Virus record (IMG/VR): IMGVR_UViG_3300042344_000231
Span: 1-35,254 of that record
Strand: one strand, 5' to 3'
From: a virus
Length of the DNA stretch: 35,254 nt
In this document: positions 1 through 35,254 of the stretch, in pieces
Layout: every line of letters begins with the position of its first letter
Position numbering within the stretch: position 1 is the first letter of the stretch
Position numbers and translations under genes: made by a program
Notes under the pieces: model-generated
What the model was told of the DNA's origin: nothing
Seen by the model: only the letters and a program-made list of their open reading frames with translations
The model's database searches: none

Positions 1-1154
1 GCGGAATTATAAATCTTCAGCGCCGCCGACGTTGTGGACGCCACGCCAAGCTGCACAGTGGCTGTGCCGGTGCCATTTACAAACGTAAAGGCTGCATCGC
101 CGCCGAACGCGCCGGCGTTATTGAACTGGATCTGTGTGTTGGAGCCGCCAGGCGAACCGCCGCCTCCTCCGCCGCCAGCCGCCCAAGACAGCACGCCGTT
201 TGTGTCAGTTTGGAGATAATAGCCGTTGACAGGTGCGGCAGCCGGGAACGTCAAAGTATAATTGGCCGCCGTGCTGTTAGAAGAGCGCAGCTTGACCGTG
301 TTAGCGGTCGTATTGGCTAGGATCAGCTCGCCTTGCGCCGACGAAGAGACGCCAACAGTTACGTCGTTAGGGAATGTCGGGTCAGTCGCAAATACCAGCG
401 ACCCAGTGCCCGTCTCATCAGTGACCGCTGCTGCAAGATTGGCGCTGGAAGGTGTTGCGAGCCATGTCGCGACGCCGCTACCTAGGCCAGTGACGCCCGT
501 GCTGATCGGCAAGCCAGTCGCATTGGTAAGCGTAACCGCTGACGGCGTGCCGAGGTCGGGCGTAACAAGCGTTGGGCTTGTGGCAAACACAAGCGAACCG
601 CTACCCGTTTCGTCAGTGACGGCCGAGCGCAGATTGGCTGACGACGGCGTGGCGAGCCACGTTCCAACGCCTGCGCCAAGGCCCGTAAGCCCCGACGCCG
701 GGAAGTTTGTGCAGTTCGACAGGTTGCCAGAAGTAGGCGTGCCGAGGATAGGCGACACGAGAGTCGGACTGTCGGACAGCACGATGCTGCCAGAGCCGGT
801 CGTCGTATTCCCGAGCGCCGTGACCGTGCCGCTTGTCGGAAACGTCAGGCTCGTCGCGCCAGAGAATGTAAACGTCGTGGCGTAGCCGCCAACCGTCGCA
901 AACGTCGAGTTATTGGCCAGCGTAAACGTCGCAGCCGTCGCGGGCGCGGTGATCGTGACCTTATTTACAGACCCGTTTAGCTCTAAATTACCGCTTTTAT
1001 CGACAGTAAAAGAGGCCGTAGTGGCCCCTGAAACCGTCAAATTAAGCAGTTTAGACGACGCATCAGACGATGTATTGGTGACGGCAAGTTTAATGCCGTT
1101 CCACGTCGCTGTTACGTCATTCCAGCTATCGGTAAGATTGTAAATAAAGGCCAT
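1..1154 (-). CDS. Repeat-containing virion (tail/fibre-like) protein, C-terminus cut off
   Basis: An open minus-strand frame runs from ATG at 1154 through the left edge with no stop, giving at least 384 residues, so the C-terminus is missing. The protein is rich in Thr, Ser, Gly, Ala and Val. It carries two copies of a unit of about 60 residues: each has a W-LATPSSANL segment followed by VTDETG(S/T)GSLVFAT, and the first is followed by SPTLVTPDLGTPS. A Gly-only linker (eight Gly in nine residues) precedes GSNTQIQFNNAG near the cut edge. These sequences are typical of beta-structured phage tail or fibre proteins. It starts 5 bp after the stop of the 89-residue gene and belongs to the portal transcription unit. 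The exact virion role is inference; a decoration or fibre protein is possible. Confidence 0.8.
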   Translation of the reverse strand, partial: MAFIYNLTDSWNDVTATWNGIKLAVTNTSSDASSKLLNLTVSGATTASFTVDKSGNLELNGSVNKVTITAPATAATFTLANNSTFATVGGYATTFTFSGATSLTFPTSGTVTALGNTTTGSGSIVLSDSPTLVSPILGTPTSGNLSNCTNFPASGLTGLGAGVGTWLATPSSANLRSAVTDETGSGSLVFATSPTLVTPDLGTPSAVTLTNATGLPISTGVTGLGSGVATWLATPSSANLAAAVTDETGTGSLVFATDPTFPNDVTVGVSSSAQGELILANTTANTVKLRSSNSTAANYTLTFPAAAPVNGYYLQTDTNGVLSWAAGGGGGGGSPGGSNTQIQFNNAGAFGGDAAFTFVNGTGTATVQLGVASTTSAALKIYNS

Positions 1155-1159
1155 TTAGA

Positions 1160-1429
1160 TCACTCGAAAAAGACAGTGACTTTCGGACTAGAGCCGCCAA
1201 GGACGACATAAAGGCCCTTATTTAGACTGATACCTTCAGCCGTGAAGATGTAGTTTCCCGGCGTTGCAGCCGTAAACTGCGCCAAAACCAGCGGATCAGA
1301 GGTCGATGCCGCCGGCGAGTCATAAACTGCAACCGTGACAGACGTGCCGCTAGAAGCAAAAATGCCCTTCAGCTTGGCCAGACCGACCTTAAGCTGCGTA
1401 GACGCTTCGATTTCCTGATAATAAGCCAT
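1160..1429 (-). CDS. Small conserved phage protein (89 aa), probably structural
   Basis: The 89-residue frame starts at ATG 1429 and lies 10 bp after the stop of the 118-residue gene and 5 bp before the start of the repeat-containing virion protein. The sequence is mostly alternating hydrophobic and polar residues (SVTVAVYDS, GNYIFTAEGISL, KVTVFFE), which fits a small beta-sandwich. There is no signal peptide, membrane segment or cysteine. I do not recognise a family. Its place between portal and a fibre-like protein suggests a virion component or assembly factor. The ribosome-binding site is weak (AAGAGAG), so translation may be coupled to the gene upstream. Confidence 0.75.
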   Translation of the reverse strand: MAYYQEIEASTQLKVGLAKLKGIFASSGTSVTVAVYDSPAASTSDPLVLAQFTAATPGNYIFTAEGISLNKGLYVVLGGSSPKVTVFFE

Positions 1430-1439
1430 TTTTGCTCTC

Positions 1440-1796
1440 TTAGGCTAGGAACTTCAATTTGTATAACGTCGACAGATATAAGTCCACTATTCCGTCGACA
1501 ATATTCTGAAGCGCGCTGTCGTCGCCGAACTCTTTTCGAGCTTCTTCGACCTCTTTTAGAGAATCTTCAAGAAATTCAACGACATTGTTGGTTTTTTTAG
1601 CCGAATGCAGCGTGATCGGGCCGATTAGGCCATGCCGACCCTGATAGGCTTCCGCCAAATCGTCGGCTAGCCCGATGATATTTTCATAGAACTTACCGAG
1701 AGCCTTGTGTTTGGCATAAGACCGCGTGTTTAGATGCACCGAATGGGTCACATCGCGCGCCAGAAAGAGGTGTCCGATCAGATCCGCGCAGCTCAT
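1440..1796 (-). CDS. Helical small protein resembling DUF5856 (ferritin/Dps-like)
   Basis: This 118-residue protein is predominantly alpha-helical. The segment with HLNTRSYAKHKALGKFYENI followed by a helix containing LADDLAEAYQG matches my memory of DUF5856, a phage family with a Dps/ferritin-like look. That assignment is from memory and needs a profile search. The conserved H, E and D residues would suit a helical bundle, but I cannot show metal binding. The ATG at 1796 overlaps the portal stop by 4 bp (ATGA), so translation is probably coupled to portal. Its function is unknown; related genes are often found beside portal genes. Confidence 0.8.
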   Translation of the reverse strand: MSCADLIGHLFLARDVTHSVHLNTRSYAKHKALGKFYENIIGLADDLAEAYQGRHGLIGPITLHSAKKTNNVVEFLEDSLKEVEEARKEFGDDSALQNIVDGIVDLYLSTLYKLKFLA

Positions 1797-3910
1797 TGAC
1801 CAATCTCCCGCATTGGCGCGCTACCCGGCACCAAATCACCCGTATCCAGAGCCGCCGCGATGGTGCCCTGCACAATATCCTGAATTTGTTCCGGCGTCAG
1901 GCCGCTTTGCATGGCCGACAGTCGTTTCGTTTCAGCTTCGTAAGCCTTAATCTGGCTATTCTGCTCGTCAATCGCCAGTTTCTGCATTTCATACGACTGC
2001 ATGAGCTGCTGGATCTGGGCGTTGGTCTGCTCCATCGCCTGCGCCATTTGCTCCATCTGCATACGCATGGCCTGCGCTTCCGGCGACTCGTCGGTGTCTT
2101 GCAACACTTTCGGGTCGAGCATCTTTTCGAACCGCTTGGCCATCGTCTCAGAGCCTGGCCAGTCCATGTTCTTAACGAACAGATCGCCCGCGACCGACCA
2201 CAGCGCCGGATTGGTCTGAAGGATCTGGCCCATTGTGTCCATCGCCTCCTGCTTACGGGTCATGTAGCTAGGGCCAGACGACACATGCACGTCGTAGGTG
2301 CCGACGTTGGGATTGTAGATCTTCATGATCTCAATCCCTTCTTCGTTGACGATTGACCGCACCGCCTCCGGCTGGGCCGGGTTGATGCGCGCCATGCCGA
2401 CTTCGCCCTCAACGTTGATGATACGGGCGACGCGCTGCGTGTCGTAGATTTTCGGGATCAGATCGACGAGCTGACGCGCAACGTATTTTATCGCCCGCGC
2501 GAGGTTGTCGACATAATGATAAGTACTCGTGTCGCCTTGCCGCTCCCGAGCGAGGATCGCACGACCCGTCCGTTCGTTGGAAGTCGCCCCAATGCTACTA
2601 TCGTACTGGCCAGTGGTCGACTTGATGTCTTCGCCAGCCCCCATCTTGGCTTGAATAAGGCCCGTTTGAGCCATCGGAGGCTGGGCGCGCTCAGGTAGCG
2701 GTAACGGGTTTCCAGCGCCATCGGTAACGTCCGGGTTAACTTCAAGATACGGCCAGTTGTTCGTATTGGCCGTTTTCCAGTTGGTTTCGTAGCCTTCAAA
2801 CTGGCCGCCATAACCAATGAACGGCGCTTTAGGCGCAAGCGCCAGCATTTCCGCTTCCTGACTGACCCAATAGTTATACATGCGCTGCGCGTCTTTAGCG
2901 TTGCGCACCAGACCGCTGATGTAGATCTGACCGTCGACCTCGAACTCGTTGCCGATCACGCGGATCACGGGAATATATTTACCCGCCCACTCGCGCTCTT
3001 CCAGCACCTCATAACCGTTGGTCTTAATCCACATGATCTTGCGACGGTCGCTTTCGCGCGAACGCAGCGGCTTACCATAGACAGCTTTCAGACGCTTATC
3101 TTCCGGCGTATTGTTGAACGCCGTGATGTTGTCTGGATAGAGGTTGAGCGTCGCCTTCTTAGTGTCGACGTAAAAATACTCAGCGATACGGACAGTCTCT
3201 TGGCTGACCCACATGCTTAGCGTCTGGTCGCCCACGCCCTGACTCATCATGCCCGTCACAGGCGTCGCGTCAGGATACATGCGCTCGTATTCAGCTTTCG
3301 GAATGTCTTCCGTAATAAAGCACCAATTCGCGTCCTGACCGCACGGATCTTGGATCATCGGGTCCATGTAGACCGAGAACGAGCTACGCACCCGCGCGAT
3401 CTTGATGTCCTGTTCGAACGAATCTTCTTTGCAGTATTCCGTCAGGATGCGGATATAGCCTTCGCCGTATGTAACTTGGTTATCGCAGGCCGTGTCATAG
3501 GCAACGTCGGCGTCGGACATATACTCAATGTGCCGCACAATACCGTCGAAGATCTCCGCGACCTCCGGGTCGGCATTCTCGTCGGCGGGGATGACCCGCG
3601 CAGTCGGACGGTTCTGGCGTTGCTCGTTCGTCACAAGGCGCACGTGCTGCGGCAGCTTGTTAATCGTCAGGCACGGTCGCGCGTTGATCGTCTGCCCCTG
3701 CACAGCTCCGCGTGTCGCCAGCACGTCCGCCGGCCATTGCCAAGCGTTGTCCGGCGAGCCCGCCATAAACCGCAGATCGTCTAGCTCGTCTTCACGACTG
3801 TCCGAATAGGCCGCCTGCGCTACCGTAAAACGGTGACGCATTGTGGCCAGACGGTCATCGTCTGGATTGTCGGAGACTTTGCCAGCGGCGACTACATCAT
3901 CACTTGCCAC
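1793..3910 (-). CDS. P22-type portal protein
   Basis: The 705-residue product has the N-terminal pattern of P22-like portals: a helical start, then DDLRFMAGSPDNAWQWP, RPCLTINKLPQHV and NEQRQNRPTARVIPADENAD. Length is close to the 725 residues of P22 gp1. The portal forms the twelve-subunit ring at one head vertex, through which terminase pumps DNA and to which the tail factors attach. The C-terminal 100 residues are rich in Gln, Met and Glu and look like a coiled-coil barrel (QMEQMAQAMEQTNAQIQQLM). The start is GTG at 3910 with AAAGG eight bases upstream. It overlaps the stop of the 54-residue gene by 11 bp and ends in an ATGA overlap with the DUF5856-like gene. Confidence 0.96.
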   Translation of the reverse strand: MASDDVVAAGKVSDNPDDDRLATMRHRFTVAQAAYSDSREDELDDLRFMAGSPDNAWQWPADVLATRGAVQGQTINARPCLTINKLPQHVRLVTNEQRQNRPTARVIPADENADPEVAEIFDGIVRHIEYMSDADVAYDTACDNQVTYGEGYIRILTEYCKEDSFEQDIKIARVRSSFSVYMDPMIQDPCGQDANWCFITEDIPKAEYERMYPDATPVTGMMSQGVGDQTLSMWVSQETVRIAEYFYVDTKKATLNLYPDNITAFNNTPEDKRLKAVYGKPLRSRESDRRKIMWIKTNGYEVLEEREWAGKYIPVIRVIGNEFEVDGQIYISGLVRNAKDAQRMYNYWVSQEAEMLALAPKAPFIGYGGQFEGYETNWKTANTNNWPYLEVNPDVTDGAGNPLPLPERAQPPMAQTGLIQAKMGAGEDIKSTTGQYDSSIGATSNERTGRAILARERQGDTSTYHYVDNLARAIKYVARQLVDLIPKIYDTQRVARIINVEGEVGMARINPAQPEAVRSIVNEEGIEIMKIYNPNVGTYDVHVSSGPSYMTRKQEAMDTMGQILQTNPALWSVAGDLFVKNMDWPGSETMAKRFEKMLDPKVLQDTDESPEAQAMRMQMEQMAQAMEQTNAQIQQLMQSYEMQKLAIDEQNSQIKAYEAETKRLSAMQSGLTPEQIQDIVQGTIAAALDTGDLVPGSAPMREIGQ

Positions 3911-4064
3911 AAGATTTGCCTTTGCTCATTTTACCGGATTTGGCCGCGCGTTTGGTAGAATACGCGATGGCGACGGCCTGCTTGACAGGTCGTTTAGCTT
4001 CTTTTATCTCTGTTCGCACGTTTTCTCTAAACGCTTTTTTGGGGGCGCTTTTGACTAAAGGCAC
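3900..4064 (-). CDS. Very small basic protein (54 aa) upstream of portal
   Basis: The frame is open to an ATG at 4100, but I place the start at GTG 4064. That GTG has GGGAG six bases upstream and gives the usual beginning of this widespread phage peptide (start codon, then PLVKS). The product is strongly basic and contains KRPVKQAVAIAYSTKR, a signature I associate with tiny proteins next to portal or terminase genes in many phages. It resembles the DUF6496 type of sequence, from memory only. There is no known function. Nucleic-acid binding would suit the charge. Its start region overlaps the start of the divergent HNH gene, so the HNH gene was probably inserted directly upstream of it. Confidence 0.7.
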   Translation of the reverse strand: MPLVKSAPKKAFRENVRTEIKEAKRPVKQAVAIAYSTKRAAKSGKMSKGKSCGK

Positions 4065-4635
4065 GGTTCGCTCCCGCGAAAGAGTAACGATTACCTGCAA
4101 ACATTGTAAGTCGCTGTTTACAGTGGCGAATTACCGAAAAGATACGGCTATTTATTGTAGCCGAAGCTGTCAGGCATTGGACGCGCGGCAAGAGACTACC
4201 ACGATTTGCGAAGAATGTGGAACTCAATTTACGCATATAGCAAGCAGAGCCAATAAAGCCAAATATTGCAGCACAAAATGCTATCATAAAGCAATGAACC
4301 GAAAAGGTTCCGTTGAGCATACTTGCGCGCATTGCGGCACAAAATTTATGGATTCGCCGTCGCACAAACGAAAATATTGCTCGCGCGCTTGCGTAAATAA
4401 AGCATCTAAAGATGTTTGGAAACCTACCTTCACAACTGTTCGCAAGAAGATGGAAAAGCGGCAACTTCTTATTAAATGTGAGCGTTGTGGCTACGATAGC
4501 GAACCTCGCATATTAGGCGTTCACCACAAAGACCGAAATAGGGGCAATAACGAAATGTCTAATCTCGAAGTTTTATGCCCTATTTGCCATTCTCTTGAGC
4601 ACATGAAGCATACGCCGCATGGATTCAAAGAATAG
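4051..4635 (+). CDS. Zinc-ribbon HNH endonuclease, probable homing endonuclease
   Basis: This gene is inverted relative to the surrounding minus-strand packaging genes. The product holds three successive zinc-ribbon-like units (CKHC...YCSRSC, CEEC...YCSTKC, CAHC...YCSRAC). A C-terminal HNH fold follows: CERCGYD, then the catalytic-type LGVHHKDRNRGNN, N-LEVLCPICH and a terminal H. The frame is open upstream to 3841, but that part is antisense to portal and has no plausible protein character. I therefore place the start at TTG 4051 (TTG 4039 is an alternative). The stop at 4635 lies 1 bp from the stop of the convergent 52-residue gene. Such genes are typical free-standing homing endonucleases in phages: mobile and dispensable for the phage itself. 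Confidence 0.85.
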   Translation: MTKGTVRSRERVTITCKHCKSLFTVANYRKDTAIYCSRSCQALDARQETTTICEECGTQFTHIASRANKAKYCSTKCYHKAMNRKGSVEHTCAHCGTKFMDSPSHKRKYCSRACVNKASKDVWKPTFTTVRKKMEKRQLLIKCERCGYDSEPRILGVHHKDRNRGNNEMSNLEVLCPICHSLEHMKHTPHGFKE

Positions 4636-4636
4636 T

Positions 4637-4795
4637 TTATTTCTTCCTCGTCTTAGCTGACTGCTTGAACGCCTTGGCGGTCGGTGCGCCCTCTGCGCCC
4701 GGTTTGCGCATCTTCTCGCCTGATCCGGCTTTGATGCGCGCCCGCTTAGCATGAATCGCAGCATACAATCCCGGTTTTTTTACGGGCATTTCCAT
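4637..4795 (-). CDS. Very small basic protein (52 aa)
   Basis: A 52-codon minus-strand frame runs from ATG 4795 (a second in-frame ATG is at 4789) to TAA at 4637. The product is basic and contains KKPGLYAAIHAKRARIKAGS, GEKMRKPGAEGAPTAKAFKQ and SAKTRKK. That is a recognisable pattern of tiny phage proteins found between terminase and portal. It overlaps the end of the 82-residue gene by 16 bp (10 bp from the second ATG). No function is known. The Lys/Arg content would suit DNA or RNA contact. Confidence 0.75.
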   Translation of the reverse strand: MEMPVKKPGLYAAIHAKRARIKAGSGEKMRKPGAEGAPTAKAFKQSAKTRKK

Positions 4796-5028
4796 CTCCG
4801 TAAACTAGCTTTAGCGCGTTCACCATTTTTGGCTTTTGCTGCTACTGCGGACATTCTCGCGCAGAACGACTTCTTACGGCCCTCGTCGGCCTTGGTCTTA
4901 GGGTTGGGAGCCGGCGGCTTCAGCTTGCTGCCCGTCGCGGCGTTATACTTAGCCCGGCCCTTGGCCGTCAGCCCAGCGCCCGCCTTAGTCGACAGCTTCT
5001 CGCCACGTCCTACTGACAGCGATACCAT
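4780..5028 (-). CDS. Small basic cysteine-containing protein (82 aa), DUF6321-like
   Basis: The product contains TAKGRAKYNAATGSKLKPPA followed by PNPKTKADEGRKKSFCARM and a terminal RRWKCP. I recall this signature from small phage proteins grouped as DUF6321 (from memory, not checked). I choose ATG 5028, one base after the terL stop, giving 82 residues. An upstream ATG at 5070 would overlap terL by 41 bp. The two Cys near the end may bind metal or form a disulfide. It lies in the unit terS-terL-(three small proteins)-portal, so a role in packaging or head assembly is possible but unproven. Confidence 0.75.
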   Translation of the reverse strand: MVSLSVGRGEKLSTKAGAGLTAKGRAKYNAATGSKLKPPAPNPKTKADEGRKKSFCARMSAVAAKAKNGERAKASLRRWKCP

Positions 5029-5029
5029 C

Positions 5030-6580
5030 TCAATGTCCCATCCATCCTGAAGAGGCTGCGTTCCCACCATAGGTCATGCGCGGTCGATTGTCCACTGGCC
5101 GCGCCTCGCGATGCGCGACAGGATACGCGAACGTCACGGCGATGGCGTCGGCGGCGTCGGGCGAGGCTAGACCTCGCGCCTTCATGTCTTTCTTGCTCTC
5201 TAGGAATATAGTCCCTTTACTGTCAGGCTTCATCATGGGGCCGGTCAGGTCGCTCTTGAGGAACCGGTCGTTTGGTATGCTGGCTGTCTTCAGCCACTCC
5301 CGCATGGCGTGCCACATCTCGGCCCGCTTGTTTCCGAACATGACGGGCTTGGTGGATCTCATACCGAAGTTAACCCCACGGATCTTATATCGTTGCTCCT
5401 TTAGCCGGTCGACCACGCCCGCGCCTAGCCCGCCCTCGTCGATCACGACCAGCGCCGGTCGGAACTCTTCTATGATGTCGATGACCCTGCCGACCACCTC
5501 CATGGTGTCGTCGCCCCGGTAGCGGCGTATGCCGATGATGTCGCGTCCCTGCCGGATGGCGATGACCGTAGCGTCAGCCCCGAACCGCGCCGGGTCGACG
5601 CCCACGATTATCGGCGCTGTCTGATCTTTCTGCGGCGATCTTTGCTGCGCGTCTTGAACCAATGACGACGGTATGAACTGGTCGTCACTCGCGTTCGGGA
5701 AGGCTCCGTAGACCTCAACATGCGCTTGGCTAGAGTCGGGTCCGTATTCGTCGATAATCTGTTGATAGACTGCCTTATCAGTGCCCTCCACGCTTCTGGC
5801 GTCAACAACCTTGTTTCGCCAGAAGTCGCGCTTGCTGTTGAAGCACTCGTAGAAGTATCCGCTGTTACGGCGGGGGTTGCTAAAAGCAAGCCAAAAACGA
5901 TTAGGAGTGTTCTCTGTAAAGAAGCCACTGGCCACCGCCCAGATAGAGTCATCAATACCGCTGGCTTCGTCGAACACCAACATGACGCCCGCGAAGTTGT
6001 GCACGCCCGCGTAACTGTCAGGGTTCTCGGCCGACCACAGCCGCCCCTCGACGCCCCAGTAGCGCGTGCCCAGCTTTAGATCCCGCTCGACCAGTTCCGC
6101 GATCCACTTAGCCGGAAGGACACGTGTCGCGCTTACCTCGAACCAGTGACTGTTAAGGCACATGGATAGCCATTTGGTGATCTCGGCCCAGGTGACGCTG
6201 CGTAGCTGCGCTTCGCTGTTGGCCGACACGATGGTCGTTGAGCCGATCCGGGTCGTCAGCATCCAGATCACAAGCCAACTGACCAAGGCAGACTTACCGA
6301 TACCGCGCCCGGAGCTGGTCGCCATGCGGAAGGTTTCGAAGTTTCGAGACAGCGTAGCTGGATCGATGTTGCCGCCGTTGGCCGCTATGTGCGCCTTTAG
6401 ATCCTGTAATACCTCTAGCTGCCATTTGCGCGGGCCTGTAAAGTGTTCCAGCGGCGTGCCGGCCTTACCCCACGGGAACGCCATCCTCACGAACGCGACC
6501 GGATCGTTCTTCACCTGCGCCGACCATAGGGTCGCCATCAGCTTCTGTTCTTCGTCCGCTGAGTAGATCGGCACTTGCAT
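5030..6580 (-). CDS. terL: Terminase large subunit (packaging ATPase/nuclease)
   Basis: This 516-residue motor protein has both terminase domains. The ATPase has a Walker A-type loop SSGRGIGKS at residues 89-97 and Walker B MLVFDEA at about 200-206. The RNase H-like nuclease has acidic residues at D329 (GVDPARFGADAT), D381 (VVIDEGGLG) and D475/D478 (SPDAADAI). It pumps DNA into the prohead through the portal and cuts the concatemer. The start is ATG 6580 with AAGGA ten bases upstream. The first 116 bp overlap the end of terS in another frame. A downstream Met (6538) is possible, but the residues before it look genuine. Confidence 0.97.
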   Translation of the reverse strand: MQVPIYSADEEQKLMATLWSAQVKNDPVAFVRMAFPWGKAGTPLEHFTGPRKWQLEVLQDLKAHIAANGGNIDPATLSRNFETFRMATSSGRGIGKSALVSWLVIWMLTTRIGSTTIVSANSEAQLRSVTWAEITKWLSMCLNSHWFEVSATRVLPAKWIAELVERDLKLGTRYWGVEGRLWSAENPDSYAGVHNFAGVMLVFDEASGIDDSIWAVASGFFTENTPNRFWLAFSNPRRNSGYFYECFNSKRDFWRNKVVDARSVEGTDKAVYQQIIDEYGPDSSQAHVEVYGAFPNASDDQFIPSSLVQDAQQRSPQKDQTAPIIVGVDPARFGADATVIAIRQGRDIIGIRRYRGDDTMEVVGRVIDIIEEFRPALVVIDEGGLGAGVVDRLKEQRYKIRGVNFGMRSTKPVMFGNKRAEMWHAMREWLKTASIPNDRFLKSDLTGPMMKPDSKGTIFLESKKDMKARGLASPDAADAIAVTFAYPVAHREARPVDNRPRMTYGGNAASSGWMGH

Positions 6581-6971
6581 CTAATACTTGTCCTTCTATG
6601 ACGCGCTGCTGCGCCTCTTCCAGCGCCGCTATGATGGATATGCGCTGCTCGACTTGAATCTGGACAGATTGGGGAGCCGTCCACTTGTGAACGTGTTTGA
6701 GGATGTCCAGCGCCGCCTTAGTGTCGCCAGCGCGCGCGGCGTTGTGCAGCACCTCGGACATTTCAGCCTCGCCCTCTGCGCGGCCCTTCTGCTCAGCATA
6801 CTCCGCAATCGGGTCGAACTGCACGAGCCTGCGGTATTCGGTCGGCGTCATGCCAGCGGCGTAGGCGAGCGTGTCGCCCTTCAGCCCTTTGCGGGCGGCT
6901 AAGTAGATGCGCTCTAGGACGGCTTCCGTCGCCTCTATTTTGCGCGGCTCATAAGGTAGGCTTTCAAACAT
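6465..6971 (-). CDS. terS: Terminase small subunit
   Basis: The 168-residue helical protein lies directly upstream of terL and overlaps it by 116 bp. Its N-terminal half has a helix-turn-helix-like layout (RIYLAARKGLKGDTLAYAAG, then MTPTEYRRLV) followed by a helical oligomerisation region (KAALDILKHVHKW). This is the standard arrangement of small terminases, which recognise the packaging site and recruit TerL. In P22-like phages the pac site usually lies inside this gene. The Gly/Arg-rich C-terminus is encoded in the overlap with terL and may be constrained by it. The ATG at 6971 shares one base with the stop of the upstream HNH gene (TAATG). Confidence 0.85.
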   Translation of the reverse strand: MFESLPYEPRKIEATEAVLERIYLAARKGLKGDTLAYAAGMTPTEYRRLVQFDPIAEYAEQKGRAEGEAEMSEVLHNAARAGDTKAALDILKHVHKWTAPQSVQIQVEQRISIIAALEEAQQRVIEGQVLDASADLLSGRRTEADGDPMVGAGEERSGRVREDGVPVG

Positions 6972-7447
6972 TACTTAAGCCCCAACACCCGTTTAGCGCC
7001 TTCATGCGCGGCAGCGGCTTCCTCTTTAGTAGCATACGCCCCTAAATAGACTTGTCTATATTCAATGCTTATCCGCGCCTCCCAAGGAAGCTTAGGGCGT
7101 CTAGACGGATTTACGCCGAGGATTCCAGATGAATTGCGGGCGCTAGGCGAACTATTATGCAAATTAGTAGACCTTGTGACTGCTCGCAAATTGACTATGC
7201 GATTGTCGGCGCGATTGCGGTTTATGTGGTCTATGTCGTTTTCAGGCCAAACACCATAGTAGTATAGCCATGCCAGCCTGTGCGCTGGGTAGGTCTTACC
7301 TAACAACCCTATCTGCCAATAGCCTTGTGGGCTAAGACACCCCGGCTCGTCACCGATGTTTTTACGCCCCCATTTTGTTTTGCGACGAAAGACGCCGGCT
7401 TCAGGGTCGTAGTCGAGTAAGGTTTTAAGAGTGTCATGGTCGATCAT
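6971..7447 (-). CDS. HNH endonuclease with C-terminal AP2-like DNA-binding region
   Basis: This 158-residue protein has an HNH_3-type core: PAHRLAWLYYYGVWP, then DIDHINRNRADNRIVNLRA, with the catalytic-type H in D-H-I-N. A C-terminal segment with SSGILGVNPS, WEARI, YLGAYATKEEAAAAHE resembles the AP2 DNA-binding fold. This domain pair is characteristic of free-standing phage homing endonucleases. It ends in a TAATG junction with terS, so it is coupled to the packaging unit. HNH proteins beside terminases can also help packaging in HK97-like phages, but the AP2 tail favours homing. No good ribosome-binding site precedes the ATG; the leader is very AT-rich. Confidence 0.88.
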   Translation of the reverse strand: MIDHDTLKTLLDYDPEAGVFRRKTKWGRKNIGDEPGCLSPQGYWQIGLLGKTYPAHRLAWLYYYGVWPENDIDHINRNRADNRIVNLRAVTRSTNLHNSSPSARNSSGILGVNPSRRPKLPWEARISIEYRQVYLGAYATKEEAAAAHEGAKRVLGLK

Positions 7448-7557
7448 GGTTTTTATTTTACGGTTTTATTTTTTATTTAGCAACAAAAAAATTTTTAAAA
7501 AGTTCGTGCAGACCCTTCGTATTTCTTAAAGGAGATCCCTCGGCCCAGCCCCCCTCC

Positions 7558-7599
7558 CTGTTTACATTGCCAGCCGAATGCCGATCAACTGTTTACATT
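7558..7599. repeat. Direct repeat pair CTGTTTACATT
   Basis: Two identical 11-mers CTGTTTACATT occur at 7558-7568 and 7589-7599, spaced 31 bp start to start, about three helical turns. That spacing would place two bound proteins on the same face of the DNA. The pair lies in the gene-free region, upstream (in transcription order) of the minus-strand HNH-terS-terL unit. It may be an operator or activator site for that unit. Confidence 0.6.
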
Positions 7600-7663
7600 T
7601 AGCTTAACATCATCGAGCATCATGAATGTAGACTTAAAGCATTACGTTAAGTTGACAATCAAA

Positions 7664-7981
7664 CGTCGGATCGTCATGCACTTGAAGGGTTGCGTCACGC
7701 GTTAGCAAAACGTCGGATCGTCATGACGATCTAGGTCCATGCAGAGTGTTTGCGCCTGGACGGCGCGGGACAAAAAACGTCGGATCGTCGGATTGCCATG
7801 CCTTCTGAGGTTCTCCATTACTTTTCACCGTAATTTTACACTAACTGTAATATTACATTAAATCATTACTTCAGACAACTAATACCCATGACGATCCGAC
7901 GATAACTAAGCGCCGCCTAGGATTAAGCCGCCATTGTCCACGACGATTTGACGACGATAAGTCTAGCTAATTTGACGATAA
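7664..7981. repeat. Iteron-like repeats of CGTCGGATCGTCATG
   Basis: CGTCGGATCGTCATG occurs exactly at 7664-7678 and 7711-7725. It occurs inverted, also exactly, at 7887-7901 (CATGACGATCCGACG). A truncated copy at 7778-7789 (CGTCGGATCGTC) is followed by GGATTGCCATG. Degenerate copies of the inverted form end in GACGATAA at 7939-7960 and 7971-7981. The second copy extends into a perfect 16-bp palindrome GATCGTCATGACGATC at 7716-7731. Each direct copy is preceded by an A-run. The pattern resembles iterons or operator arrays rather than CRISPR, as spacing is irregular and one copy is inverted. Confidence 0.8.
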
Positions 7982-8060
7982 CCCGCCGCTCAACCGTAAT
8001 TTTACAGTTGAGCGGTCACTGTAATTTTTTATTTATCCACCGTAATTTTACAAAATTACA
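7827..8060. repeat. Array of palindromic GTAATTTTAC boxes
   Basis: GTAATTTTAC occurs at 7830-7839, 7996-8005 and 8042-8051, and the fully palindromic variant GTAATATTAC at 7847-7856. Three of these lie in the longer ACCGTAATTTTACA. Further half-sites are at 8021-8028 and 8053-8060. The last copies run into the 3' end of the 86-residue gene. The arrangement suggests a dimeric DNA-binding protein or an easily melted element. Confidence 0.65.
7986..8015. repeat. Perfect 9-bp inverted repeat (hairpin) enclosing a GTAATTTTAC box
   Basis: CCGCTCAAC at 7986-7994 pairs with GTTGAGCGG at 8007-8015. The 12-nt loop is CGTAATTTTACA, which itself can pair GTAA with TTAC. It lies 33 bp downstream of the stop of the minus-strand 86-residue gene. 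There is no T-run on that strand directly after the stem, so it is not a classic terminator for that gene. On the plus strand TTTTTT follows 9 bp after the stem. It may be a cruciform-type element of an origin or a protein site. Confidence 0.6.
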
Positions 8061-8308
8061 GCTTCAACATAAGCGTGCGCTCTATTTGTCACGCGCACCT
8101 GAAACTCGCCAGCCTTAAAAACAGTGACGCTTTTCGGCGTCCTTTGTTGCACAACTATTCGACTAGGGATGAATTGGCGAAGACTATCTTTGACCGCGCT
8201 GTATTGGCTGGCGGTTATTTTGTCGGTCTTGTGCAACGCTGTAAGCAGCGCGTCCATATGCTCATAAGACGGCACGTCGTCCTCAAATATTGTTTCTATC
8301 TTCGCCAT
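8048..8308 (-). CDS. Small protein of unknown function (86 aa)
   Basis: The frame opens at GTG 8314, but ATG 8308 has GGAG seven bases upstream and is the better start. The product (86 residues) has an acidic N-terminus (KIETIFEDDVPSYEHMDALL), a helical middle (QYSAVKDSLRQF) and a C-terminus rich in beta-forming residues (SVTVFKAGEFQVRVTN). I recognise no family. It is the only gene on this strand between the repeats and the divergent promoter. Its coding end overlaps one GTAATTTTAC box. A small regulator acting on the neighbouring repeats is a reasonable guess but not supported by a visible DNA-binding motif. Confidence 0.65.
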   Translation of the reverse strand: MAKIETIFEDDVPSYEHMDALLTALHKTDKITASQYSAVKDSLRQFIPSRIVVQQRTPKSVTVFKAGEFQVRVTNRAHAYVEAVIL

Positions 8309-8336
8309 GTTCACTCTCCATAATTACGATGACTGC

Positions 8337-8365
8337 ATTATTACAGTAAAAAGAATTTTACGCAA
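8337..8365 (-). promoter_or_regulatory. Candidate sigma70-type promoter for the 86-aa gene
   Basis: On the minus strand, TTGCGT (8365-8360) and AATAAT (8342-8337) are separated by 17 bp. TG lies one base before the -10 element (extended -10). A start site near 8330 would leave a short leader with the GGAG at about 8319-8316. Confidence 0.5.
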
Positions 8366-8380
8366 GCTGCATTTTTTCGC

Positions 8381-8412
8381 TTGACGCTATCCACAATCCG
8401 TGAGCATATAAC
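8381..8412 (+). promoter_or_regulatory. Candidate promoter for the early small-gene operon
   Basis: TTGACG lies at 8381-8386 and TATAAC at 8407-8412. The spacing between these two is 20 bp, longer than usual. With an 18-bp spacer the -10 would be the weaker CATATA at 8405-8410. A DnaA-box-like 9-mer sits between the two elements and another just after them. The leader to ATG 8436 is short and has AGGAG with good spacing. Confidence 0.4.
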
Positions 8413-8435
8413 GTATCCACATAGGAGCAAACGAC

Positions 8436-8978
8436 ATGACAAGCATTAAAGAATGGGCCGAGGCTCAATGGCAAAAACCCGGCGTGCGTTGCGCTAATCA
8501 TGGCGTGGCGTATATCGGCGACAAGTTACAGAATATGCAGGTGCGGGCGGGAACAGCGCGCAACTATAAGAGCAAGACGCAGCGCGATTATGAAAAGCGC
8601 TTTGCAATCTACAACGAAAAATTGCGCCCGATTATTCTGGCTGAAGCGACGGCAACGCTGCGCAACATTGAGGTGGCGATAATTGATAAATACGGCCGCC
8701 CAGTGAAAAACGGCAACGTCGTCCAAACCGAGGTTAAGCTGCTCAATGAATATCGGTGGCCGGCGCAAACCAAAACCGAACCTGTAGCCGCAATACCGCG
8801 CAAGCGCGTTCCCAAGGCTAAGCTAGAACAGGCGGCCGCTATCATCGCCAAAGTGCCGCCGGAAGAGCTGGCGACGTTCCTTGCCAAGTTTGGCTTGTCT
8901 CTATCGCTCGCCGCGTCCATTGCGTCATTGGACAATGCCGAAATGATCGCGCGTCAGTTTTTGCGCGCAACACTCTAA
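8436..8978 (+). CDS. First gene of early operon, unknown function (180 aa)
   Basis: The 180-residue product starts at ATG 8436 with AGGAG eight bases upstream and is the first gene after the divergent promoter region. The N-terminal half has many Arg, Lys and Gln residues (KSKTQRDYEKRFAIYNEKLR). The middle has DKYGRPVKNGNVVQTEVKLL, and the C-terminal third looks helical (KLEQAAAIIAKVPPEELATF, then LSLAASIASLDNAEMIARQF). There is no membrane segment or cysteine pair. I recognise no family. Position first in the early operon suggests a host-takeover or regulatory role, which is inference. Confidence 0.75.
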   Translation: MTSIKEWAEAQWQKPGVRCANHGVAYIGDKLQNMQVRAGTARNYKSKTQRDYEKRFAIYNEKLRPIILAEATATLRNIEVAIIDKYGRPVKNGNVVQTEVKLLNEYRWPAQTKTEPVAAIPRKRVPKAKLEQAAAIIAKVPPEELATFLAKFGLSLSLAASIASLDNAEMIARQFLRATL

Positions 8979-8993
8979 TCAGGAGAAAAGACC

Positions 8994-9269
8994 ATGACAA
9001 AAGCAAATTGGAAAAACATCAAGCGCGCCATCCGCGAAAAATATGAGTGGCCGGGCGGCTATCCATTGTTTATCGCCATGCGCGACGGCGAAGCGCTGTC
9101 TATTGACGCCGCGCGCGCCAACTGGCGGCACATTTGCCGGGCATATGTAAGCGGCGACATGCGCGATAGCTGGTATCCAGCCGAAGCAATGGTGAATTGG
9201 GAAAACCCCGACCTATATTGCGCCCACACTAACAATCGAATCGAAAGCGCCTATGCCGATGACCAGTGA
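8994..9269 (+). CDS. Tryptophan-rich early protein of unknown function (91 aa)
   Basis: The product of 91 residues begins ANWKNIKRAIREKYEWPGGY and continues with PLFIAMRDGEALSIDAARAN, then W-RHICRAY. I recall very similar small proteins from other phages with no assigned function. AGGAG lies about ten bases before ATG 8994, and the gene follows the previous stop by 15 bp. It has seven Trp residues and no membrane segment. It may be a small cytosolic inhibitor or adaptor; nothing in the sequence decides this. Confidence 0.8.
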   Translation: MTKANWKNIKRAIREKYEWPGGYPLFIAMRDGEALSIDAARANWRHICRAYVSGDMRDSWYPAEAMVNWENPDLYCAHTNNRIESAYADDQ

Positions 9270-9426
9270 ACCAAAGCCAATCTGGCAGGCGATAAAGCAT
9301 CTGCGCGACGCGCTGATCGAAGCTGAATGGGAAGGCGACGCCGGCTTAGCGGCCGGCTTGCGCCAGCAAATCACGCGGCTTGAAATGCTGCAATCATACG
9401 GAGAAACGCACGATGTTGAGCATTGA
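9253..9426 (+). CDS. Small helical protein (57 aa)
   Basis: The frame runs from ATG 9253 (or 9259, MTSEPKP) to TGA at 9426, with 17-bp overlap with the gene before and 14-bp overlap with the gene after. The product, with IWQAIKHLRDALIEAEWEGD and AAGLRQQITRLEMLQS, is amphipathic and probably two helices or a short coiled coil. The GAAAG before 9253 is a weak ribosome-binding site, so coupling to the upstream gene is likely. The function is unknown. Confidence 0.65.
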   Translation: MPMTSEPKPIWQAIKHLRDALIEAEWEGDAGLAAGLRQQITRLEMLQSYGETHDVEH

Positions 9427-9574
9427 AATAGAGATAGACCAGCTAGAGGCGCTGCTAGACCATCTTGCCAAGCAAGAACGCACGCCGCTGCTAGACGTGG
9501 CCTATAAAACCCTACAAGACGCCCATACAAACGCGGCGGAAGAATACTGGACTGAAAAGTGGAGCGGACTCTAA
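9413..9574 (+). CDS. Small acidic protein (53 aa)
   Basis: I choose ATG 9413, which has GGAG nine bases upstream. The frame extends further upstream, but that part overlaps the preceding gene. The product begins MLSIEIEIDQLEALLDHLAK and ends AAEEYWTEKWSGL. It is acidic and helical, with a heptad-like run of Leu and Ile. It ends in TAATG with the next gene. The function is unknown. Confidence 0.7.
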   Translation: MLSIEIEIDQLEALLDHLAKQERTPLLDVAYKTLQDAHTNAAEEYWTEKWSGL

Positions 9575-9870
9575 TGACCTATCATATTGAATATGAGCTA
9601 GACGAGTTTCAACCGTGGCCGGGAATGGCCATCTATGCCTATGGCGTGGCGACCATAACCTATAAATGGGAAGGCCGCGACCGCGACACTGGCGACGACG
9701 CCGGGCCATACGATATAGAGCTGGAACATCTCACAATCAGCGCCGACAAGGCTAGAGAGCCCGACCGCTGCATAGAGCAGACCGATCCACTCTTTAGGCA
9801 GGTTGAAGCTATCCTATGCGCCAGCCGAGACGTGTATGCAGCCTGTAAGGAAGATTATGAAGAAAACTGA
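9574..9870 (+). CDS. Small acidic protein of unknown function (98 aa)
   Basis: The start is ATG 9574, sharing one base with the preceding stop (TAATG), with GGAG nine bases upstream. The product is acidic, with MTYHIEYELDEFQPWPGMAI, TYKWEGRDRDTGDDAGPYDI, then IELEHLTI and a helical C-terminus with RDVYAACKEDYEEN. The first half looks like a beta sheet. Small acidic proteins can mimic DNA, but nothing specific shows this here. It overlaps the tiny membrane-peptide gene by 14 bp. Confidence 0.75.
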   Translation: MTYHIEYELDEFQPWPGMAIYAYGVATITYKWEGRDRDTGDDAGPYDIELEHLTISADKAREPDRCIEQTDPLFRQVEAILCASRDVYAACKEDYEEN

Positions 9871-9952
9871 CCTGATAGCCTTTGCCATCGGCGCAGCGCT
9901 GGCGATACCCGCGCTCGCCCTATTCGTAACATATCTACTGGGGGGCCTATAA
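9857..9952 (+). CDS. 31-aa single-pass membrane peptide
   Basis: ATG 9857, preceded by AAGGAAG, opens a 31-codon frame: a basic start (MKKTD) followed by one hydrophobic helix with IAFAIGAALAIPALALFVTY and a short LLGGL end. It overlaps the 98-residue gene by 14 bp and shares one base with the next ATG (TAATG), which supports real translation. It could be an inner-membrane effector, for instance a superinfection-exclusion or holin-modulating peptide; function is unknown. Confidence 0.6.
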   Translation: MKKTDLIAFAIGAALAIPALALFVTYLLGGL

Positions 9953-10104
9953 TGAGCCGCATGAAGGATTATTTTGAGTTTAGCCAGCTCTTACATTGGC
10001 TGTCCAACGAGGCGCTTAACATCCTGTTAGAGACAGAGCAGGACGATTACCGCGCCAAGATCATAATGAACGAGTTGGAGAAGCGCGGACATGCTACGGC
10101 TTGA
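9952..10104 (+). CDS. Small protein (50 aa) of unknown function
   Basis: A 50-codon frame starts at ATG 9952 in a TAATG junction, with GGGGGG upstream. The product reads MSRMKDYFEFSQLLHWLSNE, then ALNILLETEQDDYRAKIIMN and ELEKRGHATA. It is amphipathic and helical with balanced charge. It overlaps the next gene by 14 bp, the same overlap length as several of its neighbours. I recognise no family. Confidence 0.65.
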   Translation: MSRMKDYFEFSQLLHWLSNEALNILLETEQDDYRAKIIMNELEKRGHATA

Positions 10105-10339
10105 CCTTGACACCGAACCCGGTGGGGTCATGACCCGCTGGAAGGTCGGAGAGGGGCTGTCACTGCATCGGCGCGACGGCTCGCTCATAATGAGAATCCA
10201 TGCGCCCTATGCTGACGAGCGTTCTGTCGTCACGGCGGCGCACGCCCTCAACTTTATGTTCAAGAGTATCAAAAATGCGAAAGCAAGAGATGATCGAGGA
10301 GATTCAAGAGCTGATAGAGGAAACAGCCCGGAATCATAA
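10091..10339 (+). CDS. Small protein (82 aa) overlapping the DnaA-domain gene
   Basis: The frame runs from ATG 10091 to 10339. Residues 1-60 look genuine and mixed alpha/beta: MLRLDLDTEPGG, MTRWKVGEGLSLHRRDGSLI, then VVTAAHALNFMFKSI. The last 20 residues, rich in Arg, Asp, Ser and Gly, lie in the 65-bp overlap with the DnaA-domain gene and are probably low-constraint. I recognise no family. The operon position suggests an early role. Confidence 0.65.
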   Translation: MLRLDLDTEPGGVMTRWKVGEGLSLHRRDGSLIMRIHAPYADERSVVTAAHALNFMFKSIKNAKARDDRGDSRADRGNSPES

Positions 10340-10520
10340 CCTATCAACCGAGGCCCTGACCGGCCACAACCGCCGCAAGGGGGTCATCTGGCCCCGGTTC
10401 GAGATCATGTGGCGCGCCAGGCATGAGTTAAACGCACCGCTCCAGCTAATCGGGCAGGTGCTAGGGGGCCGCGACCACACGACCATCATGCACGGGATCA
10501 AACGCTATGAAAATCGGTGA
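10275..10520 (+). CDS. Stand-alone DnaA domain IV-like DNA-binding protein (81 aa)
   Basis: The frame is open from 10200, but ATG 10275 gives the natural start MRKQEMIEEI. The 81-residue protein matches the C-terminal DNA-binding domain of DnaA: a helix ending GVIWPRFEIMWRARHEL, then the helix-turn-helix and the signature GGRDHTTIMHGIKRY (residues 64-78). DnaA itself has GRDHTTVLHA, and the D-H-T-T residues contact the DnaA box. The AAA+ domain is absent, so it cannot oligomerise on ATP like DnaA. It may bind DnaA boxes to mark the phage origin, to compete with host DnaA, or to regulate transcription. Three DnaA-box-like 9-mers lie near the operon promoter. Confidence 0.85.
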   Translation: MRKQEMIEEIQELIEETARNHNLSTEALTGHNRRKGVIWPRFEIMWRARHELNAPLQLIGQVLGGRDHTTIMHGIKRYENR

Positions 10521-10575
10521 AGCAATGGCAATCTTACTGGCGGTGATGATTGAATTGATTTTGGGGATCAAGTGA
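10507..10575 (+). CDS. 22-aa hydrophobic peptide
   Basis: ATG 10507 opens a 22-codon frame encoding MKIGEAMAILLAVMIELILG followed by IK. It overlaps the end of the DnaA-domain gene by 14 bp, and its stop overlaps the next start (TGATG). A single hydrophobic helix is nearly the whole product. The coupling at both ends argues for real translation, but at this length chance cannot be excluded. Confidence 0.45.
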   Translation: MKIGEAMAILLAVMIELILGIK

Positions 10576-10775
10576 TGACGTTCGAAGAGCAATACGAGGC
10601 CATACAGGCCGTGATACCCGACCTACCGCGCGACGAGCCGGTCTATGAAGTGAATCCGCCCCTATGGGCGTTTTGGCGGGCCGTGCGACCCATGGCCGAG
10701 CCGAATCCGGTGCTAACCGAGCAAGAGATTGTGCGGCGGCTTGATCTGATGTATATGGGCCATGGCGTCTGCTAG
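10575..10775 (+). CDS. Small acidic protein (66 aa), last gene of the early operon
   Basis: I use ATG 10575, coupled to the preceding stop (TGATG); a GTG at 10572 is in frame. The product reads MTFEEQYEAIQAVIPDLPRD, then a Pro/Trp-rich stretch (VNPPLWAFWRAVRPM) and LTEQEIVRRLDLMYMGHG. It is acidic and Pro-rich in the middle. I recognise no family. An intrinsic terminator follows 27 bp after the stop. Confidence 0.7.
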   Translation: MTFEEQYEAIQAVIPDLPRDEPVYEVNPPLWAFWRAVRPMAEPNPVLTEQEIVRRLDLMYMGHGVC

Positions 10776-10802
10776 ACGCCCGTTTTCCTCCCTATGGTGA
10801 CT

Positions 10803-10829
10803 GGCCGGCGCAAGCCGGCCTTCTTTTTT
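10803..10829 (+). terminator. Rho-independent terminator of the early operon
   Basis: GGCCGGC (10803-10809) and GCCGGCC (10814-10820) form a perfect 7-bp stem with a GCAA tetraloop, followed by TTCTTTTTT (10821-10829). It ends the plus-strand operon. Its T-tract touches the stop of the convergent minus-strand gene. Confidence 0.93.
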
Positions 10830-11283
10830 AGTAGCCAAGCATCGCCCGCAGCCGATTCACCAGCCCGTCGCTCAAAATCGTCGATTGTGGGATAAAACGC
10901 GACGGCAAGACAGGCGCAGAGCCAGCGATAGGCCGCGACGCCTGAAACCGGCGCATACGCTCTTGCTCATCCAGCAGCCGCTTAACAGGGTCGTCGGGAT
11001 ACGCTTGCTGTATGGCCTGCTCGTACTGGGGCTGCGTGTAATAATAGTTAGACCCGGCTGGCGCTGGCATCGGCTGATTGATTCGCGCCATGATTCCGGC
11101 GATTTGATCTTTGAAATCCATGTCCTCATCCATCGGCCCTGGGGCGTTTGGATAGGCCATTTTGTTTTGCTCATACCGCAGGCGCTGCATCTCAGGGCCG
11201 TATTCGACCCCGCCAGCCAAACGTGCTAAGACATTCCCCTCCAATTCTTTGGCGGTCAGTCTGCCTCTAGGTTTATTAGCCAT
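10828..11283 (-). CDS. Gln/Pro/Tyr-rich protein of unknown function (151 aa)
   Basis: The 151-residue product starts at ATG 11283. It has a basic N-terminus (MANKPRGRLTAKELEGNVLA), a central low-complexity stretch (MPAPAGSNYYYTQPQYEQAI) and a basic helix (KRLLDEQERMRRFQASR). It looks partly disordered, like some minor virion proteins. I recognise no family. It is the promoter-distal end of the minus-strand replication operon. Its start codon lies on the same four bases (CATG) as the start codon of the divergent 81-residue gene, so the two cannot both be freely initiated by adjacent ribosome sites. Confidence 0.65.
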   Translation of the reverse strand: MANKPRGRLTAKELEGNVLARLAGGVEYGPEMQRLRYEQNKMAYPNAPGPMDEDMDFKDQIAGIMARINQPMPAPAGSNYYYTQPQYEQAIQQAYPDDPVKRLLDEQERMRRFQASRPIAGSAPVLPSRFIPQSTILSDGLVNRLRAMLGY

Positions 11284-11527
11284 GAACGAGTCCGAATTTG
11301 AACGCCGCCTGAAGGCGCTCCAGCAAGAAGTATCCGAGTCCTATCTTAAGGGATACAACGAGGCTAGGCAACGCGCCCAATGGACTATAGCGGCGGCTGT
11401 CGACGAGAGCACCCGTCTACGGAACGCGCTCGAATGGGCGCTAGACGAGGTGCAGGACGAAAGCCGCCGAGTCCGTATTCTAGCAGCAATGCACCGGCGG
11501 CAACCAACCAATCACGAACGAGACTGA
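11282..11527 (+). CDS. Probable coiled-coil protein (81 aa)
   Basis: I place the start at ATG 11282; the frame is open further upstream but is then antisense to the 151-residue gene. The product, MNESEFERRLKALQQEVSES and onwards, is helical, with many Glu, Arg and Ala in heptad-like order (RNALEWALDEVQDESRRVRI). It is on the opposite strand to its neighbours and overlaps the convergent 64-residue gene by 16 bp. No clear ribosome-binding site or promoter is visible, so this gene is less certain. Confidence 0.5.
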   Translation: MNESEFERRLKALQQEVSESYLKGYNEARQRAQWTIAAAVDESTRLRNALEWALDEVQDESRRVRILAAMHRRQPTNHERD

Positions 11528-11706
11528 CCATAGCCTAGGCCCTCCAGCAGCTCGCGGGCCGTCTCATGGGCCTGACATAGGCCGTCGACGATCTCCGGCG
11601 GACACTCATCATCCCCCGGAGTGGATGCCCAGTCCAGATATAAATCAAGCTGGTCGGTCAAATTCGCCAAGACGTTCAGGATATTAATTTTTAAGTGCGA
11701 CGACAT
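11512..11706 (-). CDS. Small acidic helical protein (64 aa)
   Basis: ATG 11706 lies within the last 23 bp of the primase-helicase gene, with GGAAAG three bases upstream. The product MSSHLKINILNVLANLTDQL, then DLYLDWAS and ECPPEIVDGLCQAHETAREL, is acidic and helical with two Cys. I recognise no family. It may be translated by reinitiation after the helicase. Confidence 0.6.
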   Translation of the reverse strand: MSSHLKINILNVLANLTDQLDLYLDWASTPGDDECPPEIVDGLCQAHETARELLEGLGYGQSRS

Positions 11707-13963
11707 TATCTTTCCAATCCGGTTCGACCATGTTGCGTAGCTTAGCCTTAGGCAGTGACGCTAGGTCAGGCCGCACGAATATGTGCCGCTTGGATTTGTA
11801 TTCAGGCGAGCTGCATAGCCCCTTGTCAATCCACCCGGCTTCTTTCAGCGCATGAAACAGCGCTGGCTGAACGATTCTTGTCCGTAGATTATCCGGCGCA
11901 GCCTGCGACAGCTCTTTAAGGATGATGTGCCATGGGCCAGATATGATGTCAGTCTTGAATGGCGACTCCTGCTTCTCAATCAAGTGATGGATATAACTCT
12001 CCGCGTTGCTCATGCCGGTATAGATCAAGCGCTGCTTGTATTCTGTCGCAAACGGGATTGCTTTCGGGTTGAACTGCGACACGTCACGCGAACGCAACCA
12101 GCCCGCGACGGCTTCAAATCCACCGGCCTTATACCAGTCCCAGATCCGCGTCGTTTCTTCCGGCGTCATCTTCGGCGCGTCAGACCAAACGCAGAACCAG
12201 CGCCGGTCATCGCTGTCGAGCGTTATTGGCATGGATTCGTTCGTGAACGCCAGCATGAAGATCCGATTAGGCATCTCGAACGGATGCAAGCCTTTGCGGT
12301 TAACTGTCAGCATTTCCGGCGGCGCGGCGATGATCGGCTTGAGCTTGTTAGCCAGCGCCCGACGTTCTTTTGCTTCCGGCTCTTTCAGCTCGTTCAGCAC
12401 CATGATCTCAGTCTGATAATGGTAGCCGAAATCGCTGTTGATCTTATTGCTGTCGATCACCGCGACGTTTCTCATGTGCTCGCCGCCAACGGCCCAGAGC
12501 AGCGGATACCACATAGTGTCCTTGCCGATGCCGCCGTTGCCGCCGTGCAGGATCGCGTGGTTAATCTTCGTGCGCGGCTGCTGTGCCTTCACGGCCATCA
12601 CGTTCCAGATATGCTCAAGCTCGCGTTCGTCCGGCACGAGACGACGGCAATGATCCAGCCAAAGCGTCGGATCCCCCGCGTCGACAACCTCCGGCCTGGC
12701 GTCGCGCCAGACATTGCCATAGACAAGCCCATCGCGCGCGACTTTCCATTCGTCACCGGCAGCGTAGGTCATGCCTTTTAAAACATAACCGCCTTGACTC
12801 TCGCGCTGTTCGTCATACCAAACTGACGCCTCAAGCCGACGCGGCTTTTCGCCTGTGGACTTGCACTCGACATGCCGAAAGATCGCGTTGAACGCGCGGC
12901 GGCTGATCTCTTGGCCTGTCTTATGATCAAAATAACCGTCGTCGTCGACGACATATGCGAAGCGTTTATGCCATGTGGCGCGATCTTCACGCCCAGCTTG
13001 CTTGTCATTTACTTCTTTAACTCGTTTGGCGGCTTCGTCAGGAAATTTTTCGGTCGGCGTCAGCGCGCTAATCTTGCTGGTGTAGTCGGCAATGAGATCG
13101 TCTCGCAGGCCGGGAATGGTGCGCGGGCCGCCTTGTTCCGATACCCAATCGCAAAAGAACTTGCTATCAAGATGCTCGCAATGAGCGTGATAGCAACAGA
13201 ACGAACGATCTTGCGGCTTATATCGCGCTTCAATCTGTCCATCTGTGTGACCTTCGTGATTCGGGCAGACAACGCCGCACCAGCCTTCCGCATTTACGCC
13301 AGACGTAACAAGGCCGTTTTCGCTCAGCCACGCCAGAACCGTGTCGTTGCCGGTGTCCTTTACGCGGAACGTAATACGCTGCGCGTTACCGACTTCCGCC
13401 GGCGTCACGCCAAGCGCCGCGCAGATCTCCGCGAGCGTATATTCTACTTTGTTAAACTCCACCTCACGGCATACGAACGCCTCGCGTTTCGGCTTGACGT
13501 TTACGGAACCCGGAAGACGACAGTTACGCACGGCGTTAGTAGCACCAGGATCGGTATAGCCAGCTTCAGCAATAGCGGTAAGAGCTGCACAATGTTCCTC
13601 CACGGTCGGCTGCTCGGCGTAGGCATACCAATATTGATAGTTGCCGGGGCTCGTCTCGACGATAGCGGTCGGCTGCAATGGCGGGACTTTTGACTTCGTG
13701 CCGATGTCGTCCAGCATCATAAACAGGACGTGCGTGCAGTTCGCCACACTGGCGGAAGGCTTGCCCTGCATACGATCCATAATGAACGAGCCGGTGTTAA
13801 GAAACCAGCTCTCGCCTTCCTTGCGCTTGTGCTTCGGCAGATAAGCAGGCCAAGTATATTTAGGCGAGCCGTCCTTGTGCAGCTTGCCGGTGTCGATCTG
13901 CTTAACAATAAGCGCTGTCTCGCCATCCGGGGCGAGTCCGGTAAAATAATCAAACAGGGACAT
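11684..13963 (-). CDS. Bifunctional primase / SF3-type helicase (replication protein)
   Basis: The 759-residue protein has a primase-like N-terminus resembling RepB-like/archaeo-eukaryotic primases: FMMLDDIG (D85-D86), VETSPGNYQYWYAY (about 102-115) and NCRLPGSVN. A Cys/His cluster follows (C229, C233, H236 and C256-C262) that probably binds zinc. The C-terminal half is an SF3/D5-like helicase: Walker A HGGNGGIGKD (about 473-482), EIMVLNELKE (519-528), FMLAFTNES (569-577) and DSDDRRW (583-589). This build is known from phage and plasmid replication proteins with DUF5906-type helicases. It should prime and unwind the phage DNA for the adjacent polymerase. The start overlaps the Cys-cluster gene by 14 bp. 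Confidence 0.92.
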   Translation of the reverse strand: MSLFDYFTGLAPDGETALIVKQIDTGKLHKDGSPKYTWPAYLPKHKRKEGESWFLNTGSFIMDRMQGKPSASVANCTHVLFMMLDDIGTKSKVPPLQPTAIVETSPGNYQYWYAYAEQPTVEEHCAALTAIAEAGYTDPGATNAVRNCRLPGSVNVKPKREAFVCREVEFNKVEYTLAEICAALGVTPAEVGNAQRITFRVKDTGNDTVLAWLSENGLVTSGVNAEGWCGVVCPNHEGHTDGQIEARYKPQDRSFCCYHAHCEHLDSKFFCDWVSEQGGPRTIPGLRDDLIADYTSKISALTPTEKFPDEAAKRVKEVNDKQAGREDRATWHKRFAYVVDDDGYFDHKTGQEISRRAFNAIFRHVECKSTGEKPRRLEASVWYDEQRESQGGYVLKGMTYAAGDEWKVARDGLVYGNVWRDARPEVVDAGDPTLWLDHCRRLVPDERELEHIWNVMAVKAQQPRTKINHAILHGGNGGIGKDTMWYPLLWAVGGEHMRNVAVIDSNKINSDFGYHYQTEIMVLNELKEPEAKERRALANKLKPIIAAPPEMLTVNRKGLHPFEMPNRIFMLAFTNESMPITLDSDDRRWFCVWSDAPKMTPEETTRIWDWYKAGGFEAVAGWLRSRDVSQFNPKAIPFATEYKQRLIYTGMSNAESYIHHLIEKQESPFKTDIISGPWHIILKELSQAAPDNLRTRIVQPALFHALKEAGWIDKGLCSSPEYKSKRHIFVRPDLASLPKAKLRNMVEPDWKDNVVALKN

Positions 13964-14384
13964 GTTTTTGCTCTTCTTGCACGATTTCGATAAATTCAGC
14001 CGAGCCGGCGTAATTCCAGCCGCCGTCTAGCTGCCAACGAATGTTACGCAAATGACCGCACGCAAACGCATTGAGAAGCCATGACAGCACGCGCGGATTC
14101 ATGCGCTCGCCAGCCTCAATAAAATCTAGGTAATGCTCGCCCTTCTTCTGGCGCGGCACGACGATCACGCCGCACTCGTTCGGCTTCATCCAAATCGGGA
14201 TCTGTTCGAACTGTAGCCAGCCGCAATGAAACGTCTGGCACGGGTCATGCGGGCGGTCGTCATAGACCGCGCAGCCCTTGCCGGTCTTGTAATGACACGG
14301 CCTGCCAGGCCAGAAGTCATGGCCAAGCGCGCTTCCGCTAACCCAACCTTCGCAACATTTGTTGCATCCGTCACACGCTCTCAT
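13950..14384 (-). CDS. YkgJ-like cysteine-cluster (metal-binding) protein
   Basis: The frame is open to 14441, but ATG 14384 overlaps the polymerase stop as ATGA and gives the expected start MRACDGCNKCCEGW. CxxCxxCC at the very N-terminus, followed by GRPCHYKTGKGCAVYDDRP and CQTFHCGWL, matches the YkgJ-type zinc- or iron-chelating family. The rest (144 residues in total) has no recognised domain. It lies between polymerase and primase-helicase with overlaps on both sides, so it is made together with the replication proteins. A role as a metal- or Fe-S-binding accessory is inference; the family has no firmly established biochemical function that I know of. Confidence 0.85.
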   Translation of the reverse strand: MRACDGCNKCCEGWVSGSALGHDFWPGRPCHYKTGKGCAVYDDRPHDPCQTFHCGWLQFEQIPIWMKPNECGVIVVPRQKKGEHYLDFIEAGERMNPRVLSWLLNAFACGHLRNIRWQLDGGWNYAGSAEFIEIVQEEQKHVPV

Positions 14385-16267
14385 TTGCCATACCTTCCCA
14401 TAATGGTTGCTTCTACTTCTAGCGGTAGTCCTTCCGCCCATGCAGGGGGCGTTGTCATCACTTCTTCTAGGAGCGCCTTCGCCTCTTCGGGCCGATCAGA
14501 CTCCAGAACAATTTCATCGTGAACATGCAACACAACGTCAGGCAGACGGCGCAGAGCCTCACGTAGAAGATCATGGGCGGTCGCTTGTGTGACGTTCTCG
14601 CAAGCCAGCCCGCGCCAGAGTCGACCCCGAGGCCACTCTTTAGCATCCGCCGCAGGCTTCCAAGACGCCTTTGAATAGGTGATCGAACCATCTTCTTCGA
14701 ACTTGGCGTTAGGATAGCAAAGCACGCGGCCAGAAGGCAGAGCATACCAAAGGTGCTGACGGTCGGCCAAGTATTTTATCTTGCCGGCTTCAAAGATCTT
14801 ACCCGGATTGCGCAGCGCACGAATGTAAGCAACTTCAAGATCCGCCCAAAACGGAACCGACCACGGGTTAGCGCGACGCCAGGCGTCAACCATGCGCTTT
14901 GCTTCAGGCTCCGGCAGATGCAGACCATAGACGCGACCCATTGCCGCAAACGCACCGACGCCTCCGCCGAATCCGCACGCAAGCTCTTGAACTTTACCGA
15001 CTTGGCGTTGTGACTTGTCTACTTCGTCATACTTGACATGAAATGTAGCCGCAGCGTTCACAATATATGGGTCAAGCCTGTCACGAAACGCCTGTAACTT
15101 ATCCTCACCTCTGCCGGACAACCACGGATTAACGCGGCCTTCGATGGCCGACCAATCCGCGACGACGAACTTCTTACCTGTCTCTGGTATCAGGGCGGGC
15201 CGTAGCATCCCACGCAGAACGTCGGTGACACGGCGTCCATACTTAGGCACGACGGCATGGCCGCGAACCATTGAATGCCGCACCGCTTCGGGGTCTTTAG
15301 CGCATTGACGTGTGAAGTTGTGGACTTGCGCACCATACGAGGAAGCGCGCCCTGTGGCTGAACCGCCTGCAAAAACGAAAGCCCCTCTAACACGGCCATC
15401 AGCACAAGCAAGACTATCAAGACGATTAAATTTAGCAACAGAAGACGCCCAAAGATCGTCCGCGCATTGTATGACTTCTCTGACATCGGGAGGCACCTCT
15501 TCCGGGTCGTCTATGGCCAGTAGGTTGGCCCGAACTGACTTGTCGATTGAGACTTTACCGTCACGTTCCATAAGTTTACGTGCTTCGGATCCGACACGTT
15601 GTTCAACCCAATCGCGCATACGGGGACTTCTGACCGTCTGAATTTCTCCATTGGTGACGGTCTTAACCGTAGCTTCAATCTCTTGAAGTTCGTCAGCCGC
15701 ATACTTGACCGCCGCGCGGCATAGACGCTGATCGACAAGAACGCCACGATCATTGATGCGCTCGTTAACATGGTAATCCTCCAATTCTTCTGGCGTCAGT
15801 TCCCGCATGGCTTTGCTGGCGGCGCGCATCGTTCTAACGTCTTGCTCGCAGTATTCGATAAGTTCCGGTATGAGATCATCACGGTATGGAGGAATGCAGC
15901 AAGCACGAACCAGAGCAGCACCACGATGATCTTTGCGCATTTCAGTTCCGGCGAATCGTCCGACATCTTCTAGGCTCCCTGGTGCACAGTTCACCCGCGC
16001 TTGTGCTGCGGTGCAGTAGAATTGTTCTAATGGTATGTCCATCTTCAGCACATGCCAGAAGATCAGACGCTCAAACGCCGCATTATGAGCGCGGATCTGA
16101 CTCTTGATCGGCGGCATAGGTTCGCCCGGCCGCCATGTTTGCACGGCCGCGTCGTCGTAGGCCCATGACATGCAAATGACTTGCGTGGACGGATGACGGG
16201 CGTAATTATATACGCCCGCCGTCTTCAGATCGCATTCCGATCTTGTCTCCATATCTACCCAAATCAT
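14381..16267 (-). CDS. Family A DNA polymerase with 3'-5' exonuclease
   Basis: The 628-residue polymerase has proofreading motifs at the N-terminus: DMETR (D5, E7), AHNAAFE (60-66) and YCEQD (Y139, D143). Polymerase motif A is VVADWSAIEGR (about 367-377, catalytic D370). Motif B is RQVGKVQELACGFGGG (about 420-435, in place of the usual R-x3-K-x6-YG pattern). Motif C is VLHVHDEIVLE, with the catalytic D-E near 583. It lacks a 5'-3' exonuclease domain, as usual in phages. It copies the phage genome with the primase-helicase encoded just downstream. The start overlaps the preceding stop as ATGA. Confidence 0.96.
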   Translation of the reverse strand: MIWVDMETRSECDLKTAGVYNYARHPSTQVICMSWAYDDAAVQTWRPGEPMPPIKSQIRAHNAAFERLIFWHVLKMDIPLEQFYCTAAQARVNCAPGSLEDVGRFAGTEMRKDHRGAALVRACCIPPYRDDLIPELIEYCEQDVRTMRAASKAMRELTPEELEDYHVNERINDRGVLVDQRLCRAAVKYAADELQEIEATVKTVTNGEIQTVRSPRMRDWVEQRVGSEARKLMERDGKVSIDKSVRANLLAIDDPEEVPPDVREVIQCADDLWASSVAKFNRLDSLACADGRVRGAFVFAGGSATGRASSYGAQVHNFTRQCAKDPEAVRHSMVRGHAVVPKYGRRVTDVLRGMLRPALIPETGKKFVVADWSAIEGRVNPWLSGRGEDKLQAFRDRLDPYIVNAAATFHVKYDEVDKSQRQVGKVQELACGFGGGVGAFAAMGRVYGLHLPEPEAKRMVDAWRRANPWSVPFWADLEVAYIRALRNPGKIFEAGKIKYLADRQHLWYALPSGRVLCYPNAKFEEDGSITYSKASWKPAADAKEWPRGRLWRGLACENVTQATAHDLLREALRRLPDVVLHVHDEIVLESDRPEEAKALLEEVMTTPPAWAEGLPLEVEATIMGRYGK

Positions 16268-16497
16268 TCGGCTTCTGTCCCGTAATGGTAACCAAGGTAT
16301 TCGCCGTTCGGGCCGTTATAGACGGTCATGTTGCCGACCTTTGGCGCGCTGATCTGGCCGTAGGGCGTGTAATAGAACGATTCGTTTGGATAGCTTAATT
16401 CGGTTGCGACTGGCCCGTCTGGGCCGCCCCAGACTGAGATCTCTTGAGCTGCTGCTGATGACGATACGAGCGCGAGGCAGAATATGATTCTAACCAT
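16264..16497 (-). CDS. Small secreted protein (77 aa) with signal peptide
   Basis: The N-terminus MVRIIFCLALVSSSAAAQ is a classic signal peptide with an AAA-Q cleavage site, leaving about 58 residues. The mature part has a repeated pattern (VWGGPDGPVAT, VYNGPNGEYLG) and many Tyr and Gly. It is probably exported to the periplasm. There is no lipobox Cys at the cleavage site, so it is not an outer-membrane lipoprotein. The first 103 bp are shared, in another frame, with the 56-residue membrane protein. It ends in an ATGA overlap with the polymerase gene. The function is unknown. Confidence 0.75.
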   Translation of the reverse strand: MVRIIFCLALVSSSAAAQEISVWGGPDGPVATELSYPNESFYYTPYGQISAPKVGNMTVYNGPNGEYLGYHYGTEAE

Positions 16498-16565
16498 GAC
16501 ACAAACACTCCCGATGCTAGGCCAAAGCCGTAAAAGAACAGATACAGCGACAGATCTTCAATCAT
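16395..16565 (-). CDS. Small membrane protein (56 aa) overlapping the secreted-protein gene
   Basis: ATG 16565 has a strong ribosome site (GGAGAAGGA) and overlaps the preceding stop as ATGA. The 56-residue product has one hydrophobic helix (LYLFFYGFGLASGVFVSW) and then a hydrophilic, Gln/Ser/Arg-rich tail (RSYRHQQQLKRSQ). Its 3' 103 bp overlap the signal-peptide gene in a different frame. The tail may be shaped by that overlap. The order (membrane protein, then overlapping exported protein) resembles Rz/Rz1 in layout but not in motifs. Confidence 0.65.
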   Translation of the reverse strand: MIEDLSLYLFFYGFGLASGVFVSWLESYSASRSYRHQQQLKRSQSGAAQTGQSQPN

Positions 16566-16876
16566 TCCTTCTTCTCCAAAGCGGCGCGGGCGGCGTCACG
16601 CCCTTTTTCAAACCCGTCCATGTGGGCAAGGGTAAGACACTCGTTCAAGTCAGCAACTTCCGCTTCAAGTTCCGCGATGCGGGCTTTCAAGGCGTCAACA
16701 TCCACCGCCAGACGATGCACGGCGATCATCTTTTCCAACTCCGCAATCCGCGCCTCTTGCTTGCGGATCAGGCTCATTGCCGCGTGGCAAGCGCCAGCCT
16801 CGCCCGTGTAGCCTTTGGCGTTGAGCCAATCTTCGACGTTCACAAGGTCGGGGTAGGTGTTGGTGTGGTCAGTCAT
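16562..16876 (-). CDS. Coiled-coil protein (104 aa)
   Basis: I place the start at ATG 16876, which has AAGGA upstream; an upstream in-frame start (16903) would overlap the DnaA-domain gene more deeply. The N-terminus (DLVNVEDWLNAKGYTGEAGA) is followed by a long predicted coiled coil: KQEARIAELEKMIAVH, then DVDALKARIAELEAEVADLN, and a terminal RDAARAALEKKE. There is no membrane segment. It may form a dimer or trimer. I recognise no specific family; similar coiled-coil proteins are common in phage early regions. Confidence 0.75.
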   Translation of the reverse strand: MTDHTNTYPDLVNVEDWLNAKGYTGEAGACHAAMSLIRKQEARIAELEKMIAVHRLAVDVDALKARIAELEAEVADLNECLTLAHMDGFEKGRDAARAALEKKE

Positions 16877-17561
16877 GTGGTATCCTTTTCGCCACGCGGC
16901 CAAAGTCCGGCGGTATGTTCGTGCATTTCATCTTCGACGCCTTGCGGCGGATCTCGCAGAGCGCTGACGTGACCTGTTTAGGTGTCTTGCCTAACTGCTT
17001 TGCCACCTGCACATGGCTCAAGCCTTCTTTTATCAATCGGACAATCTCAGACTCGAAAAAAGAAAACCCGTCAGCCGACTTATTTTTATGCACGGCGATC
17101 TTACGCTCTAAAGGCTCCAGCGACGACGGGTCGGCTAAACCTTTCTTGTGCGCGTAAAGCACCGTCGTATGATCGCGCTTAACATATCTCCCAACGCCAG
17201 CATATGACGCATTCGGGATCTCTTCCATGCAGCGGAATATAAATTCCCGCCGCGCCTGCGAGATATGCTTTAGCTGCGATACTCCGAGGATCGACTTGTA
17301 AGGCACCTTATGCTTGAACGCGACCTCGCTCATTATCTTCCGATAGGATGGGGGCAAACCGCTTGTCGCGCCGGGTATATATTCAGCGTTAACCGCAGCC
17401 TCTAGCACCACACGCTGTTGCGGTGTCAGTTCGGGCTCAGACTCCAGCACGCGCAGCGCCCGCGTTGCCACGCGAAGCCTATGCTTGCGCGCTTCTTTGG
17501 ATTGTGATGGGGGTTTGCGTTTCGGGCCGTCATAACCCGCGTAGGGAAACAGATAAGTCAT
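16869..17561 (-). CDS. DnaA domain IV-like protein with second helix-turn-helix (230 aa)
   Basis: The 230-residue product has a basic N-terminus. A DnaA domain IV-like region spans about residues 74-140 (KHISQARREFIFRCMEEI, then GVGRYVKRDHTTVLYAHKKG), which keeps the D-H-T-T of the DnaA-box-binding signature. Residues 168-205 form a second, LuxR/MarR-like helix-turn-helix (EIVRLIKEGLSHVQVAKQLG, then KTPKQVTSALCEIRRKA). There is no AAA+ ATPase. It could recognise the phage origin or act as a transcription factor for the replication operon. A terminator-like hairpin ends two bases before its start codon, and no Shine-Dalgarno is visible, so its expression is probably specially controlled. Confidence 0.82.
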   Translation of the reverse strand: MTYLFPYAGYDGPKRKPPSQSKEARKHRLRVATRALRVLESEPELTPQQRVVLEAAVNAEYIPGATSGLPPSYRKIMSEVAFKHKVPYKSILGVSQLKHISQARREFIFRCMEEIPNASYAGVGRYVKRDHTTVLYAHKKGLADPSSLEPLERKIAVHKNKSADGFSFFESEIVRLIKEGLSHVQVAKQLGKTPKQVTSALCEIRRKASKMKCTNIPPDFGRVAKRIPHD

Positions 17562-17563
17562 CT

Positions 17564-17590
17564 AAAAAAGACGGGGGTTATTAGCCCCCG
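17564..17590 (-). terminator. Terminator/attenuator directly before the DnaA-domain gene
   Basis: On the minus strand CGGGGG (17590-17585), a 7-nt loop, CCCCCG (17577-17572) and TCTTTTTT (17571-17564) form an intrinsic terminator. It lies between the stop at 17603 and the ATG at 17561. The T-run ends three bases from the start codon and takes the place of a ribosome-binding site. It should reduce read-through from the DUF2800 unit into the replication genes. Confidence 0.85.
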
Positions 17591-17602
17591 CCCTCCCTAT
17601 TA

Positions 17603-18229
17603 TCAGCCGCGACGACGACGGCCGGTGTCACCAGCGGAGCCATCGACCGATTCGGCCGGCGCACCGTCGAGCGAAATCCAGTCGATCACGTCAAACACCG
17701 GAGTGTAGACGCGGCCGTAGGACTTATGCTGATAATATTCCGAGCCGAGTTTCACGACGGCCACAGGCGCGTCCTGATCTTTCTCGACCTGATCGGCAAC
17801 CTTCATGGCGAGCTGGTGCATAGCGCGCTTACCGCCAACGGACGTGACCGTATAGCGGGCTTCCGTGCCAGCATCCTCACCATCAAGGCACTTGACACTC
17901 ATGCCGACCTGCGGCTCCCAACCGCGCTTAGCGCCGGGCGGGGGCACGTCCAGTTCGGGAAGCGGTTCCGTAATGGACACCATCTTCTCGCCAAGCACCT
18001 CGCCTTCGCCCCACGCAATGAAACCGTGGACAAACGAGAACGGATTGACCGCCCAGCGTCCATCTTTGTCGATCTCAGTCTGATCCGCGCCGTAAACCCA
18101 ATGGCCGGTCTTATCCATTTTCAGGATGACCGAACCAACGCTGGCGTCGGTGTCGAGTTTACGCAGCGACTCAGCCAGAGACGCAGCGGTGGGGAGATTG
18201 GCGTTGCCGAACTTCACGATATTAGACAT
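17603..18229 (-). CDS. Conserved phage protein paired with DUF2800 nuclease
   Basis: The 208-residue product starts MSNIVKFGNANLPTAASLAE at ATG 18229, sharing one base with the preceding stop (TAATG) and with GAGGTAAA upstream. It contains KMDKTGHWVYGADQTE, WAVNPFSFVHGFIAWGEGEV and LGSEYYQHKSYGRVYTPVFD. I recall close relatives in many phages next to DUF2800 or Cas4-like nucleases, with no fixed function. The predicted beta-rich core would fit an OB-fold single-stranded DNA-binding protein, as would its neighbours, but the C-terminus is basic (RRRRG) rather than acidic like a typical SSB. I leave the function open. Confidence 0.8.
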   Translation of the reverse strand: MSNIVKFGNANLPTAASLAESLRKLDTDASVGSVILKMDKTGHWVYGADQTEIDKDGRWAVNPFSFVHGFIAWGEGEVLGEKMVSITEPLPELDVPPPGAKRGWEPQVGMSVKCLDGEDAGTEARYTVTSVGGKRAMHQLAMKVADQVEKDQDAPVAVVKLGSEYYQHKSYGRVYTPVFDVIDWISLDGAPAESVDGSAGDTGRRRRG

Positions 18230-19323
18230 TACTTTACCTCAAGTTTAGAGAAGGCAGAACGAATGTCCTTGCCTATTGTAAGCACCGCCGGCCGGGGATC
18301 GCTCTCCGGCGCGATTGTGTTACCTGTTGAGACTGCGACGACGAGATCTTTCGGCAATTCAAGCTTATGCTTCTTCAGCACTTTCTCGACCTGCGCCGGT
18401 GATTTTAGTTCCGTCACAATCAATTCTTCGGAATCAAGTCCCATTTGCTCAAGAGCTTCGCGCGCTCCTTCAGCATTAACCCATTGGCGAGTGGCGCGCT
18501 TGGGGACGAGCTTCCATCCGTCAATCGGCGCGTTGTTTTCCAGCATCGTCTGGGCCAGTTCACGCACGCTTTTAGCCCACTCTTCCGCAAGGATCGCAAA
18601 CGCCAGAGCATTGCCGACTTTCTCCACATCAATGGCTTTAACCTTCGTCGCGACAGCGCGCTCAAGCTGACCCGTCAGCAGCGGACAGACAGGCTTACCT
18701 GCGCACCAACGGCAATGGTCGCCAGCTTCAAATTTAGGATTAGGGCGAAACGACGCTTGCACGGCGTCATACAGCGTGCGCTCGAACGCCTTAATGCGGC
18801 CGGGCGTCGTCACCCAACGCTTAACATAAGGCGGCTGCACGATGACAAGTTCAATCTCGTCAACGCCTTCAAAGACCCAGCGCAGTTCTTCCGTCCGCAT
18901 TCCTGCGGCGGCGTAGAACATAAGCTGTTCATTTTCTTCGGCGTCTACCGCAACGCCATCCCCAAACTTCCAGTCGGTGACTATCGCACGATTGCGTATA
19001 CGGCCAAGGAGATCAGTAGAACCGTAAACTCCGGCGAGAAAGTCGTTAAAATGGACCTGCACCTCCGTAACAAACTCAAGCTCATTATTAGGGTCGATCT
19101 GATTAAGTGAGTCAAGAGCAAGGATTAACTTCTCATTGTCAGGATAATCTTCAACCTTAGCACCATGCGACAAGATCATGTGCATGGCGTCATGCAGACG
19201 CGAGCCTTCTTCGGCATAACTGCTTGTTGGCTTGGGGGGTAGTTCCGCTTCAAGCTTACGTGAACCGTGGCATTTGATGCGGCGCTTGGCGGTCGAACCG
19301 CCGACAATATTGCTGTGTGCCAT
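18229..19323 (-). CDS. DUF2800 / PD-(D/E)XK Cas4-like nuclease
   Basis: The frame opens at 19374, but ATG 19323 (MAHSNIVGGSTAKRRIKC) has AAGG upstream and gives the usual start of DUF2800 proteins; the product has 364 residues. The RecB/Cas4-type nuclease motifs are visible: EEGSRLHDAMH, GVYGSTDLLG and AIVTDWKFGDG (D and K of the D-E-x-K site). A C-terminal cysteine cluster, HCRWCAGKPVCPLL, is similar to the Cas4 iron-sulfur site. It is probably an exonuclease or recombination nuclease acting on phage DNA ends. It heads the minus-strand replication operon. Confidence 0.88.
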   Translation of the reverse strand: MAHSNIVGGSTAKRRIKCHGSRKLEAELPPKPTSSYAEEGSRLHDAMHMILSHGAKVEDYPDNEKLILALDSLNQIDPNNELEFVTEVQVHFNDFLAGVYGSTDLLGRIRNRAIVTDWKFGDGVAVDAEENEQLMFYAAAGMRTEELRWVFEGVDEIELVIVQPPYVKRWVTTPGRIKAFERTLYDAVQASFRPNPKFEAGDHCRWCAGKPVCPLLTGQLERAVATKVKAIDVEKVGNALAFAILAEEWAKSVRELAQTMLENNAPIDGWKLVPKRATRQWVNAEGAREALEQMGLDSEELIVTELKSPAQVEKVLKKHKLELPKDLVVAVSTGNTIAPESDPRPAVLTIGKDIRSAFSKLEVK

Positions 19324-19385
19324 TACCTTACCTTTCAGTGATTCGACACTAGACAATTTTTTATTTTCATGCAAGAGATTTTTTT

Positions 19386-19703
19386 ATGCTTGAAAAAGAC
19401 ATCGAAAAATATCTTGTGAAATGCGTCGCGCAAGCTGGCGGCAAAGCCTATAAATTTGTCTCGCCATCGAATCGCGGCGTATCCGACCGAATTGTCTGCC
19501 TACCAGACGGCAGCACGCATTTCATAGAGTTAAAACGTCCCGGCGGTAAAGTATCGCCGCTTCAGTTAATGTTCGCGCGTGAAATGATGACGCTAGGCCA
19601 GAGCTATGACGTGCTGTGGTCTAAAGAAGAAGTTGACAAATGGATCTCAGACCATACCAACACGAAGCCGCCGACTTCCTCTTCAGCCGCGACCGGGCCA
19701 TGA
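19386..19703 (+). CDS. VRR-NUC domain nuclease (105 aa)
   Basis: This small VRR-NUC protein has an N-terminal helix (EKDIEKYLVKCVAQAGGKAY), the core SNRGVSDRIVCLPDG and the catalytic-type FIELKRPGGKVSPLQ, which is the D...E-x-K of the PD-(D/E)XK fold. Such proteins occur in phages beside SNF2 helicases and probably act on branched or damaged DNA. The gene overlaps the helicase gene by 64 bp. Only 62 bp separate its start from that of the divergent DUF2800 gene, so both promoters must lie in that interval. The C-terminal Pro/Thr/Ser-rich tail falls in the helicase overlap. Confidence 0.92.
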   Translation: MLEKDIEKYLVKCVAQAGGKAYKFVSPSNRGVSDRIVCLPDGSTHFIELKRPGGKVSPLQLMFAREMMTLGQSYDVLWSKEEVDKWISDHTNTKPPTSSSAATGP

Positions 19704-20917
19704 TCCTTGCGCCAGTCGGCGCGGGCAAGACAGCGATTACGCTAACGGCAATGTCGGACATGACCAGCAAAGGTCATTGCGACCGTTGGCTTGTGTTAGC
19801 GCCAAAGCGCGTATGCACCGACGTGTGGCCTGTCGAGCGGCCTAAATGGGCCGAACACATGAGCATGGCCGTCGCTGTCGGCACGCCAGCGCAACGTAAG
19901 AAAGCGTTCGCCGCTGACGTTGATATAGTCGTCACCAACTACGACAACATCCCGTCGATTGACCCTAAAGACTTTGATGGCATTGTATTCGACGAGCTGA
20001 CGCGGTTGAAAAACCCATCCGGCAAGCGGTTCAAGTTTCTGCTCAAGATTCTCGACCAGTTCAAGATCCGTTGGGGCTTGACGGGATCGTTCACATCAAA
20101 CGGCCTAGAAGATGTGTTTGGACAATGCAAGGTCGTCGACCAAACGCTGCTAGGCCGCAGCAAGGGCGCGTTTCTACAGCAATATTTTTACTGCGTGAAC
20201 CGCGATTTTGGCCAATGGGAGCCGCTGCCGCAAGCGCTGCCGAAGGTCATGGAGACGATTAAGCCGGCGACATACGTGCTGGAGCCTGGCGAGTATAAGG
20301 ATAAGTTGCCGCCGTGCCATGTCGTGCAAATCCGTTGCGATCTGGAAGACCGCACGCCATACGAGAACATGAAGAAGGAATATGTGCATGAAGAGATCAC
20401 GGCTCCTACCGCCGCCGTTGTTACGCAAAAACTACAACAAATCTCCTCAGGCTTCGCTTATGATAGTCAAGGCATTCCTCAGTGGTATGGGCGTCAAAAG
20501 TTCACGACGCTGGCTGAAATAATAGACGAAAACCAACGAGATAACACCATCATCGTCTACAATTACAAAGAAGAATTAGCAGAATTACAGCGCTCGTTTA
20601 ACGTCACGACAATCGACGCACCAAACGCCGTCGAGCGCTGGAACGCCGGCGAGATTGAACTATTGGCGATTCACCCCAAAAGCGCTGGTCACGGGCTCAA
20701 CCTTCAGTTCGGCGGCAACAAGATCGTCTTTCTGTCGCTGCCGTGGTCACTGGAGCTGTTCGAACAGACAGTCGGCCGTCTGCATCGAAGTGGCCAGACG
20801 CGCGATGTATGGTGTTATGTCATCATGTGTAATAAAACTATTGACCAAAGAATCTTTGATGCGCTATACGACAAAAAGGCGTTGGCCGATTTGGCATTGG
20901 AAGAATTAAGATGCTGA
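19640..20917 (+). CDS. SNF2-type DEAD-like helicase/translocase
   Basis: The 425-residue protein has both lobes of a small SNF2-type superfamily 2 motor. Motif I APVGAGKTA lies at about residues 24-32, VLAPKRV (Ia) near 52, and DELTRLKN (motif II, DEL-T instead of DEAH) near 118. The second lobe has SAGHGLNLQFGG and the motif VI-like QTVGRLHRSGQTRDV. It should translocate on double-stranded DNA, probably to remodel or repair replication forks together with the VRR-NUC nuclease encoded in the 64-bp overlap upstream. It overlaps the HNH gene by 7 bp. Confidence 0.92.
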   Translation: MDLRPYQHEAADFLFSRDRAMILAPVGAGKTAITLTAMSDMTSKGHCDRWLVLAPKRVCTDVWPVERPKWAEHMSMAVAVGTPAQRKKAFAADVDIVVTNYDNIPSIDPKDFDGIVFDELTRLKNPSGKRFKFLLKILDQFKIRWGLTGSFTSNGLEDVFGQCKVVDQTLLGRSKGAFLQQYFYCVNRDFGQWEPLPQALPKVMETIKPATYVLEPGEYKDKLPPCHVVQIRCDLEDRTPYENMKKEYVHEEITAPTAAVVTQKLQQISSGFAYDSQGIPQWYGRQKFTTLAEIIDENQRDNTIIVYNYKEELAELQRSFNVTTIDAPNAVERWNAGEIELLAIHPKSAGHGLNLQFGGNKIVFLSLPWSLELFEQTVGRLHRSGQTRDVWCYVIMCNKTIDQRIFDALYDKKALADLALEELRC

Positions 20918-21396
20918 CACAAGACTATATAAACAGCGTGTTACGTTACGACGACGGAAAATTGTTCTGGAAACAGACAATGAATCAGCGCGCGTTTGCC
21001 GGCAAATTTGCCGGTGCGCTACGTGCGCGTGGCGATTATTTAGATATTCAATTAAAAGGTAAAAAATACAGACTGCACAGGCTTGTTTTCTTTATGTTTA
21101 ATGGTTGGTGGCCTACTGTTGTAGACCATATTGACGGCAATACGTTAAACAACAGAATTGAAAATTTACGTGCCGCAACACAACTCCAAAACATATATAA
21201 CAGCCGCATTCGCAAGCGAAATACAAGCGGACATAAAAATGTAAGTTGGTCAAAACGCCACAAAAAATGGATTGTTACTTTGATGTTTGATGGCCGATCA
21301 AAACGATTTGGCGCATTTGAAGATTTAGAGTTGGCTGCGCTCGTTGCAACGGAGGCGCGAGACAAATATCACGGTGAGTTTGCGAGGCACAAATGA
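20911..21396 (+). CDS. HNH endonuclease with AP2-like region (161 aa)
   Basis: The HNH core reads YRLHRLVFFMFNGWWP, then VVDHIDGNTLNNRIENLRA. It is followed by NTSGHKNVSW, WIVTLMFDG and RFGAFEDLELAALVATEAR, which is AP2-like. The protein matches the build of the HNH proteins at 6971-7447 and 31261-31710. It overlaps the helicase stop by 7 bp and the next start as ATGA, so it sits seamlessly in the operon. It is probably a homing endonuclease that targets phages lacking it at this junction. Confidence 0.9.
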   Translation: MLTQDYINSVLRYDDGKLFWKQTMNQRAFAGKFAGALRARGDYLDIQLKGKKYRLHRLVFFMFNGWWPTVVDHIDGNTLNNRIENLRAATQLQNIYNSRIRKRNTSGHKNVSWSKRHKKWIVTLMFDGRSKRFGAFEDLELAALVATEARDKYHGEFARHK

Positions 21397-21605
21397 CCGA
21401 GCCAATGACGTGGAAAATGTTAAATGATCGGCTGGCCGATCTAACGGAACAAGAGGTCTTAGATCTCTTGAAGGAAGAACAGCGTCACGCCCGGCGCTCG
21501 ACTATCCTTGTGCGCCTGCATCAGCGTTACACTGTGCTGCGCATGTTAAGAGAAAGGGCGGCCATCATGGAGATGATAAATGAACCCTCAAGAACTGCTG
21601 TATGA
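21393..21605 (+). CDS. Small basic helical protein (70 aa)
   Basis: The start overlaps the HNH stop as ATGA. The product, TWKMLNDRLADLTEQEVLDL followed by EEQRHARRSTILVRLHQRY and TVLRMLRERAAIMEMI, is helical, with many Arg and Leu. I recall similar small phage proteins near helicases with no function given. It overlaps the DUF6378 gene by 26 bp. It may bind nucleic acid. Confidence 0.75.
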   Translation: MTEPMTWKMLNDRLADLTEQEVLDLLKEEQRHARRSTILVRLHQRYTVLRMLRERAAIMEMINEPSRTAV

Positions 21606-21969
21606 AGCTGCTAAGATCATTGACCAGCGCGGTCAGGGATACGGCGGCATAGAGAACAATTTCCAGCTTGCGGCCGATCTGGCCACGCTGCGTCTGGGGC
21701 GCGAGTTTCACCCCTACGAGATTGCGATTATTCTGGCTTGCGTTAAGAACGCCCGCGCGTTTGCGTCGCCTACTCACATGGACAGTCATGTTGACGCGGT
21801 GAATTATGAACTGTTCGCTGCGACGTTTGCTGAAGATTACGCGCAGGTGCGGGGTCTTCAGGACGTGTCGTATAGAGCTAAGAAAGACTTAAAGGCGGCA
21901 CGTGCGGCGAAGCTGGCCGTAGTCGACGACAAGTCTAGCAACAGCGCTGTCGTGGGGGAGAGCGCGTAA
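21580..21969 (+). CDS. DUF6378 family protein (129 aa)
   Basis: The product contains DQRGQGYGGIENNFQLAADL, then GREFHPYEIAIILACVKNAR and SPTHMDSHVDAVNYELFAA. This is the helical pattern I associate with DUF6378, a phage family of unknown function whose conserved residues (Asp, His, Glu) suggest a metal-binding pocket related to MazG or nucleotide pyrophosphatase-type bundles. That relation is inference. The last 81 bp are convergent with the spanin-like gene on the other strand. It ends the plus-strand unit. Confidence 0.8.
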   Translation: MNPQELLYEAAKIIDQRGQGYGGIENNFQLAADLATLRLGREFHPYEIAIILACVKNARAFASPTHMDSHVDAVNYELFAATFAEDYAQVRGLQDVSYRAKKDLKAARAAKLAVVDDKSSNSAVVGESA

Positions 21970-22083
21970 CTCTTTGGCCGCTTTGGTTTGGAGTTCGGCC
22001 GAATAGTCGACCAGCGGGGGGCACCTGCTGGTCGACTGACAACCGCTAAAACTTGCCAGCATCAAGATCAGCGGCAGTTTCAT
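21889..22083 (-). CDS. Small lipoprotein, probable outer-membrane spanin
   Basis: I place the start at ATG 22083, because the frame upstream of it lies mostly within the preceding gene. The product (64 residues) has a lipoprotein signal MKLPLILMLASFSGCQ with the Cys at residue 15. The mature part is CQSTSRCPPLVDYSAELQTK, then AAKELRALPHDSAVARLVVD and YGQLRRTCRL. Small lipoproteins of this shape in phage lysis cassettes act as o-spanins, fusing inner and outer membranes. It follows the endolysin and holin-like genes. The lipobox is not perfect (F at -3). The 3' 81 bp overlap the convergent DUF6378 gene. Confidence 0.75.
   Translation of the reverse strand: MKLPLILMLASFSGCQSTSRCPPLVDYSAELQTKAAKELRALPHDSAVARLVVDYGQLRRTCRL
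22005..22037. repeat. 11-bp perfect inverted repeat in the spanin-like gene
   Basis: AGTCGACCAGC (22005-22015) and GCTGGTCGACT (22027-22037) pair perfectly around an 11-nt loop. It lies just after the lipobox codons and 36 bp past the stop of the convergent DUF6378 gene. No T-run follows on either strand. It could slow convergent transcription or expose the mRNA to folding control. Confidence 0.7.
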
Positions 22084-22114
22084 CTTTGGTTTTAGGTTTT
22101 GCAACCTGTCCCCT

Positions 22115-22291
22115 TCAATCCTGATACTTAGAGCCGCCCGTGACGTTCCAGTCTTTAGCGGCGACAAGGCCCAGACCGACAAGCGCCGTCTGAAGATCAT
22201 CCCAGTTCACAGTCTTCGTCTGCCAAGCGTGCCACAGCACAGTAATAAGGGCCAGAACGCCGCTAAAAGTCGTGTAGGGGTTATTTACCAT
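22115..22291 (-). CDS. Holin-like small membrane protein (58 aa)
   Basis: The start ATG 22291 lies directly after the endolysin stop (TAAGATG) with GAAGGAAA upstream. The 58 residues include a hydrophobic helix (FSGVLALITVLWHAWQ), WDDLQTALVGLGLVAA and the ending KDWNVTGGSK. That ending is a familiar signature of small phage proteins annotated as holin-like. Two membrane helices can be drawn. It probably takes part in lysis or in membrane association of the virion-release proteins. Confidence 0.75.
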   Translation of the reverse strand: MVNNPYTTFSGVLALITVLWHAWQTKTVNWDDLQTALVGLGLVAAKDWNVTGGSKYQD

Positions 22292-22292
22292 C

Positions 22293-22919
22293 TTATTTCC
22301 TTCTGCAAAGTTGCCGAACCAAGTCCTGAATCTGGGGGTCGCTTGTCAGAGCAACAGCAAGCATCTGGTTAAAACGGGCTTGGAGATCGTCGTCGGCAGG
22401 GGGAGCAACGGGATCTTGCGCAGCGATAAGGGCGGTGCGGTATGCATCCGCAATCTGCGCGATCTCTTTGGCGCGATCAGTCCCGTTAATGATCCGCCGC
22501 GCGTTGATGTAATCGCGCTTATTGTCGTTGATATAGTCGTCTAGTTTTTTGCCAGTGAACAGCCCTTTGGTCATGCCGTCGAACAGCACGAACAGCGACG
22601 ATTCCCATTCCAGCGCCTTGTCTGGCGTCTTCTCTAGCCCGTATTTGGCGTAGTTGTCACGCCAGGTTAGCTGCACGAGTCCGCGCCCGTAGTAGGGCCA
22701 ATAAGGCTTAGACTTTAGATAAGCCGTAGAGCCATATTCTTTGATCGGCTGCATCGTGTGCGCCGTCTCCCATTTGACGGTCGCAAGAACATACGCCAAC
22801 TGGTCAAGACTGACGGTCGAGTAGTTGATGATGTTTTCCATGCCTTCGACTTGGCCCTGCGACAGTTTGCCGCCGAACAGGCTGTTACGCACATCGTCGA
22901 AGAAGATTTGGAAATTCAT
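22293..22919 (-). CDS. GH19-type (chitinase-like) endolysin
   Basis: The 208-residue protein has the glycoside hydrolase 19 lysozyme pattern: AYVLATVKWETAHTMQPIKE (candidate catalytic E51, E61), YWPYYGRGLVQLTWRDNYAK (74-93) and a later YINARRIINGTD. It cleaves peptidoglycan to release progeny. It lacks a signal peptide, so a holin is needed to let it cross the membrane. The C-terminal about 40 residues look like a linker and a short helical tail. It overlaps the upstream TM/coiled-coil gene by 4 bp (ATGA). Confidence 0.9.
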   Translation of the reverse strand: MNFQIFFDDVRNSLFGGKLSQGQVEGMENIINYSTVSLDQLAYVLATVKWETAHTMQPIKEYGSTAYLKSKPYWPYYGRGLVQLTWRDNYAKYGLEKTPDKALEWESSLFVLFDGMTKGLFTGKKLDDYINDNKRDYINARRIINGTDRAKEIAQIADAYRTALIAAQDPVAPPADDDLQARFNQMLAVALTSDPQIQDLVRQLCRRK

Positions 22920-23179
22920 CGGTCAGCCTTAGTGCTTAGCAAGTCGCGGATACGATCAAGACGCTCAAACACTTGATTGAACGTAGAATTAAATTCTTCG
23001 CGGGTGATGTAACGGCCAGCGACCAGCACTTCAATAGCGGCCACTTTGTCAGCCAATTCTTTATCGGCTTCCTGAAGATCCTTAACCGCCGCCCAAACGG
23101 TGTTAAGCGTCCAGCCGCCCAGCACGCCGATCACGCCAATGGCCACATCAAAAAGAACTTGGTATTCAACCATCATCAT
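22916..23179 (-). CDS. Membrane-anchored coiled-coil protein, i-spanin or holin-like (87 aa)
   Basis: Three consecutive ATGs begin the frame at 23179; the first overlaps the stop of the upstream gene (ATGA). The N-terminus has one membrane helix (LFDVAIGVIGVLGGWTLNTV). A charged helix follows (KDLQEADKELADKVAAIEVL), then the segment REEFNSTFNQVFERLDRIRD. One helix followed by a coiled coil fits an inner-membrane spanin or holin accessory protein. It lies in the lysis cassette, two genes before the holin-like gene. An ejection-related membrane protein is possible too. Confidence 0.75.
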   Translation of the reverse strand: MMMVEYQVLFDVAIGVIGVLGGWTLNTVWAAVKDLQEADKELADKVAAIEVLVAGRYITREEFNSTFNQVFERLDRIRDLLSTKADR

Positions 23180-25107
23180 CTCGCCATCGCGTTACGGTTT
23201 TCACGCTCACCTAAAGCATTCTGAATCGTTACAATACCAGTAATCTCAGGGGAAATTTTACGAACATCTTTAGAGACTGCCTCGCCGCGTTTACGGATAG
23301 CTTCGCCGGTTTTTTTAGTTTTCTCTGCGTAAGCTATAGCTTCTTCGATAACTTGCGCCGTCTGTTGCGGGTCAAGCATCTCAGTGGCGATCTGTATAGC
23401 CAACTTTTTGCTGACCCGGCGTTCAAGGGCGGTCATAACTTTATTGGCAAAATTAAAAGTTCGGTCCATAAGATTGATGTGCGGCGCTTGAACAGCTTTG
23501 CCGGCTTTTGGCCCCGCTTGCGCTGCGTATTGCGCCATGCGATCCGCTTCGGCTTCGCGTGCGAGATCGGCGCGGATAGCCTCAACCTTGCGCACCTCTT
23601 CCGGCGTCAGCACGTCGGACAGTTTTTCAAACCGTGGCGCGCCTTCCAGCGACCGTTTAATTGTCTGCGGAGCCTGCTCAACCGCCGTGGCGAAAACGCC
23701 TGCGCGCTGCGGCGCAGTTTCGGCTAACGGCGACAAAAGTTTGTCTTCAAGATATTGGCCGATCTCCATACGGTTAATTGGGCCTGATCTTTCTGCAAAT
23801 TTAGCGCGCGCTTTCTCATACAGCGGCGATTTTTGTTTAAGAAACCCGATAAATTCGCCGCGTGTTTTAGCAATCGCAGCGGCTTCAGATGCGCCGATAC
23901 CAAACCGTTCAGGATTACGGATAAGATCGTCCATCGCCAGTTTAAGATTGTGTAGGCTGGCTATAGGGTATTTAGCCTGCGTCGCCGGTATAGTTGACTT
24001 AAGCGGGTTACCAAACTCGTCTAGAATAGGCGAGGCCACAATTTCTTCAGGTTTGGTTTTGCCAATCTGGAATGTTTGTCCGCGTTCTGCTGATAGTTCC
24101 TCGGCGCGCGCAAGCGCTTTATCCATAGAAGGGCGCGTCAAAAGTTCCGTAAACTCCGGCGTTTCTGTTATCGGCGCGCCGCGTTCGGCGGCTTTATATA
24201 ACGCGCCGGCTTCTTTTCCGCGCGCTGTTATTGCCGCTTCAAGTTGCGGCTCAGTCCCCGCAACGGATTTAAGCGTAGTCAGCCTAGCGGCGGCTTGCTG
24301 TTTAGCGCGCCGTAAATATTCAGTGGGTAGATTCTCGGCCGCTGTCTCGCCTAATTGAGCAAACCGCGTAACGCCTGTCGGCGCGGCGGCCTGCGCGGCG
24401 GTCGGCATGGACCCCGGCACAAGTTGCGCCTGCGGGCTGCGAAGCGCCTGCACAACCTGCGGCCCGCGCCCTTCAGTTGCCTCAAGATAAGTCGCATATC
24501 TTGGCGCTAAAGCATTTCTCGCAAACTCATACCCGCCCGCCGCCATCGAAAACGGCGCTTGGACAGCGCCAGCCAAGGCGTTAGCCGGCGACGTTGCCTC
24601 TGACAGCGCCCGCAAACCGGGGCGCTTGAGCATACCGCCAGCGCCGCCAGCGACGGTTGATATGTCCGCCAACACGCCGACTGGATCAGTGCGCAAAGTC
24701 TCAAGCGCCGCCTGCGGAGAGCCGTATCGTTCGGCCGCGTAGCCGCCAATAGCTTTGGCCGTCTGGACAGGACTAAGCGCTGCCGCGCCTAAAGCCTTAG
24801 CCGTCTCAACCGGGCTTGTCGCGGCTTCGTAAACGCCCTGCGCAAATTTAAGCGAACTCTCCGGCACGTTGCCGATCATGGACTCGACGTAGCCAAGCGC
24901 CTCTTGCGGAAGGCTCGTGACTCCGCCGCGCTCGCCCGGCATACCCTCGCCGTTAGACAAACCAAAATGCGCCGCTATCTCCGCGTCTGTGTAGCCAGCC
25001 TTGCGCGCCTCTTCGGCGGCGGGCTGCGAAAACAGAAAACGCCGGATCTCGTCATCCGAATATCCGGCTTTTCTAGCGGTTTCAATTTTGGCTTTGAACT
25101 CGGCCAT
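23176..25107 (-). CDS. Large internal virion (probable DNA-ejection) protein
   Basis: The 643-residue product starts with two copies of a short motif, ARKAGYSDDEIRRFL and ARKAGYTDAEIAAHF (residues about 10-45), seen in phage injection proteins. The next region is Ala/Gly-rich and helical (GVYEAATSPVETAKALGAAA, SPVQTAKAIGGYAAERYG). The rest is largely helical and charged. It follows the gp7-like and 534-residue genes, in the order of P22 gp7-gp20-gp16. It is therefore probably one of the proteins ejected into the host with the DNA. The stop overlaps the start of the membrane/coiled-coil gene. Confidence 0.8.
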   Translation of the reverse strand: MAEFKAKIETARKAGYSDDEIRRFLFSQPAAEEARKAGYTDAEIAAHFGLSNGEGMPGERGGVTSLPQEALGYVESMIGNVPESSLKFAQGVYEAATSPVETAKALGAAALSPVQTAKAIGGYAAERYGSPQAALETLRTDPVGVLADISTVAGGAGGMLKRPGLRALSEATSPANALAGAVQAPFSMAAGGYEFARNALAPRYATYLEATEGRGPQVVQALRSPQAQLVPGSMPTAAQAAAPTGVTRFAQLGETAAENLPTEYLRRAKQQAAARLTTLKSVAGTEPQLEAAITARGKEAGALYKAAERGAPITETPEFTELLTRPSMDKALARAEELSAERGQTFQIGKTKPEEIVASPILDEFGNPLKSTIPATQAKYPIASLHNLKLAMDDLIRNPERFGIGASEAAAIAKTRGEFIGFLKQKSPLYEKARAKFAERSGPINRMEIGQYLEDKLLSPLAETAPQRAGVFATAVEQAPQTIKRSLEGAPRFEKLSDVLTPEEVRKVEAIRADLAREAEADRMAQYAAQAGPKAGKAVQAPHINLMDRTFNFANKVMTALERRVSKKLAIQIATEMLDPQQTAQVIEEAIAYAEKTKKTGEAIRKRGEAVSKDVRKISPEITGIVTIQNALGERENRNAMAR

Positions 25108-26711
25108 TATTTGAATATCTCGTTAAGCGAAGGACGACCGCCAGCCGCGTCCGCCGCAGACTGACCAGTATTAGCATACTTCATAAGGCGCTGCTTGAAA
25201 CTCCCCCAAGCCGCCAGTCGCTGATTAACCGGGATAGACGGATTGTCGATATTTCCCGCAGTACTTTTAAAGAACTCGCGGTCTTCGTTGGATATGCCCG
25301 CACCCAATTTGCCGTTCATTTTTTGCAAAATGATGTCGTTAATTATCGGGCTAATTTTCCCGATGGCTTCCATGCCCGGCGTAGCTTTGCCAAAAAAGCC
25401 CCGTATGCCCGCCGCGCCGGCTTCAAGACCACCGCTCGTGGATTTTTTGATAAGATCGGTGATCTTGTCCTCGCCAGTCTGCGCGTTGAATCCAACAGCG
25501 TCCAGTGCTTCGGTAGCAAACCGTTTGTTATTATACGCGGCGCTACCGACAGGCGCTCCGGCAGTCGGGCGGATCTCTGACGGAATCAAGGCTCCCTGCG
25601 CCGCTGGAGCCGCTTCGCCACCAACATTAGCGCGTGTGCCGAATTTACCTTCCGGCGGGGCCATAATGGGCTGATTAGGCGTAATAAGCTCAGCCTGTCC
25701 CGTACGCGGATTTGTGCGAGTGACGAGTCCGGTATCCGGCGGCCCGGCCATGAACCCATAGTTCTGGGGCTCTGCGCCTTCTGTGCCCTTAACAGGAATA
25801 GCGCCAGCCTGCGGCGATTTTTTAGGTATAGCCACAATGCGCGTCGCGCCGCTAGGATCTTTCACCTCACGGTATTCATAGTCAGACGCCGATTTAAGCT
25901 GTTCGCGCGTCGACGCAGCATTGCTTACAAAACCGGCGAGCGCTTCAGCATCGTATTCAGGGCTAAGCATATTCTCAAATTCGGGATGCTGTTTGACAGC
26001 CATCGCCCGAAACTCAGGATACCCCCGCCCGTTATTGTTGAATACTTTAGCGCCAAAATTTTCCAGCTTTTGCAGCATCTTATCATCGCGGTCAAGCGCT
26101 TCTTTGCTTATTTCAAAATCTAACTTTCTGCCCGCGCGTTCTTCGCGTGTAATTTCCGCGCCAAGTTTTTGCTTTTCAAGGCCAAGTTTCTCAGTCTCTA
26201 ACTGCCCTCGCGGCAGTTTAAGTTCTTCAAACTCACGTTGGCGCAACGCCTGCTCATTCCGAATATTCTCAGCGCTGGCCGCAGACTGTTCAGCAAGGCG
26301 GCGTTCGCGTTCAGCTTCTAACCGGCTTTTAGGCAAATCAATCTCGCCATATCGACGCTCACGCAAAGCCTGTTCGGCCCTGATATTTGCGGTGCTTGCG
26401 GCGGCTTGTTCGGCCATGCGCTGCTCGCGTTGACCGGCCAACTGCGACGCATAGATTTGCCGCGCAAATTCGGGATCTTGAGCCCAAAGACGATTAACAA
26501 CTTGAGGGTCGTTTATGTTTAGACCACCAGCCATTCCGCGAATAGCTTGTTCGGCTTGTAACTTACGGCCGTATTCAGCCATTTGCATTTCGGCAAGCGC
26601 GTTCTGGCGCTGGCGATAGTCCATCGACTGAAGCTGCGCCAGCATATTGATAGGGTCAGCGCCGCCGCCATACTGCGGTATTTGACCAGCTATGTCATAA
26701 CGAACGGGCAT
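25107..26711 (-). CDS. Internal virion (probable ejection) protein with tandem repeat
   Basis: The 534-residue product begins MPVRYDIAGQIPQYGGGADP and has a Gln/Glu/Arg/Ala-rich helical first third. Residues 95-134 and 135-174 are a 40-residue tandem repeat (RMAEQAAASTANIRAEQALR versus RLAEQSAASAENIRNEQALR). The C-terminal half contains AGIRGFFGKATPGMEAIGKI and IILQKMNGK. It lies between the gp7-like gene and the 643-residue gene, as P22 gp20 does. I infer a DNA-ejection role. It shares one base with the start of the next gene (TAATG). Confidence 0.8.
   Translation of the reverse strand: MPVRYDIAGQIPQYGGGADPINMLAQLQSMDYRQRQNALAEMQMAEYGRKLQAEQAIRGMAGGLNINDPQVVNRLWAQDPEFARQIYASQLAGQREQRMAEQAAASTANIRAEQALRERRYGEIDLPKSRLEAERERRLAEQSAASAENIRNEQALRQREFEELKLPRGQLETEKLGLEKQKLGAEITREERAGRKLDFEISKEALDRDDKMLQKLENFGAKVFNNNGRGYPEFRAMAVKQHPEFENMLSPEYDAEALAGFVSNAASTREQLKSASDYEYREVKDPSGATRIVAIPKKSPQAGAIPVKGTEGAEPQNYGFMAGPPDTGLVTRTNPRTGQAELITPNQPIMAPPEGKFGTRANVGGEAAPAAQGALIPSEIRPTAGAPVGSAAYNNKRFATEALDAVGFNAQTGEDKITDLIKKSTSGGLEAGAAGIRGFFGKATPGMEAIGKISPIINDIILQKMNGKLGAGISNEDREFFKSTAGNIDNPSIPVNQRLAAWGSFKQRLMKYANTGQSAADAAGGRPSLNEIFK
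26190..26429 (-). repeat. Tandem 120-bp coding repeat
   Basis: Two adjacent 120-bp units (26310-26429 and 26190-26309) encode the 40-residue tandem repeat in the 534-residue ejection-like protein. The protein copies are clearly related but diverged (about 60 percent identical by eye), so the duplication is old and selected rather than recent. Confidence 0.8.
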
Positions 26712-26721
26712 AGATCAAACC

Positions 26722-27684
26722 TCAAGCTGGGTAAGTGGGTGCGCCTTGAAAGCCGGCATAAGGCTGTGACGAACGGTTGAGCATATTATACGCTAAATAA
26801 TTAGACGGTATAGTATTAAGCGCCTGCCCCAACGCGCCAGCGCCGCCCATGTAGCTAGAAGCGCGGGCTTGACCGACGTTCTCCATAGCCGTGCCGTAAG
26901 GATTGGCCGAAGTTAGCGCCGCCATCGTCGGAATCGCGCCAGTATAAGCTCCGGCCGTCGTAGCCCCGGCGTTAGACGCCATAGAGCCAAGATTAGCACC
27001 TGCGCCAAACCGCTGCGACATAAGGTTTGTGCCAACCTGACCCGCCAGACCCGTGGCCGTGCCAGCCGCGCCTGCGCCTGTGCCGGCCAAGTTCTGAAGC
27101 CCCTGCGTAGCCGCCGCGCGGTTAGCCATAAAGCGGTTATAGGCGTTGCTATATTCTTGGCTTCCGGCTTCCTGACCGTAACGCGTCGCGGCTTTCAGGG
27201 CCGCGCCAGACCCACGCATACCCGACGACCCAAGCGTCGACTCCATAGCGCGCTGGCCCTGCTGCATACGAAAAGCATAGCCGGGGTCCATTTGAAGTTC
27301 TTCAAACGTCGGCTGTTGCGTATACGCGCCGCCCTGACCAAACAGCGCTGCGAGCTGGTTTGTCGCGCCGGCGCCGGCGGTCATGTAGGGCTCTTGGAAG
27401 CCTATGCCTTGGCCATAAAATTCACGGCCAGCCGCCTCACCCTGACGCGCCTGTTCTAGCAGGTCGGCGCGGCCCTTGCCGTAATACTCACCAGCCGCCG
27501 CCGCGCCACGTTCGGCCATCTCGCGGGCCTGTTGCTGCGCCTGCTGCTGCGCGATTAGGCCAAACAGACCGGATGTTTGCGCCGCCTGCTGCTGCGCGCG
27601 ACCGGCCTGTTGAGAGCCAAGATAGCCAAGACCGCCTGAGACTAGGCTGGTCCCGCCAAGTAGAGCCATTGTGATCGGGTCCAT
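26722..27684 (-). CDS. P22 gp7-like DNA transfer/ejection protein
   Basis: The N-terminus (MDPITMALLGGTSLVSGGLG) is a membrane-active hydrophobic helix typical of this family. It is followed by a Gln/Ala-rich helix (QAGRAQQQAAQTSGLFGLIA). The familiar core then reads DPGYAFRMQQGQRAMESTLG and GMRGSGAALKAATRYGQEAG, ending with SQEYSNAYNRFMANRAA. Such proteins are packaged in the head and form part of the channel across the host envelope. It has 320 residues, against 229 in P22 gp7, the extra length being Gly/Ala-rich. Confidence 0.88.
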   Translation of the reverse strand: MDPITMALLGGTSLVSGGLGYLGSQQAGRAQQQAAQTSGLFGLIAQQQAQQQAREMAERGAAAAGEYYGKGRADLLEQARQGEAAGREFYGQGIGFQEPYMTAGAGATNQLAALFGQGGAYTQQPTFEELQMDPGYAFRMQQGQRAMESTLGSSGMRGSGAALKAATRYGQEAGSQEYSNAYNRFMANRAAATQGLQNLAGTGAGAAGTATGLAGQVGTNLMSQRFGAGANLGSMASNAGATTAGAYTGAIPTMAALTSANPYGTAMENVGQARASSYMGGAGALGQALNTIPSNYLAYNMLNRSSQPYAGFQGAPTYPA

Positions 27685-27693
27685 GATCTAACC

Positions 27694-28899
27694 TCAGGTC
27701 TTGATGATGTAGAGAATGCCGTAGTTCTTCGGCTTTGTTTCGGTGCCGCCGGTCGTCGACGTGTTGACAGTCAAACCAGTCGTGCTATTTCCCGTCGAAG
27801 CCGAAAAACTGCCGCTGCCCGTGCGGTATGTAGTGCCGCCCGGCGATAAGCCCGGCGACCCAAAAGATTCGACCGAATGGCTATGCCCTGGATCGGTTAC
27901 TGCATGACTGTGGTTAAGATAAGTGTCTGCTGCGTAGGCACCGACTGATGGACCGACCGCACCGCTGGACGAGCCAGTCGCGTTAGTGCCGGTGCCGCGA
28001 AGGAACACACCGCGAAGATCAGGGAGATTGAATGTCGTCGAGCCGTCCCCGCTGCCCCATGTCGTGCCGATAGCGGTAAAGAGCGTCGCGTAAGTCGACC
28101 GCGATATGGCCTGCCCTTGACAAGCCAACCAACCGCTAGGTGCGGATGTGCCGGCAAAAGGGGCGATAATACCGGCCGGCGAACCAGTCAGACCGTCAAC
28201 GTAACCTTTAGTGGCGGCCTGTAATGTAGTTGTGGGGGCGGCGGGCAATACAACAGGGACTGTCGTAGTCACATCCGTAGAATTTCCGGTGACTATAGTA
28301 ACGCCATTAGCCTTAACAACTAAACTGCGGTCGTCTTTAACATCAATAATTGAGTTAGAAGCGTCAGCCGATATGACAGTCCGTGCAGTGCCGCCCGACG
28401 AGAACTGAATTTTACCGCTGTTATCAATATCGAGCGCTTCGGCCGGCGCAACAGTGCCAAGCCCGACATACCCCGATGAGTTGATGACAAATGGCGTCGA
28501 GTCAGGATCGGCGCTGTCTTGAACGCGCATAACGTCGCCGGTGCCGGTCTGCGTGACTTTGAGCGCCGGGCCAGCCGAGTCAGTTGAGATTGTGACGTTG
28601 CCAGACAGAACTGGCGACAGCGCTGTCGTCGGGGCGGAGATATAATCGACTGTCCATATTTCAACGTCATTAGCGTCGGTCAGCGTAAACTTATATGTCG
28701 ACTCACCAAGCCAGACATTCGCTTCACCGCGAGCGTCGAGAATGACTGGATTGCTGTTCGCGGTAGCGCCCGAGCTGTCCGTATACGACGCTTGCGGCGT
28801 GGTTGTGCCGGCAACATAGGTATAGAGCTTACCGCCGGCCAAAGGAGCGCCAGCGGCGTCGATGAATTGCGTTTTAGCTGTGGGCGTTACGACGGCCAT
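27694..28899 (-). CDS. Tail fibre/collar protein with phage tail-collar domain
   Basis: The 401-residue protein begins with a virion-attachment region (KTQFIDAAGAPLAGGKLYTY, then WLGESTYKFTLTDANDVEIW, residues 10-85) common at the N-terminus of podovirus fibres. A beta-rich shaft follows. Residues about 243-302 (GIIAPFAGTSAPSGWLACQG, then GDGSTTFNLPDLRGVFLRG) are the phage tail-collar domain. The C-terminus (ETKPKNYGILYIIKT) is typical of collar-domain fibres. It probably trimerises and binds the host surface. The start codon follows the upstream stop directly (TAAATG). Confidence 0.92.
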   Translation of the reverse strand: MAVVTPTAKTQFIDAAGAPLAGGKLYTYVAGTTTPQASYTDSSGATANSNPVILDARGEANVWLGESTYKFTLTDANDVEIWTVDYISAPTTALSPVLSGNVTISTDSAGPALKVTQTGTGDVMRVQDSADPDSTPFVINSSGYVGLGTVAPAEALDIDNSGKIQFSSGGTARTVISADASNSIIDVKDDRSLVVKANGVTIVTGNSTDVTTTVPVVLPAAPTTTLQAATKGYVDGLTGSPAGIIAPFAGTSAPSGWLACQGQAISRSTYATLFTAIGTTWGSGDGSTTFNLPDLRGVFLRGTGTNATGSSSGAVGPSVGAYAADTYLNHSHAVTDPGHSHSVESFGSPGLSPGGTTYRTGSGSFSASTGNSTTGLTVNTSTTGGTETKPKNYGILYIIKT

Positions 28900-29496
28900 T
28901 TATCCACCTACAATACTTGTGACGGTCAAAATGACCGAGGGAATCGCGGGGACATTCCCCGATGCAGTAGTGGCCAATATTGAGACGTTCGTATTCGTCG
29001 TTTCCCAATACAGCTCAAAATAATCACCTGCGGTTAGACTTACCACGAAATTCCACGCGGCGACATAGGCGTTACTAGACCCTGATAATGTAATCTTCGT
29101 GGCCGAATCGGGCACATTCGTGCCGTTGACGCTTAACCATATGTAAACATCTTTAGAGCTAGAATTAGTGCTGATAAACTGCGCCGAGAACTGTATGTTA
29201 TACGTGCCTGTGTTGTCTACATAAACACGCGAAGTAGGCGTTCCTACATAGACGCCATATTGTAATGGGCCATCATTAATTTTAGACGCGACGCTGTTCA
29301 ACGTCATGGCGTAGGCTGTATTAGCCGCCGCTGCCGTTTGCGTGGTCGTATCATAATATGAGCCATATCGTCGGCCGTTTTCGACCGACACATACATATT
29401 GTAGAACCAACGATACCATTCGCGGGTGACGTAATCCGTCACCTTGTCCCAGATCGGGACACGCGCCGCCGGTATAAGCGTATTATTATCAGGCAT
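28900..29496 (-). CDS. Tail protein with C1q/jelly-roll-like C-terminus (198 aa)
   Basis: The N-terminal 40 residues (RVPIWDKVTDYVTREWYRWF) are a virion-attachment type helix. The remainder is beta-rich: NTGTYNIQFSAQFISTNSSS, then KDVYIWLSVNGTNVPDSATK and LTAGDYFELYWETTNTNVSI. This resembles C1q/TNF-like jelly-roll trimers seen in phage fibres and needles. It sits between gp10-like and the collar fibre, where P22 has its needle gp26. A plug or spike role is possible. The gene overlaps gp10-like by 8 bp. Confidence 0.8.
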   Translation of the reverse strand: MPDNNTLIPAARVPIWDKVTDYVTREWYRWFYNMYVSVENGRRYGSYYDTTTQTAAAANTAYAMTLNSVASKINDGPLQYGVYVGTPTSRVYVDNTGTYNIQFSAQFISTNSSSKDVYIWLSVNGTNVPDSATKITLSGSSNAYVAAWNFVVSLTAGDYFELYWETTNTNVSILATTASGNVPAIPSVILTVTSIVGG

Positions 29497-31231
29497 TCGT
29501 CGGGTCCATTATGAGTTCCGCGCCCATAATGGCGATCTTGACTGGGTCAGTGCCTGATATTTCATACACGCGGTCACGAAGTTTTAATGTCATGCCCAAA
29601 CGCCGCCAAATCGTGCGATAGCCTGTGCGACCAATTTGGCCCATAGACTTCCAGTGTTCGTTCGACCACGTATGGCCGCCATCATCCGACCAGCGCAGCA
29701 TGACATCGGCGTTTGCACCAACGGTTATGGTGTAGTTCTGATAATTACGAATCCGCAGCGCGCTACCGGCGCGATCAAGAATAAACTCATTGTTGCGGTC
29801 GTAAATATAGGTGATGGCGTTATATTCAGCCTGCGTATAGCCTTCCAGACCTACGCCGGCTTCGCAGTCAAGTTGAAGACTATGCTGCGTTGTGCGCTTC
29901 AGATTGTTCTGGCCAGTTGGCAGCGCGCGCCAAGACCGCAGCCATTTTTGCGTCGAACCGGCTTCCGTATAAACGGTCGGATCATAGGCGTAGATACCGC
30001 CGCCAACGTAATCGCCGATGACGATTTCATTGTTGAAATTCATCTGGCAGTTGCCACGATGGCGGGTAAACTGATTGTTATCCCAGCCAGCGCGTTCATG
30101 CCATGCGCCCGTCGCCACGTCATAAACCCATGTCGTATTGGCGGTCGGAAAATTCAGAACATAGAAGCTATGGCCGTCTTGCTGGTAGGTGTAGGCCACG
30201 GCGTCTGAAAGCGTCGCGTATTGCTGAATCTGCCATTCGACAGCGTGCGTCGATACGCGCTCACCGGAATAGCCTTTTGACCGATAAACAATACCGTTAC
30301 CACGAGCATCCGCGCCCAGCCAGAACAAGCCATTGTCCAACTTGGCCACAGAATAGGCCGCAAGACAGCCAATCTCGTTAAACGCGCCTTGAACACGGGC
30401 AAGCGGAAAGTCCGGCGTGCCGGCGTTATACCAGACTTCGACTGAGTTCTGACCAAACAGCCAAACCTCGCGGTGGTCAACGATCAGCGTGACAAGGTTA
30501 TCCGGCGAGCCTTCGGCGCTAGCGAAGTCGAGCGCGTCAATAGACAGACCGTTATAAGACGCCGTGACCCAAAACTTTTGGCTGTTAGGCTGGTTAAAGA
30601 CAAAATAGCCGTCAAGAAACCCAACACCAACAGCGCCAGGAAAATCAGGATCAGTGATCTCGCTGAAGAACGGCGAGAATGTCAGCGTAACGCCGGAAGC
30701 CGTCGCCGTGGCGTTAGCCGACAGCTCAAACGTCGTGCCGTCGGTTATGCTGGAAACAGTCGTCGAAGAAGGTACGCCGGAGCCCGTTACAGGCTGGCCA
30801 ACCCATATGTCGGCAGTGCTAGTCGTCGTAACTGTGGCGTCGCCGTTGGTTGTGTTACATTCAAGCGTAAAGTCGCTGTTATTATAAATGTAACCGTTAG
30901 CGCCGGCGGCTATGAATAGCTGCGTGCCATTGTCGACCATGTTGACGTTGCTGACCCCGGCGACCGTGCCAAGTTCGTGATATGACCAGTCGGTGTCGAC
31001 ACGATATAGTTTGGTGCCCGCAACAGCATAGCCATACCCGCCGTATTGCCACAGCCCACGAATAGGGCCGGTTGGAAATATGGCCAATGAACGAAGCCCT
31101 GGCGCGCGCTGTAGCCATGCCGCCTCTTTGCCCCCCTCTGGTATAACCTCTGGGTAAAGATTAACGCACCTACTATCCGCGGCATTTGGGCTTCGAGTTA
31201 CATAACTACTTCCCAAGATGGGGGTCTTCAT
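29489..31231 (-). CDS. P22 gp10-like head-completion (DNA stabilization) protein
   Basis: The 580-residue protein begins with the family pattern KTPILGSSYVTRSPNAADSR followed by CVNLYPEVIPEGGKEAAWLQ and RAPGLRSL. Repeated beta-propeller-like blades follow (GLWQYGGYGYAVAGTKLYRV, AYTYQQDGHSFYVLNFP). Residues about 130-190 (TTNGDATVTTTSTADIWVGQ, then TDGTTFELSANATATASGV) look like an inserted domain. In P22, gp10 seals the portal together with gp4 and forms the tail hub. The start, ATG 31231, has GGAGG seven bases upstream, within an inverted repeat shared with the divergent HNH gene. Confidence 0.92.
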   Translation of the reverse strand: MKTPILGSSYVTRSPNAADSRCVNLYPEVIPEGGKEAAWLQRAPGLRSLAIFPTGPIRGLWQYGGYGYAVAGTKLYRVDTDWSYHELGTVAGVSNVNMVDNGTQLFIAAGANGYIYNNSDFTLECNTTNGDATVTTTSTADIWVGQPVTGSGVPSSTTVSSITDGTTFELSANATATASGVTLTFSPFFSEITDPDFPGAVGVGFLDGYFVFNQPNSQKFWVTASYNGLSIDALDFASAEGSPDNLVTLIVDHREVWLFGQNSVEVWYNAGTPDFPLARVQGAFNEIGCLAAYSVAKLDNGLFWLGADARGNGIVYRSKGYSGERVSTHAVEWQIQQYATLSDAVAYTYQQDGHSFYVLNFPTANTTWVYDVATGAWHERAGWDNNQFTRHRGNCQMNFNNEIVIGDYVGGGIYAYDPTVYTEAGSTQKWLRSWRALPTGQNNLKRTTQHSLQLDCEAGVGLEGYTQAEYNAITYIYDRNNEFILDRAGSALRIRNYQNYTITVGANADVMLRWSDDGGHTWSNEHWKSMGQIGRTGYRTIWRRLGMTLKLRDRVYEISGTDPVKIAIMGAELIMDPTNA

Positions 31232-31238
31232 GGTAAAA

Positions 31239-31256
31239 CCTCCGCAGTAAAGGAGG
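31239..31256. promoter_or_regulatory. Inverted repeat holding the ribosome sites of two divergent genes
   Basis: CCTCC (31239-31243) and GGAGG (31252-31256) flank an 8-nt loop. GGAGG on the plus strand is the ribosome site of the HNH gene (ATG 31261). GGAGG on the minus strand, the complement of 31239-31243, is that of gp10-like (ATG 31231). In either mRNA, if transcribed from far enough upstream, the Shine-Dalgarno can pair with its partner. Confidence 0.7.
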
Positions 31257-31260
31257 CAAC

Positions 31261-31710
31261 ATGCTGACGGTTCAAATTCTCAAAGAAGAACTTACTTACG
31301 ATCCCGATACAGGCATTTTTACCCGTAAAGACACAGGGCTTATTGCCGGGGATCAGATGAAATCTGGATACTGGCGCGTATCCGTTAAAGGCCGGAGATA
31401 TAGCGCGCATAGATTGGCTTGGCTTTATATGACTGGTAAATGGCCTAATCATCACGTCGATCATATAGACGGCGACAAAATTAACAACCGATTTAATAAT
31501 TTGCGCGACGTAAGCCGAGCGCAAAATATGCACAACGTAACTCACCCAAACTGCAATAATACATCGGGTTTTAGAGGCGTATCGCTCCATCAAGGAAAAT
31601 GGCGCGCGCAAATAATGCTCAACCGTAAGCATATCAAGATAGGTTGTTTTGATACACCAGAAGAAGCACATGCTGCTTACCTTAGTTATAAGTCCTTGAT
31701 AAATCAATAA
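31261..31710 (+). CDS. HNH endonuclease with AP2-like region, inverted insert between gp4-like and gp10-like
   Basis: The core reads YSAHRLAWLYMTGKWP, then HHVDHIDGDKINNRFNNLRD. The AP2-like part has NTSGFRGVSLHQGKWRAQI and IGCFDTPEEAHAAYLSYK. It lies on the plus strand within minus-strand late genes. A near-perfect ribosome site (AAAGGAGG) precedes ATG 31261, and its end overlaps the gp4-like gene end by 7 bp. It is probably a homing endonuclease. It must have its own promoter or be read only from plus-strand transcripts; I see no clear promoter in the 29 bp to gp10-like. Confidence 0.92.
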   Translation: MLTVQILKEELTYDPDTGIFTRKDTGLIAGDQMKSGYWRVSVKGRRYSAHRLAWLYMTGKWPNHHVDHIDGDKINNRFNNLRDVSRAQNMHNVTHPNCNNTSGFRGVSLHQGKWRAQIMLNRKHIKIGCFDTPEEAHAAYLSYKSLINQ

Positions 31711-32417
31711 TTTCCCGCAAAAATATTGTACCTTTGTCTAGTTCCGACGATGCTGTAGGGCAGAGCCATAATGTCGTCAGGGTTATTGATGCGCTTCAGG
31801 TCGCGCTTGCTATACATGGCGATGCGCTGCACTTGCGCGGACGGCTCGACGCCAAACTCTGGGGCCATTTCGCAGGCCAGATTATAGCGGAACGCGCGCA
31901 GATAACCGGGCGGAAATGTCAACGCCGTAGCCAGCTTGGCCGGATTGGATAACTTTTCAACTGACACAAAATGCCATTCCAGCAACCGTAACGGCACCGG
32001 ATAGATGACCATTTCGATGTTGGGGTAAGTCATGTTGACCCACATGACTTGCGGATAAGTCGACGTGACAGTCTTGACGGCAATACCGTCGTATTGCTGT
32101 TGGTTAATTAATTTTATGCCGTAAGACACATTGGTCTGCGGATCGCGGAAATAAGTCGCGTCGTCTATTAAAACAGGGCGCTCGCCAACAAAGTCGCCAG
32201 TCGGGCCGAGCGTCTGTGACCGCAGCCCCGGCGTCCAGTTAAATACTTGATCTTGTGTTGAAAAGACCGCCAGACGTTCCGTGTCCCACGAGTCGATCAT
32301 CTGATTCAGCGCTGTCAGCGCGTCTTGCGCCGTCTCCGACGAGGGCGTTTCGCCTTCTGCGAGGACGCCCAACAGTCTCAGGGCTCCGCAGATCTGATCG
32401 TACGCTGTCGTCGTCAT
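31704..32417 (-). CDS. P22 gp4-like tail accessory/head-completion protein
   Basis: The frame is open to 32501, but ATG 32417 gives the family start MTTTAYDQICGALRLLGVLA. The product (237 residues) continues with SETAQDALTALNQMIDSWDT and ERLAVFSTQDQVFNWTPGLR, then PVLIDDATYFRD. This is the family that binds the portal ring after packaging and to which gp10 attaches. It is longer than P22 gp4 (166 residues). GGAAAGG lies ten bases upstream. The first 179 bp overlap the preceding small gene in another frame. Confidence 0.88.
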   Translation of the reverse strand: MTTTAYDQICGALRLLGVLAEGETPSSETAQDALTALNQMIDSWDTERLAVFSTQDQVFNWTPGLRSQTLGPTGDFVGERPVLIDDATYFRDPQTNVSYGIKLINQQQYDGIAVKTVTSTYPQVMWVNMTYPNIEMVIYPVPLRLLEWHFVSVEKLSNPAKLATALTFPPGYLRAFRYNLACEMAPEFGVEPSAQVQRIAMYSKRDLKRINNPDDIMALPYSIVGTRQRYNIFAGNY

Positions 32418-32523
32418 TCGGGTCGAACCTTTCCCAGCCGTTCTCTTCGTCGGCTTCCGCTTCCATTTCCAGCGTAGCGATCTTAACGCCATGAACCTCA
32501 TGGCGCAAATAAATCATAGCCAT
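32239..32523 (-). CDS. Small acidic/basic chimaeric protein (94 aa) running into the gp4-like gene
   Basis: The frame begins at ATG 32523 with MAMIYLRHEVHGVKIATLEM, then EAEADEENGWERFDPND, the well-known pattern of a tiny phage protein encoded before the gp4-like gene. In other phages I would expect it to end shortly after this. Here the frame continues about 179 bp into the gp4-like gene, giving an Arg-rich tail (ETVGRPRRRRNALVGDGARR). The tail looks like an out-of-frame reading of gp4-like and may not be functional. The N-terminal 35 residues are confident, the tail is not. Confidence 0.7.
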   Translation of the reverse strand: MAMIYLRHEVHGVKIATLEMEAEADEENGWERFDPNDDDSVRSDLRSPETVGRPRRRRNALVGDGARRADSAESDDRLVGHGTSGGLFNTRSSI

Positions 32524-32545
32524 TTTACACCTATGGAAAGGGCCA

Positions 32546-32563
32546 GGCGGGCCGTAGCCCGCC
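32546..32563 (-). terminator. Intercistronic hairpin after decoration-like paralogue
   Basis: GGCGGGC (32546-32552) and GCCCGCC (32557-32563) form a perfect 7-bp stem with a 4-nt loop, 12 bp after the stop of the 108-residue gene. Only a weak T-stretch follows on the minus strand. It may be a partial terminator or an mRNA-stabilising element. Confidence 0.5.
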
Positions 32564-32575
32564 CGTAGGATTAGA

Positions 32576-32902
32576 TTAAGTCGGGGCCTGCCACTTGGAG
32601 CCGTCCGAAATAAAGATCTTACCCGTACCAGTCGCATTGGTGGTCGTGGCGATAGATCCTTTCGGAGCGCTCGTCGTCGTGGAGTTGGCGGTAATCGCGC
32701 CGGTCAGAAAATACAGACCAGCCGTCGCGTTAGCGACAACGGCGTCCGTAGTCGCCGTCGACGTGAACGTGCCAGAAACAGTCGCCGTCGTCAGGGCCGC
32801 ACCAGAGATGGTGCCGCCGCTGATGGCCGCGCCCGTAATGGTCGTGCCAGCAACGAGTTCCGGGTCAGAGTAGGCAACGCCAACCGATTTGCTATTAGGC
32901 AT
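32576..32902 (-). CDS. Decoration-like virion protein, copy B (108 aa)
   Basis: The product is Thr/Ala/Ser/Gly-rich. It has an N-terminal repeat-like stretch (TTITGAAISGGTISGAALTT) and a C-terminal block with AITANSTTTSAPKGSIATTT, then NATGTGKIFISDGSKWQAPT. That block is nearly the same as in the upstream 101-residue gene. AGGAG precedes ATG 32902. Its position right after the coat gene suggests a head-decoration or other structural role, by inference. Confidence 0.8.
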   Translation of the reverse strand: MPNSKSVGVAYSDPELVAGTTITGAAISGGTISGAALTTATVSGTFTSTATTDAVVANATAGLYFLTGAITANSTTTSAPKGSIATTTNATGTGKIFISDGSKWQAPT

Positions 32903-32916
32903 GGTTGTCGCTCCTA

Positions 32917-33222
32917 TCAGCTAACCGCAGCGTACTGCCACTTGGTGCCGTCCGAGTAGAAGATCTTGCCGACGCCCGTAGCGTTCGTCGTCAGACCAAT
33001 CGAACCTTTGACCGCAGCGGTCGTGGTCGAATTGGCCGTGATCGCCGTGTCGACAAAATAGATACCCGCGCCGTTCGGAAACAGGATGGTCGTGCCGCCG
33101 ACAAGTTTGGCAGCAGCCGTGTTACCGTCCGTGAACAGGTAGCTGGCCGAACCGTTCGGAATCGCGCCATTCGGGCCGTACGAGTCGAGCGGGTAAGAGG
33201 CATTAGAAGTCGAAGTCGTCAT
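32917..33222 (-). CDS. Decoration-like virion protein, copy A (101 aa)
   Basis: ATG 33222 has AAGGAGA upstream. The first half (LDSYGPNGAIPNGSASYLFT) differs from its neighbour. The second half (AITANSTTTAAVKGSIGLTT, then NATGVGKIFYSDGTKWQYAA) is shared with the 108-residue gene just downstream. It is probably a small abundant virion protein made together with coat. No cysteines or membrane segments are present. Confidence 0.8.
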   Translation of the reverse strand: MTTSTSNASYPLDSYGPNGAIPNGSASYLFTDGNTAAAKLVGGTTILFPNGAGIYFVDTAITANSTTTAAVKGSIGLTTNATGVGKIFYSDGTKWQYAAVS

Positions 33223-33246
33223 AAGAATTTCTCCTTAGTTGAAGAA

Positions 33247-33266
33247 GATGGGGCCGAAGCCCCATC
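33247..33266 (-). terminator. Hairpin directly after the coat gene
   Basis: GATGGGGC (33247-33254), loop CGAA, GCCCCATC (33259-33266) is a perfect 8-bp stem four bases past the coat stop. On the minus strand it is followed by only TTCTTC, so it is a weak terminator or a 3'-end protector that lets coat be made in excess of the genes downstream. Confidence 0.65.
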
Positions 33267-33269
33267 CAA

Positions 33270-34466
33270 TTAACCCCACAGACGGACAGCCATCTGCGGA
33301 CGGATGACCGAGTAGCCATACAGCACGTCAATACGGCAGGGCAGACGGTCGTTGTTGATGTCGTACTGGCGCACGACGCGCAGGCTGATACCATTGTGAA
33401 CCTGACGCGAAGCCATGTCGACGCCCTGCGGCATAAGCAGGTCGGCGGTGGCGAACGTGATGGCGTCACGATGATAGATCAGGTTCTGCGGATACTGCGT
33501 CGAAGCAGAGCCGAAGAAGGTGACGGCCTTACCGGAAACCGGCAGAGCGTCGACCGTGGCGAGAGCCTGCGAAGCCGAATACATCGCCGGGACAGTGACC
33601 GAAGCGGTGGTCGACGCCGTAACGTCAGCCAGAGCAACGAACTGATACAGCGAACCAGTCGACTCACGGGTCTGCGGGTTAACGGCATAACAGTCGGCAA
33701 CCGTGAACACGTCGCCAGCCTTGATGACCGTCGAGCCGAGGCCCGTCAGCACGAGGGTGGTCGAGCCTTCGGTCGTGACCGAGGTGCTGACCGTCACGGT
33801 GCCCGTGCGCGAGCCGGTCGTGAACTGCTTGATCGACTGCGACATATTCAGCTCGTCATAGCCGAGAATGCCTTCGCCGAACATGCCGTTCTTGAACTGC
33901 TTGCTGATGGCCGAGACCGGGTTGAACAGGCCTTTCATGCCTTCGATCAGCGCGGCGTTAGCAGCCGGGTTGACCGTCGCATAGCGCGGCGACATGACAG
34001 CGGCGTTCTCGTTCAGCTTCTGCTGCGCCTGCAACAGAACGAGCGAAGAGGCCGGGGTCGTGCCGGGCGTGCCGACCGAGTTGCCGATGTATTTGAACGA
34101 GTTCGCAACGTCGGCGTCGATGGAGGACGCGAGCTGCGAAATACGCGGCTTCAGCACGCGTTCCGCGAAGTCGTCCAACTGCATCGTCAGTTCGGCGGTC
34201 GTGAAGTTCACGCCGATGTGCTTCTGCGACGAAACGGTCAGGGTCGTATACTGTTCGTTGTCGTCCTGCACCTGAAGCGCAGCGCCGTCCGTGACCAGAG
34301 CGCGGTCAGGCAGGCGGATACGCAGGGTCGAGCCGATCTTAGCGCCTTCGACGGCAAAGCTGTCATCATACTGGCGGTTAACGGTGCGCGTCAGGACAAG
34401 ATTATTCTCAAGGATCTCAAGAGCCTTGCGAGTAATCATGTCAATCGTAAGAATTGAGTTAGACAT
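33270..34466 (-). CDS. P22-type major capsid (coat) protein
   Basis: The 398-residue product matches the P22 coat family: NSILTIDMITRKALEILENN, LVLTRTVNRQYDDSFAVEGA, then KIGSTLRIRLPDRALVTDGA and HIGVNFTTAELTMQLDDFAE. P22 coat has 430 residues. It forms the HK97-fold shell around the scaffold. The region of residues about 215-290, rich in Thr, Ser and Val, probably corresponds to the inserted domain. ATG 34466 has GGAG seven bases upstream and lies 3 bp after the scaffold stop. Confidence 0.96.
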   Translation of the reverse strand: MSNSILTIDMITRKALEILENNLVLTRTVNRQYDDSFAVEGAKIGSTLRIRLPDRALVTDGAALQVQDDNEQYTTLTVSSQKHIGVNFTTAELTMQLDDFAERVLKPRISQLASSIDADVANSFKYIGNSVGTPGTTPASSLVLLQAQQKLNENAAVMSPRYATVNPAANAALIEGMKGLFNPVSAISKQFKNGMFGEGILGYDELNMSQSIKQFTTGSRTGTVTVSTSVTTEGSTTLVLTGLGSTVIKAGDVFTVADCYAVNPQTRESTGSLYQFVALADVTASTTASVTVPAMYSASQALATVDALPVSGKAVTFFGSASTQYPQNLIYHRDAITFATADLLMPQGVDMASRQVHNGISLRVVRQYDINNDRLPCRIDVLYGYSVIRPQMAVRLWG

Positions 34467-34469
34467 TCC

Positions 34470-35254
34470 TTATCTCCGATTCTGCGCTTCCCACTTCTTG
34501 ATCTGACGCTGACGTTCCGCTTCAATCCATTCCGACGTTGACATTGACTTAGTGGCCCGAGGGTCAGTCGTGTCGTATCGGGGTCCAGAATTTGACCGGG
34601 TAGCCGTGACAGGAGCAAGAGGTGCGGGCGCGGTTGAGGTTTTCTTAACCGGCGGATTCGAAGTCAGATTGACCTCGATTTTTCCGATCTCTTTTGCCTG
34701 CAAGACTGGCGACAGACGGGAGATCCGGCTGGCTTCTTTTGGATTGGAGCCGAGGTAATAGATTACTTCGGGGCCAATATCGGAAGCCTGAATAGCCTGG
34801 GCCATAACGTCCGTGACGGGGAGATTTGGGTTATACGCGACTTGTTCAAAGTCCTCGTATCGGTCCCTAGCTTCTTCTTCACGGTCCTTATAGGACTCCA
34901 AAAGAGCCGCTTGCTGGGCTGCGGCCTCGCGCTGGGCTAGAAGTTCCCGAGCCTTTTGCTCCGCTAACGCTTCCGCGTATTGCTGAGCTGACTCGAAATC
35001 ATCCGGCGCAGGTGGAGGTGCGGCGGGCGTTCTAGCCTGCTGCTCCGCAAGCCGTTGGGCCTGCTCTCTTTCCCATTTGCGCTGTTCTCTTGCAAGGCGC
35101 TTGCTTACAATCGCGTCCAGCTCTTCCTGAGAGAACGATTTTGTAGGCTGCTGTTCCTCCGGCGTCGTCTCAACAGATTCCGGTGCTGCCGTGGCTTCCG
35201 GTTCCGGCGCGGGGCTGATCTCCGCTACAGCCTGTTCTTCGTCGCTCAAGGCGA
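34470..35254 (-). CDS. Scaffolding protein, N-terminus possibly beyond the right edge
   Basis: The first visible start is TTG at 35249, only five bases from the window end, and the frame is open to the edge. The true start may lie outside. From that TTG the product has 259 residues and is highly charged: a Pro/Glu-rich start, then KSFSQEELDAIVSKRLAREQ followed by RKWEREQAQRLAEQQ. A coiled coil rich in Gln and Ala follows, and a basic C-terminal helix with EWIEAERQRQIKKWEAQ. This build and the position before coat identify a scaffold, which directs prohead assembly and then exits. Confidence 0.85.
   Translation of the reverse strand, partial: ALSDEEQAVAEISPAPEPEATAAPESVETTPEEQQPTKSFSQEELDAIVSKRLAREQRKWEREQAQRLAEQQARTPAAPPPAPDDFESAQQYAEALAEQKARELLAQREAAAQQAALLESYKDREEEARDRYEDFEQVAYNPNLPVTDVMAQAIQASDIGPEVIYYLGSNPKEASRISRLSPVLQAKEIGKIEVNLTSNPPVKKTSTAPAPLAPVTATRSNSGPRYDTTDPRATKSMSTSEWIEAERQRQIKKWEAQNRR

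Follow-up and report, generated by a model that had tools for sequence, protein, structure and literature searches.

Iteron arrays of changing sequence at one place in a phage family, most likely origins read by a primase-helicase

The alpha protein of phage P4 combines primase, helicase and iteron binding in one polypeptide; its origin-binding domain is C-terminal, and it binds both ori and crr. For SaPI Rep and SCCmec Cch2, origin iterons are recognised by the C-terminal domain of the helicase (PMC7581432). The NrS-1 polymerase requires an 8-nt sequence, TTTGGTTA, which is present in two copies on opposite strands and is the suggested origin (PMC7102993, PMC8718748). In the structure paper, the Tail of this enzyme was described as having a novel fold, and the basis of recognition was called unclear (PMC7102993). 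In the PLE satellites of Vibrio cholerae, the DNA-binding domain of RepA co-varies with the origin iterons, which was confirmed experimentally by swaps, and escape from an origin-directed nuclease was proposed to drive the switching of origins (PMC8263062).

Here, we analysed a stretch of viral DNA of 35,254 nucleotides (IMG/VR record IMGVR_UViG_3300042344_000231), the whole of which is called the window. It carries a repeat array beside the terminase genes and, several kb away, a primase-helicase gene. The best structural match of this protein is the NrS-1 primase-polymerase (6k9c, 6k9e, 6lrb), with an AEP domain, an SF3-like ring helicase and a C-terminal Tail. NrS-1 differs in having two recognition copies and no array, and recognition is assigned to its helix-bundle domain; in addition, a family A polymerase is encoded separately in the window's genome. 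SaPI PriRep1 (7pds) is also among the fold matches, but SaPI and SCCmec are satellites or islands in which the origin immediately follows the helicase gene. The likeness to P4 alpha lies in the proposed union of primase, helicase and iteron-binding functions in a single protein, whereas the P4 iteron sequence is unlike that of the window, and the C-terminal domain of P4 alpha (1KA8) was not among the best 50 fold matches of the C-terminal fragment. The PLE system is similar in that an initiator's DNA-binding domain co-varies with origin iterons; its initiator is of an unrelated type (RepA_N), and it has two replicon types versus many here.

The array and its counterparts in related phages

The array spans 7664-7981 and runs from forward iterons on the left through an AT-rich centre to reverse iterons on the right:

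7622-7656, no strand: conserved left border TGAATGTAGACTTAAAGCATTACGTTAAGTTGACA (comparison with relatives)
7664-7678, + strand: iteron CGTCGGATCGTCATG, forward copy 1 (exact match)
7711-7725, + strand: iteron CGTCGGATCGTCATG, forward copy 2 (exact match), part of the palindrome at 7716-7731
7716-7731, no strand: 16-bp palindrome GATCGTCATGACGATC (read from the sequence)
7778-7800, + strand: tandem 8-bp units CGTCGGAT-CGTCGGAT-TGCCATG (repeat search)
7801-7885, no strand: AT-rich centre between forward and reverse iterons, a possible melting region (composition; layout shared by relatives)
7887-7905, - strand: reverse iteron CATGACGATCCGACGATAA (repeat search)
7939-7960, - strand: degenerate reverse iterons, CACGACGATTTGACGACGATAA (repeat search)
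7970-7981, - strand: degenerate reverse iteron, TTTGACGATAA (repeat search)

The core TCGTC/GACGA occurs 10 times in 7600-8000, compared to an average of 1.7 (sd 1.6) in 400 bp, and no bin away from the array reaches eight. An earlier note on this DNA had described exact repeat copies in both orientations, degenerate copies, AT-rich DNA and a 16-bp palindrome, and each of these was found again. CGTCGGATCGTCATG is exact at 7664 and 7711 on the + strand and at 7887 on the - strand. When up to three mismatches are allowed, the window holds seven matches, six of them inside the array, while 1.5 are expected and none of 100 shuffles reached seven; this search revealed no second array in the window. 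The degenerate GACGATAA copies (7898, 7953 and 7974) are unusual only in their clustering, since 13 of 100 shuffles contained as many. Between 7801 and 7900, about 68% of the bases are A or T. The locus has the clustered short direct repeats in non-coding, AT-rich DNA of an iteron-type origin. The surrounding region, which had been taken as gene-free, does hold the repeats, but it is not wholly gene-free because an 88-aa ORF with homologues lies at 8048-8314 on the - strand. Cumulative GC skew, proposed earlier as a check on the origin, has its window-wide minimum at 32.5 kb and does not mark the array; the skew follows gene orientation here and is thus uninformative as an origin marker.

Relatives were collected as hundreds of viral contigs through their terminase and primase proteins, and their arrays were located with a conserved non-coding element as the anchor (7497-7560 in the window). 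The earlier note had proposed a search of related genomes for repeats at the equivalent place. Dozens of relatives have an array there, beside the terminase genes and past the conserved element, and they retain the forward, AT-rich, reverse order, though the repeat unit (5-8 bp) is replaced. The unit is TCGTC in the window's group and TAGTC, TCGCC, TAGGC or TATGC in near relatives. More distant relatives have TTGGTCAT, TTAGGG, GTGGGTC, GTGGACC, ATGGGTCA, TGTAAGTC, GTGGGG and others; these units, like the iteron classes used below, were assigned in part by hand. The de novo finder sometimes chose GTAATnTTAC, TGTWWAC, AAGTTAGTGA or coding repeats; in such cases the unwanted repeats were masked or the unit was chosen manually. 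The circular, complete phage genome MW202483 has a TGTTGGTAG array at the corresponding site, and phage DSL-LC05 has repeats of CCCAGTGGGTCAG at the array site. The units of two relatives, TTGGGTTA (L135) and TTTAGGTA (L213), resemble the NrS-1 recognition sequence. Another kind of array, of AAGTTAGTGA repeats alternating between the + and - strands, was seen near the terminase in one group (L140-L171).

Neighbouring elements and the DnaA-like boxes

Several other elements lie in or around the array:

7497-7560, no strand: conserved non-coding element (GTATTTCTTAAAGGAGATCC...GGCCCAG) on the terminase side (comparison with relatives)
7830-8061, no strand: GTAATnTTAC sites at 7830, 7847, 7996 and 8042, part of the 88-aa gene cassette (repeat search)
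8048-8314, - strand: 88-aa ORF co-occurring with the GTAATnTTAC sites (homologues in relatives)
8380-8421, + strand: promoter/leader with two TATCCACA (DnaA-box-like) motifs ahead of the early operon (conserved in relatives)
10278-10520, + strand: DnaA domain IV protein 1 (Pfam E 8.7e-16), which does not track the iterons
16869-17561, - strand: DnaA domain IV protein 2 (Pfam E 1.7e-10), which does not track the iterons

The GTAATnTTAC repeat family was absent from the earlier note. All 8 phages that carry the 88-aa gene have such sites and none of the 35 that lack it does, and this strict co-occurrence points to an inserted cassette. The homologues of the 88-aa ORF in relatives are 46-95% identical, and no match to it was found in Pfam, PHROG or NCBIfam. 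In the window the sites and the gene lie within 7830-8365, and two of the sites fall within the AT-rich centre of the array. On the terminase side, the conserved element adjoins HNH and terminase genes, its core is exact in 90 viral stretches, and it is a candidate packaging site. CTGTTTACATT occurs twice, at 7558 and 7589. TGTWWAC motifs are common in relatives between the conserved element and the array, and several phages that lack the 88-aa gene also carry them within the AT-rich centre. Three HNH_3 endonuclease genes were found (6971-7447, 20911-21396 and 31261-31710), the last of which has an AP2-like domain below the Pfam cut-off.

The three DnaA-box-like 9-mers reported earlier are present with one mismatch each, at 8033 (TTATCCACC), 8387 (CTATCCACA) and 8413 (GTATCCACA), and the two DnaA domain IV proteins are indeed encoded: each has a Bac_DnaA_C match, and the GRDHTT motif is retained in protein 1. 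One-mismatch 9-mers of this kind number 11 in the window versus 4.9 expected, a count reached by 1 of 100 shuffles. The link that had been drawn from these proteins to the array was not supported. The box at 8033 lies within the GTAATnTTAC cassette and the other two in the leader module, the two proteins do not track the iterons, and of 22 more distant phages with arrays, 12 have no detectable homologue of protein 1, although these loci may be partial. Among near relatives, TATCCACA precedes ribosome-binding sites in 67 of 82 occurrences (control 8-mers, 0-2). The leader module is present with a close DnaA-IV protein and almost never where this protein is absent or diverged. We infer from these patterns that TATCCACA is a promoter/leader element of a system separate from the iterons, perhaps regulated by the DnaA-IV protein or host DnaA. 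The genes that it precedes are small and early; it stands ahead of their ribosome-binding sites, and a hairpin resembling GGCGGCGC...GGCGTCGCC often comes before it. Such leaders may form a regulon of the DnaA-IV protein and may allow gene cassettes to be exchanged.

Variation of the primase-helicase with the iteron class

The features of the proposed initiator are as follows:

11684-13963, - strand: AEP primase with SF3/D5-type helicase, proposed initiator (Pfam, predicted fold)
11726-12007, - strand: predicted winged-helix domain at the C-terminus, residues 653-746, proposed iteron reader (predicted structure; best tracker of iteron class)
11795-11812, - strand: wing tip, residues 718-723, SSPEYK, proposed specificity segment (co-variation with the iteron core)

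The protein matches Pfam RepB_primase (E 5.4e-11) and DUF5906 (E 5.6e-14), and both domains lie on one protein in 40 of 40 family members, as in P4 alpha and SaPI Rep. Its predicted fold is closest to the C-terminal region of the NrS-1 polymerase (6k9c, Foldseek E 2.9e-15), and further matches include poxvirus D5/E5, ASFV PrimPol and SaPI PriRep1. An HMM match to NrS-1 (E 1.1e-10) extends across the helicase, which is the only part alike in sequence; homology to the NrS-1-type ring-helicase C-terminal region was thus found by both HMM and Foldseek. The C-terminal domain is predicted to have a winged-helix layout, with a helix at 678-688, an invariant helix at 699-708, strands at 712-717 and 726-730 and the wing between these strands; variable patches lie on either side of the invariant helix (682-695 and 718-723). 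The model of the C-terminal fragment had no significant match in the PDB by Foldseek (best E 0.15), and phmmer against the PDB gave no meaningful match to this domain.

Pairwise protein identity was used as a predictor of shared iteron class and scored by AUC; the comparison covered the terminase subunits, portal, polymerase, DnaA-domain proteins and primase. Residues 655-747 of the primase-helicase, roughly the C-terminal 100, were the best predictor (AUC 0.89-0.93), compared to 0.66-0.77 for its AEP part (residues 36-184), 0.81 for the polymerase, 0.78 for TerL, 0.75 for TerS and 0.59 for the portal. Along the primase, the highest-scoring stretches of nine columns centre on 682-695, and single high columns include 691, 718, 721 and 723. 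DnaA-IV protein 1 scored 0.90, yet near-identical copies fall in different iteron classes: it is 99% identical in L101 and L128, whose iterons differ. L098 belongs to another iteron class, yet its DnaA-IV protein 2 is 99% identical. On these copies, together with the arrays in phages with no detectable protein 1, the DnaA-domain proteins were rejected as iteron readers. The small terminase subunit was rejected on L097 and L106, in which TerS and TerL are 100% identical and the arrays are different.

In near relatives, the wing tip is paired with the iteron core. Phages with an SSPEYK wing have arrays with 8-11 TCGTC and 0-2 TAGTC, while those with MSPKYT, LSTTNK or LSTTHK wings have 8-12 TAGTC and 0-3 TCGTC. 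The CSPKHK wing goes with TCGCC among others, the YS[TS]DYK and YSSD[FL]P wings with TAGGC, and the YSADYR wing with TATGC. We compared 23 diagnostic columns of the primase-helicase that separate the TCGTC type (A) from the TAGTC type (B). In L128, whose array has 10 TAGTC and no TCGTC, the diagnostic residues of the C-terminal half are of type A except for 718, 721 and 723, which are of type B, and 680, which is neither. Another pair, L097 and L107, has terminase and structural genes that are identical over several kb, a primase N-terminal third and polymerase that are 97-100% identical, and differences in the array and the C-terminal two-thirds of the primase. This pattern may reflect one block exchange; the N-terminal thirds, 97-99% identical beside different arrays, make it less likely that specificity is determined by the N-terminal primase domain.

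On a tree built without the C-terminal domain, the TAGTC class requires four changes, at least three of them forced. The wing changes in the matching direction in three of three independent contrasts on this tree, a number of switches (3-4) at which p < 0.05 is unreachable. Among very distant pairs, iteron similarity shows no correlation with the wing segment by itself (rho -0.15), and residues 680-697 do best (partial rho 0.31). The arrays of L094 and L092 have mixed units. One counterexample was found in L378, where a YSADYR wing, of the TATGC type, is joined to a TCGTC array. The break (7370-7843 of its contig) lies between array and primase, at a conserved gene, so L378 may be a recombinant or an assembly chimera, but it still counts against the proposed pairing.

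The array as a candidate origin

The array has a conserved position and layout, its sequence changes, and it co-varies with the C-terminal domain and with none of the other proteins tested; from this we infer that the enzyme physically binds the array, assembles as a ring, melts the DNA and starts replication there. Joint change of the repeats and the six-residue tip indicates that the reader is probably the replication enzyme itself, the primase-helicase. Judged from sequence comparison, the array is most likely an origin whose iterons are read by a primase-helicase that loads itself, with functional parallels in the P4, SaPI or NrS-1 systems. The predicted C-terminal winged-helix domain would bind the 8-bp iterons flanking the AT-rich centre, and the protein would assemble on the array as hexamers, which would melt the centre and then prime DNA synthesis. 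Specificity would be located largely in this domain; within the five-base core, the wing tip would set the second base at least (TCGTC versus TAGTC). We consider this whole account, from origin function to the place of specificity, likely. The earlier suggestion of a phage origin is retained in so far as dozens of relatives have the array at the equivalent place, the iterons surround AT-rich DNA and the primase-helicase co-varies with them, and is given up with respect to the DnaA-domain proteins.

Binding by the primase-helicase could also serve an operator or copy-control site, like P4 crr, in place of initiation. The array does lie between divergent gene blocks and adjoins a promoter, and P4 alpha binds both kinds of site; a single array in the window, an origin-like AT-rich centre between inverted iteron groups and the lack of an identified competing origin-like region make such a role unlikely. 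If the co-variation came only from shared descent or block recombination of neighbouring genes, another protein could read the repeats. Few independent switches, and exchanged blocks that include both array and primase (within about 6 kb of each other), fit this idea, but in L128 the array switched with the wing tip alone changed in the C-terminal half, and, among the proteins compared, terminase, polymerase and DnaA-domain proteins fail to track the iterons; we regard it as quite improbable.

If host DnaA or the phage DnaA domain IV proteins read the array, as an origin or a control region, this would explain the boxes at 8387 and 8413, the Bac_DnaA_C matches and the GRDHTT motif. The boxes are separate from the iterons, different iterons stand beside near-identical DnaA-domain proteins, arrays persist in the 12 phages without a detectable homologue, and TATCCACA precedes the ribosome-binding sites of many genes, all of which renders a DnaA-read array very improbable. 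It is hardly credible that the small terminase subunit reads the array as a packaging (pac/cos) region: the array adjoins the terminase genes, with the conserved non-coding element in between, but it is this element rather than the array that resembles a packaging candidate, and the L097 and L106 terminases are identical beside different arrays.

Given the NrS-1, SaPI/SCCmec and PLE precedents, a system of this kind is already known; what is new is its many-fold diversification in one phage family, of which a partial literature search found no report, and the localisation to the wing tip. With the primase-helicase as reader, iterons and reader would switch jointly in the family, giving many origin specificities at one conserved place. 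A more far-reaching and doubtful possibility is a natural recognition code, in which the wing tip is tuned to at least ten origin units and has been switched repeatedly in small steps, along with every copy in the array, perhaps driven by origin-targeting nucleases, satellites or competing phages, with the NrS-1 8-nt sequence as a like site. What is known of origins and their readers usually comes from single pairs, and this uncultured phage family gives many matched pairs, some of them closely related (L092 versus L128), so that a change in the origin specificity of an initiator becomes directly testable. The approach also allows origins to be located in many metagenomic phages, and, if the proposed reading is true, the Tail of NrS-1-like primase-polymerases would be a possible DNA reader.
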